A stretch of 64,000 bases of DNA from Arenicellales bacterium (GTDB taxonomy: Bacteria; Pseudomonadota; Gammaproteobacteria; Arenicellales; JAHEKD01). A program made the position numbers and the translations under genes. Position 1 is the stretch's first letter; the number at the start of each line of letters is the position of its first letter. Below the pieces are notes generated by a model. It was given only the letters and a program-made list of their open reading frames with translations. It had not been told where the DNA came from and ran no database searches. The stretch is taken from positions 462,609 through 526,608 of the forward strand of contig JANQSD010000001.1 of the NCBI GenBank assembly GCA_028284225.1. Reading direction: 5' to 3'. Of the stretch, positions 1-64,000 are shown in pieces.

Positions 1-702
1 ACCTGGCGTGTGGCGGGGTCCTGGAAATTCGCACCTAATCTACGGCTCCACTCCAGCTACGGTGCTGGGATTAAGAACCCAACATTGGTGGAACTATTCG
101 GTTTCACACCTGATTTTACCGGCAATGAAAGCTTGAGTCCGGAACGGAGTAGCGGTGGTGATATTGGTGTTGAATACCTGAGTGATGATGGACGCCAATT
201 TTTTGACATTACATATTTTCACCGTGATATTGAAGATCTGATTACCGGTAGCGGCGATACGGCAATCAATATTGACGGAGAGAGTTCAAGTACAGGTGTA
301 GAAATAGTTTATCAGAACGATTTAACCGATAACTTTGGTTTTAATACCAGTTATACGTATAACGACACTGAGGATGACCAGGGCAATCAATTGGTCAGGC
401 GTCCTGAGCATCAGTTTTCAGCAGGTATTGATTATTCAATGCTTGAGCAGGCTTTGAAGCTGGCAGTCGATATTCGCCATATTAAGGATCGAGTTGATAC
501 AGCATTTAATGAAGATTTCAGCACCAGCCTGGTTGAATTGGATAATTATACCGTTGTCGATTTAGCCGCCCGCTATCGTATTAATGAATCGCTATCCCTA
601 AGAGCGCGTGTCGACAATCTATTTGATGAGGAATATCAGGAAGTGTTAGGCTATAACACACCGGAACGTGCTTATTTTGTTGGCTTAAGCGGTGAGTTTT
701 AA
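1..702 (+). CDS. TonB-dependent outer-membrane receptor, C-terminal part
   Basis: Only the C-terminal ~233 residues are present; the reading frame is open at the window edge. The sequence is a run of alternating beta strands ending in the typical barrel close ('FDEEYQEVLGYNTPERAYFVGLSGEF' region, residues ~205-233 of the visible part) with a terminal Phe, the BAM-recognition residue of outer-membrane barrels. Plug domain and TonB box lie upstream of the window. Because the next three genes encode a BtuFCD/FecBCD-type importer, the ligand is probably cobalamin or a ferric chelate; which one cannot be told from this fragment. Family assignment is firm, ligand is inference. Confidence 0.85.
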   Translation, partial: TWRVAGSWKFAPNLRLHSSYGAGIKNPTLVELFGFTPDFTGNESLSPERSSGGDIGVEYLSDDGRQFFDITYFHRDIEDLITGSGDTAINIDGESSSTGVEIVYQNDLTDNFGFNTSYTYNDTEDDQGNQLVRRPEHQFSAGIDYSMLEQALKLAVDIRHIKDRVDTAFNEDFSTSLVELDNYTVVDLAARYRINESLSLRARVDNLFDEEYQEVLGYNTPERAYFVGLSGEF

Positions 703-1497
703 ATCGTTTTTTTTATTAAAATTATAGGGCTATGGCTGGTTTTATTTTTTAGTGCTGTTCAAGCTGATGATAAACCCACTGTAGCCTCAATGAATCTGTG
801 TACTGATCGGCTGGTGCTGGCGCTGGCCGATCCAGATCAGATTCGTTCCCTGAGTTTTGTTGCGGTTGATCCGAATTCAATGGTCAAAGTAGCAGCTAAA
901 GATATTCCGCTTAATCACGGTCGACTTGAAGAAATGCTGGCCGTCGACGCTGACTATATTTTTGCCAGTGAGTTTGATGATCCCAGAACTATTGAGCGGC
1001 TGCGCTTATTTGGTAAAGATGTAAGACAGTTCCCAGCTGCCAGAACGATTAATGATGCCAAAGTTAATATTCAAGCGATGGCTGAGCTAATGGATCAGAC
1101 CGAGTTAGCAGAGCACCTAATACAACAATTGTCTAAACTTGTTGGATTCGCAAAGCCAAGGGAAAAAAATAGAACGATTATCCTGGGTGCCAATAATTAT
1201 ATTAGCGGCAAAAATTCACTGGCCAGCCATCTGGTTGAAACATTAGGTTTTAAAAATATCGCAGCAGAAGCCAAAATCAGTGACTATGGCCAAATTTCGA
1301 TGGAGCAGGCAATAGACTTACGACCGGATGTAATTATAGTGAACAAATATTCAGAGGATTATTCTCGTGCTCAGGCTGTGTTGCAGCATCCGGTACTCAA
1401 GCATCTGAATCAACAGGTGGACATTTACTATGTGCCGACCAAGGAATGGATTTGTGGCGATACAGCGTTGCTGCAAGCTGCTAATCGATTGATGTAG
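692..1497 (+). CDS. BtuF/FepB-type periplasmic binding protein, apparent frameshift
   Basis: Periplasmic binding protein of the cobalamin/iron-chelate class; the mature part contains 'ASMNLCTDRLVLALADP' (class N-terminus), an NHG motif and the C-terminal Trp-Ile-Cys-Gly segment. The first ATG in the main frame is at 790, but the sequence directly upstream (703-789) already encodes a hydrophobic signal-peptide core ending in AVQA/DD, with no ATG, GTG or TTG to start it. A GTG at 692, overlapping the receptor's stop codon, followed by SFKS, would supply the N-region if one T were added to the T8 run at 707-714. So the gene is either read by slippage, frameshifted, or the T-run is miscounted. 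Next gene follows after 19 bp. Confidence 0.75.
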
Positions 1498-1516
1498 TCC
1501 TCATGAGGCTAGGAAA

Positions 1517-2503
1517 ATGAAATCGATACAACAATCTAGCTTGATTCTAATCTTAGCGGCTATTCTGAGTGGTGTTTTTTTTGTTTCGTTGTGGATTGGT
1601 CCGATTGATCTTGAGGTGACTCAGATTTTTTCTGGCAGGGGCGAAGCTACACCGCATTCAGTTATATTTTGGGAAATAAGATTGCCTCGATCTTTATTAG
1701 CGGTTTTGGCCGGTGCAACTCTAGGTCTAGCCGGCGCCGTTATGCAGGGCTATATGCGTAATCCTCTTGCCAGCCCTGGTTTACTTGGTAATGCAAGCGG
1801 AGCAGCGCTATTCTCAGTAATATTATTGTATTTCGGTATTCGGTCTGCATTCATGTTGCCGTTGGCAGGAATGTTAGGCTCGTTCACCGCCTTAATACTG
1901 GTTTTATTAATGGTTGGCAGTAATGCCAGTATTACGGTTTTGATCCTGGCAGGTGTGGCAGTTAACACTGTCTGTGCAGCAATGATGGCGCTGTTATTGA
2001 ATCTTGCTCCCAGTCCATGGGCGGTGCGTGACTTATATCTATGGATGCAAGGTTCGCTCTCGAATGCATCGCTCACGGATTTAATGATCATGGCGGTCCC
2101 ATTAGTTATCGGCTGGTATTTATTATTGAAAAATGATCAGGCCTTAGATGTTTTGACGTTTGGTGAAGATACAGCGAGTTCACTGGGTGTTGATGTGGAA
2201 AAATTAAGGATCTATATTGTGATTGGTTTATCTTTAGCAATAGGCGCTGTCATTCCAGTTACAGGAATTATTGGTTTTATTGGCCTGGTTGTGCCACATA
2301 TTCTACGTCCGTTTACTGGCAACTTGCCTTCCAGATTGTTGATTCCAAGCGCACTGGCCGGTGCGATTTTATTAGTGATTGCGGATATTTTTGTCAGAAT
2401 TATTGCTACCGGACAAGAGTTACGTATCGGCATATTGACATCAATTGTTGGCGGGCCGTTTTTTATTGCTTTGATCATAAAACATCGCAAGGAGTTGTTT
2501 TAA
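1517..2503 (+). CDS. BtuC/FecCD-family ABC permease
   Basis: Inner-membrane permease of 328 aa, the usual size for BtuC/FecD proteins, with about ten hydrophobic segments. Recognisable family landmarks are 'RLPRSLLAVLAGATLGLAGA' near residues 55-75, 'NPLASPGLLG' near 82-92, and 'VVPHILRP' near 258-266 (the ATPase-coupling region). An AGGA ribosome site precedes the ATG. It lies between the binding protein and the ATPase, and its stop overlaps the next start (TAATG), so the three are one translationally coupled operon. Substrate is cobalamin or ferric siderophore; the sequence does not decide. Confidence 0.9.
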   Translation: MKSIQQSSLILILAAILSGVFFVSLWIGPIDLEVTQIFSGRGEATPHSVIFWEIRLPRSLLAVLAGATLGLAGAVMQGYMRNPLASPGLLGNASGAALFSVILLYFGIRSAFMLPLAGMLGSFTALILVLLMVGSNASITVLILAGVAVNTVCAAMMALLLNLAPSPWAVRDLYLWMQGSLSNASLTDLMIMAVPLVIGWYLLLKNDQALDVLTFGEDTASSLGVDVEKLRIYIVIGLSLAIGAVIPVTGIIGFIGLVVPHILRPFTGNLPSRLLIPSALAGAILLVIADIFVRIIATGQELRIGILTSIVGGPFFIALIIKHRKELF

Positions 2504-3249
2504 TGATTGAGGCAACGTCGATCTGCAGCGCTGAGCCTGATTTATTTGGTGTCGATATCAATTTAGAACCTGGAAAATTGACCGGTATTGTCGGTCCTAA
2601 TGGTGCCGGTAAAACCACTTTGTTAAAAATTTTAGCTGGCTTGACGAAACCTGTTTCCGGCGAGTTAAACTTGAATGAACAGCCGTTTGAATTATTCCAG
2701 TCTTTAGAGCGAGCAAGACACATCGCATATCTGGAACAATATTCATTTGTACATTGGCCGCTGGATGTATGGCAATTGGTTAAACTGGGCCGTTATCCAC
2801 ATCGTGATCGACCTGGCAATTCGCCCCAAATCGACACTCAGGTAGTCAACGATGTGATGCAGCAAGTTGGTATCCAGGATTTGTCGACGCGGACATTCCA
2901 CTCCTTGTCAGGCGGGGAGCGTGCACGGGTTTTGTTGGCAAGAGCGTTAGCCGTGCAAGCAGATCATTTATTGGTCGATGAGCCTATTGCCTCATTGGAT
3001 TTGAAATACCAGTTTGAAATAATGCAATTGTTGGTCGATCAAACAAACAACAATATTTGTGTTGGTGTTATTCTGCATGATTTGAACCTTGCACTAAAAT
3101 ATTGTAATTTCATATATTTAATGGATAAAGGTAAAGTTGTTTCTAGAGGTTTGCCAACACAAGTATTAACGCAGGAAAACATTAAACAGACCTTTGATAT
3201 CGATGTCAAAGTTCATGATACGGGGATTGAAATTTACTCGTTAAGATGA
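2503..3249 (+). CDS. BtuD/FecE-type ABC ATPase
   Basis: Cytoplasmic ATP-binding subunit, 248 aa. Walker A GPNGAGKTT spans residues 31-39, a Q-loop region follows near 78-80, the signature LSGGE is at 135-139, Walker B ends in D159-E160, and the switch histidine lies in 'ILHDLN' near 193-198. This is the full set needed for ATPase activity. The ATG overlaps the permease stop by one base. The C-terminal ~30 residues ('FDIDVKVHDTGIEIY') match the short tail found on cobalamin/iron ATPases. Partner of the permease and binding protein just upstream. Confidence 0.9.
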   Translation: MIEATSICSAEPDLFGVDINLEPGKLTGIVGPNGAGKTTLLKILAGLTKPVSGELNLNEQPFELFQSLERARHIAYLEQYSFVHWPLDVWQLVKLGRYPHRDRPGNSPQIDTQVVNDVMQQVGIQDLSTRTFHSLSGGERARVLLARALAVQADHLLVDEPIASLDLKYQFEIMQLLVDQTNNNICVGVILHDLNLALKYCNFIYLMDKGKVVSRGLPTQVLTQENIKQTFDIDVKVHDTGIEIYSLR

Positions 3250-3284
3250 GGCAGGGGTGGTTAGTAAACAACGTTCTATTGGTT

Positions 3285-3403
3285 GTCTTTCTGAGGCGAT
3301 AGCCGAAGAATCTCCTTTAAATCGGTTACACACTTAGATAATAATATTATTAGAAACAGATTCTTTCACGTTATCCTCATCAGGATAACAGTAGAGTCTT
3401 CTT
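3285..3403. repeat. dispersed ~120-bp intergenic repeat, copy 1; gap 3250-3616
   Basis: The 367-bp stretch between the ABC ATPase gene and the next gene holds no credible ORF. Within it, 3285-3403 aligns with 59115-59237: both begin G-TC-TTCTGAG, share 'CGAAGAATCTCC', 'TTAGAT', 'AACAGAT' and 'CTCATCAGGAT-ACAGTA'. This is an ancient, diverged intergenic repeat. The rest of the gap (3404-3616) is AT-rich and presumably carries the promoter of the following gene, but no clear -35/-10 pair was assigned. Confidence 0.55.
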
Positions 3404-3616
3404 TTATTGATATATCTCTGAACTCAAGTTAACTAAAAAGTCACCAACGCTTTTCGACTAATTTTTGCTCCCAGCAATTGGGTTGGGATTAAGTAATTCT
3501 CTTCATTTTGTTTGATATTGACTGTAAATATTGCACCTGTAGTTGTGAAAAAACCTATGGATAGTTAACGATAAGCCAGTCATAATCTTAATCATAATTA
3601 CTATTTAAAGATTGCC

Positions 3617-4372
3617 GTGAAACTAAAAAAGGACATGATGAGAGAATTTAGACCAATTCATCGAATATTTGCGGTATTACATAATAAACTAAGTTGTCTG
3701 AAACCGAATTTTAGTCGACTACTTATTTTCTTATTCAGCTTTTTATTTCTTCAGCAGGTCAGTGCATGTGAAATTGATATTTACAGTTATGTCGAACCGG
3801 ATAATATTCGCAAAGTCTATCATTATAAAAGTATTACGGAAGCAGCTCTGCCAGAGATGAATTTTGAAGATGTTGCTGGAAAATATATTTATACACCAAT
3901 ACATAGTGAAACTAATGACACTATAAAAACACTTACTGTTAACGTAATGCAAGAACAACTGCCTGATTATTATCCGACTGACTATACGATACAGTACAGA
4001 CGAATACCGGGTGATGGATATTTCAGCCTTGAGTTCGACGCCACCGGGAATTCAACAGAACACCTGATATTGCCAGAGTGCATAAAAGTAGGTTCGAACT
4101 GGGAAACAAGTTCTTTTTGGGATAAAGAAGAATTAGTCTCACAAGGGCAGATTAACTTGCCGATAGGGCATTTTGATAATTGTCTAACTATAAGACGTAT
4201 TGCAACTGAACGAACCGATGCCAGTAAAAAGGTGGGCGAGAGGCAAATTAGTCAATCTATTCGTTGTGAAGGCATCGGCCTTGTCAGTTCAACAATTACT
4301 AACAAAATCAATGCGGTTAATTTCCAAACTGTAACAACAATGGTACTCGAATCTCATCAGTCTCTAAATTGA
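3617..4372 (+). CDS. exported protein of unknown function
   Basis: A 251-aa protein without a family I recognise. A hydrophobic stretch (LLIFLFSFLFLQQVSA, roughly residues 36-51) followed by CEIDIYS looks like a signal peptide; the Cys after SA could alternatively be a lipoprotein site, though the lipobox is imperfect. The mature part is beta-rich with four cysteines ('PECIKVGSNW', 'DNCLTIRRI', 'SIRCEGIGLV'), reminiscent of small periplasmic beta proteins. The start is uncertain: GTG at 3617 has little ribosome site, while AAGGA sits just before the ATG pair at 3635/3638, which also shortens the long N-region. It stands alone, convergent with the SUMT gene. Confidence 0.6.
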   Translation: MKLKKDMMREFRPIHRIFAVLHNKLSCLKPNFSRLLIFLFSFLFLQQVSACEIDIYSYVEPDNIRKVYHYKSITEAALPEMNFEDVAGKYIYTPIHSETNDTIKTLTVNVMQEQLPDYYPTDYTIQYRRIPGDGYFSLEFDATGNSTEHLILPECIKVGSNWETSSFWDKEELVSQGQINLPIGHFDNCLTIRRIATERTDASKKVGERQISQSIRCEGIGLVSSTITNKINAVNFQTVTTMVLESHQSLN

Positions 4373-4412
4373 CAATGACTAATAACTTATCCCAGATGCC
4401 CTCGGATTTAGG

Positions 4413-5171
4413 CTAATCAAACCATTTTAGTTGCTGACGTAAATTTACGTTATCGCCTACTACAATTAAACAAGGTTTTGCAATAGTTGATGGATCAATT
4501 GATTTGCATTCAGCTAATGTGGTTTCAACAACTGTTTGTAAACGAGTAGTGGCATTGCTGATTAATGCAACCGGTGTCGATCGTTTTGCTCCGCTTTCCA
4601 ATAATTGCCTGGCAACCAGATTTAAGCGGTTAAGTGTCATATAAAATACGATTACGCCACCCGTTTGTGCCAATGCGTGCCAGTTGACACGGCTGTCATG
4701 TGAATCAACGGCATGGTGACCGGTAACAAAACTAACCACTGAATTATATTCACGATGAGTGATAGGAATGCCGGCATAAGCGGGGCCGGCTACACCACTG
4801 GTGACACTGGGAACAATTTTAAACGGGATATTATTCTCATACAGCGCCAGGGCTTCTTCACCACCTCGACCAAATACAAACGGATCGCCGCCTTTTAGCC
4901 GTACAACCTTGTAATTTTCCCTGGCCAGCTCGACAAGTTTTAAAGATATATCAACTTGATTGGCTGACGGTTTTCCACCTCGTTTGCCGGCGTAAATAAG
5001 TTGGCAGTTTTCACTGGCAAGTGTGAGAATGTCCGGATTAATAAGTTCATCATGCACTAGATAATCTGCTGCTTGTATTGCGTTGACGGCATGCAAGGTC
5101 AATAATCCCGGATCTCCGGGTCCGGCGCCGACCAACCAAACCTCACCGCTGTCAATTTTGTCTATTTTCAC
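4413..5171 (-). CDS. cobA: uroporphyrinogen-III C-methyltransferase (SUMT)
   Basis: S-adenosylmethionine-dependent enzyme that methylates uroporphyrinogen III twice to precorrin-2, the branch point to siroheme and cobalamin. The 252-aa length equals that of single-domain CobA rather than the fused CysG. Visible landmarks are 'VWLVGAGPGDPGLLTL' (residues ~11-27), 'RLKGGDPFVFGRGGEE' (~92-107), the 'VPSVTSGVAGPAYAGIPITHR' region and 'PVALISNATT'. Start codon is GTG. It is the gene nearest to soeC on the same strand (about 75 bp away). It may serve siroheme synthesis or, given the BtuFCD genes close by, corrinoid metabolism; that link is inference. Confidence 0.93.
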   Translation of the reverse strand: MKIDKIDSGEVWLVGAGPGDPGLLTLHAVNAIQAADYLVHDELINPDILTLASENCQLIYAGKRGGKPSANQVDISLKLVELARENYKVVRLKGGDPFVFGRGGEEALALYENNIPFKIVPSVTSGVAGPAYAGIPITHREYNSVVSFVTGHHAVDSHDSRVNWHALAQTGGVIVFYMTLNRLNLVARQLLESGAKRSTPVALISNATTRLQTVVETTLAECKSIDPSTIAKPCLIVVGDNVNLRQQLKWFD

Positions 5172-5247
5172 TAGCTTTCAAGGATATGCTTAAAGGCTTA
5201 ATGATAACTCTACCAGCAGATATAAGAGATGAGTTTTTTTGAGTAAT

Positions 5248-6123
5248 TTAACGTTTACCGTAATATAGGCCGACTACATGTTCGGCTTCGGCAAAGAATA
5301 ACCAGCGAGAAATAAAGGTGCCGCCAAGGTGCAATAGGGCAGCGATAGCGATGAAGAATAAATTGCTGGGTAACAGCAGTAGGATTACCGCCGGCACAAT
5401 GCACATCAATACAAATGAAATCCTCCGGAGTTTCTGTGCATGCTTGCGGCCAACTTGATACACCATTTCTTTGAGCAAATAGTTAGTGCCGGTATGGGGT
5501 GATTCAAATAGCCTGACTTTGCCTATATGTCCAAGCTGAGTTGCTGTTTCAATTGTGGAACCACGTTCAGTGAAACGCTCATCACCTTTAGTCCAGACGA
5601 TAATCTGAGCAATACCGGTCAATATCAGCAACACAAGTCCTGCTAAAGATTGGCCGGCCAGGATGGCACCGCCGGCTAAGGATAACAACAAGAACAAGGC
5701 GCAAGTCGTCCAGTGATTCCAGCGGGGTACAGATTTCATTTGTGCATAAATCATTGACGTTGCAAATACTGTGATTAGGCACAGAATTGAACCGATAAAT
5801 CCCAATACATTCATTCTATTTTCAAAAAATATTATAAATAGAGCATACAAACCAATAAACATTAAAGCCAGTACCGCAAACCAACCTTCGCGACTTAGCC
5901 AGCTACTGCGCCATTGGGTAAATGCCCGCCAGGCGCGTTGTGGATTGCCGAGGTGAAACGTTGATGCAACCAGACCAACTACTGAACAGATGAATCCGAC
6001 TGCATAAATCGCAAAGGCATCCCAGCCCTTTGTATCTGGAATACCTAAACCTAACCAGAACAGCAGACCAAAACCTAATCCGGATAAAACAGTAAAAATG
6101 ATGATGGAAGGTGCTGGGTGCAT
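5248..6123 (-). CDS. soeC: sulfite dehydrogenase membrane anchor SoeC (DmsC family)
   Basis: Membrane anchor of a DMSO-reductase-family complex: 291 aa with eight hydrophobic segments, starting 'MHPAPSIIIFTVLSGLGFG', a hallmark of DmsC-type anchors. It would pass electrons from the iron-sulfur subunit to quinone. Its start overlaps the stop of the iron-sulfur subunit gene by one base, so A, B and C subunits form one operon. The assignment to SoeC rather than DmsC rests on the catalytic subunit and the adjacent xsc gene, which produces sulfite; it is a contextual inference. Confidence 0.82.
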   Translation of the reverse strand: MHPAPSIIIFTVLSGLGFGLLFWLGLGIPDTKGWDAFAIYAVGFICSVVGLVASTFHLGNPQRAWRAFTQWRSSWLSREGWFAVLALMFIGLYALFIIFFENRMNVLGFIGSILCLITVFATSMIYAQMKSVPRWNHWTTCALFLLLSLAGGAILAGQSLAGLVLLILTGIAQIIVWTKGDERFTERGSTIETATQLGHIGKVRLFESPHTGTNYLLKEMVYQVGRKHAQKLRRISFVLMCIVPAVILLLLPSNLFFIAIAALLHLGGTFISRWLFFAEAEHVVGLYYGKR

Positions 6124-6869
6124 TATAGAGAGTCCAGGGTTCTATCTAGCCAGGCCAAAAAACCTTTAGGTTCTTGCGCAACTGGTGTGGAAGTGGTTGC
6201 AGTAGAATCTACATCCGTCCAAGTGTCTTTAGGTCGAGGTGGCAGGTATTGGTTCACCGGTTTGGTGTTTTGTTCCGGCATTAAGTTGAGACTGCCACGC
6301 TCAGCAATTAATTGACTGACATTGCTTTGCGGATCACTGAAATCGCCGAAGTGTCTGGCGCCGGCAGGGCAGGTGCGAACACATGCCGGTACGCGATCTT
6401 CTTCAGGCAAGTTCTGGTTGTAAATCCGGTCAACACAGAGTGTGCATTTTTTCATGACACCGGCTGTTTGATCCATTTCTCTGGCGCCATAAGGGCACGC
6501 CCAGGCGCACAACCCGCAACCAATACAATGGTCCTCATTCACCAATACTATACCGTCTTCAACACGCTTATAGCTGGCGCCAGTCGGACAGACTGTGACA
6601 CATGGCGCATCATCACAATGAAGGCAAGATTTAGGGAAATGGATTGTCTGCGCACAACCTTGCTCAGGCTGGACTTCATAGCTGTGTATTCGATTCAGAA
6701 AAGTCCCAACCGGGTCGGCACCATAAGCATCTTTGTCGGAAAGCGGAGCGCCATAATTTTCGGTGTTCCAACCCTTACAGGCAGTTACACAGGCATGGCA
6801 TCCAACACAGGTGTCCAGATCAATGACTAATCCTAATTTACGTTGCGTCTGTTTAGGTAAATCTGTCAT
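6123..6869 (-). CDS. soeB: sulfite dehydrogenase iron-sulfur subunit SoeB
   Basis: Cytoplasmic ferredoxin-like subunit with four [4Fe-4S] sites: C21/C24/C27/C31, C82/C85/C90/C94, C115/C118/C121/C125 and C142/C145/C163/C167, in the DmsB/NrfC arrangement. No twin-arginine signal is present, consistent with a cytoplasmically oriented complex. The ~60-residue C-terminal tail rich in Pro/Thr is variable in the family. It relays electrons between the molybdenum subunit (7 bp upstream) and the membrane anchor (1-bp overlap downstream). Confidence 0.88.
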   Translation of the reverse strand: MTDLPKQTQRKLGLVIDLDTCVGCHACVTACKGWNTENYGAPLSDKDAYGADPVGTFLNRIHSYEVQPEQGCAQTIHFPKSCLHCDDAPCVTVCPTGASYKRVEDGIVLVNEDHCIGCGLCAWACPYGAREMDQTAGVMKKCTLCVDRIYNQNLPEEDRVPACVRTCPAGARHFGDFSDPQSNVSQLIAERGSLNLMPEQNTKPVNQYLPPRPKDTWTDVDSTATTSTPVAQEPKGFLAWLDRTLDSL

Positions 6870-6876
6870 TTTTTGC

Positions 6877-9702
6877 TTAGCCTACTTGCCAACTTAAGTC
6901 TTTAGGGCCTTGTCCAACCGGTGATTTAATCGGTGCAAATCCGGGCTGGGTTTGCAGTTGTGCATCGACCTTTTCGATTTTTACTTTAAGATCAAACCAG
7001 GCAGCCTGCCCGGTAATTGGATCAGAATTAGACCAGCGTAAACCATCACCATTAGCAGGTAGCAGTTCATGAATCAAATGATTGAGTAAAAAACCTTTCG
7101 TGGCTTCCGGTGCATTTTCATCTAATGCCCAGGCTCCTTTACGCTTACCAATCGCGTTCCAAGTCCAAACTGTGTTTTCGTTTAGTGCTGCCATATGCGC
7201 AACAGGCACAGTAATCTCACCGTGGACTGAGCTGACCCTGGCCCAGTCACCGTCTTCAAAACCTTTGTCATTCCAGATTTTAGTCGGAATATATAATGGA
7301 TTGCGACCATGAATTTGTCTGAGCCAGGCGTTTTGTGTGCCCCAGCTATGGTACATGGCCATGGGCCGTTGGGTTAAAGCATGGATGGGATATTCATTCT
7401 CATCAACTTGCTCTTGCTCAAAGGGTTTATACCAGATGGGTAACGGATCATGTGTTTGTTTAATCCGTTCGCGCAAGTGATCGGGGGGCTGACGTTCACC
7501 AAAACCTTCAGCAGCAAGCTGGAATTTTCGCAAGGTTTCGCAATAAATATCAAACACATAAGGTTGTGGTGAATCATAAATACCCAGTTCAACAGCCCAA
7601 TCCTGATAAGCGGTATTCCAGGGTTTATAAAAAGTTGCTTCATCCGGAATGTGGTTAATAAAAAAACCGCCGTTATCAATATATTGTTGTAATTGGTCCG
7701 GGTTTACCTCACCACGACCAATATTTTGGCCGTCTTTGCCGCGAAAGCCGGCCAAGGGGCCAATCCCGGGTCTGCGTTCATGGTTAACAATATAATCCGC
7801 ATAGTCTTTGTATTTTGCCGAGCCATCGTCGTTGACGAATCCATTTAGACTTAAACGGGCGCCTAAATCACATAAAACAGACTGAAAGCCTCGAACTTCA
7901 CGATCTGGCTCAATCACCGGCCAACGAATCGCATCTGCTGCACCATCAGCTTCACATATAGGACGATCTAACAGGCTAATGCAGTCGTGGCGCTCCAGAT
8001 AGGTGGTATCGGGCAGAATCAGATCTGAATACGCCACCATTTCTGAGGAATAAGCATCCGAGTAAATAATTTTAGGAATAATATATTCGCCATCTTCATT
8101 TTTATCGGTGAGCATGTCGATGACGCCACGGGTGTTCATGGAACTGTTCCAGGACATATTCGCCATATACATGAATAAAACGTCTATGGGATAAGGATCA
8201 CCTGCATGAGCGTTTGATATCACCATATGCATCAATCCATGAGCAGACATAGGGTTTTCCCATGTGAATGCCTTGTCTATTCGAGCCGGCGTACCATCAT
8301 CTTTCAAGATTAAATCTTCTGGTCCGCGTACAAACCCCAGATGTGGGCCATTAAGTGGGCTTCCAGGTGTGGATTTGCAATGCGGTTTAGGATGAGCTTC
8401 AATCGGTTTAGGGTAAGGCGGTTTAAACCTAAAGCCTCCAGGAACTTCAACCGAACCTAATAAAATCTGCAATAAATGCAATGCACGGCATGTTTGAAAG
8501 CCATTCGAATGGGCCGAAACACCACGCATGGAATGAAAAGAAACAGGTCGGCCAATCATTTTTTCGTGTTTATTGCCGCGAAAATCTGTCCATGCTTGAT
8601 TGATCTCGAATGATTCGTCAAAGGCAACCCGGGCAAGTTCTGCTGCCAGGCGTTTTATTCTTGATGCAGGAATGCCACAGCGCTCAGCGACATTTTCAGG
8701 TGCGTAATCGCTGCTAAGATAACGTTCACTTAAGTGCTGTAATACCGTTCGATGTGTGACGCCTGCTTGTTGCAATTTTCCAGCCAGATCCGGTTTGACA
8801 TCTGGATGATCGAATGCAGCAGGCTGGCCGGTATCACGATCAATGACCAACATTTTGCCGTTTTCATCACGTAATAACAGGCCGCTGTTTTCTGTATTTT
8901 GTTCGCCATTAACTAATACTGCAGCATTAGTGAAATTGGCCAGATAATTGAGATCAATTTTCCCTGCTTTTAATAATTCGTGAACCAGCGAAAGGATGAA
9001 TAAGCCGTCTGTTCCCGGAGTTATACCGATCCATTCATCAGCGACCGCGTTATAACCCGAACGTATTGGATTGACACCGATCACCTTGGCACCACGTTTT
9101 TTAATTTTACCAATGCCCATTTTTATAGGATTGGAATCGTGATCTTCAGCAACACCGAAGATCATAAATAACTTGGTACGGTCCCAGTCAGGTTGACCGA
9201 ATTCCCAAAAAGCACCGCCCATCGTGTAAATGCCGCCAGCTGCCATATTGACTGAACAAAAGCCGCCATGGGCAGCATAATTAGGCGTGCCGTAAGCTTG
9301 CGCCCAAAAACTGGTGAAACTTTGGGATTGATCTCTGCCGGTAAAAAAGGCTAACTTTTCGGGATTGGTTTCACGCACAGGTTTTAGCCAGCTGGTTGCC
9401 AACTCTAATGCCTCGTCCCAGCTGATTTGTTCGAATTCCCCCGAGCCTCTTGGACCAATTCGTTTTAGCGGGGTACGAAGGCGGGAGGGGGCATTGACCT
9501 GCATAATGCCGGATGAACCTTTGGCACAAAGTACGCCACGGTTGACCGGGTGGTCCCGATTTCCTTCTATATAAGTAACTTTGCCGTTTTTCATATGTAC
9601 ATTTATGCCGCAACGGCAAGCACACATATAACACGTTGTCTTGCGTATTTCATCGCTGACGTGCGGTGACAAGTTGATGTCTGGTTGTTTGTGCTTAATC
9701 AT
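6877..9702 (-). CDS. soeA: sulfite dehydrogenase molybdopterin subunit SoeA
   Basis: Molybdopterin oxidoreductase of the DMSO-reductase family, 941 aa. The N-terminal [4Fe-4S] ligands C24-x2-C27-x3-C31-x27-C59 are intact, followed by 'GVLCAKGSSGIMQVNAPSRL'. There is no Tat signal, as known for SoeA, which acts on the cytoplasmic side, whereas DmsA and thiosulfate/polysulfide reductases usually carry one. The gene is followed by the iron-sulfur and anchor subunits and lies next to xsc, whose product is sulfite. Oxidation of cytoplasmic sulfite to sulfate with electrons to quinone is thus the best role. DMSO, thiosulfate or another substrate cannot be excluded without a phylogeny. Confidence 0.85.
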   Translation of the reverse strand: MIKHKQPDINLSPHVSDEIRKTTCYMCACRCGINVHMKNGKVTYIEGNRDHPVNRGVLCAKGSSGIMQVNAPSRLRTPLKRIGPRGSGEFEQISWDEALELATSWLKPVRETNPEKLAFFTGRDQSQSFTSFWAQAYGTPNYAAHGGFCSVNMAAGGIYTMGGAFWEFGQPDWDRTKLFMIFGVAEDHDSNPIKMGIGKIKKRGAKVIGVNPIRSGYNAVADEWIGITPGTDGLFILSLVHELLKAGKIDLNYLANFTNAAVLVNGEQNTENSGLLLRDENGKMLVIDRDTGQPAAFDHPDVKPDLAGKLQQAGVTHRTVLQHLSERYLSSDYAPENVAERCGIPASRIKRLAAELARVAFDESFEINQAWTDFRGNKHEKMIGRPVSFHSMRGVSAHSNGFQTCRALHLLQILLGSVEVPGGFRFKPPYPKPIEAHPKPHCKSTPGSPLNGPHLGFVRGPEDLILKDDGTPARIDKAFTWENPMSAHGLMHMVISNAHAGDPYPIDVLFMYMANMSWNSSMNTRGVIDMLTDKNEDGEYIIPKIIYSDAYSSEMVAYSDLILPDTTYLERHDCISLLDRPICEADGAADAIRWPVIEPDREVRGFQSVLCDLGARLSLNGFVNDDGSAKYKDYADYIVNHERRPGIGPLAGFRGKDGQNIGRGEVNPDQLQQYIDNGGFFINHIPDEATFYKPWNTAYQDWAVELGIYDSPQPYVFDIYCETLRKFQLAAEGFGERQPPDHLRERIKQTHDPLPIWYKPFEQEQVDENEYPIHALTQRPMAMYHSWGTQNAWLRQIHGRNPLYIPTKIWNDKGFEDGDWARVSSVHGEITVPVAHMAALNENTVWTWNAIGKRKGAWALDENAPEATKGFLLNHLIHELLPANGDGLRWSNSDPITGQAAWFDLKVKIEKVDAQLQTQPGFAPIKSPVGQGPKDLSWQVG

Positions 9703-9832
9703 GGGTCCGGTAATTATAAGATCCGTACCTGAAGATGTAACGGGTCCAAAACATAAAATTATTAGGTGACAGTCTTGGGATTGTGCATGCCAAGCATAGC
9801 AAATCCCAAGACAAAGTGTTCACCAAAATAGT

Positions 9833-11614
9833 TTATGCGTTAAGCTGAGGTTGCATGTCATCAGGATTGATCCCCGCCACTGCAACCGGAGCTTTCATGG
9901 CGTCTCGCCTGAATGGTTCACCAAGTTCCTGATTTAATATAGCTTCGACAAATGTTGTTTGACCTTTATTCATCTGTAAATCAATAGCTTCATTCAGTTT
10001 TGCGGTAAGTTCATCCATAGTGGACGCTTGAACACCTCTGACTCCACAAGCCTCGGCAATTTTCGCGTAACTCACATCTGCATCAAGTTCTGTGCCGACA
10101 AAGTTATCTTCATACCACAGGGTGGTATTACGTTTTTCAGCACCCCATTGATAATTACGGAAAATAACCATGGTAATTGCCGGCCATTCTTGTCGACCAC
10201 ATGCTGTCATTTCATTCATGGAAATGCCGAAAGCGCCGTCACCGGCAAAACCGACAACAGGCACGTCCGGACAACCGATTTTTGCGCCTAAAATTGCTGG
10301 AAAACCATAACCACAGGGGCCGAATAATCCGGGTGCGAGGTATTTGCGCCCCTGGTCAAAGCTTGGGTAAGCATTACCTATGGCGCAATTATTGCCGATG
10401 TCGGTCGAGATGATGGCATCTGTAGGCAAAGCGGCCATGATTGCACGCCAGGCTTGTCGCGGTGATAATCGGTCCGGATGACGTTCTCGTGAGCGTTGAT
10501 TCCAGGTGATTCCTTCGTCATTGTCATCTTCATGATCCATAGATGCTAATTCTTGTTCCCAGTCAGCTTTGGTTTTTGCAATAAGTTGTTTTCTTGCATC
10601 GCGATCCGCATCACCAGCGCTATCACTGAGTTGCTCGAGAATTTGCATGGCCACCTGTTTGGCATCACCCTGGATAGCCACATCTACCTTTTTGGTTAAA
10701 CCAATTCGACTGGCATTGATATCGACCTGGATAATTCTCGCATCCTTAGGCCAGTAATCGATGCCGTAACCCGGTAATGTCGAAAATGGATTAAGCCGAT
10801 TGCCCAAGGCAAGAATTACATCTGCCTTGGAGATTAATTCCATTCCAGCCTTAGAACCGTTGTAACCTAACGGACCGGCATACAGAGGATGTGAGCCTGG
10901 AAAAGCGTCGTTGTGCTGATAATTACAGCATACCGGTGCATCCAATCGCTCTGCAAGTTGTCTAGACGCGTCAATCGCATTGCCCAGAATCACTCCCGCT
11001 CCGTTTAAAATGACAGGAAATTTAGCCTCGGATAACAGCTCTGCAGCCTGCTTTATTGCAGCCGTTCCACCTGGGGAGCGCTCAAGCCGAACAATTTGAG
11101 GCAATTCAATATCAATGACTTGGGTCCAATAATCACGTGGTACATTGATTTGAGCAGGTGCTGAACCACGCCAGGCGTTTTCGATAACCCGATTAAGAAC
11201 TTCAGCAATACGAGTAGGATCACGAACTTCCTCCTGATAGCAGACCATATCCTCAAAGGCTGCCATTTGCTTGATTTCCTGGAATCCGCCTTGTTCGATA
11301 GTTTTGTTGGCAGCCTGGGGAGTGACTAATAGTAATGGTGTATGGTTCCAGTAAGCCGTTTTGATAGGGGTAACGAAGTTAGTAATACCCGGACCATTTT
11401 GGGCGATGGCCATACTCATTTTACCGGTTGCCCTGGAATAGCCGTCAGCACTCATGCCGGCATTACACTCATGGGCGCAATCCCAGAAAGTGATTCCGGC
11501 TTCAGGAAACAAATCTGAAATGGGCATCATGGCTGAACCGATTATTCCAAAAGCATGTTCGATGCCGTGCATTTGCAAAACCTTGATAAAGGCCTCTTCG
11601 GTAGTCATTTTCAT
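9833..11614 (-). CDS. xsc: sulfoacetaldehyde acetyltransferase (copy 1)
   Basis: Thiamine-diphosphate enzyme converting sulfoacetaldehyde plus phosphate into acetyl phosphate and sulfite. About 593 aa, the family's usual size, opening 'MTTEEAFIKVLQMHGIEHAFGIIGSAMMPI', with the central GYGFPAILGAKIG and 'VVGFAGDGAFGISMNE' ThDP/Mg-binding stretch near residues 425-465 and the Xsc-type end 'LGEPFRRDAMK'. The start is taken at the ATG at 11614, 11 nt after an AAGGA; a TTG at 11620 is possible. It lies between soeABC (downstream) and the TRAP transporter genes (upstream) on the same strand, so sulfonate uptake, desulfonation and sulfite oxidation are co-located. Confidence 0.93.
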   Translation of the reverse strand: MKMTTEEAFIKVLQMHGIEHAFGIIGSAMMPISDLFPEAGITFWDCAHECNAGMSADGYSRATGKMSMAIAQNGPGITNFVTPIKTAYWNHTPLLLVTPQAANKTIEQGGFQEIKQMAAFEDMVCYQEEVRDPTRIAEVLNRVIENAWRGSAPAQINVPRDYWTQVIDIELPQIVRLERSPGGTAAIKQAAELLSEAKFPVILNGAGVILGNAIDASRQLAERLDAPVCCNYQHNDAFPGSHPLYAGPLGYNGSKAGMELISKADVILALGNRLNPFSTLPGYGIDYWPKDARIIQVDINASRIGLTKKVDVAIQGDAKQVAMQILEQLSDSAGDADRDARKQLIAKTKADWEQELASMDHEDDNDEGITWNQRSRERHPDRLSPRQAWRAIMAALPTDAIISTDIGNNCAIGNAYPSFDQGRKYLAPGLFGPCGYGFPAILGAKIGCPDVPVVGFAGDGAFGISMNEMTACGRQEWPAITMVIFRNYQWGAEKRNTTLWYEDNFVGTELDADVSYAKIAEACGVRGVQASTMDELTAKLNEAIDLQMNKGQTTFVEAILNQELGEPFRRDAMKAPVAVAGINPDDMQPQLNA

Positions 11615-11659
11615 AGTCAATTTATCCTTAGATTGGTTGGTTCTTAACGTGTAACTCGT

Positions 11660-12946
11660 TTATACGCCGCCAAATTTAAGCATGAAGGTTGAGAAGGGCT
11701 CATAAAAAGCCACAGCCAACCAAACGATAGTTAAGGCAAGCAGATAGGGTAATGCATGTTTAACAAGCCTGAAATAGGGTATTCCGGTTATTCCGCTTGC
11801 AACATATAAATTTAACCCATAGGGCGGTGTAATAAACCCAATGGCATCACCGATCAAAAATATTACAGCAAAATGAATCGGATCAATTCCAATTGAGTAA
11901 GCAATGGGTGCGAGAATCGGGGCCAATATGATTGTGTTGGGTAGACTCTCTAAAACCGTGCCAGCAAGTAGCACCATAGCCATACAGGTTAGCAATATAA
12001 TGTATTTGCCACCTAAAGATTCGATAAATGCTGTAATCGCCTCGCCTGCACCCAGCAAAGATAAAATCTGTTGCATGACTACTGAAATTGCGATCAATGG
12101 CACCAACATACCTGTAATTTGGCCTGAGCGCATCAATATTGTAGGTAGCTCTCTAACTTTAAATTCCTCAGTGAATAAGATACCTGCTAATAAACAGAAC
12201 CCAACGGTTACACCAGCCGCTTCCGTGGGTGAGAATTTACCTGAGTAAATACCGTAGATGACTATTCCAATAGCAATAAAACCAAGATAGGCACGTAAGG
12301 CGCTTTTGGCGATATTTTTTGCATCCCACTTAAGGATGATGCCCATATTTTTTCGCTTGGATAAGATATAGCAGGTCAACATCATGCCAACTACCATCAT
12401 GATGCCTGGAATCATACCGCCGATAAATAAATCACTGATCGGCAAATTCAACAAAAACCCGTATACGATAAATATAATACTCGGCGGGATAATTATTCCG
12501 ACTGTGCCACCGGCCGCAATAGTTGCTGCTGCAAATTCCGGCTCATACTTTCCTTTGGTCATCTCCGGGTGCATGATCGAACCAATGGTTGCGGTTGTAC
12601 CGGCGTTGGAACCGGAAATAGCCGCAAACATGCCACAAGCTCCGATAGCTGCCATGCCTAACCCACCGCGGACAAAGCCAAGTGCTGAGTAGGCGAAGTC
12701 TGACATCCTCTTGGCGATACCGGCAGCATTGATTAAGTCACCGGTGAGTATAAATAAGGGTAAGGCAAGCAAACCAAAAAAGCTCAGGCCTTCAAAAAGC
12801 GTAGAGCCAACGTTGGCCAAGGTGAAGTCGATGACTAGACTGATGCCAACTACCCAAAGGCCAATGACCAGAAAAATCGGAACACCGATAATAAATAATA
12901 CCGTTACGCCGAGTGAAATTAGTGTGATAAGTGTACTGTTATCCAT
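11660..12946 (-). CDS. TRAP transporter large permease (DctM; IseM-like)
   Basis: Twelve-helix large membrane subunit of a TRAP transporter, 428 aa. Family landmarks are 'PLFILTGDLINAAGIAKRMSDFA', 'AAISGSNAGTTATIGSIMHPEM' and 'GFITPPYGLNLYVASGI'. Preceded by a strong AGGAGGA site. Placed 12 bp after the small permease gene and 45 bp before xsc. TRAP importers serving isethionate (IseKLM) are known from marine sulfonate degraders; the neighbouring xsc and GMC dehydrogenase suggest the same substrate here, by inference from context. Confidence 0.9.
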   Translation of the reverse strand: MDNSTLITLISLGVTVLFIIGVPIFLVIGLWVVGISLVIDFTLANVGSTLFEGLSFFGLLALPLFILTGDLINAAGIAKRMSDFAYSALGFVRGGLGMAAIGACGMFAAISGSNAGTTATIGSIMHPEMTKGKYEPEFAAATIAAGGTVGIIIPPSIIFIVYGFLLNLPISDLFIGGMIPGIMMVVGMMLTCYILSKRKNMGIILKWDAKNIAKSALRAYLGFIAIGIVIYGIYSGKFSPTEAAGVTVGFCLLAGILFTEEFKVRELPTILMRSGQITGMLVPLIAISVVMQQILSLLGAGEAITAFIESLGGKYIILLTCMAMVLLAGTVLESLPNTIILAPILAPIAYSIGIDPIHFAVIFLIGDAIGFITPPYGLNLYVASGITGIPYFRLVKHALPYLLALTIVWLAVAFYEPFSTFMLKFGGV

Positions 12947-12958
12947 GATGCTCCTCCT

Positions 12959-13480
12959 TTACTCAACCAACGACGCTTGTAATTCAAACGGTTGCTTGTT
13001 TCTGAATAGCTGAAAATCTTTATAAAGATTTTGCAGCACTCTGTATATAATCAAGGACCAGGCTAGCGGGGTTGCAGTATAAAACCACCACTGCATCACA
13101 TTATCTGTTCCTTCTACAATGGCAAAGTTGTCATAAGCGAGATAGGTTTGTTCATAAGTATAGTAGATGACAATCACGGCAAACGCGATCCAGGCAATAG
13201 CATCAATGATTTGACATAAAAACTGCATGTTGTACGGCATTCTTTCCCGTACTTCTGACATTTTCAAATGGGTACGTTGCTTGACGTTATATGATGCACC
13301 AAACCAGGTTACCCATAAGAATAGTAATACTGGAATACTGGTGCTCCACGGAACCTGCTGGTTCATTACAAAGCGGCGGACAACTTCAACGCAGATAATC
13401 ATCGCCATGATCGGATACGAGGTCATGATGATGGCTTTCTCCAGATTATCATCAAGCCACTTGAAGATCTTTCCTAACAT
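12959..13480 (-). CDS. TRAP transporter small permease (DctQ; IseL-like)
   Basis: Four-helix small membrane subunit, 173 aa, with hydrophobic segments near residues 16-34, 45-62, 90-108 and 132-150. The 'WSTSIPVLLFLWVTWFGASY' and 'RTHLKMSEVRERMP' stretches are typical of DctQ. An AGGAG site precedes the ATG. Second gene of the binding protein-DctQ-DctM-xsc series; functions only together with DctM and the binding protein. Confidence 0.88.
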   Translation of the reverse strand: MLGKIFKWLDDNLEKAIIMTSYPIMAMIICVEVVRRFVMNQQVPWSTSIPVLLFLWVTWFGASYNVKQRTHLKMSEVRERMPYNMQFLCQIIDAIAWIAFAVIVIYYTYEQTYLAYDNFAIVEGTDNVMQWWFYTATPLAWSLIIYRVLQNLYKDFQLFRNKQPFELQASLVE

Positions 13481-13590
13481 AATGTGTTCTCCTGTGTTTG
13501 GTGCTCTTGTGCAAATAATTACATGAGATTGATGGGGTGGCAGTAGTCACTTTTAGATTAAAGTGACTACTGTGAATTAAGCTCGTCAGA

Positions 13591-14820
13591 TTAAGTTCTC
13601 CACCAGCGTTGTGGTTTTACATTTACAACAGCTGTATCTTTAGGAATCTCGCGTGCAATATCATAGATTTCCTGATATGTGTCATGACCGCCGGACCATT
13701 TATCCAGACGCTCACGCCATTGTGCCCAAGGTTCGGGATTGTATTCAGGCGAACACATTTTCTCGGCCTTAAGTAGCTCTTCATCAGATAAGGTTGCAAC
13801 ACGAACATTATTTTCAGCGAATACCGTGCCTGGTTTTTGCGGGTTAGTACCGCCGACAATGTCGTACAGGGCGGCTTCATGCATGCCTTGTACTGCAATT
13901 TGAGCTGTGTAGGCAGACTCCATGACATCGTCTTGTAAGTCTGATCCAAGTTTGTCGAACACAGGTAAGCTCATAGCTGTGAATTCAGTGCCGCAGAAGA
14001 AACGTAGATCGACAGCCTGTGATACAACAGGAGCCATGCCTGCATAGGCTACCGCACCCATCCAGGTTTCCGCGCCATCAATCAGACCCTGTTTCAACCC
14101 GTCTAGTGTTTCTTCCCAGGCAATAGGTACCGGTCCTAAGCCCATTAATTCCATAGCAATTCTGCCCAATTGAGTGCCGGTAACGCGGTTCTTTGTGCCC
14201 GCAAGTTGTTCAATTGAAGTAACTGTTTCCTTATCCTCCCATTTAAGTCCCAACATGATGCCGCGTTGCTCACAATGAGTGAACAGAAATTGAACTTTAT
14301 GTCGATCTCTTAGTGGTTGACGTAACAAGGCTTCACTTTTAGGTGAGTAGAAAAAATGGTATTGCGATGCGCGTGATGGAAACATATAAGCATAATCCAG
14401 TACATTTAAATAAGGGGCACCGCCGGCGGAGTTTTGAGTTGATGCAGAAAAAATATCAACAATTCCTTGCTGGGTTTTTTTAATACAGTTTAGCTGACCG
14501 CATAATTGATTACTGCCGACAAACTCAACGCGGATTTTACCGTCAGTCCGTTCTTCCAGATCGTTTGCAAAAAATAGTTGCCCGGATTTTTGAATATCAA
14601 GGTTACTTTCATTAAAACCCGATGCGCCGAATGTTAATTCGAATTCCGGTTCATTGGCATAGCGCTTTTCCTGTGTATCTTCAGCAGCCTTTGCTAATTC
14701 GGAAAATGTTGCGCCAGCGCCTAATGCACCTGCAGCCATAAGAGTAGATGTTAGACCGAATTGCCCGGAGATTTGCATAAAGTCTCTGCGTGACAAGTTG
14801 TTATTTATGTCCTCTGACAT
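13591..14820 (-). CDS. TRAP transporter substrate-binding protein (DctP; IseK-like), Tat signal
   Basis: Periplasmic solute receptor of 409 aa. The start at 14820 is supported by a GAGGT ribosome site and leaves a twin-arginine signal 'SRRDFMQISG' at residues ~9-18, followed by a hydrophobic stretch and an A-K-A-A cleavage region; an upstream ATG would give an implausible N-terminus. Tat export of DctP proteins is known but less common than Sec. The mature part carries 'FVGSNQLCGQLNCIKKTQQG' and 'NRVTGTQLGRIAMELMGLGPVPIAWEE', the ligand-pocket signature of DctP with its conserved Arg. Transcribed divergently from the GMC dehydrogenase; sulfonate ligand is inferred. Confidence 0.87.
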   Translation of the reverse strand: MSEDINNNLSRRDFMQISGQFGLTSTLMAAGALGAGATFSELAKAAEDTQEKRYANEPEFELTFGASGFNESNLDIQKSGQLFFANDLEERTDGKIRVEFVGSNQLCGQLNCIKKTQQGIVDIFSASTQNSAGGAPYLNVLDYAYMFPSRASQYHFFYSPKSEALLRQPLRDRHKVQFLFTHCEQRGIMLGLKWEDKETVTSIEQLAGTKNRVTGTQLGRIAMELMGLGPVPIAWEETLDGLKQGLIDGAETWMGAVAYAGMAPVVSQAVDLRFFCGTEFTAMSLPVFDKLGSDLQDDVMESAYTAQIAVQGMHEAALYDIVGGTNPQKPGTVFAENNVRVATLSDEELLKAEKMCSPEYNPEPWAQWRERLDKWSGGHDTYQEIYDIAREIPKDTAVVNVKPQRWWRT

Positions 14821-14991
14821 GGTTTTTACCTCAGTGTTAGTTAAAATATCGAAAAACGATAATATTAATATCAAAATATAATTATTAAGTCAACTAATAT
14901 TGAAAAATAATCATATATATAATATATTACTATCATTTAATGATATTTAAATTTATCTAATATTCATATTGAAAGAGCAGGAGTTGACGAT
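14821..14991. promoter_or_regulatory. divergent promoter region with palindromes
   Basis: Very AT-rich 171-bp region between the TRAP binding-protein gene (left) and the GMC dehydrogenase gene (right). It holds the palindrome TATCG-AAAAA-CGATA at 14847-14861, and looser repeats of 'AATATTGAAA' type (around 14898 and 14961). One candidate regulator, the IclR protein, is encoded just past the dehydrogenase, so an IclR operator here is plausible but unproven. The right-hand gene has an AGGAG site at about -14 to -10. Confidence 0.4.
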
Positions 14992-16590
14992 ATGCAAGAT
15001 AATGAATCCTTTGATTACATCGTGGTAGGAGCCGGTTCTGCAGGTTGTGTACTGGCAAACCGTTTAACTGAAGACCCAAATAATAAAGTATTGTTATTAG
15101 AGGCTGGCGGACGTGACTGGAATCCCTGGATTCATATACCTGTCGGTTATTTCAAAACCATGCATAACCCTAAAACAGACTGGTGTTTTGTAACTGAAAA
15201 GGACCCGGGAATTGCTAATCGTCAATTACAATGGCCGCGGGGCAAGGTATTAGGCGGCACCAGTTCGTTGAACGGTCTATTATATGTTCGGGGTCAAGCT
15301 GAAGATTATGATCGCTGGAAAGATCTCGGTAATCACGGCTGGGGTTATGATGATGTATTGCCCTATTTTAAAAAATCAGAAGATCAGCAGCGTGGTGCAA
15401 ATGATTATCATGGCGTTGGCGGGCCCCTAAAAGTTTCAGATTTACGCGTACGACGTCCGATTGCAGATAAATTCATCGAGGCAGCCGAGCAGATTGGTAT
15501 TCCCAGAAATACAGACTACAACGGTGAGACGCAAGAGGGCGTAGGTTATTATCAACAAACTGCACATAAAGGGTTCAGGTGGAGTACGGCCAAGGGCTTT
15601 CTAAAGCCAGCAATGCAAAGAGATAATCTTGAAGTTTTCACCAAAGCACATGTCAACAAGCTTTTGTTTAACGGCAAGAGAGTAACCGGTGTGGAGTTTG
15701 AAGTGGCCGGTCAGCGTTGTCAGGCTCATTGTAACAATGAGCTGATTTTGTCTGCAGGTGCAATAGGTTCGCCTCATATATTACAGTGTTCCGGGATTGG
15801 CGATGGTGATTTATTGCGGAAACTAGGCATTCCTGTGGTCCATCATGCGCCTGCAGTGGGTCAGAATCTCCAGGATCATTTGCAGATCAGACTGGTACAC
15901 AAGACTCACGAAAAAACATTAAATGATGAAGTGAACAATTACTTTAATCAGCTTCTTATCGGCCTTGAATATATGTTGTTCCGAACAGGTCCCCTGTGCT
16001 TGGCAGCCAGCCAGGTGGCTGTGTTCACTAAAACAGACCCAAACTTACCAAGACCAGATATTCAGTTCCATATGCAACCTTTAAGTGCCGATAAGCCGGG
16101 CGATGGTGCGCACAAATTTTCTGCATTTACTTCTTCAGTTTGTCAGCTCAGGCCGGAAAGTCGTGGTTATATCGAGGCCGTCAGCCCAGATAGTAAAATT
16201 CACCCTAAAATTCATCCAAATTATCTTTCCACTGAACTCGATCGTAAAGTAGTGGTTGAATCTATCAAAATTGCCCGGCGAATTGCGCAAGCACCTGCGC
16301 TAGCCAGTGCTATACATGAGGAGTTTGTTCCCGGTGAGAAATTTCAGACCGATGATGAATTATTAGAGGCTGCACGGTTGCATAGTCAGACTATCTATCA
16401 TCCTACCAGCACCTGTAAAATGGGTGTTAATGATAATTGTGTCGTCGATCCGCAGCTTAAAGTTTACGGTATTGAGAATTTAAGGGTTATTGATGCCTCA
16501 ATTATGCCGGAGATCGTTTCGGGAAATACCAATGCCCCGACAATTATGATTGCTGAAAAAGGTGCAGATATGATTAAAAATAATGTTTGA
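14992..16590 (+). CDS. iseJ: GMC flavoprotein dehydrogenase, isethionate dehydrogenase-like
   Basis: FAD alcohol dehydrogenase of the glucose-methanol-choline family, 532 aa. The N-terminal FAD fold 'YIVVGAGSAGCVLANRL' is at residues ~9-25, GMC signature 1 'GGTSSLNGLLYVRGQAEDYDRW' near 89-110, signature 2 'GAIGSPHILQCSGIGD' near 257-272, and the catalytic His in 'YHPTSTCKMG' near 467-476. By sequence alone it could be a choline dehydrogenase. Its position opposite a TRAP transporter, next to an IclR regulator, pta and xsc, matches described isethionate-degradation clusters in which a GMC enzyme (IseJ) oxidises isethionate to sulfoacetaldehyde. No betB lies nearby, which argues against choline. 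Confidence 0.72.
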   Translation: MQDNESFDYIVVGAGSAGCVLANRLTEDPNNKVLLLEAGGRDWNPWIHIPVGYFKTMHNPKTDWCFVTEKDPGIANRQLQWPRGKVLGGTSSLNGLLYVRGQAEDYDRWKDLGNHGWGYDDVLPYFKKSEDQQRGANDYHGVGGPLKVSDLRVRRPIADKFIEAAEQIGIPRNTDYNGETQEGVGYYQQTAHKGFRWSTAKGFLKPAMQRDNLEVFTKAHVNKLLFNGKRVTGVEFEVAGQRCQAHCNNELILSAGAIGSPHILQCSGIGDGDLLRKLGIPVVHHAPAVGQNLQDHLQIRLVHKTHEKTLNDEVNNYFNQLLIGLEYMLFRTGPLCLAASQVAVFTKTDPNLPRPDIQFHMQPLSADKPGDGAHKFSAFTSSVCQLRPESRGYIEAVSPDSKIHPKIHPNYLSTELDRKVVVESIKIARRIAQAPALASAIHEEFVPGEKFQTDDELLEAARLHSQTIYHPTSTCKMGVNDNCVVDPQLKVYGIENLRVIDASIMPEIVSGNTNAPTIMIAEKGADMIKNNV

Positions 16591-16621
16591 AGTCGCACGG
16601 CTTGCAATTAATGTTATGAAG

Positions 16622-16804
16622 TTAAACCCGGATCATGCAATGAATTTCTATTACGATAAAAAACTACTTCAATCTCAAGCCTTTCCTCAACAATTTCCCC
16701 TCACTATAGAGTGGCTGTGGCTACGTCTAAATTCCTTACAGGAGCGCTTGATCTTATCGCGGTTTTTCTTCTCACGACGAATTCCATTGCATAATCCGGG
16801 TTAA
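16622..16804. mobile_element. 183-bp MITE-like element with terminal inverted repeats
   Basis: The ends TTAAACCCGGATCATGCAAT (16622-16641) and the complement of ATTGCATAATCCGGGTTAA (16786-16804) match except for one inserted base and one substitution. The interior (~145 bp) has no credible gene, although one frame is open through it. It lies between the dehydrogenase stop and the IclR gene. The same end sequence recurs in the hairpin at 44744-44785. It looks like a deletion derivative of an insertion sequence; no clear target duplication was found. Confidence 0.55.
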
Positions 16805-16840
16805 ATTCATATAGTAGTGCTCAATTATCAGTAGCCCATA

Positions 16841-17593
16841 ATGAGTACAGAAAAAAATTCAATATTATCCAGGTCATTGGCTATTTTAGCCCGTGTTTCA
16901 GAGTCGTCGCATCGGTTGACATCCGCCGAATTGGCTGAGGAATTGAATCTTCCTAAGCCTACGGTCTATAGATTAGTTAGTCAATTAAATGAAGCGGGAT
17001 TACTAAAAAGAGACCCTTACAGCAAGGGTCAAATACCCGGAGATAAATTGCAACAACTAGCAATGAACATTTTATCGCAGCGTATTACCAATGCCCCGCA
17101 AAGAGCCATCTTGCAAAAGCTATCAGAGGAAGTAGGTGAAACTTGTAACATGACTTTTCTTGATGGTAAGGACCTGATTTATTTTGATCGCGTGGAAACA
17201 GATTGGCCTATCAAGGTGCAGCTTCCGTTGGGATCGAGAGTGCCGTTGCATTGCACTGCAAGTGGAAAATTGTTTTTAGCAAACATGCCAAGCCGCAAGC
17301 GTAAGCTTTTGATTGACAACCTAAACCTTGAGCGCCACACAGCGCAGACAATAACTGACATCAATGATCTTAATGAAGAACTTGATGATATAAAAAAAAC
17401 CGGCGTTGGAACCGATGAAGAAGAGTTTATAACAGGAATGGTTGCCATTGCTGTGCCAGTGATAAATCGGCAAAACGAAATTGTATTCACTATTGCAATT
17501 CACGCACCGACATTGCGTAAATCAATTGATGAATTGCGTCAGTACCTACCTGTGTTGCGGCGTTCTGCTGCCGATATAAGTTTAACGTTCTGA
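16841..17593 (+). CDS. IclR-family transcriptional regulator (IseR-like)
   Basis: 250 aa, usual for IclR proteins: an N-terminal winged helix ('LTSAELAEELNLPKPTVYRLVSQLNEAGLLKRD', residues ~23-56) and a C-terminal effector domain with 'PLHCTASGKLFLA' and 'EFITGMVAIAVPV', which bind small carboxylate or sulfonate ligands in the family. It sits between the GMC dehydrogenase and pta, in the same direction. Regulation of isethionate/sulfoacetaldehyde genes is inferred from position. A MITE-like element lies immediately upstream and may have changed its promoter. Confidence 0.88.
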   Translation: MSTEKNSILSRSLAILARVSESSHRLTSAELAEELNLPKPTVYRLVSQLNEAGLLKRDPYSKGQIPGDKLQQLAMNILSQRITNAPQRAILQKLSEEVGETCNMTFLDGKDLIYFDRVETDWPIKVQLPLGSRVPLHCTASGKLFLANMPSRKRKLLIDNLNLERHTAQTITDINDLNEELDDIKKTGVGTDEEEFITGMVAIAVPVINRQNEIVFTIAIHAPTLRKSIDELRQYLPVLRRSAADISLTF

Positions 17594-17668
17594 GTGCTGA
17601 CACTAGCCATTATCCATCGTGAATATATGATGATAATTATTCTTTAACTTTATTTGTGAAATCTAACT

Positions 17669-18586
17669 ATGTGGTTATCAGATACACCGTTTGAATGTCC
17701 GCAATATTTGCTGGATAAAACTAGAAATTTACCCAAATCCAGGGTGGCTGTGGTTAATGCCCAGTCAACTCCGGTTTTAGAGAGTGTCGCTCAGGCTATC
17801 GAGGAAGATTTGATTGTCCCAACTTTAGTTGGCGATAGAGAAAAAATTGAACAAAAAGCAACGGCGATTGGGATGGATATTCGCCATTTAAGCTGTGTTT
17901 CAGCAGATAATGATCCGCAAGCAGTCGCACTGGCAACGACTATGATTAATCGCGGTGAAGCTGATTGTATTATGAAAGGGCATATTCACACGGACGATTT
18001 TCTAAGAGGTTTGTTGAATAAGGAGAACGGAATCAGAGGAGAGGGGTTTATGACTCACGTCTTTCACATGACAGTTCCGGGTTCAAACAAACCCTTGCTG
18101 ATTACTGATGCGGCCATTCATGTAGAACCAAATGAGAAAGCATTAAAATCAATTGTGACCAACGCTGTCGAATTGGCTCATAAACTGGGCTTAGATAGAC
18201 CCAAAGTGGCTTTGTTATCAGCCTCGGAGACGGTAAATGAAGCTGTTCCCAGTACCTTGCTTGGTCAGGAAATAGCTGTTTGGGCTAAGCAAAACCTATT
18301 CAACCTGGATATATGTGGGCCATTAGCTCTTGATGTGGCCATATCAGAAAAAGCAGCTAAAATCAAAAGTTTAACAGACCCTGTGGCAGGTCAAGCAGAT
18401 GTTTTAGTCGTTCCGCAGATTGAAACCGGGAATGCTTTATTTAAAGCGCTGGTTTATTTTAAAAGTGCTTGTGCAGCGGGAATAGTCATGGGTGCGAAAG
18501 TGCCTGTCATTTTGACCAGCAGAGCCGATCCCCCCGAGGCCAGGTTGGCCTCTATAGCTATAGCCGCTATTTTAAGTCGTAACTAA
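17669..18586 (+). CDS. pta: phosphate acetyltransferase (PTA/PTB family)
   Basis: Single-domain phosphotransacetylase of 305 aa that would turn acetyl phosphate, the product of Xsc, into acetyl-CoA. Family features are 'ADCIMKGHIHTDDFLRGLL' near residues 99-117, 'LITDAAIHVEPNEKALKSIVTNAVELAHKLG' near 146-176, 'VALLSASETVNEAVPST' and 'GQADVLVVPQIETGNALFKALVYF' near the C-terminus. Pta genes of this short form regularly accompany xsc. No good ribosome site is visible before the ATG. Confidence 0.88.
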   Translation: MWLSDTPFECPQYLLDKTRNLPKSRVAVVNAQSTPVLESVAQAIEEDLIVPTLVGDREKIEQKATAIGMDIRHLSCVSADNDPQAVALATTMINRGEADCIMKGHIHTDDFLRGLLNKENGIRGEGFMTHVFHMTVPGSNKPLLITDAAIHVEPNEKALKSIVTNAVELAHKLGLDRPKVALLSASETVNEAVPSTLLGQEIAVWAKQNLFNLDICGPLALDVAISEKAAKIKSLTDPVAGQADVLVVPQIETGNALFKALVYFKSACAAGIVMGAKVPVILTSRADPPEARLASIAIAAILSRN

Positions 18587-18708
18587 AATAGTTGTTAACG
18601 CAACAAAATCGCCTTAAAAATATTTAATCATCATTGTTAGCAAAATTTAGTAATCTTAAATCTCAAGGCTAGGGTTTGAAAAAGTATTAAATATTTTAGA
18701 GTATAGAA

Positions 18709-19290
18709 ATGCCACGCTTAAGTATTAAAGAACAACGGGCGAAAGAGATTGTTAATGCGTTTGAACGCTGTATAGCGCGTAACGGTATTAACGGCGCGCA
18801 GCTTGAAAAAATTGCAGATGAATCTGGAATTCAGCGGCCAGCTTTACGACATTTCGTCGGGAATCGCGACCAATTAATCTATTCATTGACAAAATCAATT
18901 ACTGCTGAATATCAGCAAATGTTGACTAATGCGGGTAAGTTGCTCGACAAAATGGGGCAAAAGCCTGAGGATTTGTTGGTTGTTATTTTTATGCAGACTA
19001 GACTGACTACTCCAGAGCGAATAATCGTGTTGACCAATTTATATTCAATTGCTCCTCGGTATCCAAAAGTTAAAAAGGAACTTAATAATTGGTATATGAA
19101 TTTTGTCCGATGGGTGGCCAACCGATTAGCAGAATATAAACCTAAAGCTTCAAAACATGATTTGGAGCATGTGGCCATTGCACTGGTAAGTATGAGTTTT
19201 AATTTTGCTTCTCTTGCTCCCTTGGGCATAAGAGATAATGACTACAATGATATTTTTGAGGCTGCAACCAGGTTGATAAAAAAATTATAG
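18709..19290 (+). CDS. TetR-family regulator (BetI-like)
   Basis: 193-aa repressor-type protein: N-terminal helix-turn-helix 'GINGAQLEKIADESGIQRPALRHFVGNRDQLI' (residues ~24-56) followed by an all-helical ligand domain without recognisable specificity. It is downstream of pta and convergent with the second xsc, with a strong terminator between them. Target and ligand are unknown; sulfonate or betaine metabolism are the obvious local candidates. Confidence 0.82.
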   Translation: MPRLSIKEQRAKEIVNAFERCIARNGINGAQLEKIADESGIQRPALRHFVGNRDQLIYSLTKSITAEYQQMLTNAGKLLDKMGQKPEDLLVVIFMQTRLTTPERIIVLTNLYSIAPRYPKVKKELNNWYMNFVRWVANRLAEYKPKASKHDLEHVAIALVSMSFNFASLAPLGIRDNDYNDIFEAATRLIKKL

Positions 19291-19344
19291 TGGTATGAAG
19301 GGTGTACTTTTCGGGGTTAGCAAAACTTAAGAAAGTAGCAGCAA

Positions 19345-19376
19345 TAAAAAACGGGGCGGTTTACCGCCCCTTTTTA
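19345..19376. terminator. bidirectional intrinsic terminator
   Basis: GGGGCGGT-TT-ACCGCCCC hairpin (19353-19370) with an A6 run to the left and a T5 run to the right, so it can end transcription from both sides. It separates the TetR gene (+) and the second xsc (-). Confidence 0.9.
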
Positions 19377-19388
19377 TATTGAGCTAAA

Positions 19389-21158
19389 TTAAACGTAATC
19401 CTTATATTTATCAAGATAGCGTACAGGTTTTGACAGCGCATCACGACGGAAGGGGTCGCCCAGTTCACGAGTACACATGACTTCGATGACAGTCGTTTTG
19501 CCATCATTCATCTGTGCATCGATTGCTTTTTTCAGAGTCGCACCAACGTCATCAAGCTGATCGACTGTGATACCTTCAGCTCCCATTGAGCGAGCCATCT
19601 CTGCAAAGTTCTCATTGCCTTTTTGATTAAGCTCACCGGCAACAAAACGACGGCCATAAAAATCGACCTGGTTTTTCTTTTCTGCACCCCATTGGCGATT
19701 ATGAAACACAACTGCCGTAACCGGAATATCATGACGAACTGCAGTTAAAACCTCGACCATGCTCATTGCCCAGGCTCCATCACCAGCATAGGCCACACCT
19801 GGACGGTCCGGAGCAGCAGCTTTAGCCCCAATCATGGTCGGTAACGCATAACCACAATTACCAAAGCTCATGGGTGCAAAAAAACTACGCGGTCGCTCAA
19901 AACGAAGGTAACTGTGCGCAACTGAATTAATGTTACCAATATCAGTTGAAACCATAACGTCTTTGGGCATCGCATTCTCAAGTTCACACAACACCTGGCG
20001 CGGATGTAACCAATTTCCTTGTTCGTCGGCTTGCTCGGCAATCATATCGAGAGAATACTGGTCTTTTTCGTGCATCCATTCGTTCAGTTCAGCTTCCCAA
20101 GTGGCTTTTTCGTCTGCAATCTCGTTAGCACGCTGTTCTTTATTTGCATCACAAGCCAGCTCCCGATTCGCAAGGCGAGATGTTAATGATGTTGCTGCTG
20201 CTTTTGCATCACCACAAATACCAACTGAAATTTTTTTCACCAGACCCAGCATTTTATGATCAGCATCGATTTGAATGATTTTGGCATCTTTGGGCCAATA
20301 ATCCATGCCATGTTGAGGTAAGGTACCAAAGGGCCCTAATCGTGTTCCCAATGCCAGCACAACATCGGCCTTGCTTATTAATTTCATGCCTGCTTTTGAC
20401 CCCTGGTAACCTAACGAGCCACACCACAGCGGGTGACTGGCAGGGAACGAATCGTTATGCTGATATGAATTAACCACAGGTGCCCCGAGTCGCTCAGCCA
20501 GGGCAATACATTCTTGTACACCATCAGCCATAATTACTCCACCACCTGAAACAATAACGGGGAATTTAGCTTGTGCCAACAGATCAGCGGCTTCTGATAA
20601 ACTTTGTTCGCCGCCAGGCCCTCGATCCAGCCGCTGTGGCTGTGGAATTTCCACATCAACTTCACCATAAAAATAATCACGTGGAATATTCAATTGAGTA
20701 GGACCGATTTCGCTCATGGCTCGGTCAAAACATCGAGCAGTGTATTCCGCCATACGCTTAGGGTTGTTAACGTGACCTTGATATTTAACAAACTCCTGGA
20801 ACATCGGCAGCTGATTAGCTTCCTGGAAACCACCCATACCCATTGTCATGGTGCCGGTTTCAGGTGTAATCATGACTACAGGTGAATGAGCCCAATAAGC
20901 GGCAGCTATTGCTGTCACGCAATTTGAAATACCGGGGCCATTCTGACCAATCACTACCCCATGACGGCCACTTGCTCTTGAATAACCATCGGCCATATGC
21001 GCAGCGCCTTGCTCATGTACGACAGGAATTAATCGAATACCTGCAGGGGCAAATATATCCATCGCATCCATAAAAGCCGAGCCCATAATGCCGAAAATAT
21101 CAGTCACACCATTGGCAACTAGGGTTTCGACAAATGCTTCACTTGGAGTCATTTTCAT
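19389..21158 (-). CDS. xsc: sulfoacetaldehyde acetyltransferase (copy 2)
   Basis: Second ThDP-dependent Xsc, 589 aa, starting MKMTPSEAFVETLVANGVTDIFGIMGSAF and ending 'LGDPFRRDALSKPVRYLDKYKDYV', the canonical Xsc C-terminus. The ThDP/Mg stretch 'GVAYAGDGAWAMSMVE' lies near residues 443-458. The start at 21158 is chosen for its GAGGAT site; a TTG 15 bases further up is less likely. It is clearly related to the copy at 9833-11614 but not a recent duplicate: most positions outside motifs differ. The next gene upstream in the operon is alanine dehydrogenase, the arrangement of taurine degradation. Confidence 0.95.
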   Translation of the reverse strand: MKMTPSEAFVETLVANGVTDIFGIMGSAFMDAMDIFAPAGIRLIPVVHEQGAAHMADGYSRASGRHGVVIGQNGPGISNCVTAIAAAYWAHSPVVMITPETGTMTMGMGGFQEANQLPMFQEFVKYQGHVNNPKRMAEYTARCFDRAMSEIGPTQLNIPRDYFYGEVDVEIPQPQRLDRGPGGEQSLSEAADLLAQAKFPVIVSGGGVIMADGVQECIALAERLGAPVVNSYQHNDSFPASHPLWCGSLGYQGSKAGMKLISKADVVLALGTRLGPFGTLPQHGMDYWPKDAKIIQIDADHKMLGLVKKISVGICGDAKAAATSLTSRLANRELACDANKEQRANEIADEKATWEAELNEWMHEKDQYSLDMIAEQADEQGNWLHPRQVLCELENAMPKDVMVSTDIGNINSVAHSYLRFERPRSFFAPMSFGNCGYALPTMIGAKAAAPDRPGVAYAGDGAWAMSMVEVLTAVRHDIPVTAVVFHNRQWGAEKKNQVDFYGRRFVAGELNQKGNENFAEMARSMGAEGITVDQLDDVGATLKKAIDAQMNDGKTTVIEVMCTRELGDPFRRDALSKPVRYLDKYKDYV

Positions 21159-21185
21159 GTTTGTAATCCTCAAAAATTGATCTGA

Positions 21186-22304
21186 TTAGGCTGCAAGAGC
21201 GTCTTCAGCAGATTGATAGTCGTAGCCGAGTGTTTCTGCAACTTCTCGGTAGGTTATTTTTCCTTTGTGCACATTGAGTCCATTTCTTAAATGCGGATCG
21301 TTCCCAAGTGCCTGTTTATAACCCTTGTCGGCCAGAGCAAGGGCATGTGGCAAGGTGGCATTGTTAAGTGCATAGGTTGAAGTTCTGGGCACACCGCCGG
21401 GCATGTTTGCAACACAGTAATGAACAACATCATCGACGACGTAAGTAGGTTCAGCATGCGTGGTTGGACGTGCTGTTTCACAACAGCCGCCCTGGTCAAT
21501 CGCAACGTCTACAATCACTGATCCGGGCTTCATCTTTTTCACCATATCAGCAGTAACCAGTTTTGGTGCCGCAGCGCCTGGAATCAGCACTCCACCGATA
21601 ACCAAATCAGCTTCAAGTACATGCTTTTCAACAGCATCTTTGGTCGAATAAACAGTATTAGTATTGCGGCCAAAATGTTTCCAATGTGCTTCGAGTACAT
21701 CAACGTTTCTGTCAATAACCCAGACATCTGCGCCCATACCTACAGCAATATGGGTGGCATGCGTACCGACCATACCGGCGCCAAGAACAACCACTTTAGC
21801 TGGATCAACGCCCGGTACACCACCCAGTAACATGCCTAGGCCACCATGTGGGTGCTCTAAACAATAAGCTCCTGCTTGGATAGACATACGGCCAGCCACC
21901 TTGGACATAGGTGCTAACAGCGGCAAACCACCATGAGGTGAAGTAACTGTCTCATAAGCGATAGCGATACAGCCACTGTCAACCAGGCCTTTGGTTTGCT
22001 CAGGATCCGGTGCAAGGTGAAGATATGTGTAGAGGATTTGATCAGGTCTCAACATATCACATTCGACTGCTTGCGGTTCTTTTACTTTGACAATCATTTG
22101 TGCATTGTCAAAAATTTCTTTCGCTGTTGAGAGAATTTCTGCACCGGCAGCCTGGTACTCCCCATCATCCGCACCAATACCTTCGCCGGCATTGGCTTGC
22201 ACTATAACTTGATGACCGTGTGCAACCATTTCCCGGACACTGGTGGGCGTCAAGCCGACACGATACTCGTGGTTTTTAATTTCTTTAGGTACTCCTACCA
22301 ACAT
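21186..22304 (-). CDS. ald: alanine dehydrogenase
   Basis: NAD-dependent L-alanine dehydrogenase, 372 aa. It begins MLVGVPKEIKNHEYRVGLTP, has the NAD-binding 'VVVLGAGMVGTHATHIAVGMGADV' near residues 172-195 and 'DVAIDQGGCCETARPTTH' near 268-285. With taurine:pyruvate aminotransferase it would recycle the alanine formed during taurine deamination to pyruvate and ammonium. It is 27 bp upstream of xsc copy 2 on the same strand. No aminotransferase gene of that type is in this window. Confidence 0.93.
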   Translation of the reverse strand: MLVGVPKEIKNHEYRVGLTPTSVREMVAHGHQVIVQANAGEGIGADDGEYQAAGAEILSTAKEIFDNAQMIVKVKEPQAVECDMLRPDQILYTYLHLAPDPEQTKGLVDSGCIAIAYETVTSPHGGLPLLAPMSKVAGRMSIQAGAYCLEHPHGGLGMLLGGVPGVDPAKVVVLGAGMVGTHATHIAVGMGADVWVIDRNVDVLEAHWKHFGRNTNTVYSTKDAVEKHVLEADLVIGGVLIPGAAAPKLVTADMVKKMKPGSVIVDVAIDQGGCCETARPTTHAEPTYVVDDVVHYCVANMPGGVPRTSTYALNNATLPHALALADKGYKQALGNDPHLRNGLNVHKGKITYREVAETLGYDYQSAEDALAA

Positions 22305-22501
22305 TTTTACGCTCCTGAATTAAACGTACATCAAAGCAGTCCTTGACTGTGGGCTGCCAACAAACGCGGTAATTTTAATACAGATTAATTAGGCAGTGGT
22401 GAATTGCGACTGGGGCCAGCAGAATTTATAAATACACAGGCTAATCCGTTGTTGTCTGACTTTTTTATAAAATCAAGTCGAATTAGGCCTGCCAGAAATT
22501 C

Positions 22502-22680
22502 AGAGCCTGTCAGGCCCAATTATGATTTAACGAAGAATCTCAATGCAGCAATTGGCGCACGAGAGAAGTTATCTCATCTTAACAGTAACCCAAAGCCTGT
22601 CAGGCCTAATATATGATTAAACGAAGAATCTGAATACAGTAGTTTGTGTAAGAGAGAGTTGCCACATCTATTTCGGAAAG
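22502..22680. repeat. two ~90-bp direct repeats upstream of ald; gap 22305-22684
   Basis: The 380 bp between the MocR gene and ald hold no gene. Two tandem, diverged units begin with AGCCTGTCAGGCC at 22504 and 22594, exactly 90 bp apart, and share ATGATT-AACGAAGAATCT and a GAGAG...GTT...ATCT segment. A further AGGCCTGCCAG occurs at 22485. Each AGCCTGTCAGGCC contains the near-palindrome GCCTGTCAGGC. Their place in front of ald-xsc makes them candidate regulator sites, perhaps for the MocR protein, or simply intergenic repeats. Confidence 0.6.
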
Positions 22681-22684
22681 TAAG

Positions 22685-24151
22685 CTAATGTATATCCTTT
22701 ATTATTTCAGCCAGTTGTTTAATTCCAGGTTCAATTTTGCTTTGTGCGATGGATGAAAATCCGAGGCGAAAATAGTTGCAGATTTTAGGTTTTTGCATAA
22801 AAAATACGGAGCCGCTTTCGATTAATATGCCATGTTGTGCTGCTTTTCTTTGTAATTTTTCCGTATCTAGCCAGGATGGTCCCTTGACCCAAAAAGACGT
22901 ACCGCCTGAACTGTAATAATCAGCACATTTTCCTAAATGGTTTGCCAGGGCGGTATTCATGATTTCCCAGCGTGTCTTGAATTCATTGTGCATGCGGTGA
23001 ATCAGTGAGTCATAATGGCCGAGCTTGATAAACAGAGCAATTATTTGCTGATTATTTGCCGGCATATGCCGCATCATCAAGCGCCTCAGAGCCCGCGCCT
23101 CCTGGATGAATTCGCTGGGACCGACCAGGTACCCCAATCTCAACCCAGGTGCAAGCGTCTTGGATAGGCTACCCATGTATAAGACACGGTTATATTTATC
23201 CAGGCTTTTTAATGTTGGAAGCGGCTTAGCTGAAAAAAAGTTATTTTCTGTTTCGTAGTCATCTTCGATAATGGTAAAACCATATTCATTAGCATATTTA
23301 AGTAATTGACGACGTCGGCTCAGTGGCATTGTTGCCGTGGTAGGGAAATGGTGGCTGGGTGTAGAATAAATCAGATCACACTGACATAGCTTTGGTGTGA
23401 TCTTAATGCCGCCTTTGTTAACGGCAAGCGGCTCAAATTGAGGCTTAGCTAATCCCAGCACGTTGCGGGCATCGTAATAACCGGGTTCTTCCATTCCGAC
23501 AACAGTAGTTTGGTCAATTAGCAGTTGTGAAATGATATACAGTGCTTGTTGAGTACCGCTGGTGATTAATATTTCTCCGTCATTTGCCCAGATGCCGCGA
23601 CGCGGTAATAGTCGAGTTCTAATCTGGTGAGTCAGCTGTTGATCATCCCGATCAAAACGATCTCCGGCCCATTCATGAATAGCCGAAATAGCAACCGATT
23701 CGCGCACACACTCACGCCAGTCTGCAATAGGGAACAGGCTGGGATCAAATTGACCATAAATAAAAGGATAGGGCGACTCTCGCCAGTTCTTGGGCTTATA
23801 AATATGCGGAAGTTCAGAAGCGGTAATTTTAATGTTATCCAGCCACTGGACCTCTTCAGAGCTTGTGGTTTGCTTTCTTTTGGCTAGAGATGTATTGCTG
23901 ATTTCAGTATTAACGTAGTGACCGCTACGTTCCTTCGATAACAGAAAACCTTCATCAACAAGGGTCTGATACGCTATCACTACTGTATTTCGACCTACAC
24001 CTAATTGTTTGGCCAGTGTTCGGCAAGATGGTAGTGCACTATCACCTGGCAGATGACCATCCAGGATCGCTTGCACTAGCAATTCACGAATTTGACTTTG
24101 TAAACTGCCTTTTGCCTTGGGGTCCAGATGAAATAATGAATGTCGACTCAT
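22685..24151 (-). CDS. MocR-type GntR/aminotransferase regulator (TauR-like)
   Basis: 488-aa chimeric regulator. The N-terminal winged helix covers ~residues 12-80 ('LPSCRTLAKQLGVGRNTVVIAYQTLVDEGFL'). The rest is a fold-type I aminotransferase domain with the PLP lysine in 'MGSLSKTLAPGLRLGYLVGP'. TauR of taurine operons and GabR/PdxR belong to this class. The position upstream of ald-xsc on the same strand supports a TauR role, as inference; the family alone also covers GABA and vitamin B6 regulators. Confidence 0.85.
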   Translation of the reverse strand: MSRHSLFHLDPKAKGSLQSQIRELLVQAILDGHLPGDSALPSCRTLAKQLGVGRNTVVIAYQTLVDEGFLLSKERSGHYVNTEISNTSLAKRKQTTSSEEVQWLDNIKITASELPHIYKPKNWRESPYPFIYGQFDPSLFPIADWRECVRESVAISAIHEWAGDRFDRDDQQLTHQIRTRLLPRRGIWANDGEILITSGTQQALYIISQLLIDQTTVVGMEEPGYYDARNVLGLAKPQFEPLAVNKGGIKITPKLCQCDLIYSTPSHHFPTTATMPLSRRRQLLKYANEYGFTIIEDDYETENNFFSAKPLPTLKSLDKYNRVLYMGSLSKTLAPGLRLGYLVGPSEFIQEARALRRLMMRHMPANNQQIIALFIKLGHYDSLIHRMHNEFKTRWEIMNTALANHLGKCADYYSSGGTSFWVKGPSWLDTEKLQRKAAQHGILIESGSVFFMQKPKICNYFRLGFSSIAQSKIEPGIKQLAEIIKDIH

Positions 24152-24237
24152 GTGTCAAATAGATTGATACTGTTTAGCCATATACTTGAATGATAGAGCA
24201 TTTTTCATTGCTAATGTAGTAGAACCAGCCTTTCAAC

Positions 24238-25239
24238 TTAATCTTGAACTGATTCAGCGATCATGCAAATCATTTCAAACATGATTGACATAGCGACCAT
24301 AGCAGTTATTTTACTGGGTTGATCTTTGGTGGGCATCAGGCATACCACATCACCACCGATAATATTCAACCCCCTAACGCTGTGCAAAAGCTGTATTGCC
24401 TGATTAACAGTAAAACCGTTGCAGCCCGGTTCTAGGTTGGAAACAGCCGGTGCAATAGTGGGATCAAGGCAATCCAGGTCGAAGGTGATATAAACCGGGC
24501 GACCTTGAAGGCGTTCTTTAATAATACTGGTGCAGGCCTGTGTGCCGATTTCACTGTAACGCTTCATGGTAATAACTTCGTAACCTAAATCGTAGCTGGG
24601 CTCTAACCAGTCAAGGGTACGTGTGTTTCCTCGAATTCCGATCTGAACACTGTGCTCGGCATCTACATGGCCTTGCTCAACCAGATAATGTCCCCAGTGT
24701 GCCGCTGATTTCTTTGCCCCGAGAAAGTGCGGCATATTAGAAAAAACATCTGTGTGAGCATCCAGATGCAGTAAAACCGCTTTTTCTCCATTTGTCAGCC
24801 GTGAACTTTTGCCTCCCAGTGCCTGTACGATTCCGCCAGTAATAGAATGATCTCCGCCTATGGAAACTGGCCGAGCCCGGGCTTGATCTATCCGCATGAA
24901 ATAATCAGTAATATCCTGGATGGATTGTTCGTTATTATTACCTTGAGGTAATGGCACATCGCCAAGATCATTAATCCTGCAACTGTTCCAGGGATCAAGC
25001 TGAAAATCCAGATGCACACGCCGGCCAATAGCTGAAACATCTCTAACTGCTCTGGGCCCCAAATGCTGGTCTCTCTCCGTGGTGCCATTGCCGGTGCTGT
25101 GAGGGACACCGACCAAAGCAATATCGCAATCATGCGGGTCTGGATTATGCTCAGCCCTGAATAAAGTTGGAACACCCCACCAATATAGAGAGTTCATAAA
25201 TACACTCTCTATATTGTGCTTTTCATTTTCCTCGGTCAT
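24238..25239 (-). CDS. arginase/agmatinase-family ureohydrolase
   Basis: Binuclear manganese hydrolase of the ureohydrolase family, 333 aa from the ATG at 25239 (GAGG site; a TTG at 25257 is possible). Metal ligands are visible in GGDHS (128-132), DAHTD (160-164) and the D-x-D of 'ITFDLDCLDPTIAP' (~247-256). The segment after it, 'AVSNLEPGCNGFT', differs from the agmatinase form 'GTGTPEPGG'. Substrate could be agmatine, guanidino acids or formiminoglutamate-like compounds. It is divergent from the enolase-superfamily gene. Confidence 0.8.
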   Translation of the reverse strand: MTEENEKHNIESVFMNSLYWWGVPTLFRAEHNPDPHDCDIALVGVPHSTGNGTTERDQHLGPRAVRDVSAIGRRVHLDFQLDPWNSCRINDLGDVPLPQGNNNEQSIQDITDYFMRIDQARARPVSIGGDHSITGGIVQALGGKSSRLTNGEKAVLLHLDAHTDVFSNMPHFLGAKKSAAHWGHYLVEQGHVDAEHSVQIGIRGNTRTLDWLEPSYDLGYEVITMKRYSEIGTQACTSIIKERLQGRPVYITFDLDCLDPTIAPAVSNLEPGCNGFTVNQAIQLLHSVRGLNIIGGDVVCLMPTKDQPSKITAMVAMSIMFEMICMIAESVQD

Positions 25240-25334
25240 TTGATATGCCTCAATCAAGTTCTGGTGTTTTTAAATATAGTAATTAATGCGGGTTTGCGCT
25301 ATAAGTCTGTAATCTATTTCGCACAACTTTGTTA

Positions 25335-26441
25335 ATGAAAATCCAAAAACTAGAAACTTTTTGCACCCCGGATGTTGGTCTGGTTCGCTTAACTACAGAT
25401 GATGGGTGTCAAGGTTGGGGTCAAGTATCAACTTATCATTCAGATATTTCTGCTTTGGTATTTCACCGCCAGGTCGCAATACATGCATTAGGTGAAGATG
25501 TTTCTGATTTGTCTACGTTAGGTAACTTATTGGATCGAATTTATGCCAAGGAACACAAATTTCCTGGTTCTTATATGTGCAGGGCATTAGGTGGTCTGGA
25601 TACAGCGATTTGGGATTTGCATGGCAAAATGCAACAACAAACCGTTTGTGAACTGTTGGGCGGGACTCCTAGGCCCTTACGTGTGTACGCGTCAAGTATG
25701 AAACGCGATATTACACCTGAGGACGAAGCTGATCGATTTATGAAGCTGCAAGATATACACGGCTATAATGCATTTAAATTCAGGGTTGGCGCTGAATGCG
25801 GTTGGGATCAGGATGAATGGCCCGGACGAACCGAGGAAATTATCCCTGCGATTCGAAAAGCGCTGGGAGATAAGGTGGATTTATTAGTCGATGCTAACAG
25901 TTGCTATTCACCACAGCGTGCCATCGAAGTGGGTAAGATACTTGAAGACAATGGTATTAATCACTTCGAAGAACCATGTCCATACTGGCAGCTTGATTGG
26001 ACCAAGCAGGTTACTGATACACTAGACCTGGATGTTACAGGTGGTGAGCAGGATAATAATCTTAGCTTGTGGCAGCACATGATTAATAGTCATGTTATGG
26101 ATGTAGCGCAACCTGATATTTGTTATATGGGCGGTATTGAACGCACTTTAAGAGTAGCGAAAATGGCACAGCATGCAGGAATGGTTTGTACGCCGCATGC
26201 GGCAAATCTGTCATTGGTTACAATATTCACCTTACATTTGGTGGGAGCATTGGAAAATGCCGGTCCATATGTTGAGTTTTCGATTGAACAGGATGATTAT
26301 TATCCATGGCAGTATGATGTCTATTCTGACTTGCCGATTGCGGTTGATGGAAAGGTTGCAATACCGACAAACCCGGGTTGGGGCATAGAGATTAATCCGA
26401 ATTGGTTGGAAAAAGCCAGTTATCAATTAAGTGAACTTTAG
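25335..26441 (+). CDS. enolase-superfamily enzyme, mandelate-racemase subgroup
   Basis: 368-aa member of the MR/MLE family, probably an acid-sugar dehydratase or racemase. Likely metal ligands are D187 ('LLVDANS'), E213 ('FEEPCP') and E238 ('TGGEQ'); K148-F-R150 forms the second-strand base motif and H288 ('CTPHAAN') with D261 would be the His-Asp dyad that defines the mandelate-racemase subgroup. The start is the ATG at 25335. Substrate is not predictable from these residues. It precedes the ABC importer genes, so its substrate may be what that importer brings in. Confidence 0.82.
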   Translation: MKIQKLETFCTPDVGLVRLTTDDGCQGWGQVSTYHSDISALVFHRQVAIHALGEDVSDLSTLGNLLDRIYAKEHKFPGSYMCRALGGLDTAIWDLHGKMQQQTVCELLGGTPRPLRVYASSMKRDITPEDEADRFMKLQDIHGYNAFKFRVGAECGWDQDEWPGRTEEIIPAIRKALGDKVDLLVDANSCYSPQRAIEVGKILEDNGINHFEEPCPYWQLDWTKQVTDTLDLDVTGGEQDNNLSLWQHMINSHVMDVAQPDICYMGGIERTLRVAKMAQHAGMVCTPHAANLSLVTIFTLHLVGALENAGPYVEFSIEQDDYYPWQYDVYSDLPIAVDGKVAIPTNPGWGIEINPNWLEKASYQLSEL

Positions 26442-26655
26442 CTAAAGCCTTGAAGATCAAAATGCTTTTATTGATGATCATGTTATAAGCGTAACTTATT
26501 AAATTAAAAAATTTTAACTCTAATTCCCTAGTTGCACGATTGATCTCATCTACTGTAATATTATCCGGCGATTTTTAAAGGGATGTAATTTTACTGTCAT
26601 ATTTTTAATATATAGTCCGAATTCGCTCAATTGAATTAACAAAAGAGGAGTACAT

Positions 26656-28704
26656 ATGTTAATTAAACATGCATGCAAATTGCTAGTTGCGGCTAGTTTT
26701 TTGCTTTTCCAAACACTTGCCTTTGCTGATTGTCCGCCTGCTACTGTTGCAGGTAATGCCGACTTGGCTGGCAAGTATCCACAACAATTTGAACTATCCG
26801 AATTTCAGGAACTTGCCGGTTGCGAGTTAACCTTTAAGGAAAATCCGGATATTGCTGAATTGAATTCAAAAATTCGCGGCAACCCGGAATTGCCGCCCCT
26901 GGCGGAACGTTTGCCGGAAGAACCATTAGTGATAGCACCTTATGATTCGATTGGCACCTATGGCGGTACATTAGATGTACTTTCAAATGCAACAGAGGCC
27001 GGAACCTCTGATTTCCTTTCAGTTCGTCACGTTAATCTGGTTCGTTATTCTGACGACTTGCAAACAATCGTTCCAAACGTTGCTAAAGATTGGGAATGGA
27101 ACGATGACTACACTCAGTTAACCTTTTATTTGCGCAAAGGTCACAAGTGGTCTGATGGGGCGCCGTTTACTGCAGAAGATGTGAAATTCTGGTATGACAA
27201 TCTGGCGTTAGATTCAAAAGTTATTGAGAAGCCCAAAGATTATGTATTAGTTGCGGGAGAAAGAATGACTGTTGATGTGGTTGATCCACAAACTGTTGTG
27301 TTCAACCTTCCTTCGCCTAAACCTGGCTTGTTGGCGCATTTTGCAACATCTTTTGCCCAGGGTTTTCAACCCAAGCATTTCCTGGGTCAATATCATCCTG
27401 ACATTAACCCTGATGCTGACAAACTTGCTCAGGAAGCGGGATTTGAAACAGGTCTGGAAGTTGTTGCAGCATATTTCGGTAATTCAGACTGGACTGATAC
27501 ACCAACGCCTATGCTAAATAGTCCAGATAAAGTTGCGAATTTGCCTGCTGATACTATGCCGACGCTTGAGAGTCATATTTACACCAAAGATACTACTGAC
27601 GGTAGGCACTTAGTTGCAAATCCATATTTTCATATTGTTGATACGGCAGGTAATCAGCTGCCTTATATCAGTGAACAGGATGAAGTCTATATTAATGACG
27701 ATGAAGTCAGAATTTTGAAGTTGGTCAATGGTGAAGTCGATTACAAATCTCAATCTCTACAACTGTCGAATGGTCCAATTCTCCTGGAAAATCAAGAGAA
27801 AAGTGACTATACGATTCAACTAAAACCTACTATTGCTATTGATGCTTTCTCATTTAATGTAACATCGGCAGATGAAGAAAAACGAAAAGTGTTTGGTGAT
27901 TTGCGGTTTAGACAGGCTATGTCTGTAGCGATGAACCGTGATGAAGTTAATGAAGTAGCTTACTTAGGCCTAGGTAAACCGCTGCAATATATTGGATTTT
28001 CTCCTGCGCCATCTTTTGTTGATCCTAAGTGGGAACAGCACTATGCACAATATGATCCCGAGTTAGCGAAGAGTCTGTTAGATGAACTAGGTATGGTAGA
28101 TACTGATGGCGATGGATTTCGTGAGTTACCCAGTGGAGAGAAGATAGTGCTGAATCTGCAATTTGCTGTTCAGGGGGCTAATGCAAAAGAAGTTGAAATA
28201 GTGGGACAAAATTGGTCAGATGTTGGTGTGCAAACAACTGTAAAAGAAGTAACACCAGATGAATATCGATCAGCGCAATCATCTAATCAATTGGATGTTG
28301 GTATCTGGTATAAAGGCCAACCGTTAGCAATTGTCCTGGGTAATAATGAACTTTGGGTTCCACCTTTTAATAATTATTTTGACCATCGCACAGGCATGCT
28401 CTGGGCTGAATGGGTGGACTCTAATGGTGAGAGTGGTGTGGAACCACCGGATTATGTGAAACAACTTATTGATGATATTAATATTTTCCAATCAACTCCA
28501 GTCGGGACAGAAGAGTCAAATGAAATTGGTGCTAGGATGGTAGAAAATATGGTTAGTAATTTATTGTTTTTTGGAACAGTTTTAGCTCCGGCTCCCATTT
28601 ATCATCGTAATGCATTGAAGAACTTTACCGAGTTCAAAACTTCATCTTATGAATATTATCGAACATATCCGTATCGAGCTTTTCAGTGGTATTTGGATGA
28701 GTAA
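26656..28704 (+). CDS. long SBP_bac_5-type ABC substrate-binding protein
   Basis: Periplasmic receptor of the oligopeptide/nickel class with a clear signal peptide ('LLVAASFLLFQTLAFA/DCPP', cleavage near residue 24) and strong ribosome site AGAGGAG. At 682 aa it is ~130-150 residues longer than DppA/OppA. 'YDSIGTYGGTLDVLSNA', 'WEWNDDYTQLTFYLRKGHKWSDGAPFTAEDVKFWYDN' and 'FRQAMSVAMNRDEVNEVAY' mark the family. Long versions are known in importers for sugars, opines and other non-peptides. The 'DTDGDGFRELPSGEKI' stretch is a typical variable loop. First gene of a five-gene ABC operon. Confidence 0.88.
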   Translation: MLIKHACKLLVAASFLLFQTLAFADCPPATVAGNADLAGKYPQQFELSEFQELAGCELTFKENPDIAELNSKIRGNPELPPLAERLPEEPLVIAPYDSIGTYGGTLDVLSNATEAGTSDFLSVRHVNLVRYSDDLQTIVPNVAKDWEWNDDYTQLTFYLRKGHKWSDGAPFTAEDVKFWYDNLALDSKVIEKPKDYVLVAGERMTVDVVDPQTVVFNLPSPKPGLLAHFATSFAQGFQPKHFLGQYHPDINPDADKLAQEAGFETGLEVVAAYFGNSDWTDTPTPMLNSPDKVANLPADTMPTLESHIYTKDTTDGRHLVANPYFHIVDTAGNQLPYISEQDEVYINDDEVRILKLVNGEVDYKSQSLQLSNGPILLENQEKSDYTIQLKPTIAIDAFSFNVTSADEEKRKVFGDLRFRQAMSVAMNRDEVNEVAYLGLGKPLQYIGFSPAPSFVDPKWEQHYAQYDPELAKSLLDELGMVDTDGDGFRELPSGEKIVLNLQFAVQGANAKEVEIVGQNWSDVGVQTTVKEVTPDEYRSAQSSNQLDVGIWYKGQPLAIVLGNNELWVPPFNNYFDHRTGMLWAEWVDSNGESGVEPPDYVKQLIDDINIFQSTPVGTEESNEIGARMVENMVSNLLFFGTVLAPAPIYHRNALKNFTEFKTSSYEYYRTYPYRAFQWYLDE

Positions 28705-28786
28705 TTAATAATCAATATTATGCTGGGCCGTATGGCCCAGCAACTGTATACAGGGGAATAAACAATAAGTTTCACATAGAAAGGGC

Positions 28787-29797
28787 ATGGCGCAATTTAT
28801 ACAATTTGCTTTGACGCGCGCGGGAATGGCGATTGTAACCTTGCTAATGGTCTCATTGATCGTCTTCAGCTTAATGGAAATGGTGCCTGGTAACTGTGCT
28901 GAACGTTATCTAGCGTTCAAAAATACACAAGGTTCACAAATCACCGTCGCTGATATTGAAGCAGAGGAAAAGCGATTAGGATTAGATAGACCCTTTTTAG
29001 TTCGCTGGGGTAGCTGGGTAGGGAATGTATTCTTTAAAGGTGATTTTGGCGACAGCTGCATTCTTCGATTAAACATCAATCAATTATTAGGCGATAAATT
29101 CTTACTCAGTCTGGGGATATGCTTAACGTCTTTGCTGTTTGCATATCTGATCGCTATACCGGTGGGCATCATTTCTGCGGCATCGAAAAGTGCCTGGCTT
29201 AACGGATCATTGCGTTTTATTTCTTATTTGGGTTTGGCCATGCCGAACTTTTTGTTAGCGTTGATGATTATGTTGTTTTCAACAGTAATGTTCGGTGATT
29301 CGATGACAGGGTTGTTTTCGAAAGAATATCGCGATGCCGAATGGTCATTTGACAGAGTGAAAGATTTCTTGTCACATGCCTGGTTACCCGTTTTTATCCT
29401 GGGGTGGTCCGCAACTGCTTTTGCATTGCAAACAGTGCGGGCGTTAATGCTTGATGAAACAGGAAAGTTATATATTACGGCTGCTAAAGCACGTGGTTTA
29501 TTCGGTAGAAAATTATTATGGCGTTATCCTGCACGTCATGCGCTAGGACCGATTATTAACTCACTAGGGTTTGATCTGAACCGAGTGTTTAATGAGCTGC
29601 CAATTGTGGCGGTTATATTGACGTTGACTGAGGCTGGCGCATTGTTACTGGAGTCTTTGGCACGGTCAAATGACCAACAACTCGCTGGGGCCATTATTTT
29701 CTTATTAACGGCTTCGATTGTGACTTTAAATTTTGTCACCGATATCGCTTTAGCGATTATTGACCCACGAGTACGAAAATCGGTAATGGGGGGGTAG
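28787..29797 (+). CDS. DppB-type ABC permease
   Basis: 336-aa inner-membrane permease with an N-terminal helix, long periplasmic loop ('EAEEKRLGLDRPFLVRWGSWVGNVFFKGDFGDSC') and five more helices. The coupling EAA-like segment is 'YITAAKARGLFGRKLLWRYPARHAL' near residues 226-250. It overlaps the next gene by one base (TAGTG). Part of the importer with the upstream binding protein. Confidence 0.9.
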   Translation: MAQFIQFALTRAGMAIVTLLMVSLIVFSLMEMVPGNCAERYLAFKNTQGSQITVADIEAEEKRLGLDRPFLVRWGSWVGNVFFKGDFGDSCILRLNINQLLGDKFLLSLGICLTSLLFAYLIAIPVGIISAASKSAWLNGSLRFISYLGLAMPNFLLALMIMLFSTVMFGDSMTGLFSKEYRDAEWSFDRVKDFLSHAWLPVFILGWSATAFALQTVRALMLDETGKLYITAAKARGLFGRKLLWRYPARHALGPIINSLGFDLNRVFNELPIVAVILTLTEAGALLLESLARSNDQQLAGAIIFLLTASIVTLNFVTDIALAIIDPRVRKSVMGG

Positions 29798-30942
29798 TGT
29801 TGGCTTTTTGGGGTAAAAAACAGGATAAAGCGGTCGATCAAAAGTCCAAAGAAGCCTATTTTACAGCCTCTCAATCACAACTTATCTGGACGCGTTTCAA
29901 AAGTAACAAAACTGCAATGTTTGCAGCTTACGTGTTGATGTTCTTGGTTTTGATCGGTTTGTTTGCTCCTTTTTTATCGCCTTATGACCCCACAATAGCG
30001 GGCCGCGATCCCGATTATCAAAATGGTGCTCCACAGATTCCCAAATTTTGTGATGAAAATGGGTGTTCGGTACGGCCGTTTTTATATACCTTAGAACGTT
30101 CTCGTTCAATCGAAACAAATTTCCGGTGGGTCACAACTGAGAACAGAGAAAAACGCCGTCATCTACAACTATTCGTTGAAGGTTGGGAATATAAGTTATT
30201 CGGTATGAAGTTTAATACTCATTTATTCGGAGCCGATGAAGGTGGCATTCATATTTTCGGAACTGATGCAGCAGGCAAAGATATTTTTTCTCGTACGCTG
30301 CATGCGATTAATACTTCATTAGCTGTTGGGACCTTGGGTGTTTTTATTAGTTTTGTTCTGGCGCTGATCATTGGTGGTGTTTCTGGCTACTTTGGTGGTG
30401 TGTTTGATGGTGTGATGCAAATGATCACTGATGCAGTCAGAACTGTTCCGAGCATTCCGTTATTCATGGCGCTTGCCGCTTTTGTCCCAGATACTTGGTC
30501 TGCGGAAATGCGATTTTTCTTTATATCGATAATATTAGGGCTTATCGGTTGGCCAACATTGGCCAGGCGTGTGCGCACACATTTGTTGGTTGAGCGAAAT
30601 CAAGATTATGTTTTAGCGGCCCAGTTATCAGGTGCAAGCTCTTCACATGTCATCAGGAAGCATTTATTACCATCCTTTACCTCTTATATCATCGTTGATC
30701 TGGTTATTTCTTTTCCCTACATGGTGCTATCAGAAACAGCATTGTCTTTTATCGGCCTGGGATTAAAAGACCCGGTTAATTCTCTGGGCGTAATGCTGCA
30801 AAACGTCACCAGCGCCGATGTATTGTTAAATTATCAATGGTATTTCATTCCGGTTATCTTTTTTATTACGCTGGTGCTGGCGTTTGTGTTCGTGGGCGAT
30901 GGGCTGAGAGATGCAGCAGATCCATATGGTGGGCATAAATGA
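29797..30942 (+). CDS. DppC/YejE-type ABC permease
   Basis: 381-aa second permease with GTG start. It is longer than DppC because of an extended periplasmic insert between helices 1 and 2 (residues ~65-150), a feature also seen in YejE. The coupling motif is 'YVLAAQLSGASSSHVIRKHLLPS' near 268-290 and the end reads 'VGDGLRDAADPYGGHK', typical of the family. One-base overlap with the first permease and ATGA overlap with the first ATPase show tight coupling. Confidence 0.9.
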   Translation: MLAFWGKKQDKAVDQKSKEAYFTASQSQLIWTRFKSNKTAMFAAYVLMFLVLIGLFAPFLSPYDPTIAGRDPDYQNGAPQIPKFCDENGCSVRPFLYTLERSRSIETNFRWVTTENREKRRHLQLFVEGWEYKLFGMKFNTHLFGADEGGIHIFGTDAAGKDIFSRTLHAINTSLAVGTLGVFISFVLALIIGGVSGYFGGVFDGVMQMITDAVRTVPSIPLFMALAAFVPDTWSAEMRFFFISIILGLIGWPTLARRVRTHLLVERNQDYVLAAQLSGASSSHVIRKHLLPSFTSYIIVDLVISFPYMVLSETALSFIGLGLKDPVNSLGVMLQNVTSADVLLNYQWYFIPVIFFITLVLAFVFVGDGLRDAADPYGGHK

Positions 30943-31946
30943 TAGAAACGCTTATTTCGGTTAAAGACCTCACTGTTCGCTTTAAGACCGACGAGGGTTT
31001 AATCACCGCTGTTGACGGCGTAACGTTTGACGTCAAGCCGGGTGAGATTCTGGGTTTGGTGGGTGAAAGTGGTTCAGGTAAATCAGTCACTGCAAAATCG
31101 CTAATGCTGCTGAATGCTGATAACACTGTTTATGACCCCAAAAGCTCCATGAAACTAAATCTTCATGACCAAAGTATTGATATTTTGTCGTTAAAAAAGC
31201 CCCAGGATCAAATGATCATTCGTGGCGGTGCAATTTCCATGATTTTTCAGGAGCCGATGGCAAGCTTTGCACCGGCCATTACCATCGGCGATCAAATGGT
31301 GGAGCAGTTAAAACTTCATTCGAATATGCCTGACGAGAAGGCCAAAGAAATTTCTATTGAAATGCTCGAGCGGGTTGGCATTCCCGAAGCAGGCAAGCGT
31401 TTTAATCAATATGCCTTTGAATTTTCCGGCGGCATGCGTCAACGGGCCATGATCGCTATGGCATTATCGACCAAGCCCAAACTACTTATCGCTGATGAAC
31501 CGACTACAGCTTTGGATGTAACCATCCAAGCTCAAGTTATTGAGCTAATGAAAGAATTGGTTGATGAATTTCATATGGCCATTATATTCATCACTCACGA
31601 TCTTGGTGTTATCGCCCAGACGGCTGATCGTGTTGCCGTGATGTATTTAGGTAATCTGGTTGAAACCGGTACTGTCCATCAAGTTATCCAACAGCCTGCT
31701 CATCCTTATACACAGGGTTTGATTAATGCATTACCAAACCTTGAAGACCTGGATTCGCCACTAACACCGGTACCGGGTGATATTCCGTCGCCACTGGAAA
31801 GACCTACAGGGTGTGTCTTTAACACACGCTGCTCGTTGTCTTTAGGTGAGCGTTGTGAAGCTGAGGTGCCGCATAACTTTAATGTTGCACCGGGCCATAA
31901 TGTCTCCTGTCATTTAATGGAACAGAGGATGGCTGCCAATGAGTGA
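30939..31946 (+). CDS. DppD/OppD-type ABC ATPase
   Basis: 335-aa ATPase: Walker A GESGSGKSVT near residues 41-50, signature 'FSGGMRQRAMIAMAL' near 162-176, Walker B 'LLIADEPTTALD' near 183-194, and the C-terminal oligopeptide-ATPase extension 'PLERPTGCVFNTRCSLSLGERCEAEVP', whose cysteines form the iron-sulfur site known in this family. Overlaps both neighbours. Confidence 0.92.
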   Translation: MIETLISVKDLTVRFKTDEGLITAVDGVTFDVKPGEILGLVGESGSGKSVTAKSLMLLNADNTVYDPKSSMKLNLHDQSIDILSLKKPQDQMIIRGGAISMIFQEPMASFAPAITIGDQMVEQLKLHSNMPDEKAKEISIEMLERVGIPEAGKRFNQYAFEFSGGMRQRAMIAMALSTKPKLLIADEPTTALDVTIQAQVIELMKELVDEFHMAIIFITHDLGVIAQTADRVAVMYLGNLVETGTVHQVIQQPAHPYTQGLINALPNLEDLDSPLTPVPGDIPSPLERPTGCVFNTRCSLSLGERCEAEVPHNFNVAPGHNVSCHLMEQRMAANE

Positions 31947-32931
31947 AGTGCTGATTCGCTCAGATGATCTGTCGGTTTATTATCCGATAGGAGGCGGCTT
32001 TCTAAAGCCGAAGTCCTATGTTCATGCCGTTGACGGGATTAACGTAAGTATAGAAAAAGGTAGTTTTTTTGGTCTGGTCGGCGAGTCGGGTTCGGGTAAA
32101 ACAACTCTCGGTCGGGCTTTGCTCAAGGCTGCGCCTATATCCAGGGGTGAGGTATCCTATCAGGACGGCGAAGTGAGCTATGATCTGGGTTCATTGAATG
32201 GACAAGATTTAAAAGAGTACCGCAAACGTGCACAACTGATATTTCAGGACCCTTATGCTGCGCTTAGTCCACGTATGACGGTCAGGGACATTATTGCCGA
32301 ACCACTGGAAGTCATGAGGTTGACATCATCTAGAGATGAGACTGATGAGAAAGTCAGACAAATCGCGGCTAAATGCCGTTTGAATCTTGAACATTTGCGT
32401 CGCTTCCCTCATGCCTTTTCCGGCGGTCAACGCCAGCGTATTTCAATTGCCAGAGCACTGGTGTCTGATCCTAAATTTATTGTTGCTGATGAAAGTGTGG
32501 CTGCTCTGGATGTTTCGATTCAGGCTGATGTGCTAAATCTGCTCAAGTCAATTCAAAAAGAATCAGGCATTACCTTTATGTTTATCAGCCATGACCTCAG
32601 TGTGGTTGCACATGTCTGTGATCATGTGGCGGTTATGTATTTAGGGCGGTTGATTGAAACAGCTCCTTCGCGGCAGCTGTTCAGTATGCCTAAACATCCT
32701 TATACCAAAGCATTATTGTCAGCTATTCCGTCATTAGATCCGGATGAACGCGGTAAGGCTGAAAAGCTAGAAGGTGAAATTCCCTCGCCAACGAATCCGC
32801 CGCCAGGTTGTAAATTTCAAACACGTTGTAGATTTGCGGTAGATAAGTGCAGGAGAGAAGAACCGCGGCTGGAAGATAGCGGTGGTGGCCATAATGTTGC
32901 TTGTCATCGCTGGCAGGAATTATTGGCCTAA
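31939..32931 (+). CDS. DppF/OppF-type ABC ATPase
   Basis: 330-aa partner ATPase with Walker A GESGSGKTTLG near residues 49-59, signature 'FSGGQRQRISIARALV', Walker B 'FIVADESVAALD' (Ser in place of the usual Pro after DE) and the C-terminal Cys motif 'PTNPPPGCKFQTRCRFAVDKC'. Starts 8 bp inside the preceding gene. Last gene of the importer operon; a TTGGCCT...AGGCCAA hairpin spans its stop codon but lacks a T-tract. Confidence 0.92.
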   Translation: MSEVLIRSDDLSVYYPIGGGFLKPKSYVHAVDGINVSIEKGSFFGLVGESGSGKTTLGRALLKAAPISRGEVSYQDGEVSYDLGSLNGQDLKEYRKRAQLIFQDPYAALSPRMTVRDIIAEPLEVMRLTSSRDETDEKVRQIAAKCRLNLEHLRRFPHAFSGGQRQRISIARALVSDPKFIVADESVAALDVSIQADVLNLLKSIQKESGITFMFISHDLSVVAHVCDHVAVMYLGRLIETAPSRQLFSMPKHPYTKALLSAIPSLDPDERGKAEKLEGEIPSPTNPPPGCKFQTRCRFAVDKCRREEPRLEDSGGGHNVACHRWQELLA

Positions 32932-32939
32932 ATTTTTTA

Positions 32940-33110
32940 TCAGGCCAACAATAATAACGACGAAACAACAATTATAGAACTAACTTCAATTATCGGTTTG
33001 TTTAAGGTAGCATGCTCAGTTTTTTTAATTAGTCTTAAGCAAAACAACATGCCAATAAACGAAATAATCAAGACAAATATTGCTGTATAAATATTTATTA
33101 TTGTTTTCAT
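32940..33110 (-). CDS. small two-helix membrane protein
   Basis: 56-aa protein starting MKTIINIYTAIFVLIISFIG, with one hydrophobic segment at residues ~6-26 and a second near 41-56, separated by 'RLIKKTEHATLNKPIIE'. A strong AAGGTGG ribosome site lies 6 nt before the ATG, which is the main reason to call it real. No family recognised. It is convergent with the ABC operon and next to the region with the duplicated outer-membrane gene end. Confidence 0.5.
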   Translation of the reverse strand: MKTIINIYTAIFVLIISFIGMLFCLRLIKKTEHATLNKPIIEVSSIIVVSSLLLLA

Positions 33111-33242
33111 TTTATACCACCTTTTTATTATTCTCAGGTTACTACTAATGCTGCTATTAAACAACGTGAATAGTACACATACTATTGCATAGTTGTTAGG
33201 GAAAGTCTGTATAACTTTAGTCTTGTGGCCGATTTAATCCTT

Positions 33243-33342
33243 GCTCAAAAGTACCAAACTATTTCTAATTGCAAATGACTGTCCTGGCGTAAATCGAATA
33301 ATACGTTTTCACTATCAACCTGGCTGAAATATTGAGTTTCAA
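33243..33342 (-). pseudogene. duplicated 3' end of the outer-membrane protein gene
   Basis: About 100 bp matching 34275-34373, the 3' end of the downstream barrel gene, with three substitutions and a one-base indel. Read on the minus strand it encodes ...QYFSQVDSENVLF... through ...LEIVWYF and a stop (TGA here, TAG in the intact gene). Two of three substitutions are synonymous. Homology stops sharply upstream, so this is a fragment, not a gene. Together with the intact end it brackets the methyltransferase gene. Confidence 0.85.
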
Positions 33343-33397
33343 TTAGTGAAAACTCAGTTTAATATCCATATTTTTTTAATTAATGAATTATGAATAA

Positions 33398-34237
33398 ATG
33401 CAAATGTTGAATATAGTAAAAAGAATTATTCCCTCGCCGATTAAACTGAAAATTAGAGCTTATCGTGAAGCAAAATTGAAAGAAAAACTATTCGGTGATT
33501 ATGCGTCGCTTGTCCCTGCAGTTGAAGATATGTTCGACGGCCCTCCGAGTTTGCAACACTTTAAGTCAAACGGGGAAAGCTTTCTTGAAATTTACCAAGA
33601 AATATGTGGGCTTGAGCAGGATGAGGTCATGCTTGATGTAGGTTCTGGAATTGGAAGAAAGACTCTACCTCTAACTCGATACTTTAATGATAACGCAATT
33701 TATTGGGGTATTGACTTAACAAAAGTGGGAGTGGATTGGTGTAGTGAAAAAATTACGCCAAGATTTCCAAACTTTCAGTTCCAACATATTGATGTCTATA
33801 ATAAATTTTATAATCCACTTGGAAGCCATCAACCTGAAAAGTATAGATTTCCTTTCGATGATGAAACATTTAGTTTCGTTATGCTCGGATCAGTGTTTAC
33901 TCATATGCTCCCGGCTGAAGTTGAGAACTATTTGTCTGAGATACATCGTGTATTAAAACAAGATGGGCGCTGTTTAATTACTTATTTTCTTCTTGATGAA
34001 GAATCATTAGCATTAGTAGATGCTGGTAATAGCGATTTTGATTTCAAATATAAGTTTGATGGATATCGTACTGTCAGTCGCGAGGTTCCAGAAAAGGTTA
34101 TCGGTCTTGAAGAAGATTTGATCTGGAATCTGTATGCACAGTTAGGTTTTGAAATAAAGCGTGTCGATTATGGTTCATGGTGTAAGCGTAAGGTTTATCT
34201 CAATTATCAAGATATGATTCTAGCCTACAAAAGATAA
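33398..34237 (+). CDS. class I SAM-dependent methyltransferase
   Basis: 279-aa cytoplasmic methyltransferase. The SAM-binding motif I is 'VMLDVGSGIGRKTLPL' near residues 76-91, the acidic motif II 'IYWGIDLTK' near 99-107, and 'FSFVMLGSVFTHMLPAEVENYLSEIHRVLKQDGRCLITYF' forms motifs IV-VI. The N-terminal 'IVKRIIPSPIKLKIRAYREAKLKEKLFGDYASL' resembles enzymes found in surface polysaccharide clusters. It appears more AT-rich than its neighbours and is enclosed by a ~100-bp direct repeat, so it was probably acquired. Substrate unknown. Ribosome site weak. Confidence 0.8.
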   Translation: MQMLNIVKRIIPSPIKLKIRAYREAKLKEKLFGDYASLVPAVEDMFDGPPSLQHFKSNGESFLEIYQEICGLEQDEVMLDVGSGIGRKTLPLTRYFNDNAIYWGIDLTKVGVDWCSEKITPRFPNFQFQHIDVYNKFYNPLGSHQPEKYRFPFDDETFSFVMLGSVFTHMLPAEVENYLSEIHRVLKQDGRCLITYFLLDEESLALVDAGNSDFDFKYKFDGYRTVSREVPEKVIGLEEDLIWNLYAQLGFEIKRVDYGSWCKRKVYLNYQDMILAYKR

Positions 34238-34275
34238 GAATCAGGTCTGTGCGATACAAAAAAATTTACTATAAG

Positions 34276-35463
34276 CTAAAAGTACCAAACTATTTCTAAT
34301 TGCAAGTGACTGTCCTGACGTAAATCGAATAATACGTTTTCACTATCAACCTGGCTGAAATATTGAGCTTCAAGATTAACCTTTACGCTGTCACCGAATC
34401 TGCGGCTGGTTTCAAGTCGAAATGAACGGCTTTGATCGTCCAGATCATAGCCAAAGCCGGCTAATAATTCAGTGCTTTGTACGTCGTTCATTGCCAGGCG
34501 AGTGCCGAAGAATAAATCATTTTGTAAAGCCGCTTGGTTTTTGTCGCGTTGGTCATATTGATATTCCATTAACACACCCAGATCAGCGTCACTTTCATTA
34601 ATACCGACAAAAGTATATTCAAAACCAGCGCCGGCGGCCCAGAAATTTTCATTTAACCCATCTCTATGAATGGCCTCCAGCTTCCATAGCCATTCTTCGC
34701 CAGTGTATTGTAAATCTAGGCCGGTTTGTTCAATTTGCTGATAAAAAGGGACTAAACTCGATTGATCTTCAGAGAGTTGAAAAATCGGTTCCCGGCTAGT
34801 GCCGTCAAACCAGGATATGCCTATGTCGAAGTTACCGAAATAATGAGACCAGCGCAGCGCATAATCAATATGATTTTCTTCGTCGGAAGATTGATAGGTG
34901 ACATTGTCGGTATCAACAACTAGACCGGAACGTAAACGACCCTCTTCACCTGCAAAAGTACGTTCACGAAAATAGGGCAAAACAAAGAATTCCACTAGAC
35001 CGAAATCCTTGTTTAACCCCAGGTGCAACATAGGCTGTCCGAGTTTGTCTTCCCCGTCGATGTTCTCAACTGTATCGGTTTGATTAACAATATCCACTAA
35101 ATGTTGAAACTCAAGCACTCCCCAGAATATTTTGTTAATGCCTATTCGCCATTCCCAATCACCGTTAACATCGAGGAAGTAAAGCTCTCTGATGTCTGCA
35201 TGTGTGCGTTCATCATCTTCACTATCAACTCGAGCAAATGGAATAAAAGTAATACCATTATCACCGTTGTTCCATTGATGACGAAATTCAGGTTGAATGC
35301 TGATCGAACCTGTAAAGCCCTCACTTTGTTCAGCAAATAAAGGGTCTTCAATAAAATAACGTCCCTCAATGCCGATGTTGCCGGAAAATTCAGCTCTGCT
35401 TAGCGTTGATGCTGTTAAGCAGAGTATTAGCAACGCTGTTCGTAATATCCACTTGTATCCCAT
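34276..35463 (-). CDS. outer-membrane beta-barrel protein, RND-operon partner
   Basis: 395 aa from the ATG at 35463, giving a signal peptide 'MGYKWILRTALLILCLTASTLSRA/EFSG'. The mature protein is a chain of amphipathic beta strands ('NIGIEGRYFIED', 'DNGITFIPFARVDSED', 'DYALRWSHYFGNFDIGISWFDG') ending in ...VWYF with a terminal Phe, as in barrels. An upstream in-frame start would read through a hairpin repeat and is rejected. It is the last gene of a MarR-RND-LolA-like-barrel set often found together in gammaproteobacteria and assumed to export lipids or hydrophobic compounds. Its 3' end is duplicated at 33243-33342. Confidence 0.75.
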   Translation of the reverse strand: MGYKWILRTALLILCLTASTLSRAEFSGNIGIEGRYFIEDPLFAEQSEGFTGSISIQPEFRHQWNNGDNGITFIPFARVDSEDDERTHADIRELYFLDVNGDWEWRIGINKIFWGVLEFQHLVDIVNQTDTVENIDGEDKLGQPMLHLGLNKDFGLVEFFVLPYFRERTFAGEEGRLRSGLVVDTDNVTYQSSDEENHIDYALRWSHYFGNFDIGISWFDGTSREPIFQLSEDQSSLVPFYQQIEQTGLDLQYTGEEWLWKLEAIHRDGLNENFWAAGAGFEYTFVGINESDADLGVLMEYQYDQRDKNQAALQNDLFFGTRLAMNDVQSTELLAGFGYDLDDQSRSFRLETSRRFGDSVKVNLEAQYFSQVDSENVLFDLRQDSHLQLEIVWYF

Positions 35464-35473
35464 AATCGTCATG

Positions 35474-35566
35474 CCGGAAACGCCGAAGGCGTTATCCGGT
35501 GTCTCCATGTTCGAACACTGATTGGTAAACAGAGATTCTGGATACGTGCTTCGCACATTCCAGAAT
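35474..35566. repeat. double-hairpin palindromic repeat (REP-like)
   Basis: Two strong hairpins: CCGGAAACGCC-GAA-GGCGTT(A)TCCGG at 35474-35499 and ATTCTGGATACGTGC-TT-CGCACATTCCAGAAT at 35535-35566. They lie between the LolA-like gene and the barrel gene, just before the latter's start, where they could lower expression of the distal gene. Similar TCATTCTGG/CCAGAATGA palindromes recur at 53016-53094 and 43738-43800. Confidence 0.65.
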
Positions 35567-35590
35567 GACAAGCGGAAAATATAGAAGTCA

Positions 35591-36376
35591 TTAGCGCAAA
35601 CGTTTTAATCCGTTTTTGTCAAAATCGTTTTCAGTTAAACCTGTTTTAAAGGCGTAATTCTCCCAACTCAGTGTTGTCGATTTCCCGGTTTGGTGATTGA
35701 TCATTTCCATGCTCTCAGGGCGCCAATGTTTGCCGGCATACTGGTTGTATCCGCTAGAAGTTAACGTCTTTAACAATGTGTTCTTACGGTCATAATATTC
35801 AACTTTAACAACTCTATACGCTTCCTTATCGATCCAGCCAATTTGGCGGGTATATCCTGAGTATTCATAAGCGGGAAATCGTTCAATGACATAACATTCA
35901 TATTCACCGCAGGCTTCGTCACGTAAAAACTTATAAGTATATTTTTCGACTTCTTGAGAACCTAAATCTTCAAAAGCAAACTCACTGCCCATGAAGGGGC
36001 CGGACTTGTTCTTGGATGAAATTCTTTTGACTCGTTTGAGCGCAGGTAGATACAACCATTGGTCGTCAGGTTCAAGTCCATGTGAATAAGTCAGAGAAGC
36101 TGTACCTTTTACATCAGCAGGTTCCAGAAATAATGACAAGCTCTTGTCACCATCGCCTTCGACTTCAAGTGTTTTACTCTTGATTTGCCGAATACTTTCC
36201 TGGCCTTTGCGATTTTTCAGTGTCATCACCATATCAGCAGTGAAATCGACAAAACCGGCATCAAATGCATCAGCCTCCTGGGCAATTCGTAATCCTTTTT
36301 CTTCATCGGTTTCAGCAGTCGCAACAATACTGAATAGTGAAGTGACCAGGAGTGTTGCAAATAATTGTTTTTTCAT
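35591..36376 (-). CDS. LolA-like outer-membrane lipoprotein-sorting protein
   Basis: 261 aa with a Sec signal 'MKKQLFATLLVTSLFSIVATA/ETDEE'. The body 'MVMTLKNRKGQESIRQIKSKTLEVEGDGDKSLSLF' and 'DDQWLYLPALKRVKRISSKNKSGPFMGSEFAFEDL' identify the periplasmic LolA-like family that accompanies MMPL/RND exporters. It probably carries a hydrophobic cargo between the RND pump and the outer membrane. Six bases downstream of the RND gene on the same strand. Confidence 0.85.
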   Translation of the reverse strand: MKKQLFATLLVTSLFSIVATAETDEEKGLRIAQEADAFDAGFVDFTADMVMTLKNRKGQESIRQIKSKTLEVEGDGDKSLSLFLEPADVKGTASLTYSHGLEPDDQWLYLPALKRVKRISSKNKSGPFMGSEFAFEDLGSQEVEKYTYKFLRDEACGEYECYVIERFPAYEYSGYTRQIGWIDKEAYRVVKVEYYDRKNTLLKTLTSSGYNQYAGKHWRPESMEMINHQTGKSTTLSWENYAFKTGLTENDFDKNGLKRLR

Positions 36377-36382
36377 CGTAGT

Positions 36383-38707
36383 TTAGCCTGTAATTGGAAT
36401 TGCTTGTTCGAGCCTATTATCGCGACTTTTGTTTGAAATTAAGATTAACAACGGTGGCAATAATAAGAAATCAATTAATAATGCCAATGCCATAGTGAGC
36501 GATGTCATCAGGCCCATATCAGCATTTAGCTTAAAGGATGATGTGCCGAGTACAAAAAAACCGGCAACTAATGCCAGTGAAGTAATCCATAGAGCGATTC
36601 CGACACCAGAAAAAGCCGATTTTACTGCTGCCTCTGCACTTAACCCCTGCTCACGAATGGCACGCAGATATTTACTCATAAAGTGAATAGTGTCATCTAC
36701 AACAATGCCCAGGGTCATTGCGGTGACAAAGGCTAAACTCATGCCTATTTCGGAGACGAAAATTCCCCACAGCCCAAAGGCCACGGCAACAGGCAGCAGA
36801 TTAGGAATCAAACTCAGTAAACCGTATTTTAAAGAACGAAATACCAGGATCAAAAGCAACGAGATCACAACTAACGCAATACTTGTTCCGAGTAGCATGC
36901 TTTTAATGTTAGTAATACCGATATGGGAGAACATGACTGTTGGGCTGCCACCATACGTTGCAATTGCAGGCGTATTTTCATTCATCCAGTTAATGATTCT
37001 TTGCTCCAGTGCAAGGACTTGTTGAGTAGTCAGAATTTCTAACGTCACCGACACGCGTGTTGAGGATTTGGAAATATCAATTTGATTGTTTAAATCCAAA
37101 CCGTAGGGTAGGGACATCTCATAGAGCAATAAGTATTGTGCAGCCAAGTCACGTTGCTGCGGTAATTGGTACCAACTTTGATCGTCACCATGTAAATTCT
37201 TGTTTAAGCGCTTCATGGTATCGGTGATACTGTTGACATGAACGACTTCTGGTTGTGTTTCCATCCAGCGCACAAATTTGTCCACCTGAGACTGAAATTC
37301 TGGTATTGATACACCACCTTCTTGTTTGGAATCCAATGAGAAATCAACAAAATAAATTCCACCTAGATGTTCAGCTACATATTCAGAATCGGTTCTAAAC
37401 GGGATGCGTTCGTCAAAATACTTAACGAAATTGTCATTTAAATAGTTTTTGCTAATGAACGCAGCAACGCCAAAGGTTAGCAGCAGGCAACTCCACAGAA
37501 GTACTTTTTGGTTGTTAATCACGAAGTCGGCAAATTTGTCCATTACTACAGTAAATCGTGTCGACTCGGTCTGTTTTATGTTGCAGGGCAAAATCGCCAA
37601 CATCGCCGGTAGCAGGGTGATTGCATAAATGAACGCAAACATTACGCCTACAGCGGAAAAATTACCTAAATGTCGAAATGGTGGGGCATCACTAAAGTTA
37701 AGTGCCATGAATCCGATCGCAGTTGTGACTGAAGTAAAAAATATAGGCATAAAGTTGACGCGTATGGATTCACGGATGGCATCGTATTTGTCTTTGCCTT
37801 TTCTGACTTCCTGCACCCAGGTCACGAGTAGGTGCACGCAATCGGCGACAGCTAAAGTCATGATAATAGTTGGCAGTGACATTAGCGGTGTTGTGAGTTC
37901 AGTGCCGGACCAGCCGATTGTGCCCATAGTGGTCATGACAGTGAAAAGAATCACTAAAAAGACGGTTAAGACTCTAAAAAAGCCACGAATAAACAAAAAG
38001 ATAATAATTAGAATCGATGCTAATGAAATCGGAATAAGATGCGTCATGTCATACAATGATGCCTGTGCGAACGCATTATTCATCATCACAATACCACTTA
38101 AATGAAAATCGTGATCAGGATAGGCTTGTTCCGCATAATCAACGATTTGTTGAACGAATCCAGCGACTTCAGGGACTTCCACATTAGGGTTAATACCGGG
38201 TAGTTCAACCGTAATATTTACCGCTGTTATGTCGGCATCCTCCGAGACCAGGCGGTGCACTAATGTGGGTTCATTTAAGACGGTGGACTTAATTTTATCG
38301 AGATCAATTTGACTTAATGCACCGGGTTCTTCCACCAAGTCTTCAACAATTAAATCATCTTCTATTGAGTACGTGTGTTGATAATTGCTTAGTGAATCTA
38401 CTCGAATTGAGTAGGGTGTTTGCCAGGCTCGATCTGTTAAATCAACAACAATTTCTAATGTCTCAGTAGTAAAAACATTGCCGTTCTTCGGTGTGATCGT
38501 AATTAAAGCATTATCGTTTTTAGTGTAAGTGTCTTGTAAATTCTCAAAGGCGATCAATTGAGGGTTGTCACCATCAAAAAACACTCGATAATCATTATTG
38601 AACTCTAAAAATCGCCCACCTGAAGCAGCCAGCATAACCATAGCGATAGCGCCTAAAACAACCAGATACTTGAAGCGAATAATAAAGTTTGCATACTGTT
38701 TTAGCAT
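36383..38707 (-). CDS. RND/MMPL-family exporter
   Basis: 774-aa inner-membrane transporter from the ATG at 38707 (AAGGA site; an upstream ATG would overlap the MarR gene by 50 bp). Two repeats of a helix, a ~200-residue periplasmic domain and five helices; MMPL landmarks are 'TMGTIGWSGTELTTPLMSLPTIIMTLAVADCVHLLV' in the first half and 'SEIGMSLAFVTAMTLGIVVDDTIHFMSKYLRA' in the second, each with the proton-relay Asp residues. Substrate is unknown; relatives move lipids, hopanoids or pigments. First structural gene after marR. Confidence 0.88.
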   Translation of the reverse strand: MLKQYANFIIRFKYLVVLGAIAMVMLAASGGRFLEFNNDYRVFFDGDNPQLIAFENLQDTYTKNDNALITITPKNGNVFTTETLEIVVDLTDRAWQTPYSIRVDSLSNYQHTYSIEDDLIVEDLVEEPGALSQIDLDKIKSTVLNEPTLVHRLVSEDADITAVNITVELPGINPNVEVPEVAGFVQQIVDYAEQAYPDHDFHLSGIVMMNNAFAQASLYDMTHLIPISLASILIIIFLFIRGFFRVLTVFLVILFTVMTTMGTIGWSGTELTTPLMSLPTIIMTLAVADCVHLLVTWVQEVRKGKDKYDAIRESIRVNFMPIFFTSVTTAIGFMALNFSDAPPFRHLGNFSAVGVMFAFIYAITLLPAMLAILPCNIKQTESTRFTVVMDKFADFVINNQKVLLWSCLLLTFGVAAFISKNYLNDNFVKYFDERIPFRTDSEYVAEHLGGIYFVDFSLDSKQEGGVSIPEFQSQVDKFVRWMETQPEVVHVNSITDTMKRLNKNLHGDDQSWYQLPQQRDLAAQYLLLYEMSLPYGLDLNNQIDISKSSTRVSVTLEILTTQQVLALEQRIINWMNENTPAIATYGGSPTVMFSHIGITNIKSMLLGTSIALVVISLLLILVFRSLKYGLLSLIPNLLPVAVAFGLWGIFVSEIGMSLAFVTAMTLGIVVDDTIHFMSKYLRAIREQGLSAEAAVKSAFSGVGIALWITSLALVAGFFVLGTSSFKLNADMGLMTSLTMALALLIDFLLLPPLLILISNKSRDNRLEQAIPITG

Positions 38708-38708
38708 A

Positions 38709-39176
38709 CTATTGTTCCTTAGGATGATTCTGTTCAATTTCGATGGTAAGTCGTTCAACCAGCTTTTTAAGTGTCTTTTTAGTTGTTTTATTATCAGATT
38801 TTTTTATGTCACAAAATAAACATGTAAAAGCTTTATCATCTCTTTTGCGAATTTCCTTATAAAGTTTCAATCCAGATGATGATAATGAAATCAGTGGAGA
38901 ACGTTTGTGTTTGGGGTTTTCGTGTAGCTCAACAATTTGTCGTTCTAATAACGAGTTAACAATCGATTGAATATGTTGACGCGAAACATCGTACAGGTCG
39001 GCAATTTGCGGCACCGACAGCTTCTGGTCAGGATATAAATAATCCATAACCGAACGATCACAGGCTGAAATATCTAAATCCTTTAAATATTGATCTACTC
39101 GAGTTCCCATCAGCCTGAATGCGCGGCGGATTAACCAAGTAACCTGATATATTTCCTTTGAATTAATTTCAGACAT
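38709..39176 (-). CDS. MarR-family regulator
   Basis: 155-aa winged-helix regulator: 'LSVPQIADLYDVSRQHIQSIVNSLLERQIVELHENPKHKRSPLISLSSSGLKLY' (residues ~52-106) covers recognition helix and wing. First gene of the exporter operon, ending one base before the RND start. Two adjacent inverted repeats just upstream look like its operators, so autoregulation of the operon is likely. Confidence 0.88.
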   Translation of the reverse strand: MSEINSKEIYQVTWLIRRAFRLMGTRVDQYLKDLDISACDRSVMDYLYPDQKLSVPQIADLYDVSRQHIQSIVNSLLERQIVELHENPKHKRSPLISLSSSGLKLYKEIRKRDDKAFTCLFCDIKKSDNKTTKKTLKKLVERLTIEIEQNHPKEQ

Positions 39177-39192
39177 GATTGAGTGCGATTAA

Positions 39193-39231
39193 TTGACAAG
39201 CGAATTGTCAATTATGACAAGTCACTTGTCA
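39193..39231. promoter_or_regulatory. tandem MarR-type operators
   Basis: Two inverted repeats with the same half-site: TTGACAA-N5-TTGTCAA (39193-39211) and TGACAAG-TCA-CTTGTCA (39215-39231), starting 17 bp upstream of the marR start codon. The half-site TTGACAAG/CTTGTCAA recurs in all four arms, which points to one dimeric regulator binding twice. Confidence 0.65.
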
Positions 39232-39430
39232 AGCTCTGTCCTGACGAATGTCAGGGTCTTCATGAATAGATTGATTTATCAGAGGGCTGGTATTGAAAAA
39301 GAGTAGAAGGCTTTATAAACAGATCCTTCGCGTTGCTGAGGATGACAGAATAAGGATTAATTTACTTTTTCTGTCGTTCCGAGCTTGCCGAGGATCCCCC
39401 TAAATACTTCATCTAAAACGTAGATAGATT

Positions 39431-41890
39431 TTAGCTCCTCAATCTCTCCGCCTTTGGATCATACATTGCCGTTAAACTGGCTTGTGCCGGAATACGTTCA
39501 CCAGCCACTTCTATTTCAAAGTTGCCAGAATCAATATAATCCTTACTAACGCCGTCCATGCATTTAACATAACCTAAACCAACCGAACCCCCTAATGTAT
39601 GGCCGTAATTACCTGATGTTAAATAACCAACGGTTTCGCCATCACGAATAATGGGTTCGTGATGATAAAACATCGCTTCCGGATCTTTGAGCAAAAACTG
39701 AACCAAGCGTTTGTTTAATGGACCGTCTTTCTCTTTTTGTCTGGCAATTGCGTCATGGCCGATAAAAGGGATGGACTTATTCATGTCACAAACAAAACTT
39801 ACGCCTGCTTCAAGTGGTGTATCTTCATCGGCCACATCATGACCGAAGTGAAGGAATTTTTTCTCTAACCTGCCAGTATCCAGGCAATGCAGGCCAGCCA
39901 GTTTAAGATCAAACGAATCGCCGGCAGCCATTACAACATCAAAGGCATGTCGGGCCTGCTCTACCGGAATATAAAGCTCCCAGCCAAGCTCGCCTACAAA
40001 TGAAACACGAAAAGCATAACCTACAGCACAGCCGATCTCGACGGGTTTAAATGTGCCAAAAGGGAAGGCATCGGTTGAAAAGTCTTCATCAATAAAGCTG
40101 GATAGCATGGCTCGGCTATTAGGCCCCATAATACCGAATACTGCCCAGGTATTGGTTACGTCAGTAACGAAACAGTGAGAATCCGGGTCGATATTACGAT
40201 TTAGCCAGTTTAAATCTTTATGGGTTACTGCAGCTGCACTGACGACTATATATTTATTTTCTTCAATGCGGTTCACGGTTAAATCAGCTTCGATGCCGCC
40301 TCGATCATTCAGCCAGTGGGTATATACCATTTTTCCGGCAGCAACGTCTACATTGGCTGAACTGATGCGCTGCAATGCTGCACAAGCATCTTTACCCTGA
40401 ACCAGGTATTTTGAAAAACTACTCTGGTCAAACATGGCTACGTTTTCGCGAAAGGCGCGATGTTCCTGAGCGGAATAATCGAACCAGTTTTGCTTGCCGA
40501 AGCTGTATTCATATTCTGGTTTTACCCCGTCAGGTGCGAACCAGTTTGGCCTTTCCCAACCAGACACTTCACCAAAGCAGGCATTGTGCTGAAGCAGTTT
40601 TTCATGAATAGGAGAATGACGGACATTACGTGAGGTAGCAAATTGTCTAAACGGATAATGGTTGTCATAAAGCAAACCCAAAGTCTCAGTTACCCGCTCT
40701 TTCAAATAAGCAGTTGTATTTTGCACCGGATGCATACGGCGAATATCGTTGCCCCACAAATCTATCGGTGCATGGCCTTTATCCATCCATTCAGCTAGTG
40801 CCTTGCCCAGGCCACCGGAGCTTTGAATGCCAACAGAATTTAGCCCCGCGCCGATATACAGATTTCTAACTTCTGGTGACTCACCAATATGGAATTGATC
40901 GTCGGGTGTGAAACTCTCTGGACCACAAAAGAATTTGCGCCAGCCTACATTTTGCAAAAAGGGTACACGTTCCATCGCATCTTCGAGCACGGGTAGAAGC
41001 TGCTCCTCAACATGACCTTCTATTTCATCAAATGAAAAATCTTGCGGAAGTTTGTTAATGTCGTAAGCGATTGCTTTTTTCTCAAAGGCACCGACTAGTA
41101 AGCTGCCGGCATCTTCTTTGTAATAAGCACATTTATCATGATCACGTAGTACCGGCAGGGTGGGGGGTATGTCCTCTTGTTTTTCTGTAAGCGCATAGTA
41201 ATGTTCACAAGCATAAAGTGGGATGTTGACGCCGATTGATTTACCCAGGTCACGTGACCACATGCCGCCACAAACCACAACGAAGTCTGCCTTGATTTCG
41301 CCCTTGTCGGTTTTTACACCAGCCACTTTCCCGTTATTGATTAAGATTTCATTTACAGTCGTTCCTTCCAGGCATTTGGCTCCGTGTAACCGGGCACCTT
41401 TAACAAAAGCCATGGTCACATCTATTGGGCTGGCGAAACCATCATGTTCGACCCAACTGCCACCAAGTAAGTCATCTGTTTTGACAAAAGGGTGTAAAGC
41501 CTTGATCTCTTCGGGAGTAATAATATCCACCCGGGTGACACCAAAGGCATTATTCATTGATGCAACCCGTTTTAGCTCTTCAAACCGGGCTTCACTATGA
41601 GCAATAGATAATGATCCAACTTGCCTAAAGCCAGTTGCTTGTTCAGTTTCTTTTTCTAGTTCATCTAGCAAGGCCATGGAGTATTCACATAAACGTGCAT
41701 GGCTTTCATTGGCTCGCATGGTGCCGATCAAACCGGCAGCATGCCAGGTTGTGCCGCAAGAGAATTGCTGCCGCTCAAGTAATACCACATCTTGCCACCC
41801 CTGTTTGGCTAAATGGTAGGCGACACTGGCACCGGAAACACCACCGCCGATAACAACGGCACTGGCTTGTGAAGGGATGGGTTTGTTCAT
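39431..41890 (-). CDS. dimethylglycine/sarcosine dehydrogenase-like flavoprotein
   Basis: 819 aa from the ATG at 41890 (AAGGAG site). Domain order: FAD-binding DAO fold (GxGxxG at G15-G17-G20, residues ~8-380), a linker domain, then GcvT and GcvT C-terminal folate-binding domains (~residues 440-800; 'FGIMGPNSRAMLS', 'GELGWELYIP', 'LGYVKCMD'). Enzymes of this layout oxidatively remove an N-methyl group from dimethylglycine or sarcosine and pass it to tetrahydrofolate. The His in 'CGTTWHAAGLIG' (~residues 46-57) matches the flavin-linking region. Neighbours are an XRE-cupin regulator and, divergently, a MetE-like methyltransferase, so methyl transfer is the theme. Confidence 0.85.
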   Translation of the reverse strand: MNKPIPSQASAVVIGGGVSGASVAYHLAKQGWQDVVLLERQQFSCGTTWHAAGLIGTMRANESHARLCEYSMALLDELEKETEQATGFRQVGSLSIAHSEARFEELKRVASMNNAFGVTRVDIITPEEIKALHPFVKTDDLLGGSWVEHDGFASPIDVTMAFVKGARLHGAKCLEGTTVNEILINNGKVAGVKTDKGEIKADFVVVCGGMWSRDLGKSIGVNIPLYACEHYYALTEKQEDIPPTLPVLRDHDKCAYYKEDAGSLLVGAFEKKAIAYDINKLPQDFSFDEIEGHVEEQLLPVLEDAMERVPFLQNVGWRKFFCGPESFTPDDQFHIGESPEVRNLYIGAGLNSVGIQSSGGLGKALAEWMDKGHAPIDLWGNDIRRMHPVQNTTAYLKERVTETLGLLYDNHYPFRQFATSRNVRHSPIHEKLLQHNACFGEVSGWERPNWFAPDGVKPEYEYSFGKQNWFDYSAQEHRAFRENVAMFDQSSFSKYLVQGKDACAALQRISSANVDVAAGKMVYTHWLNDRGGIEADLTVNRIEENKYIVVSAAAVTHKDLNWLNRNIDPDSHCFVTDVTNTWAVFGIMGPNSRAMLSSFIDEDFSTDAFPFGTFKPVEIGCAVGYAFRVSFVGELGWELYIPVEQARHAFDVVMAAGDSFDLKLAGLHCLDTGRLEKKFLHFGHDVADEDTPLEAGVSFVCDMNKSIPFIGHDAIARQKEKDGPLNKRLVQFLLKDPEAMFYHHEPIIRDGETVGYLTSGNYGHTLGGSVGLGYVKCMDGVSKDYIDSGNFEIEVAGERIPAQASLTAMYDPKAERLRS

Positions 41891-41901
41891 TATCGAGCTC
41901 C

Positions 41902-42507
41902 TTAATAAATAGCCGGGGTCAAATACCAAATGACTTGGCAATTTTCTTTGCCAACATTTTCAAAGTCATGTAAAACATTTCTGGGTAATACAAAGCTGTC
42001 ACCCTGATTCAATATAAAATTACTTTTTTCCAGGATTAGTTTTAAAGAGCCTGAAAGAATATATCCTGACATCTCAACGTCGCGCTTAATCAAACCGCCG
42101 CTGCTGGAGCCGGGTTGAGATTCATTTAGTATCATCAGGCTTTCTCCACTTAAATTTGGAGATAGCAATGATTCATCCATTCCTGCACCAATAAAATTTA
42201 GTTGCCTGCGATTATCGGATCGGACAATATAAGCACTTTCTTCATTATGTTGCTTTTGCTGTTGATCGAAAAAAAAACTCAAATCTACTTGAAGCGCATC
42301 AGCGATCTGATTCAAGCTGGCAATTGTGACTTCGGATTTATCCCGTTCAACCTGGCTGATATAACCGACTGAGCGATTAATTTTGTCAGCAACATCCATC
42401 AACGTCATGCCACGTGCTTTACGCAATTCTCGAATCTGCTTTCCAATTGTTAAAGTTGTCTGTGTGCGCACAATATCTTGTATGAAATATTTTCGTGAAT
42501 ATATCAT
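41902..42507 (-). CDS. XRE-family regulator with C-terminal cupin
   Basis: About 201 aa. Helix-turn-helix 'IGKQIRELRKARGMTLMDVADKINRSVGYISQVERDKSE' followed by a cupin ('SGYILSGSLKLILEKSNFILNQGDSFVLPRNVLHDFENVG'). Regulators of this kind control betaine, polyamine and amino-acid oxidation genes. The start is uncertain: no clear ribosome site precedes the ATG at 42507, and a GTG at 42471 just before the HTH is an alternative. It directly precedes the dehydrogenase gene (11 bp) and is divergent from the MetE-like gene, so it probably controls both. Confidence 0.82.
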   Translation of the reverse strand: MIYSRKYFIQDIVRTQTTLTIGKQIRELRKARGMTLMDVADKINRSVGYISQVERDKSEVTIASLNQIADALQVDLSFFFDQQQKQHNEESAYIVRSDNRRQLNFIGAGMDESLLSPNLSGESLMILNESQPGSSSGGLIKRDVEMSGYILSGSLKLILEKSNFILNQGDSFVLPRNVLHDFENVGKENCQVIWYLTPAIY

Positions 42508-42629
42508 TAAAATGAAAAATAACATAAAAAATTTCACTTTTTGTGTAAGAATTTTTGTTACTTTTTTCTACAGAGTATAGGTAAAATCATTTGCAAATAC
42601 GATAAACACTAGACTTGCGAGGAATTCAG

Positions 42630-43688
42630 ATGACCATTACCACTACAGTGATTGGCGCTTATCCAAAACCAGAATTCGTTAACCTTCCGGACTGGTTTGA
42701 TCCGGAGTTTGACGGGCCGGATAATGCCAATCCTACTGGAAGTTGGTTAAGAGCACTGGAGGCGATGGGTCCGGATGCTGAACAAACATTGCAGCGAGGT
42801 GTCAGGCAGGTTATAGAGGATCAAGTATCGTTCGGTATTGATATCCCAACAGATGGTGAAGTCAGACGCGAAAATTATATTCATTATCATTGTCGCCACT
42901 TGGATGGGTTTGACTTTAACAATTTGACGGCCAAAGTGTTGCGCAATGGTTCGTATACGGCAAAGTTGCCCACGATTACTGCTACGGTTAAAGCACGCGA
43001 GTATTTTCTGGCTGAAGAATGGAAAATTGCTCAGTCATTTACCGACAAAGACGTAAAAGTGACTATGCCTGGTCCCATGACGATTACTGATACCAATGCA
43101 GATGTTTTTTACAATGATGATGCCAAATTGGGTGCAGATCTGGCTGATGCGTTAAATAAAGAGGTTTTATCCTTAGCTGAGGCCGGTTGCAGGCATATCC
43201 AGATTGACGAACCGCTATTTGCGCGTAAACCAGTGCAGGCACTTGACTACGGATTTGAAAACCTGGAACGGGCGTTTCATGGTTGTCCTGATCATGTACA
43301 GCGCACGGTTCATATGTGTTGTGGTTATCCTGACCGAATTGACCGAGATGATTATCCCAAAGCTGATCCTCATGCGTATTTTGATCTGTCCGAGGCTATG
43401 GATCGATCAAGTATCAATGCAGTTTCTATCGAAGACGCGCACAGGAATAATGATCTATCCTTGCTTGAAAAATTTCAAAACACCAAGGTAATTTTTGGTG
43501 TGGTGGCTATTGCCAAGAGTCGAATTGAAACTGTAGAAGAAATTCAAGCAAGGTTGACCCAGGCTTTAGGTCACATTGATGCGGATAGATTATTAGCTGC
43601 ACCCGACTGCGGTTTAGGCTTTTTGTCACGCCAACAGTGCAAGCAAAAGCTGACTAATCTGTGTGAAGCAGCCAGACAAGTAAGTTAA
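42630..43688 (+). CDS. MetE C-terminal-domain-like methyltransferase
   Basis: 352-aa protein resembling the catalytic half of cobalamin-independent methionine synthase (COG0620 type), without the N-terminal half. GAGGA precedes the ATG at 42630. 'VIGAYPKPEF' opens it; 'DIPTDGEVRRENYIHYHC', 'HIQIDEPLFARKP', the Zn-binding-like 'VHMCCGYPDR' and 'LLAAPDCGLGFLSR' are family marks. The stand-alone form is widespread with unassigned substrate. Beside a folate-linked demethylase and its regulator it may move methyl groups from a betaine or sulfonium compound to homocysteine or folate; this is inference. Confidence 0.78.
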   Translation: MTITTTVIGAYPKPEFVNLPDWFDPEFDGPDNANPTGSWLRALEAMGPDAEQTLQRGVRQVIEDQVSFGIDIPTDGEVRRENYIHYHCRHLDGFDFNNLTAKVLRNGSYTAKLPTITATVKAREYFLAEEWKIAQSFTDKDVKVTMPGPMTITDTNADVFYNDDAKLGADLADALNKEVLSLAEAGCRHIQIDEPLFARKPVQALDYGFENLERAFHGCPDHVQRTVHMCCGYPDRIDRDDYPKADPHAYFDLSEAMDRSSINAVSIEDAHRNNDLSLLEKFQNTKVIFGVVAIAKSRIETVEEIQARLTQALGHIDADRLLAAPDCGLGFLSRQQCKQKLTNLCEAARQVS

Positions 43689-43737
43689 GCCGCTATGGAT
43701 GATGTATGACTATTGGTTAATGTGGCTATTTATGGGG

Positions 43738-43800
43738 ATTCTGAATATATTTCGGAATTCTCAGAATGACTAACTTGAGTCATACTGGCACAGGCCAGTA
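43738..43800. repeat. palindromic intergenic repeat
   Basis: Contains ATTCTGA...TCAGAAT (43738-43767) and TACTGG-CACAGG-CCAGTA (43783-43800). Same style as the TCATTCTG-type palindromes elsewhere in the window. It lies between the MetE-like gene and the DMT transporter gene. Confidence 0.5.
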
Positions 43801-43841
43801 TCTCCTGCTACCCAGTATAGTTTTCATTATTAACACCGACA

Positions 43842-44744
43842 ATGATTAACTCAAATCTATTAGTCAAACTCGCTCCATGGATTTTCGTCTTTTTATGGAG
43901 CACCGGCTTTGTTGGTGCCAAATACAGTTTGCCGTACGCTGAACCTTTCACACTGCTTTGGATACGAATGTCCATTACTGTGGTTGTATTTCTTGGCCTG
44001 ATTGTGATTTTCAAATCCCGGCGTCTGTCTCCGATTCAGGCGTTTCATCAAATGCTGGTAGGGGCGTTTGTTCACGTTGGATATTTAGGCGGCGTATTTG
44101 CGGCGATAAAATTGGATATGCCGGCCGGAGTAAGTGCAATTATTGTCGGTTTACAACCAATAATAACAGCGGTATTTGCGCTGCTGTGGTTTAAGGAACA
44201 GCTGATATTGCGCCAGTGGCTTGGCTTAATCGCCGGTTTCGTGGGTGTGTTCATAGTTTTAATCAGTGGGCAGGAGTTTGGTGACTTTGAAATTAAGCGA
44301 GCGGCGCTAATCTTTTCGATTATTTCGGTATTTTCTATTTCTATTGGCACTTTATATCAAAAGCGTTTTGGTCAGGGGGTGGATTTAATCACCGGTTCGT
44401 TTTACCAATATTTAATGACTGCTATTCTGCTGGCGATCATAGCGTTTGGATTTGAAACTCGTGAAGTTCAATGGACCACCCAATTTATTCTGGCGCTGGT
44501 TTGGTTAATATTTGGCTTGTCTGTGACTGCAGTACTATTATTGATGTATCTAATAAGAATCGGAGAAGCTGCCGAAGTGGCCAGTTATTTTTATCTGGTA
44601 CCGGTTTTTGCCGCAACCGAGGCCTGGATCCTGTTCGATGAAAAATTATCACTGCTTGCAATAATGGGCATGCTGTTAACTGTGGTTGGAATTTATCTAG
44701 TCATCAAAACCAAACAGTCTGTGCCAATTACTCGAAGAAGCTAA
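43842..44744 (+). CDS. EamA/DMT-superfamily transporter
   Basis: 300-aa inner-membrane protein with ten predicted helices in two EamA repeats: 'WIFVFLWSTGFVGAKYSLPYAEPFTLLWIRM' opens repeat 1 and 'ALIFSIISVFSISIGTLYQKRFG' opens repeat 2. Members export amino acids and other metabolites (RhtA/YdcZ-like). Substrate unknown. No strong ribosome site. Its stop codon sits at the edge of a long perfect hairpin. Confidence 0.85.
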   Translation: MINSNLLVKLAPWIFVFLWSTGFVGAKYSLPYAEPFTLLWIRMSITVVVFLGLIVIFKSRRLSPIQAFHQMLVGAFVHVGYLGGVFAAIKLDMPAGVSAIIVGLQPIITAVFALLWFKEQLILRQWLGLIAGFVGVFIVLISGQEFGDFEIKRAALIFSIISVFSISIGTLYQKRFGQGVDLITGSFYQYLMTAILLAIIAFGFETREVQWTTQFILALVWLIFGLSVTAVLLLMYLIRIGEAAEVASYFYLVPVFAATEAWILFDEKLSLLAIMGMLLTVVGIYLVIKTKQSVPITRRS

Positions 44745-44785
44745 ACCCGGAATATGCAATAGTAATCTATTGCATATTCCGGGTT
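44744..44785. repeat. perfect 19-bp inverted repeat, related to the 16.6-kb element
   Basis: AACCCGGAATATGCAATAG (44744-44762), a 4-nt loop, and its exact complement (44767-44785). The arms match the terminal repeats of the 183-bp element at 16622-16804 (AACCCGGAT-ATGCAAT). It may be a collapsed copy with both ends and no interior. It begins at the last base of the transporter's stop codon and could act as an RNA-end-stabilising hairpin; there is no T-tract. Confidence 0.65.
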
Positions 44786-44887
44786 AAACTGTTGACAGTA
44801 TATCGATGCTTTTTTATGGTAATGTTCGAGGGGTCTGCGAATACCCCGTGAGGTGACAGCTGAATTTCGCATCCCGTAAACTTTTAC

Positions 44888-45030
44888 TAGAACTTATCTC
44901 AAACCAGTCGAGTGATGTTCAGACGGGGCAAACGTGAGCGAAAAAGCGCAGTTTACAGATCGTAAATGAGCATTTTGAGTGAACTTTTAACGATGTATTA
45001 ACAAGTGCAGGTATTTTGAGATAGGTTCCA
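44888..45030. mobile_element. 143-bp MITE-like element
   Basis: Ends TAGAACTTATCTCAAA (44888-44903) and, inverted, TGGAACCTATCTCAAA (complement of 45015-45030) match at 13-14 of 16 positions. The interior has small complementary patches and no ORF. It accounts for most of the 44786-45040 gap and stops ten bases before the next ORF, so it lies where the promoter of the chrA pair would be. No target duplication was clear. Confidence 0.6.
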
Positions 45031-45040
45031 TGAGGATGTT

Positions 45041-45205
45041 ATGCCATCGCCAACACAGATAACCGATTCCCAATTAGCGTTTCTTATCGGTACACTTGAG
45101 TGCCCAACTATTATCGATGTATGCATCGATGAAGATTTTAAACTTGATCCTGGATTGATCCCGGCAGGCAAAATTCCACCCAAACAAAGAGCTGAATCAA
45201 CATGA
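45041..45205 (+). CDS. truncated rhodanese/ChrB-like N-terminal fragment
   Basis: 54-aa ORF with GAGG 6-10 nt before its ATG and an ATGA overlap with chrA, so it is probably translated and coupled to it. 'SQLAFLIGTLECPTIIDVCIDEDF' resembles the start of rhodanese-type sulfurtransferase/ChrB proteins that normally precede chrA; the remaining ~100 or more residues are absent. A MITE-like element lies just upstream. It may now act only as a leader that couples translation to chrA. Family resemblance is from memory. Confidence 0.5.
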   Translation: MPSPTQITDSQLAFLIGTLECPTIIDVCIDEDFKLDPGLIPAGKIPPKQRAEST

Positions 45206-46533
45206 GTAGTAAGGCTCATTTAGATAAGAAACAGATTCCATTCATTCAGGCATTAAAATTTTGGTTGAAGCTGGGTTTTATCAGCTTTGGAGGGCCGGCC
45301 GGACAAATCAGTATTATGCACGAAGAGTTGGTCGAGCGGCGTCGCTGGATTTCTGATAAGCGTTTTTTACACGCCTTGAATTACACCATGTTACTACCCG
45401 GGCCAGAGGCTCAGCAACTAGCTACATATATAGGCTGGCTGATGCACGGAGTACGTGGAGGTATAATTGCAGGATTATTATTTGTTTTGCCCTCGTTTTT
45501 TATTCTTTCAATTCTGGCCTGGTTATATTTAACCTATGGTGATTTGCCGCTGGTTCAGGGAATATTGTACGGTGTTAAACCGGCTGTTGTGGCTATAGTT
45601 TTGTTCGCAGCATTTCGAATCGGAAAAAATGTATTAAAAAATCCGGTTTTATGGTTGTTAGCTGGCTTAGCGTTTATATCAATAGCGATACTCAAGGTGC
45701 CGTTTCCATATATCGTTCTCGGAGCCGGATTGATGGGATGGATTTTAAGACATGTCAAAAGTGAATGGTTTATAGCTGCCCAACAACATCATTCTTCTGG
45801 TGAGTTAATTGCAGATGCGATTATCGGTGATCAAAGTCCACCGCCGCCGCATGCCGAGTTTACTTGGGCTCGCTTTCTAATTCATGGATTGATGGGTTTG
45901 CTGCTGATCATCTTTCTATTTGTTGGTTTATCAATGGCATTTGGTTGGCAATCAGTTTTTAGCCAAATGGCCTTGTTTTTCACCAAGGCTGCATTGGTAA
46001 CTTTTGGTGGAGCCTATGCAGTATTACCTTATGTGCATCAGGGTGGTGTAGAGGTATACGGATGGTTAACATCACCGCAGATGATTGATGGATTAGCCTT
46101 GGGTGAAACAACACCTGGGCCGCTTATCATGATTGTCGCATTCGTGGGGTTTGTGGGGGGGTGGACGGCTGAGCTTACTAATGCCGTTTCGGCGGCATGG
46201 TTGGCCGCTGCAGTGGCAACAGTGTTTACATTTTTACCCTCGTTTTTATTTATTCTGGTTGGGGGCCCTTTGGTTGAAAAAACACGTGATGATATAAAAT
46301 TCACCGCACCATTGACGGCCATAACGGCTGCAGTTGTTGGTGTGATCTTGAATTTAGCGTTATTCTTTTCAATTCATACGTTTTGGCCGGTTGGGTTTGA
46401 TGGAAATTTAGAGTGGGCTGCGGTTGTATTAGCTGTGATAGCTTTTTTTGCTTTGTATCGACTTAAAATGGATGTCATTATCTTAATTGTCTTGTCCGGT
46501 CTGATGGGGTTGATGCATCAATTAATAATTTAA
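45202..46533 (+). CDS. chrA: chromate transporter ChrA
   Basis: 443-aa inner-membrane protein made of two homologous ChrA halves: 'FWLKLGFISFGGPAGQISIMHEELVERRRWIS' in the first and 'FFTKAALVTFGGAYAVLPYVHQGGVEVYGWLT' in the second, each with the FGGP/FGGA motif, followed by 'LPGPEAQQLATYIGWL' and 'TTPGPLIMIVAFVGFVGGW'. Exports chromate, possibly other oxyanions such as sulfate. In an organism oxidising sulfite to sulfate, a sulfate-related role is worth a thought but is speculative. Confidence 0.93.
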   Translation: MSSKAHLDKKQIPFIQALKFWLKLGFISFGGPAGQISIMHEELVERRRWISDKRFLHALNYTMLLPGPEAQQLATYIGWLMHGVRGGIIAGLLFVLPSFFILSILAWLYLTYGDLPLVQGILYGVKPAVVAIVLFAAFRIGKNVLKNPVLWLLAGLAFISIAILKVPFPYIVLGAGLMGWILRHVKSEWFIAAQQHHSSGELIADAIIGDQSPPPPHAEFTWARFLIHGLMGLLLIIFLFVGLSMAFGWQSVFSQMALFFTKAALVTFGGAYAVLPYVHQGGVEVYGWLTSPQMIDGLALGETTPGPLIMIVAFVGFVGGWTAELTNAVSAAWLAAAVATVFTFLPSFLFILVGGPLVEKTRDDIKFTAPLTAITAAVVGVILNLALFFSIHTFWPVGFDGNLEWAAVVLAVIAFFALYRLKMDVIILIVLSGLMGLMHQLII

Positions 46534-46607
46534 CTCATCAATGCTTACAAGTTAAAAATAGTTGTTATATGATTGTCTTAAGGAATTATCTGGTACAAAC
46601 AACATAA

Positions 46608-47414
46608 ATGTCGTTCGAAAGTAAATATGAGTTAGTGGTCGGTGAGAATGACCCGGCAGCGGTAACTGTTGAGAATTTGACTGGCCGTGCGCCGGTGCTT
46701 GTAACTTGTGATCATGCTAGTAATTTGATCCCGCCGCGATTGCAGAGCCTGGGTCTGGACGCAAGTCAGTTGGAAAGACACATTGCTTATGATATCGGGG
46801 CTCTGAATTTATCCAAATTAATAGCTGATAAATTAGATGCTCCCTTAATTTATTCAGGCTACTCACGTTTAATTGTTGATTTAAATCGTCACTTGAGTGA
46901 TCCGAGTTCAATCCCGATCGTTAGTGAGGGCACTGAAATCCCCGGCAACCATCCGCTTGATGACTCCCAACGTCAAGCACGCATTGATGAGCTATTTTGG
47001 CCATACCACAATAAATTTGCTGAAGTTTTGGACGGATTTCAAAGTAGGGGTGTTCATCCGGTGATTTTAGCTATACATACATTTACACCCACTTACCATG
47101 GAATTGAACGGCCCTGGCATACAGGTGTAATGTGGGATACGGATGACCGAATGGCCTTGCCGTTTATGGATAATCTTAATAAACGCGGCGATCTGATTGT
47201 AGGGGATAACCAGCCTTATACAGCCATTGATCCGCTGGGTTATGCATTTGATGTGCATGCCCGTGGGCGAGGGTTACCACATCTTTTTATTGAAGTAAGG
47301 CAGGATCTTGTTTCTGACGAAGTTGGCGTAATGCGCTGGGCGACTATTATTAATCAAGCTTTAGAACCGTTGCTTGATAATCAACATCTTTATTCAACTC
47401 TGGAGCAGGCATGA
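46608..47414 (+). CDS. N-formylglutamate amidohydrolase family
   Basis: 268-aa zinc-hydrolase-like protein: 'PVLVTCDHASNLIPPRL' (~residues 30-46), 'HIAYDIGALNLSKLIADKL' (~58-76), 'LIVDLNRHLSDPSSIP' and 'VILAIHTFTPTYHG' are the family's conserved blocks. The next gene overlaps by four bases (ATGA). Pairing with a YbdK-type ligase is common in proteobacteria; together they may make and break a gamma-glutamyl or formyl-type amide. Substrate is not established. Confidence 0.85.
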   Translation: MSFESKYELVVGENDPAAVTVENLTGRAPVLVTCDHASNLIPPRLQSLGLDASQLERHIAYDIGALNLSKLIADKLDAPLIYSGYSRLIVDLNRHLSDPSSIPIVSEGTEIPGNHPLDDSQRQARIDELFWPYHNKFAEVLDGFQSRGVHPVILAIHTFTPTYHGIERPWHTGVMWDTDDRMALPFMDNLNKRGDLIVGDNQPYTAIDPLGYAFDVHARGRGLPHLFIEVRQDLVSDEVGVMRWATIINQALEPLLDNQHLYSTLEQA

Positions 47415-48559
47415 TTAGTACCGAACCTGATTATAGTGTCGGCATTGAAGAAGAATATTACCTGGTTGATTTACAGACCAGGAATTTAATTGAAACAGTA
47501 CCGGCAGGTGTATGGCCGAAGTTGGAAAAGGCCCTGGGGGATCATGTCACACGTGAATTTTTACAATGCCAGGTTGAAATCGGCACACCGGTTTGTAAAA
47601 CCATATCACAGGCAAGAGAAGAGCTCGGGCATTTTCGTGCTACGGTAGCAGAAATTGTTAGCGAATTTGATTTGGGATTGATTGCAAGTTCAACCCACCC
47701 TTTTGCTACAAGTGGTGAACAACAGCTAACCGACAAGGATCGCTACTATGATCTGGCAAAAGATTTACAGCAGGTAGTCAGGCGGTTACTTATCAGTGGT
47801 ATGCACATCCATGTGGGTTTGCCAGACGATGATTTACGGGTAGATTTAATGAGTCAGGCGGCATATATATTACCGCATTTGCTAGCCTTAAGTACTTCGT
47901 CGCCATTTTGGCGAGGGCAGGATACCGGGCTTAAATCCTATCGAATTTGCGTTTGGAATGAGATGCCACGTACCGGCTTGCCAACTTATTTTGACAGTTA
48001 CACTGAATACAAACGCCATGTAGAAGTGCTGGTGACGGCTGGCATTATTGAAGATTCCAGTAAAATTTGGTGGGATATTCGACCCAGTCACAAATTCCCG
48101 ACCTTGGAAGTGCGCATTGCTGATATTTGCACAGATGTAGACGACGGAGTTTGTATAGCTGCAATTTATGCTTGTTGGATGCGTATGTTGTATCGTTTAC
48201 GGCGCAGTAATCAACGTTGGCGTACTTATGCAAATTTTTTAATCGAAGAAAATCGATGGCGTGCACATCGCTATGGCATTGACGAAGGTTTGATCGATTT
48301 TGGTGTGGGTGAAATTAAATCATACAAGACCTTGCTTGATGAAATGATGGACCTTATTGATGAAGATGCACAGGCATTGAATTGTGTTGATCAAGTTCGT
48401 CATGCCTATAAAATTATTGATAGAGGCGCTAGCGCACACAACCAATTAAATATCTATAACCAATCGATTAAAGCAGGTAAGTCTGAGGAAGATGCACTTA
48501 AAGATGTAGTCGATGGACTTATTGCAAAAACAGTTCAGGGTTGTTCTAAAAAGGTTTAA
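47411..48559 (+). CDS. YbdK-type carboxylate-amine ligase (GCS2 family)
   Basis: 382-aa ATP-dependent ligase related to gamma-glutamylcysteine synthetase: 'VGIEEEYYLVD' near residues 10-20, 'CQVEIGTPVCKT' near 53-64, 'LLISGMHIHVGLPD' near 126-139 and 'LEVRIADICTDVDD' near 234-247. YbdK proteins have weak glutamate-cysteine ligase activity; true substrate is unknown. Overlaps the preceding hydrolase gene by four bases. Confidence 0.85.
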   Translation: MISTEPDYSVGIEEEYYLVDLQTRNLIETVPAGVWPKLEKALGDHVTREFLQCQVEIGTPVCKTISQAREELGHFRATVAEIVSEFDLGLIASSTHPFATSGEQQLTDKDRYYDLAKDLQQVVRRLLISGMHIHVGLPDDDLRVDLMSQAAYILPHLLALSTSSPFWRGQDTGLKSYRICVWNEMPRTGLPTYFDSYTEYKRHVEVLVTAGIIEDSSKIWWDIRPSHKFPTLEVRIADICTDVDDGVCIAAIYACWMRMLYRLRRSNQRWRTYANFLIEENRWRAHRYGIDEGLIDFGVGEIKSYKTLLDEMMDLIDEDAQALNCVDQVRHAYKIIDRGASAHNQLNIYNQSIKAGKSEEDALKDVVDGLIAKTVQGCSKKV

Positions 48560-48561
48560 CC

Positions 48562-49197
48562 ATGGTAAATCGAGACTTAGCCGATATGCGCAAAGATTAT
48601 GCTTTACGCAAGTTAATGCGGTCAGATCTTAACGCAAACCCAATTGAGCAGTTTAAAAGTTGGTTTGATGAAGCACGCCAGTCCGAGGTTTATGAACCCA
48701 ATGCCATGGCATTGGCAACTGTTGGTGAAGATCATAAGCCCAGCTGCCGAATCGTGTTGCTAAAAGGCATTGACCAGGGATTTATTTTTTACACCAATTA
48801 CCAATCACGAAAGGGCCAGCAACTTGCAAATTTTGCTTTCGCTGCAGCCACTTTTTGGTGGGATAAACTAGAACGCCAGGTGCGTATAGAGGGTCAGATC
48901 GAAAAAATTGATCCCCAAACATCCGATCAATACTTTTTATCCCGTCCCCAAGGAAGCCAGATCGGTGCTTGTGCTTCACCCCAAAGTCAGGTGATCGAGT
49001 CTTATCAAAAGCTAGTCGATTTGAAAGAAAAAATTGATGCCGAGAACTTAACTAGGCCAAACTTCTGGGGAGGTTATCGACTTATACCTAATAGAGTTGA
49101 ATTTTGGCAGGGACGTCAAAATCGACTCCATGACCGTTTTGCTTACGAACACAGTAGTGAAACCGGGGTCTGGTCTATTAATCGGCTTGCCCCTTGA
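48562..49197 (+). CDS. pdxH: pyridoxamine 5'-phosphate oxidase
   Basis: 211-aa FMN enzyme that makes pyridoxal 5'-phosphate. Motifs: 'PNAMALATVGEDHKPSCRIVLLKGID', 'FYTNYQSRKGQQLANFAFAAATFWW', 'ERQVRIEGQIEKI' and the C-terminal 'FWQGRQNRLHDRFAYEH', all intact. Three bases after the ligase gene, so cotranscribed. Confidence 0.95.
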   Translation: MVNRDLADMRKDYALRKLMRSDLNANPIEQFKSWFDEARQSEVYEPNAMALATVGEDHKPSCRIVLLKGIDQGFIFYTNYQSRKGQQLANFAFAAATFWWDKLERQVRIEGQIEKIDPQTSDQYFLSRPQGSQIGACASPQSQVIESYQKLVDLKEKIDAENLTRPNFWGGYRLIPNRVEFWQGRQNRLHDRFAYEHSSETGVWSINRLAP

Positions 49198-49317
49198 AAT
49201 TAATATTTATTTATAATATTAATAATAAATTTAAATCGATTAATTATGCTTATAGTTAAATTGCAACTATTAATATTTTTCAAGTTTATTTTCTGCATAA
49301 AAACAGGTAATCTACGC

Positions 49318-49343
49318 GAGCACAGTTAAGTCTGTGTTTTTTT
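49318..49343 (+). terminator. hairpin plus T7 in the uspA leader
   Basis: GCACAG-TTAAGT-CTGTGT followed by a T-run, 27 bp before the uspA start. It probably ends the operon of pdxH; as it lies so near the uspA start, it could also be a leader attenuator if a promoter lies further up. Confidence 0.6.
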
Positions 49344-49369
49344 ATTTCAAATTTAAAAGGAGAGTAACT

Positions 49370-49798
49370 ATGTCAAAAAGTTACGTTGTCGGTATAGATG
49401 GCAGTGAAGGTAGTATTCGCACCGCCCAATATGCCCTGGCGCAGGCTGATAAAGCTGGTGCGTCATTGAAGGTTATCCATGTATTAGAGTGGTCACCTTA
49501 TAGCTTTTTAACCCCCGAAGAGTTAGAGGAACGTCACAAGCGACGTCAGGAAGAGCTGGAACGCGCTAAAACAGCAGTGATTGGGCCAATGTTAGAGAAG
49601 TTAGGTTCTGATAGTGCTGAAGGCGAAGTTCGCTATGGTCAAATTGCTGAGGTGATCAGCAATTATTGTGATGAGATTGGTGCAGACCAGGCATTTGTAG
49701 GCCGTCATGGAGGCGGCGGTTTAACGTCTCGCTTATTCGGTTCGGTACCAGGTATTTTGGTACAGATTTCAAATATTCCAGTAACCGTTGTTCCATAA
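49370..49798 (+). CDS. universal stress protein (UspA family)
   Basis: 142-aa single-domain UspA from the ATG at 49370, preceded by AGGAGAG. 'SYVVGIDGSEGSIRTAQYAL' opens the Rossmann-like fold, and 'GRHGGGGLTSRLFGSVPGILVQISNIPVTVVP' is the ATP-binding G-2x-G-9x-G-S/N type end. It precedes the AGCS symporter gene by 18 bp and is probably cotranscribed with it. Confidence 0.9.
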   Translation: MSKSYVVGIDGSEGSIRTAQYALAQADKAGASLKVIHVLEWSPYSFLTPEELEERHKRRQEELERAKTAVIGPMLEKLGSDSAEGEVRYGQIAEVISNYCDEIGADQAFVGRHGGGGLTSRLFGSVPGILVQISNIPVTVVP

Positions 49799-49816
49799 CA
49801 AACAGGAGAAGACGAG

Positions 49817-51334
49817 ATGAGGAAACTTTCTAAAATTTTTATTTCAATACTGACGTTGGTAGCGTCATTTTCGGCATTTGCTTCAATTGAGGAAACATTA
49901 ACATCATTTGTCGAGCCATGGGCCGGCCCTTTTGTTAGCTTTATTTTTGCACCGTTATACGGTTCAGAGGCGATATTTGGCACCGGATTTCCCTGGATTG
50001 TAATGTGGCTGGTGATTGCCGCTACGATTTTTACGTTTTATTTCGGATTTATCCAGTTTAGAGGTTTTAAACACTCCATAGAACTAGTCAGAGGTGACTA
50101 CTTCGATCCGAAAGACGCCGGTCAGGTGACACCCTTTCAGGCACTATGTACGGCGCTTTCGGGTACCGTTGGCCTGGGTAATATCGCCGGTGTTGGTGTT
50201 GCGGTTGCGATCGGTGGTCCCGGAGCGACATTCTGGATGATACTGGCCGGTCTGATGGGCATGGCCTCAAAATTTACCGAATGTATCTTAGGTGTACATT
50301 ATCGAAATGAATATGCAGACGGCCACGTCTCGGGAGGCCCGATGTACTACCTTTCAAAGGGATTGGCTGAGCGTGGAATGGGTGGTTTGGGCCGAGCCCT
50401 GGCTGTACTATTTGCCATTGCCTGTATTGGTGGTTCACTGGGAGGCGGTAATGCATTCCAGGCTAACCAGTCGGCTCAGCAAATTGGCAGCCTGATTCCG
50501 TTTTTTGGTGAAAACCCGGCTATTTTTGGCATGATCATGGCTGTGTTGGTGTTTATTGTGATTGTCGGCGGGATCAAATCCATCGCCAAGGTCACGGACA
50601 AAATCGTGCCGTTCATGGCTGTGGTTTATATCACTTCGGCATTGATTATAATCCTGATGAATATCGGTTCAGTTGGTGCGGCATTTGGTGCAATCTTTGA
50701 GGGTGCATTTACCGGCCCAGGTGTTGTTGGTGGTGCGATAGGTGCTTTGATTCAAGGTTTTAAACGAGCAGCTTTCTCTAATGAGGCCGGTGTAGGTTCA
50801 GCTGCGATTGCCCACTCAGCAGTGCAAACCAAGCATCCGGCGACTGAGGGTTATGTGGCTTTATTAGAGCCGTTTATTGATACCGTTGTTATTTGTACAA
50901 TGACTTCTTTGGTTATTACTATCACCGGTTCCTGGGTTCCTGTAGGTGAAGAAGGTCACTTGGCGGGTATCGCGTTAACATCGAAAGCCTTTGAAAGCCA
51001 GTGGTCGGGATTTGGGCCGGTTTTGGCTGTTGCTGCAGTATTGTTTGCTTTTTCTACCATGATTGCCTGGTCTTACTATGGCATTAAGGCATGGACCTAT
51101 TTGTTTGGTGAAAACGCAGTTGGACAGTTGATTTTCAAACTGATCTTTTGTGCGGTAGTAGTTATCGGAGCTTCAATTCCGCTCGGTATTGTCATTGATT
51201 TGTCTGATGCGATGATTTTCGCTATGGCCGTCTTTAACATTGCTGGTGTATATCTGCTTATGCCTAAAGTTAAAGAGCTGTTGCATGACTATCAAGGTCG
51301 ACTTGCTGCCGGTGAGTTCCCTAAGGTGAAATAA
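49817..51334 (+). CDS. AGCS-family sodium:amino-acid (alanine/glycine) symporter
   Basis: 505-aa transporter with an N-terminal hydrophobic segment and about ten more. Conserved AGCS blocks: 'GQVTPFQALCTALSGTVGLGNIAGV', 'GPGATFWMILAGLMGMASKFTE', 'GGPMYYLSKGL' and 'KRAAFSNEAGVGSAAIAHSA'. Strong AGGAG site. Likely substrate alanine or glycine, with Na+. Followed by a classical terminator. Confidence 0.93.
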   Translation: MRKLSKIFISILTLVASFSAFASIEETLTSFVEPWAGPFVSFIFAPLYGSEAIFGTGFPWIVMWLVIAATIFTFYFGFIQFRGFKHSIELVRGDYFDPKDAGQVTPFQALCTALSGTVGLGNIAGVGVAVAIGGPGATFWMILAGLMGMASKFTECILGVHYRNEYADGHVSGGPMYYLSKGLAERGMGGLGRALAVLFAIACIGGSLGGGNAFQANQSAQQIGSLIPFFGENPAIFGMIMAVLVFIVIVGGIKSIAKVTDKIVPFMAVVYITSALIIILMNIGSVGAAFGAIFEGAFTGPGVVGGAIGALIQGFKRAAFSNEAGVGSAAIAHSAVQTKHPATEGYVALLEPFIDTVVICTMTSLVITITGSWVPVGEEGHLAGIALTSKAFESQWSGFGPVLAVAAVLFAFSTMIAWSYYGIKAWTYLFGENAVGQLIFKLIFCAVVVIGASIPLGIVIDLSDAMIFAMAVFNIAGVYLLMPKVKELLHDYQGRLAAGEFPKVK

Positions 51335-51352
51335 CACCTAATCATGTTACTG

Positions 51353-51382
51353 AAAAGGCCGGGTTTAGCCCGGCCTTTTTTG
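51353..51382 (+). terminator. intrinsic terminator of the uspA-symporter operon
   Basis: AAAAGGCCGGG-TTTAG-CCCGGCCTTTTTT, a GC-rich stem with a T6 tail, about 19 bp after the symporter stop. Confidence 0.92.
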
Positions 51383-51397
51383 TGGTAATTGTAGACC

Positions 51398-51625
51398 CCC
51401 TCTAACTCCCCCTGGAAGGGAGAGAAAAATCACTTTCCCGGGAGTTTATAAGCCTCCCGTCAAACTTAATAGTACTGACTTTGTTCAATGCCGTTCCCTC
51501 TAATTCTCCCTGGAAGGGGGAGAAAAATCACTTTCCCGGGAGTTTATAAGTCTCCCGTCAAACTTAATAGCACTGACTTTGTTCAAAGCCGTTCCCTCTA
51601 ACTCCCCCAGGAAAAGGAGAATCTC
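51398..51625. repeat. 98-bp tandem repeat; gap 51335-51666
   Basis: The gap holds two near-identical tandem units (51398-51495 and 51496-51593) and the first ~30 bp of a third (from 51594), each starting CCCTCTAA(C/T)TC. Within a unit, CTCCC...GGGAG segments form hairpins (e.g. CTCCCCC-TGGA-AGGG and CGGGAGTTTATAAGCCTCCCG). Differences between units are few. No ORF. It resembles a slippage-prone intergenic repeat and is a good strain-typing locus. Confidence 0.85.
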
Positions 51626-51666
51626 ATTCCTCCCCTGTAGTGGCAAGCGCTAGCAAGGGTAAAATA

Positions 51667-53004
51667 TTAAAGTTCGACTCCGGCCTGCCATTCTTTAAAT
51701 TTCAGTACTGATTTAGCACCCATCGACATGAATGGTTCAGGCACGAGCTTTTGAGGAGGTTTTTGTTTAAGGTAAAATTCCAATAGGTTGGATTTGCAAT
51801 CCGCAGCAAGTTCGGCCGCCAGCATTCCAGAAAGGGTGCCTTTGGTTGTGCCAAGCCCGTTTTGACAAGCTGCGGAATAAATGTTTTCGTCAACTTCACC
51901 AAATGCCGGGACATTATTTCGAGACAGGCAAAGACGGCCGCCCCAACAGTATTCCATTTCTACATGCTTTAACATTGGGAAGCGTGCGTTAAAGCTTTTG
52001 CGGTGGCTGTTGGCGATTTCTTTCAGTCGATTTTGATCAATCTGCATTGATGGATCATAGGTGAACCGATTACGCACAACTATTCGGTCTCCACCAAATA
52101 ATTTACCGGTGATACGTCTTACTGTCGTTCCCATCGGGTCAGCGGGAATGATGTTCCAGATGTTTTCTCCACCAAGCTTAAACATTTCATCCTCAGTTAG
52201 TCGGCGTGTGGTGGAAGCGTAAGTAAAAACATGCATAAGCTGCTGTTTGAAAAAACCAAACGATTGCACATGGCCGTTTACGGCTAAAATTATTTTTGCT
52301 GTTTGAATGCTGCCTTTGGGTGTTTTAACCAGATAACTATTTGCAGATTTTTCCACAGCTACTGCGGGTGTGTTTTCATAAAAATCGATTTTGCTAGACA
52401 GATGACTCGCAATTCCACGCACATAGGCAGCCGGTTGTATGATGGCTGTACCCGGAGTGACTAGTCCTGAGTTATAAAAACTCGTTCCTGTCAATGCACG
52501 CATCTGTCGTTCATCAAGTGTTGAACAATCTTCATCTAAAGCGGTTAAATGTTTTTGATAGTCTTGTAAATGCTTGTTGCCTTTGGCTGTGGCCGCTGCA
52601 TTTACTTTCCCACAGGGATTAAAAATACCTTGTTCAAGCTCAGCATCTTCAGCGGCCTGTTGAGCGAATAAAATTGCCGTGCGGTTAAGAAAAATTTCAT
52701 CCCTGTCTGCTTGATCAGCTCCAGAATAGTTGTCGGATGATAAGTCATGAGGCAGATCAATCATGAAGCCGGAATTACGGCCTGCCGGCCCCTGGCCAAC
52801 ACGGCAGGCATCAATTAAAACAATTTTATCGCCGTGTTGTAACTGTGTCAGCCTTCTCGTTGCGGCCAGCCCGGCAAAACCCGCGCCAATAACCAACCAA
52901 TCAGCCTTAATGTTTTGTTCAAGGATTCTGGCCGGTGGAAGTAAGGGCAGAACTTCATTCCAGCTACTCAAGCCGGTATCAATGGGTAGTTTGGTGATTT
53001 TCAC
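51667..53004 (-). CDS. FAD-dependent amine/amino-acid oxidase (PuuB/DadA-like)
   Basis: 445-aa DAO-family flavoprotein with 'WLVIGAGFAGLAATRRL' (GxGxxG at G40-G42-G45) and the C-terminal 'GLGTTKGTLSGMLAAELA'. Overall like gamma-glutamylputrescine oxidase (PuuB), including 'GRNSGFMIDLPH'. Start is GTG without a clear ribosome site. It lies downstream of the aldehyde dehydrogenase gene, 120 bp away across a palindromic repeat. In this cluster it may oxidise a secondary amine or D-amino acid, for example a demethylated D-proline derivative; this is inference. Confidence 0.82.
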   Translation of the reverse strand: MKITKLPIDTGLSSWNEVLPLLPPARILEQNIKADWLVIGAGFAGLAATRRLTQLQHGDKIVLIDACRVGQGPAGRNSGFMIDLPHDLSSDNYSGADQADRDEIFLNRTAILFAQQAAEDAELEQGIFNPCGKVNAAATAKGNKHLQDYQKHLTALDEDCSTLDERQMRALTGTSFYNSGLVTPGTAIIQPAAYVRGIASHLSSKIDFYENTPAVAVEKSANSYLVKTPKGSIQTAKIILAVNGHVQSFGFFKQQLMHVFTYASTTRRLTEDEMFKLGGENIWNIIPADPMGTTVRRITGKLFGGDRIVVRNRFTYDPSMQIDQNRLKEIANSHRKSFNARFPMLKHVEMEYCWGGRLCLSRNNVPAFGEVDENIYSAACQNGLGTTKGTLSGMLAAELAADCKSNLLEFYLKQKPPQKLVPEPFMSMGAKSVLKFKEWQAGVEL

Positions 53005-53015
53005 TGGGTAGCATC

Positions 53016-53094
53016 ATTCTGAAATCGCAAAGCCATATTCAGAATCTCCATATAGGGCTACGGATCTTAAGGAGATTCTGGCCTTCACCAGAAT
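53016..53094. repeat. palindromic intergenic repeat (TCATTCTG type)
   Basis: Hairpins ATTCTGAA...TTCAGAAT (53016-53045) and ATTCTGG-CCTTCA-CCAGAAT (53075-53094), bounded by CATTCTG and CAGAATGACG. Same family as 35535-35566. Lies between the aldehyde dehydrogenase and oxidase genes. Confidence 0.6.
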
Positions 53095-53124
53095 GACGTT
53101 CAGGTATTCTCACTACACTTTGGT

Positions 53125-54639
53125 TCAGTCTAAATAATCCATATCATCATCCGATAAATCCACCCAGATGGTTTTCATTTCAGTGTATTGATCGTGCGCA
53201 TGAATTGAATTATCGCGGCCGCCAAATCCCGATTTTTTATACCCGCCAAAAGGAGTAGTAATATCGCCCTCACCATAGCAGTTTACCGTTACTGTGCCGG
53301 CACGAATTGCCCGGGCAGCTCTCAATGCCTGTTTGGTATTCGCAGTAAATACAGATGCTGCCAGGCCGTACTCAGTGTTATTGGCCAGCTGAATTGCTTC
53401 ATCGTAATTGCGCACAGTGGTGATAGACATTACCGGTCCGAAGATTTCTTCCTTAGCGATGGTCTGGTTATGGCTTACGCCATCAAAAATCGTGGGTTTA
53501 ACAAACGCATCATTAAAACTGTCCCCACCCAGGATTGCAGTAGCACCTTCTTGTTTGCCTTTTTCCAGATATGAACAAACTTTGTTGAAATGCTCTTTAT
53601 CTACCAGGGCGCCAAGCTGATTGACCGGATCGAGGGGATCACCGGTGCGCCATTCATTAGCGTTTTGCAAGACTTTCTCGACCAACTTATCTTTAATATT
53701 TTCATGCACGATTAACCGCGAGTTGGCCGAGCAGTTTTCTCCCATATTCCAGAAGGCAGCATTAACGACATGAGCGGCTACGCGGTCCAGATTTTCCGCG
53801 TCTTCGAGTACTACACATGGGTTTTTACCGCCGCATTCCAAAACAATTTTCTTAAGATTAGAATCTGCTGCATAGCGTAAGAATCGTGCCCCGGTCTCGG
53901 TTGAGCCAGTGAAGCTAATCATGTCGACGCTATTGTGCAAGCCCAGAGGTTGGCCAACATCAGGCCCCATGCCGGTTATAACATTCAACACACCAGCTGG
54001 AAGGCCGGCTTCCATAGCCAGTTCGGCGATCCGAAGGGTGGTTAAAGACGTTTGCTCGGCTGGTTTTACTATGACGGAATTACCTGCAGCTAATGCCGGG
54101 CCGATTTTCCAGGCCATCATCAACATAGGAAAATTCCAGGGCAATACAGCACCGACTACACCGATAGGTTCCCGGATAATCATTGCCATCGCATCGTCAC
54201 CGACCGGCGCGGTTTGATCGTAGATTTTATCGATTGCCTCGGCATGCCATTTGATTGTATGAATGGTTTCTGGAATATCGATTTCCACACAGTCCTTGAT
54301 AGGCTTGCCTGAATCCAGGCTTTCCATTACTGCAAGTTCCTTGCGGTTGCGGGTGATCAATTTGCATAATCGAATCAATATGCCTTTGCGATCAGCAGGA
54401 TGCATGCAACGCCAGCGACCATCGTCGAACGCTTGCTTAGCTTTAGCAACAGTAAAATCAACGTCATTGGCATCACAAGCAGCAATTTGCGCAAGTTCTT
54501 CGCCAGTTGCCGGATTAACACTTGCAAAGCTGTTGCCGGATTTCGATGCTCTGAACGAACCATCAATAAAGCTGGTTGCAGGCAGCGTTAAACTATCGGC
54601 GATAGCCTGATACTCTTCTCGGGTTTGTAATTCGCTCAT
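53125..54639 (-). CDS. aldehyde dehydrogenase (PuuC/KGSADH-like)
   Basis: 504-aa NAD(P)-dependent aldehyde dehydrogenase. 'PWNFPMLMMAWKIGPALAAGNSVIVKPAEQTSL' (~167-199), catalytic E268 in 'VLECGGKNP' and C303 in 'GENCSANSR' are intact. Closest in feel to gamma-glutamyl-gamma-aminobutyraldehyde dehydrogenase, but alpha-ketoglutarate semialdehyde dehydrogenases share these features. It follows the DapA-family gene by 4 bp. The pairing with a DapA-family enzyme fits hydroxyproline-type catabolism; the pairing with a PuuB-like oxidase fits polyamine oxidation. Confidence 0.88.
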   Translation of the reverse strand: MSELQTREEYQAIADSLTLPATSFIDGSFRASKSGNSFASVNPATGEELAQIAACDANDVDFTVAKAKQAFDDGRWRCMHPADRKGILIRLCKLITRNRKELAVMESLDSGKPIKDCVEIDIPETIHTIKWHAEAIDKIYDQTAPVGDDAMAMIIREPIGVVGAVLPWNFPMLMMAWKIGPALAAGNSVIVKPAEQTSLTTLRIAELAMEAGLPAGVLNVITGMGPDVGQPLGLHNSVDMISFTGSTETGARFLRYAADSNLKKIVLECGGKNPCVVLEDAENLDRVAAHVVNAAFWNMGENCSANSRLIVHENIKDKLVEKVLQNANEWRTGDPLDPVNQLGALVDKEHFNKVCSYLEKGKQEGATAILGGDSFNDAFVKPTIFDGVSHNQTIAKEEIFGPVMSITTVRNYDEAIQLANNTEYGLAASVFTANTKQALRAARAIRAGTVTVNCYGEGDITTPFGGYKKSGFGGRDNSIHAHDQYTEMKTIWVDLSDDDMDYLD

Positions 54640-54643
54640 AGTA

Positions 54644-55558
54644 TTAATCCTGTTTTTTTTCGCTCAAAATATTAGCGATGGTGGTTTTCAGCGTGTTAAC
54701 AACTTGTTCAAGTGCGCGTTTGTCATCCTTGTTCAGATTTTTTAACGGCTTTCTCGGCTCACCCGCTGTTAAGCCGTTCAGGGTAACGCCATGCTTGACA
54801 CATTGGATAAATTTGCCACCTTGTTCAAGTACACGCATTAACGGCATCATGGCTGACATAATGCGTCGACCTTTATCAAAATCACCGTCCACAGCACATG
54901 CCTGATACATGGTGATATGTTCTTTAGGCAAGAAATTCGAACCGGCACAAACCCAGCTACGAGCACCCCAGGCAAAGAATTCCAGCGCCTGGTCATCCAT
55001 CCCGCAGGATAGTTGAATATGCGGATAATCGCGGGCTAGCAAATGAACCCGGTTTATGTCGCCCGAACTCTCTTTGATAGCACAAAAGTTCGGTGAGCGC
55101 CCAACACGATCCAGGTATTCCTCTCCCATCATTGCCCCCATCCGGCCCGGATAGTTATAGAGCATGATGGAAAGATTAGCGGCTCTGTCAATTGCAAGTG
55201 CATGCAGTGCATTTTCACGTTCGGTAGGAATTGAATAGGGTGGTGTAGCGACCAGTAAACAACTGGCGCCGTTTTCTTTGGCCGCCTGTGCATACATGAT
55301 TGATTCTTCGGTACGCAAGGCCCCGGTTCCGACGATAAGCGGCACTCTATCCTTGATGACAGTGTTTGCCAATCCCATTAATTCGACACGCTCTTCATAA
55401 CTATGAGCGTAATATTCACCGGTTGTACCGGCTACTATTATTCCGTGCACACCCGACTCGATTAAATATTCGATCATCTCGGCAAAGGCATCTTTATCGA
55501 TGCTTTGATCACTGAAATAAGGTGTAATAACCGGAGTATAGATGCCTTCAAAGCGCAT
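54644..55558 (-). CDS. DapA-family lyase/deaminase
   Basis: 304-aa TIM-barrel protein of the dihydrodipicolinate synthase family. The Schiff-base lysine is K162 in 'FCAIKESSGD', with Tyr at 134/136 ('MLYNYPGRMG') and the 'VAGTTGEYYAHS' loop at ~43-54. Catabolic members include hydroxypyrroline-carboxylate deaminase (HypD), ketodeoxyglucarate dehydratase and aldolases. Its place beside the HpbD-like gene and an aldehyde dehydrogenase makes a HypD-like role attractive, but not proven. GAGGA precedes the ATG. 24 bp after the regulator gene. Confidence 0.82.
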   Translation of the reverse strand: MRFEGIYTPVITPYFSDQSIDKDAFAEMIEYLIESGVHGIIVAGTTGEYYAHSYEERVELMGLANTVIKDRVPLIVGTGALRTEESIMYAQAAKENGASCLLVATPPYSIPTERENALHALAIDRAANLSIMLYNYPGRMGAMMGEEYLDRVGRSPNFCAIKESSGDINRVHLLARDYPHIQLSCGMDDQALEFFAWGARSWVCAGSNFLPKEHITMYQACAVDGDFDKGRRIMSAMMPLMRVLEQGGKFIQCVKHGVTLNGLTAGEPRKPLKNLNKDDKRALEQVVNTLKTTIANILSEKKQD

Positions 55559-55582
55559 TTTTTTCCTCGCAGGGTTTAATGG

Positions 55583-56275
55583 TTATCCGTTTACCGCCAA
55601 ATCTGACTCAAACGGTAATGCATCGGGAATTACAAACATTTCCATGCGTTTACGCGATAATTCCCAATGTTCCAATGAGATCGTAGCAGCCCGGTCTTCA
55701 TCGCCATTTTCAATTGCTTTGATGATTTGGTCATGTTGCCTGGCTGCCTGGTTCAAGTACTTTTTCATCTGCTCATCTTTAGGGCGATAAAAGGTTTGAG
55801 CAATACGAGCATGATCAATCAATAGTCGCTGTAAGCTGGGCTGAATATATTTGTTGTCGGCCATTTCGCCAGTAATAGAATGAAAACAGTCATTATAGAA
55901 GGCCATTTTGTCTGGATTATTAGCTTTGACGGCTTGTTTAAATTTTGTTTGAGCTGCTTTTAAATCCTTAATTTGATTTGCGGTTGCATTTTTTACTGCT
56001 AAACGGCCGATGGTTGAATAAATCAACGGGGCCACAAGATAAAAATCACGCAATGTTTTATGGTTCATAGATGAGACTGATGCACCACGATTATTGATGA
56101 TTTCAATATAGCCTTCACCAGCCAGGCGACGAAATACTTCGCGCACAGGTGTTCTCGACAGTCCATATTCGCTGCTGATTTTGACCTCATCAAGGTCTAT
56201 TCCCGGTTCTAAATCCAGAGTTAGAATTCGCTTCTTTAAATCCAGGTAAAGAGTATCTTTACTGTTGTTTGACAT
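55583..56275 (-). CDS. GntR/FCD-family regulator
   Basis: 230-aa FadR-type regulator: winged helix 'LDEVKISSEYGLSRTPVREVFRRLAGEGYIEIINNRGASVSSM' (~residues 30-72) and a C-terminal all-helical FCD ligand domain. The start at 56275 is preferred over a TTG at 56302, since the latter would place coding sequence across the ATTGTATACAAT palindrome. First gene of regulator-dapA-like-aldh(-oxidase), and divergent from the SDR gene. Likely a repressor of both directions and of the MttB-family gene. Confidence 0.87.
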   Translation of the reverse strand: MSNNSKDTLYLDLKKRILTLDLEPGIDLDEVKISSEYGLSRTPVREVFRRLAGEGYIEIINNRGASVSSMNHKTLRDFYLVAPLIYSTIGRLAVKNATANQIKDLKAAQTKFKQAVKANNPDKMAFYNDCFHSITGEMADNKYIQPSLQRLLIDHARIAQTFYRPKDEQMKKYLNQAARQHDQIIKAIENGDEDRAATISLEHWELSRKRMEMFVIPDALPFESDLAVNG

Positions 56276-56291
56276 CTGCTTATAGCTAAAA

Positions 56292-56303
56292 ATTGTATAC
56301 AAT
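56292..56303. promoter_or_regulatory. FCD-regulator operator, site 1
   Basis: Perfect 12-bp palindrome ATTGTATACAAT in the regulator/SDR divergent region, 17 bp upstream of the regulator start. The form matches FadR/FCD-class half-sites. The same word recurs in front of the MttB-family gene. Confidence 0.65.
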
Positions 56304-56369
56304 AAGTATTATAATAGTCTAAAATCGAGAAGTCATTAATAAATTTATTGTTTCAGGTAAACACAGGCA

Positions 56370-57137
56370 ATGGAGCGGTTTAAAGGTCAAGTTGCGTTAA
56401 TAACAGGCGCTTGTGGAGGTATAGGTCAGGCTATAGCTCGAAAACTAGGTTCAGAAGGTGCATATTTAATACTTGCTGATCAATCTGCCGATAGTTTGGC
56501 CTCGCTAGTGTCAGAGTTACAACAATCTGAAGTGCAAGTAGAAACAATTGTCGGGAATTTACTGAACAACGATTATTGTGACCAGTTACCGAACAAAGCT
56601 TTTGCGATGGCCGGACGCTTGGATATTATTGCTAACAATGCCGGGTTAATGCGCCGAGGAGCCATTACCGATAGCAGCGATGATGATTACGCTTTGTCGT
56701 TTGCTATTAATGTAGAAGCACCATTTCGGATTTGCCGGGCAGCAATACCAATCATGGCACAAGCAGGTGGAGGCTGTATTGTAAATACAGCATCTTGCTG
56801 GGGGCTTTATCCGGGGCCGGATCACGTTATTTATTGCATGACTAAAAGTGCGCTGGCAACGATGACAAAATGCCTGGGCCGGGATCATGCCCATCAGAAT
56901 ATTCGTGTTAATGCCGTATGCCCAAATGAAGTAGATACTCCGATGCTGCGCACAGGCTTTAAAATCCGCGGTCTTGATCCAGATAAAGCCATTGATACGT
57001 TGAACAGATCAGTTCCGATCGGCCGAATAGCACAGCCACAGGAAATAGCAGATGTTGTTGCTTTTCTGGCCTCAGATGAATCGAGCTATATGTGTGGAGC
57101 ATGTGTAGAAGTAAATGGTGCCAAACCGGTATATTAA
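56370..57137 (+). CDS. SDR-family oxidoreductase 1
   Basis: 255-aa classical short-chain dehydrogenase: TGACGGIGQ near residues 13-21, NNAG near 91-94, and the catalytic Ser-Tyr-Lys in 'NTASCWGLYPGPDHVIYCMTKSAL' (YxxxK at ~155-159). C-terminal 'IADVVAFLASDESSYMCGACVEVNGAKPVY' is standard. Substrate unknown. Divergent from the regulator and first gene of the + strand set. Confidence 0.88.
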   Translation: MERFKGQVALITGACGGIGQAIARKLGSEGAYLILADQSADSLASLVSELQQSEVQVETIVGNLLNNDYCDQLPNKAFAMAGRLDIIANNAGLMRRGAITDSSDDDYALSFAINVEAPFRICRAAIPIMAQAGGGCIVNTASCWGLYPGPDHVIYCMTKSALATMTKCLGRDHAHQNIRVNAVCPNEVDTPMLRTGFKIRGLDPDKAIDTLNRSVPIGRIAQPQEIADVVAFLASDESSYMCGACVEVNGAKPVY

Positions 57138-57149
57138 CCAAACACGTCG

Positions 57150-57180
57150 TCCCGGGAAGCCCAAAGAGCTTGTCCGGGAC
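57150..57180. repeat. short palindromic repeat between SDR genes
   Basis: CGTCCCGG-GAAG...AGCTTGT-CCGGGACC forms an imperfect hairpin in the 83-bp gap. Same general class as the other intergenic palindromes; may separate expression of the two SDR genes. Confidence 0.45.
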
Positions 57181-57220
57181 CTTCATGAGAAGTAACTAAC
57201 AACCTTATAAATTTTTGGTC

Positions 57221-57955
57221 ATGAATGATTTCAAAAACAAAACAATACTAATCACCGGTGCCTCAAGAGGTATCGGTCTGGCCTGTGCAAAGGAATTTGC
57301 TGAACGAGGAGCTACTGTAATCACGGCACAGCGTGGTAAAGCTGATGAATTCACGGTTATTCAGGCCGATTTTGCAGATACTGATTGCCCTGAAAAAGTA
57401 GTTGCTGAAGTTGTCAATCAAACAGTTCACCTCGATGTATTAATCAACAACGCCGGAGTCATGTTTGAGGCCACAGCCGAACAAATGCACATTGATGACT
57501 GGCAAAAAACCCTGACCATCAACTTGACCATTCCTTTTTTGTTAATAAAACATGCATTGCCTCATCTGCGCCAGTCACAGGGCAGCATCGTCAACATCGG
57601 TTCTATAGAGGGTTTAGGTTCAAACCCCAGGCATGCTGCTTATTGTGCCTCAAAATCGGGATTGCACGGCTTAACCAAAGCAATTGCTGTTGATTGTGGT
57701 GCAGACGGCGTGCGCTGTAATGCAGTTGCGCCGGGCTGGATTGATACAGAGCTTAATGAAGCCTTTATTGAATCCATGGAAGATCCACAGATTTTTCGTA
57801 AGTCGATTGGCAAAATTCATCCTTTGAACCGCACCGGAACACCTGAAGAAGTTGCCAAATTAGTTTGCTTTTTAGCAAGTGATGAGGCAAGTTTTATCAC
57901 TGGCCAAATTTATACCGTTGATGGCGGCCGCACTTCAAAACTATCATTACCCTGA
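57221..57955 (+). CDS. SDR-family oxidoreductase 2
   Basis: 244-aa short-chain dehydrogenase from the ATG at 57221. TGASRGIGL near residues 12-20, NNAG near 80-83, Ser in 'NIGSIEGLG' and YCASK near 146-150 complete the active site; 'EASFITGQIYTVDGGRTSK' ends it. Not a recent copy of SDR 1. Ten bases before the HpbD-like gene. Confidence 0.88.
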   Translation: MNDFKNKTILITGASRGIGLACAKEFAERGATVITAQRGKADEFTVIQADFADTDCPEKVVAEVVNQTVHLDVLINNAGVMFEATAEQMHIDDWQKTLTINLTIPFLLIKHALPHLRQSQGSIVNIGSIEGLGSNPRHAAYCASKSGLHGLTKAIAVDCGADGVRCNAVAPGWIDTELNEAFIESMEDPQIFRKSIGKIHPLNRTGTPEEVAKLVCFLASDEASFITGQIYTVDGGRTSKLSLP

Positions 57956-57964
57956 AAGTAAATC

Positions 57965-59071
57965 ATGAAAATAGCTGAAATTCATGTTTATCAACATGAC
58001 CTGCCGGTCACCAATGGCCCTTATAAGATGGCGAACGCCAGTGTTGATTTTCTGGATACAACTATAGTGGAAATCATTACCTCTGCCGGGGTGGTCGGCT
58101 ATGGTGAAACCTGCCCGGTCGGACCCACTTATCAACCTCAGCACGCTCTGGGGGCCAGAGCGGCACTGGAACAACTGGTCCCGGCACTTATTGGTGAAAA
58201 TCCGTTACTGGTATCCAATTTACACCAACTAATGGATTTAAATCTAAATGGACATAATTATGCTAAAGCGGCTGTCGATATAGCGCTGTGGGATCTGATG
58301 GGTAAACATTTTAATTTACCTGTTTGTGATTTATTAGGCGGTGCACAGCTTGAAAAAGTCCCTTCATATTATGCAACAAGCGTGGCTGAGCCTGATGAAG
58401 TTGCACGAATCGCCAAAGAAAAAGTATCTGAGGGTTTTCCAAGGTTACAGATAAAAGTTGGCGGCAGACCCATTGAACTGGATATTGAGACGGTAAAAAA
58501 AGTTTGGGAAACGATCGGCCATAAGGCACGCTTGGTTGCTGATGCTAATCGTGGTTGGACCAGTAAAGATGCTGTTATTTTTTCAAATGCCTGTAGAGAC
58601 ATTCCGGTTATCCTGGAGCAACCGTGCAATAGTATTACTGAAATTGAATCAGTAAGATCACGGCTTAATCATCCAGTATATCTTGATGAAAATACTGAAA
58701 ACCTGAGTGTGATTCTCGATGTGACTGGACGCGGAATTTGTGATGGCTTTGGATTGAAGGTCACACGGCTAGGCGGCTTGAGTATAATGAGAACAGTGCG
58801 AGAAATATGTCTGGCCAAATCAATGCCGCATACCTGTGATGACTCCTGGGGCGGTGATATTATTGCAGCTGCTTGCACACATATCGGTGCTACCGTTGAA
58901 CCGCGATTAAATGAAGGTGTCTGGATAGCCGCGCCATATATTGATCATCATTACGACCAGGAACATCCCATCAGGATAGAGCAGGGTTACATCAAAGTGT
59001 CTAATGGGCCAGGCTTAGGTGTTGTTCCTAATACAACATTATTTGGTGAGCCGGTTTTGTCTTTTAACTAA
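57965..59071 (+). CDS. hpbD: hydroxyproline-betaine 2-epimerase-like (HpbD family)
   Basis: 368-aa enolase-superfamily enzyme. Metal ligands D193 ('VADANRG'), E218 ('ILEQPC') and D241 ('YLDENT'); acid/base lysines K164 ('LQIKVGG') and K265 ('LKVTRLGG'), the two-lysine arrangement of 1,1-proton-transfer epimerases. The opening '[15 protein letters not shown]', '[25 protein letters not shown]' and '[30 protein letters not shown]' agree closely, from memory, with the characterised marine 4R-hydroxyproline betaine 2-epimerase. That enzyme also racemises proline betaine. Confident on subfamily, fairly confident on substrate class. Confidence 0.82.
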
Positions 59072-59114
59072 ACCAAACGTCATCCAAAAATAACTTGTTG
59101 CGTGTCTTATAGGC

Positions 59115-59237
59115 AGTCATTCTGAGACAGTAGTCGAAGAATCTCCATTAAACCAGCAACACGCTTAGATCACCACGCCATCTGTAACAGATCCTTCCTC
59201 GTTCCACTCATCAGGATCACAGTAACGAGTTCGAGGA
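59115..59237. repeat. dispersed ~120-bp intergenic repeat, copy 2
   Basis: Aligns with 3285-3403: shared blocks are TCTGAG, CGAAGAATCTCC, ACAC/ACACGCTTAGAT, AACAGAT and CTCATCAGGAT-ACAGTA. It fills most of the gap between the HpbD-like and MttB-family genes. Confidence 0.55.
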
Positions 59238-59279
59238 TAAAAAAATATTTTCTTTGCGAGGTACTGGATGTACAATAAT

Positions 59280-59301
59280 ATGTATACAAATTGTATTCAA
59301 T
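59280..59301. promoter_or_regulatory. FCD-regulator operators, site 2 (double)
   Basis: ATGTATACAAAT overlaps/abuts ATTGTATTCAAT (59290-59301), the second differing from the palindrome upstream of the FCD regulator at one of twelve positions. Located 10 bp before the MttB-family start codon, over the probable transcript start or ribosome site, so binding would repress. Confidence 0.6.
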
Positions 59302-59310
59302 GGTGAATCG

Positions 59311-60837
59311 ATGGAAGAAAATATACGTCGTGGTGGACGGGGAGCACGCCGTCAATTAAGACAAAATAAGGTTGAAAGTATGCTGCCGCAGTTAACCCGG
59401 GGTATACCTTATGTTGAGCTGGCTTCTGAAGAACAGGTTGAGCGTATTCACAACGCCTCGATGGATATTCTTGAAAATGTCGGTGTTGATTTCCGTGATC
59501 CGACGGCATTAAAAGACTGGCAAGGGATTGGGGCTAAAGTCGATGGTGAGCGGGTTTACCTTGACCGTGGCCTAATTATGGACTTGGTTAAATCTATTCC
59601 GGCAGAAATTACACTTCACGCTCGTGACCCGCAAAAAACTGTGTCGCTGGGCAAGGGTAAATCGATTTTCGTGCCTATGACAGGTGCTCCATTTATCCGG
59701 GATTTAAATGATGACCGGCGTTGGGGAACGCTGAAGGATTTAAATGATTTCCACAAGCTTTCGCACATTCTTCCGGCACTTCATTCTACAGCACATGTTA
59801 TTTGTGAACCGATGGACATCGCCGTCGGTCATCGTCACCTCTGGATTACATATTCGTCCATGAAGCATTCTGACAAAACCTTTATGGGAATGACCACTTC
59901 GGGTAAGCGTGCGGAAGACGTGATCGATATGTGTAAAATCATGTTCGGCCAGGATTATCTAGAAACTCATGCGGTCACTACCGGTAACGTTAATGGCAAT
60001 TCACCATTAGTGTGGGATGAAACCATGCTTGGTGCCTTGCGAGCATTTAGTCGAAATATGCAACCGGTTTTATGTTCGCCATTTGTATTAGGGGGTGCCA
60101 ATACACCGGCTTCAACGGCTGCGACAGTCGCACAGTTGAACGCAGAAGCACTTTCCGCATTAGCTTATACGCAGGTTGTAAGAAAAGGTGCACCTGCAAT
60201 TTACGGTCATTATCTGTCGACAGTTTCTATGCAATCCGGTGCACCTATGGCTGGCACGCCCGAAATCAGTTTGATGAATTATTTGATCGGGCAAATGGCA
60301 CGTTATTATGATGTGCCATGGCGAACTTCAAATACACTTGGCGGTGCAAAAACCTTTGATGCCCAGGCAGGTTATGAGAGTGCAACAACTTTGATGGCTG
60401 TTTGTCATGCGGGTGCTAATTACATCTGGCATTCGGCAGGCTGGAATGAAGCCGGTATGCATGTATCTATGGCTAAATTTGTTGTCGATGCAGAACAATG
60501 TGCCATGGCTTATCGTATGACCGAAGGCGTTAAGTGGGACGATTTTGATCAAGCTTTGGCTGCTGTGCCGGATATTGGCCCAGGAGGGCATTATTTGGGT
60601 CATCCATATACGCAATCCAATTTTGAAACCGCATTTTTTATGCCTAAATTGTTTGATAACAATTCCTTTGAACAATGGCAGGCAGAAGGTCAAAAAGAAA
60701 TTACAGAAAGGGCACTTGGCTATGCTGATAAGCAATTGAAAAGCTATCAACAACCGGATTTAGACCCGGCTATAGATGAAGCCTTGCTTGAATACATTGC
60801 CAAGCGCGAAAAAGAAACTCCGGGAGATGTGACTTAA
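59311..60837 (+). CDS. MttB-superfamily methyltransferase, non-pyrrolysine
   Basis: 508-aa member of the trimethylamine-methyltransferase (MttB) superfamily, from the ATG at 59311. 'GGRGARRQLRQNKVESMLPQLTRGIPYVELASEEQVERIHNASMDILENVGVDF' is the typical N-terminus; 'QAGYESATTLMAVCHAGANYIWHSAGWNEAGMHVSMAKFVVDAE' the barrel's C-terminal part. There is no in-frame amber codon, so it is not a TMA enzyme; characterised non-Pyl relatives (MtgB, MtpB, MtcB) demethylate glycine betaine, proline betaine or carnitine onto a corrinoid protein. No corrinoid protein gene is in the window. Next to an HpbD-like epimerase, a proline-type betaine is the best guess. Confidence 0.85.
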   Translation: MEENIRRGGRGARRQLRQNKVESMLPQLTRGIPYVELASEEQVERIHNASMDILENVGVDFRDPTALKDWQGIGAKVDGERVYLDRGLIMDLVKSIPAEITLHARDPQKTVSLGKGKSIFVPMTGAPFIRDLNDDRRWGTLKDLNDFHKLSHILPALHSTAHVICEPMDIAVGHRHLWITYSSMKHSDKTFMGMTTSGKRAEDVIDMCKIMFGQDYLETHAVTTGNVNGNSPLVWDETMLGALRAFSRNMQPVLCSPFVLGGANTPASTAATVAQLNAEALSALAYTQVVRKGAPAIYGHYLSTVSMQSGAPMAGTPEISLMNYLIGQMARYYDVPWRTSNTLGGAKTFDAQAGYESATTLMAVCHAGANYIWHSAGWNEAGMHVSMAKFVVDAEQCAMAYRMTEGVKWDDFDQALAAVPDIGPGGHYLGHPYTQSNFETAFFMPKLFDNNSFEQWQAEGQKEITERALGYADKQLKSYQQPDLDPAIDEALLEYIAKREKETPGDVT

Positions 60838-61158
60838 ACATCTTCCGCGTTTGTTTTGAAATATCATAAATTAGATTTCTATTATTCCGTTGAAAATTTT
60901 GAAATAAGCTCGGAGTGAATTTTCATTAATCCAGCTCGTTATTGGACTTTAAACTTGATTTCACTATTTTGACGGATCTTGCCCAGCGTAAATTGTTGGT
61001 CAATTAACCCGTAAGATTAGTAATTTGACCCAATTTATTGATCTATTAAAAGCTTACACTGTAAATATCTGAAAGTGTTTGATGTCTTTCAGGAAACATA
61101 GCAGATCTATACGGTGAAGTTATAGAGTTAATAATAAGTAGGATTAAAAGGAGATTTT
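60838..61158. other. 321-bp intergenic region with one hairpin
   Basis: No ORF of note. CTGAAAG-N9-CTTTCAG (61069-61091) is the only clear palindrome; it lies ~70 bp before the next start and may be a regulator site or leader hairpin. The region is AT-rich and presumably holds a promoter for the small gene. Confidence 0.4.
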
Positions 61159-61479
61159 ATGGCTGTAGTCAATATTACACCTCAAGATGGTATTCGTCAC
61201 TTTGCCGTTAATACTGTGCCTGGGAAAATGCATGTGTATTGCATAGGTCCTGGTGAAACCGGTTATGTGATTCAGATCGGCGAAGGTGAGCCAACTGAAC
61301 ATTATATCAACGCTGGGCATACGGACACGTATGATATCAACGGTCAAGCTTTTATGTTCCGTAACTACGGGCCGAGTACACTACAACTTCTTTGGACCAC
61401 TGCTGTGGCTCTGGATGAAGTTTCTAATCCAGCAGGATCTGATGATGAGGCACGTTTCCAATCGATAAGAAAAAATTAA
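61159..61479 (+). CDS. 106-aa protein of unknown function
   Basis: Strong AAAAGGAG site and an intact frame make this a real gene. The sequence 'MAVVNITPQDGIRHFAVNTVPGKMHVYCIGPGETGYVIQIGEGEPTEHYINAGHTDTYDING' suggests a small, cytoplasmic, all-beta fold (cupin- or PLAT-like in rhythm); no signal peptide or helix-rich part. No family recognised. It sits between the MttB-family gene and a decayed copy of that gene's 3' end, so it is tied to that locus. Confidence 0.7.
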   Translation: MAVVNITPQDGIRHFAVNTVPGKMHVYCIGPGETGYVIQIGEGEPTEHYINAGHTDTYDINGQAFMFRNYGPSTLQLLWTTAVALDEVSNPAGSDDEARFQSIRKN

Positions 61480-61498
61480 GATAATAGTGTTTACGGAA

Positions 61499-61546
61499 TG
61501 AATGCATGGCAAAGCGCTAAAAAGAAACCCCAGTAGATGTAACTTA
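61499..61546 (+). pseudogene. remnant of an MttB-family gene 3' end
   Basis: 48 bp match 60789-60836, the last codons of the MttB-family gene, at 40 of 48 positions without gaps. Read in the same frame it gives A-K-R-stop-K-E-T-P-V-D-V-T-stop against A-K-R-E-K-E-T-P-G-D-V-T-stop. Many differences are at third codon positions, as expected for a former coding copy that has since decayed. The rest of the 61480-61706 gap shows nothing else clear. Confidence 0.65.
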
Positions 61547-61706
61547 GTTTCTACTGGACAAAAGATTTATTTTGAAAGTAAACCAAGAGCTAGAAGAACT
61601 TTTGCTTCGCTGAATAGATTTTAGTAGTAGTGCATTATTTTCCTAATAGTCATCTCTACAAGTAAGGGATCTTGTAAAATTTACCCTCACTTAAATAGTA
61701 AAAGTA

Positions 61707-62744
61707 ATGCAAGTGCGTAGCAAACTTCAATTAAAGGGCAAACGAATCACGGTTGCTATTGACGAGGTTATTAAGCTTGTTACGGGAATATTCTGTCATG
61801 CTGGTTGTTCAGAAAAAGTTGCTAGAGAAGTGTCAGAACATTTAGCTGATTCCGATCTTTGTGGGGTAGAGTCACATGGTTTAATGCGTACTTTACAATA
61901 CGTGGATCAATTTGAAAGTGACTACATGAAAGCGGGTGCTGAGCCAGAAATTGTTATTAATAAGTTTGGTGCTGTAGAAGTAGATGGAAATGGGGGTATC
62001 GGTATTCCGGCTATGAATATCGCTACCGAACATGTATGTCAAAGGGCAAAAGAAAACGGTACTGCAGCGATCGCAATACGTAATGTCGGACATACTGGTC
62101 GCATTGGGGCTTTTTCTGAGCAAGCTGCTGACAACGGAATGTTAGCTATTATTATCGGTTGTGGTGGTCGGGTAAATTGGCGTCAGGTCGCACCATATGG
62201 AGGGTGCAAAGCGATTTTACCCACTAACCCTTATAGTATTGGTATACCCGGAGGTGACCGTGGACCGGTAGTATTAGACTTTGCAACATCTAAAATTGCC
62301 GGTGGCTGGATTTATGCAGCACGCAGTGCTGACGCTTTATTGCCCGATAACGTATTGATGAACTCACAAGGTGAAATCAGCCGCGACCCTGAAGATTACT
62401 TCCGTGGTGGTGCGATTTTACCTGCCGGCGGCGCAAAAGGTTACGCGTTATCAGTGGTCGCTGAAGTTATTGCTGATGCCATGTTGGGACCTGTTACAAC
62501 GGAAGGTTCCTGGCTAATGATTGCCCTGGATACCACTCGCTATCGCGATCCACGCACCATGCAAATCATCGCTGAAGAAATTCTTGCCGAGCTACGTGAT
62601 TGTCCCCCAGCACCGGGTTTTGACAAGGTCGAAGTTCCCGGCGAACGTGAACGTGACTATCGAGAGAAAATGAAAAGTAAGGGTATATGCTTGCCTGAGC
62701 AGACTTGGCAGCAGATTCTTGCTTTGTCTGATCAGTTCAATTAA
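61707..62744 (+). CDS. Ldh2-family NAD(P)-dependent dehydrogenase
   Basis: 345-aa member of the malate/L-lactate/ureidoglycolate and delta1-piperideine/pyrroline-2-carboxylate reductase family. 'DLCGVESHGLMRTLQYVDQF' near residues 50-70, 'AIAIRNVGHTGRIGAFSEQAAD' near 128-149 with the active-site His, 'PYSIGIPGG' and 'ILPAGGAKGYALSVVAEVIAD' near 236-256. Members that reduce cyclic imino acids would fit proline-type catabolism; others act on 2-hydroxy acids. No clear ribosome site before the ATG, so the exact start is uncertain. Confidence 0.85.
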   Translation: MQVRSKLQLKGKRITVAIDEVIKLVTGIFCHAGCSEKVAREVSEHLADSDLCGVESHGLMRTLQYVDQFESDYMKAGAEPEIVINKFGAVEVDGNGGIGIPAMNIATEHVCQRAKENGTAAIAIRNVGHTGRIGAFSEQAADNGMLAIIIGCGGRVNWRQVAPYGGCKAILPTNPYSIGIPGGDRGPVVLDFATSKIAGGWIYAARSADALLPDNVLMNSQGEISRDPEDYFRGGAILPAGGAKGYALSVVAEVIADAMLGPVTTEGSWLMIALDTTRYRDPRTMQIIAEEILAELRDCPPAPGFDKVEVPGERERDYREKMKSKGICLPEQTWQQILALSDQFN

Positions 62745-62767
62745 TTACGTTATTCTGACTTAAAAGT

Positions 62768-63730
62768 TCAATACCCACGCCCCGGATCAACGACATTCAA
62801 AAGCCGCTCGCTATTTCTCCATCGAGTCAGGTTAGCCGCAAACATCTCGGCGGAACGTTTTTCCCAGCCTTCGTAAACGCTTGAGCAGTGAGGCGAAATA
62901 AGTACATTAGAGTAATCCCATAATGGGTTATCGCCAGGTAAGGGTTCGGTTTCAAATACATCTAGACCTGCACCACCTAACAAGCCGTTATCCAAAGCAT
63001 TGATCAAAGCTTTTTGCTGGACTATTCCACCGCGTGATACATCAATTAATATTGCTCCTGGTTTCATACTGGCAAATTCATCAACACCGATCATGCCTTC
63101 AGTTGATTTCAGCAGGGGCATACAGACCAAAGTGAAATCGGCCTGGGCAAAAGCACTATGTAATTGGTCGGTCGAATAAATTTCATCGACATGTTCAGTG
63201 GCTTTGACTCGGGCACGAACACCGATAACAGTCATGTCTAATGCCTTGGCTTTTTTAGCCATGGCCTGACCTGTTTTACCGAGGCCGAGTATTAACAAGG
63301 TTTTGCCATAGACAGGATTGACGGTTCGATACCGCCAGCGGTGATTGTGCTGGTCTTGTTGCAAACCCGGAATATCAAGAGAAAAGTACAGCATAACCCC
63401 CAATGCATATTCGGCCATCATATCGGCTGCGACGCCGGCTGTATTGGTAACAGTAATCTTACTTTTATCCCAGGGTAGTAAATGATTAACGCCGGAACCG
63501 GCATTAGAGACCCACTTGACCGACTCATGCTCAATCAAAATTGCTCGTGGAAATTCATCACTTGAAAACCGGCAGGTAAAGACTACTTCAGGGTTGAAAT
63601 GATTAACACAGGTTTGCAGACTTGAGTAATCTGTACACACCTCCGGCGATAAATCCGGGTGAGTGGTTTTAAGCACGCCCAATGCGAGTTCGGGTTGATC
63701 TGAGTGAATCAATACTTTTGGCTCAAGCAT
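62768..63730 (-). CDS. D-2-hydroxyacid dehydrogenase (GhrA-like)
   Basis: 320-aa NAD(P)-dependent dehydrogenase. 'GKTLLILGLGKTGQAMAKKAKALDMTVIGVRAR' forms the nucleotide fold near residues 143-175, 'ILIDVSRGGIVQQKALINAL' carries the catalytic Arg near 226-245, Glu in 'DVFETEPLPGDNPLWD' and His in 'ISPHCSS' complete the triad. A GGAGGT site lies inside the end of the upstream gene, 2 bp away, so both form an operon convergent with the Ldh2 gene. Confidence 0.9.
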   Translation of the reverse strand: MLEPKVLIHSDQPELALGVLKTTHPDLSPEVCTDYSSLQTCVNHFNPEVVFTCRFSSDEFPRAILIEHESVKWVSNAGSGVNHLLPWDKSKITVTNTAGVAADMMAEYALGVMLYFSLDIPGLQQDQHNHRWRYRTVNPVYGKTLLILGLGKTGQAMAKKAKALDMTVIGVRARVKATEHVDEIYSTDQLHSAFAQADFTLVCMPLLKSTEGMIGVDEFASMKPGAILIDVSRGGIVQQKALINALDNGLLGGAGLDVFETEPLPGDNPLWDYSNVLISPHCSSVYEGWEKRSAEMFAANLTRWRNSERLLNVVDPGRGY

Positions 63731-63732
63731 TG

Positions 63733-64000
63733 CTAACCTCCATTTTTAAATAAGATTCCACAATTAACTTCATCCGCTTTTACATTAATGTATTCTAGGG
63801 CGTTAAACAGCATAGCTTGATTGGAAGTGATAACAGGCTTATTTAGCTCGGCTTCGAGTTGAGTAACCACTTCCACTGCCCGCATGTCGGTGCAGGACAA
63901 TACAATGGCCTGGACCTGTTCGTTGTCTGCCTGCAGTGCAAGTTCACGGACATTATCAGGCGTTAAATCACCTTGGCCATAATTATCAAGTCGTTCATCA
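63733..64000 (-). CDS. maleate isomerase/Asp-Glu racemase-like, C-terminal part
   Basis: The last ~88 residues of a minus-strand gene that continues past the window edge. 'VQAIVLSCTDMRAVEVV' with the catalytic-type Cys and 'LNKPVITSNQAMLFNALEYI' identify the maleate cis-trans isomerase/arylmalonate decarboxylase family. It precedes the D-2-hydroxyacid dehydrogenase by 2 bp. Possibly breaks down a dicarboxylic product of the local pathway; substrate not predictable. Confidence 0.75.
   Translation of the reverse strand, partial: DERLDNYGQGDLTPDNVRELALQADNEQVQAIVLSCTDMRAVEVVTQLEAELNKPVITSNQAMLFNALEYINVKADEVNCGILFKNGG

Follow-up and report, generated by a model that had tools for sequence, protein, structure and literature searches.

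Some phages integrate with attB at the 3' end of protein genes. Where integrative elements or islands use a gene's 3' end as attB, this end is found duplicated on both sides of the cargo and the gene is restored. Duplications beside an insert were also obtained after conjugation in E. coli with one-sided homology, where 56 of 60 atypical recombinants carried them. The duplicated homologous segment measured 109-950 bp where sequenced and was explained by circularisation and a single crossover, while homology-facilitated illegitimate recombination proper usually gave deletions, not duplications (PMC3240628). Bacteria commonly contain small variable segments between repeats, for most of which illegitimate recombination is taken as the origin (PMC2884548). 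In T6SS effector and Rhs loci, foreign inserts push the old 3' end downstream, for which a homology-facilitated mechanism was proposed (PMC5361080).

The locus described here lies in a stretch of 64,000 nucleotides from an Arenicellales bacterium, referred to as the window throughout, and belongs to the known class of small variable segments flanked by a repeat. It shares with the segments of PMC2884548 the short strain- or species-specific sequence, the missing mobility gene, the direct repeats and an adjoining membrane-protein gene; however, most repeats there are <30 bp long, whereas the repeat found here measures 96 bp and is the end of a gene. One homologous anchor, one presumed illegitimate junction, an insert of about 1 kb and the anchor duplicated beside the insert are also features of the single-crossover and homology-facilitated illegitimate integrations of PMC3240628. 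Unlike these, the event in the window was natural and unselected, and its 96-bp duplication falls slightly below the range of 109-950 bp. In the T6SS/Rhs loci (PMC5361080), differing new and old ends make up toxin-immunity arrays, whereas the locus in the window has two nearly identical ends and a methyltransferase gene as cargo. In contrast to integrative elements at gene 3' ends, the islet carries no integrase, measures only 1.03 kb and occurs once in the genome.

The duplicated end of the barrel gene

The barrel gene (34276-35571, minus strand) encodes a predicted outer-membrane protein, which ends in WYF and showed no Pfam or NCBIfam matches. By repeat search, two direct copies of 96 bp were identified, an outer one at 33247-33342 and an inner one at 34278-34373, with 3 mismatches (97% identity) and a start-to-start distance of 1031. 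A chance origin of the pair was excluded because of its BLAST E-value of ~2e-43. Both copies represent the 3' end of the barrel gene. The block runs from 2 nt before the final 31 sense codons through these codons to the first base (T) of the stop codon. One boundary lies inside the stop codon, and the other falls on an arbitrary codon, ~32 codons ahead of the gene end. Each copy has its own stop. The minus strand ends with TAC TTT TAG in the inner copy (TAG at 34276-34278) and with TAC TTT TGA in the outer, detached copy (TGA at 33245-33247; whole feature 33245-33342, minus strand), and the sequences 3' of the two stops are mutually unrelated. Two of the inner/outer differences are synonymous (CGT/CGC, CAC/CAT) and one is nonsynonymous (GCT/ACT, Ala/Thr). 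These results bear out the initial annotation, which had described a direct repeat of ~100 bp (33243-33342 and 34275-34373) formed by the last ~32 codons of the barrel gene, with a stop kept in each copy and two of three changes synonymous; the repeat was refined to 96 bp with 3 differences.

The two copies enclose 935 bp with a single intact gene for a class I SAM-dependent methyltransferase of 279 aa (33398-34237, plus strand), in agreement with the ~0.93 kb, the one AT-rich methyltransferase gene and the lack of an integrase inside the segment noted before. An AT-rich non-coding stretch with 16% GC (33343-33397) connects the outer copy with the methyltransferase start, and 33342/33343 is presumed to be an illegitimate junction. 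On the other side, a spacer of 38 bp (34238-34275), unrelated to the sequence past the outer copy, separates the convergent methyltransferase and barrel genes. A hairpin at the outer junction was not significant (z = -1.1), and promoters and terminators were detected at the locus at chance level only. The flank past the outer copy (32940-33244, minus strand) contains a small hydrophobic ORF of 56 aa with a good ribosome-binding site (32940-33110, minus strand).

With a draft genome of 25 contigs and two copies that resemble alleles, barrel ends of two strains might have been joined during assembly. We consider such an artefact very unlikely, as the contig comprises 548 kb with neither Ns nor a contig edge nearby, and the first mismatch is located 5 bases from the repeat end, which leaves no long identical overlap at that junction.

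The locus in relatives

Among the 60 relatives searched, G001 was the sole genome of the same genus. Its contig C96 (3.5 kb) has the same order of MMPL, LolA-like and barrel genes, with a barrel 69% identical. There, 240 bp separate the barrel stop from sequence with homology to the outer flank of the window (score 86 versus 34 +/- 6 for shuffles), including the 56-aa ORF (alignment score 91 versus 26 +/- 4 for shuffles). The outer flank is therefore native. The ORF was seen in no relative's locus other than that of G001 and probably encodes an unannotated small membrane protein. Neither the methyltransferase gene nor a second barrel 3' end is present at the G001 barrel locus, and the cargo showed no homology to the G001 region. 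Because the outer flank is native and G001 has neither of these parts, the methyltransferase islet is probably an insertion. Directly observed are the repeat, an intact cargo gene, a native outer flank and a sister species without the cargo.

The 240-bp spacer of G001 (G001:C96 395-634, L115), which extends from the barrel stop to the conserved flank, is without a counterpart at this place in the window and resembles neither the cargo nor the barrel end. Its interpretation as a decayed copy of the barrel end was rejected, as the local alignment did not rise above shuffles. The spacer was either lost in the lineage of the window or represents an independent insertion at the same gene end. G001 consequently provides an imperfect empty site, in which the spacer leaves the ancestral junction inexact. 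Of the empty site with one 3' end that the initial annotation proposed to look for in relatives, the missing methyltransferase and the single 3' end were found in G001, while the spacer is unmatched in the window.

The wider set of relatives bears on the reading of the locus as a decayed tandem duplicate of the barrel gene, with the methyltransferase gene between the copies. The outer copy is a true barrel gene fragment, as such a duplicate would leave behind. However, G001 carries one barrel gene, and a second barrel match adjoining the first was found in 0 of 110 relatives' loci, within the flanks covered (up to 6 kb, shorter in some). Among the 111 loci with a barrel match, a second match occurred only in the window's own locus, where it is the outer copy. 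Moreover, the remnant has sharp boundaries and 97% identity, and no decayed rest of a barrel gene adjoins it. A decayed duplicate is thus the least probable reading and can be regarded as highly unlikely. Two complete tandem barrel genes in an outgroup, which the initial annotation had named as the sign of a mere duplicate, were seen in none of the 110 relatives' loci. A search of the same loci for a duplicated barrel end yielded one weak hit of 52 bp (L066), which had no second barrel match.

Using G001 as reference, the outer copy agrees with it at both synonymous sites and the inner copy departs (n=2 polarisable sites), as would be expected had the inner end been imported; two sites are too few to carry weight. 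In the case of Ala/Thr, the outer copy may be the one that changed, as relatives most often have Ala at this position, although G001 has Phe. The two sites also concern local break repair or template switching, by which a staggered break or a fork jump would have duplicated the 96 bp, foreign DNA would have been joined and the differences would have arisen later. No donor allele is required for this, a single event gives both duplication and insertion, and illegitimate recombination is the origin mostly assigned to the small repeat-flanked segments of PMC2884548. Nevertheless, it would then be by accident that the repeat ends at the stop codon and that most differences are synonymous, and the copy differing from G001 at both sites is the functional, inner one. 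Overall, we judge break repair to be unlikely.

Integration at gene ends in the host genome

The self-comparison covered 2.46 Mb, ~60% of the host genome, and repeats at a spacing of 0.3-25 kb. The barrel-end pair is one of very few long and close direct repeats in this sequence. The other strong repeats are mostly tRNA 3' ends. Two islands, at tRNA-Lys (12 kb) and tRNA-Phe (15 kb), contain integrase matches, and islets with no integrase match inside were found at tRNA-Leu (7.6 kb) and at tRNA-Asn (4.3 and 3.8 kb, back to back). Given these islands at tRNA 3' ends, gene ends have served as integration sites in this lineage. The barrel locus differs from these islands in target type, in size and in the exact match of its repeat end to the stop codon. 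No further protein gene with a duplicated end was found in the 2.46 Mb, with tRNA 3' ends, paralogues, intergenic repeats and one repeat of the tRNA-Phe island making up the remainder.

Several of these repeats deserve a description of their own. Three copies of the tRNA-Asn 3' end bound the two tRNA-Asn islets (G000:C14:396785-405105; L179, L180) right after a xerD-like gene. One islet carries a 991-aa protein of unknown family and an IS3-like fragment, the other a 1126-aa protein with DMFA2_C and Laminin_G_3 domains. The tRNA-Leu islet of 7.6 kb (G000:C12:116098-123895; L258, L259) is flanked by a perfect 61-bp duplication of the 3' end and encodes a radical SAM protein with a pVip (viperin) match, an nSTAND1 protein and a weak TIR_2 protein, a cargo that by these matches looks like defence. 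In the tRNA-Phe island, a 98-bp direct repeat with 92% identity surrounds an ABC-F-like ATPase gene (G000:C6:60224-64025; L270). One copy lies inside the 3' part of a serine-recombinase-like gene (63889-65220, minus strand), and this repeat may be a second duplicated gene 3' end. The window itself contains two tandem 98-bp copies at 51398-51593 (94% identical, apparently intergenic), which start with CCCTCTAACTCCCCCTGG; related CCCTCTAAC..GGGGGAG motifs were found again on other contigs. At G000:C8:290307-291131, a 100-aa GIY-YIG endonuclease-like ORF is located between intergenic repeat copies of 115-133 bp.

Against this background, the main rival to a homology-anchored capture is site-specific integration, with the barrel 3' end serving as attB and being restored. 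The islet, moved by a tyrosine recombinase acting in trans, would then be either a tiny element without an integrase or what a deletion left of a larger island. The locus is built like an attL/attR pair at the end of a gene, whose 3' end is directly repeated at both boundaries as in integrative elements, and the tRNA-Leu and tRNA-Asn islets of the same genome likewise lack an integrase match. On the other hand, no integrase was found within the insert or nearby (the closest PF00589 match on the contig is xerD-like and ~99 kb away), and 1.03 kb is a small size for an element. Neither a further copy of the islet nor a second islet with the same ends was found in the host genome. The repeat was unmatched in viral contigs and the region in phages or plasmids, and no attP and no other occurrence of the element or its att site were detected in the genome, viral contigs, phages and plasmids. 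Finally, the end of the repeat coincides exactly with the stop codon, a precision not required of an att core. We therefore rate this integration as rather unlikely. The missing integrase and second occurrence lower the identification as a mobile element, not an element-like working. Likewise, the resemblance to integration with 3'-end restoration pointed out by the initial annotation holds for the anatomy, without an integrase, a second element or an attP having been found. A broader version, in which integrase-less cassettes of few genes were mobilised in trans and inserted at gene 3' ends (tRNA-Leu, tRNA-Asn and the barrel gene), with the ends rebuilt and the methyltransferase islet as the smallest, appears quite improbable.

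The methyltransferase and its proposed capture

The cargo protein shows Methyltransf_11/25 domains above the curated cut-offs (PF08241, 50.7 bits with a cut-off of 21.2; PF13649, 46.4 bits with a cut-off of 27). With a GC content of 36.4%, compared to a gene mean of 43.5%, its gene belongs to the bottom 3% of genes, and with a GC3 of 29% to the bottom 2.2%; GC3 aside, its codon choice is typical of the host genome. Homologues, own genome included, were found in 4 of 109 genomes of the order (E<=1e-20), 4 of 369 genomes of the class sample and 8 of 399 genomes of the phylum sample (both E<=1e-30), with identities of ~32-45%. None were found in the phages or viral contigs searched, and homologous plasmid proteins reached ~40% identity only. 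The gene was probably gained horizontally, because the distribution is sporadic and the best homologues are ~40-45% identical. In several genomes the homologues adjoin glycosyltransferases, and a GDP-mannose dehydratase-type protein and a membrane flippase (the latter by sequence only) are further neighbours. Because of these neighbours, the substrate is probably a sugar or surface polymer, and the putative surface-sugar methyltransferase of the window stands outside the usual biosynthetic cluster. A defence role was considered and rejected, as the single PADLOC match (mad2, 8e-12) spans the methyltransferase domain only.

We favour, with roughly even confidence, a recombination event that used the barrel 3' end as its anchor and captured a single gene beside the barrel gene, for which we infer the donor, the entry route and the crossover. 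The DNA entering the cell would have been a fragment from a related strain or species, in which the methyltransferase gene came after the same barrel gene (gene end ~97% identical). A homologous crossover would have taken place in the terminal 96 bp of the resident gene, and the other side of the fragment would have been closed either by end-to-end circularisation, with a single crossover, or by an illegitimate join. The product would show the barrel gene with a complete 3' end, the methyltransferase gene, the left-over barrel 3' end and the native flank in this order, the junction ~32 codons upstream being the illegitimate one, and no dedicated mobility enzyme would be required. Recombination between alleles accounts in a simple way for the foreign gene, the repeat ending at the stop and the two different stops with unrelated sequence behind them, because alleles share coding but not downstream sequence. 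The single-crossover variant fits better, since homology-facilitated illegitimate recombination proper usually yields deletions. The sporadic, AT-rich methyltransferase gene, the mostly synonymous differences, the homology of the outer flank, but not of the cargo, to G001, the insert free of integrase and the lack of a second islet in the genome also speak for capture. A ComEC-family protein encoded in the host genome is consistent with DNA uptake; such proteins are common and no proof of competence. Against capture, 96 bp is short for RecA-dependent recombination. The origin from a donor strain's orthologue, as suggested by the initial annotation, thus agrees with the favoured reading; a donor allele in which anchor and cargo are linked was not found in the loci and collections searched, which are without strain-level genomes.

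Since anchor, junction and native flank are visible, the trace of a single-gene capture is still readable here and its mechanism is testable. Duplicated 3' ends of protein genes could serve to detect small captures that island finders miss. The locus represents a clean, not extraordinary example of how a bacterium gains a single gene, most likely by homology-anchored uptake of DNA.
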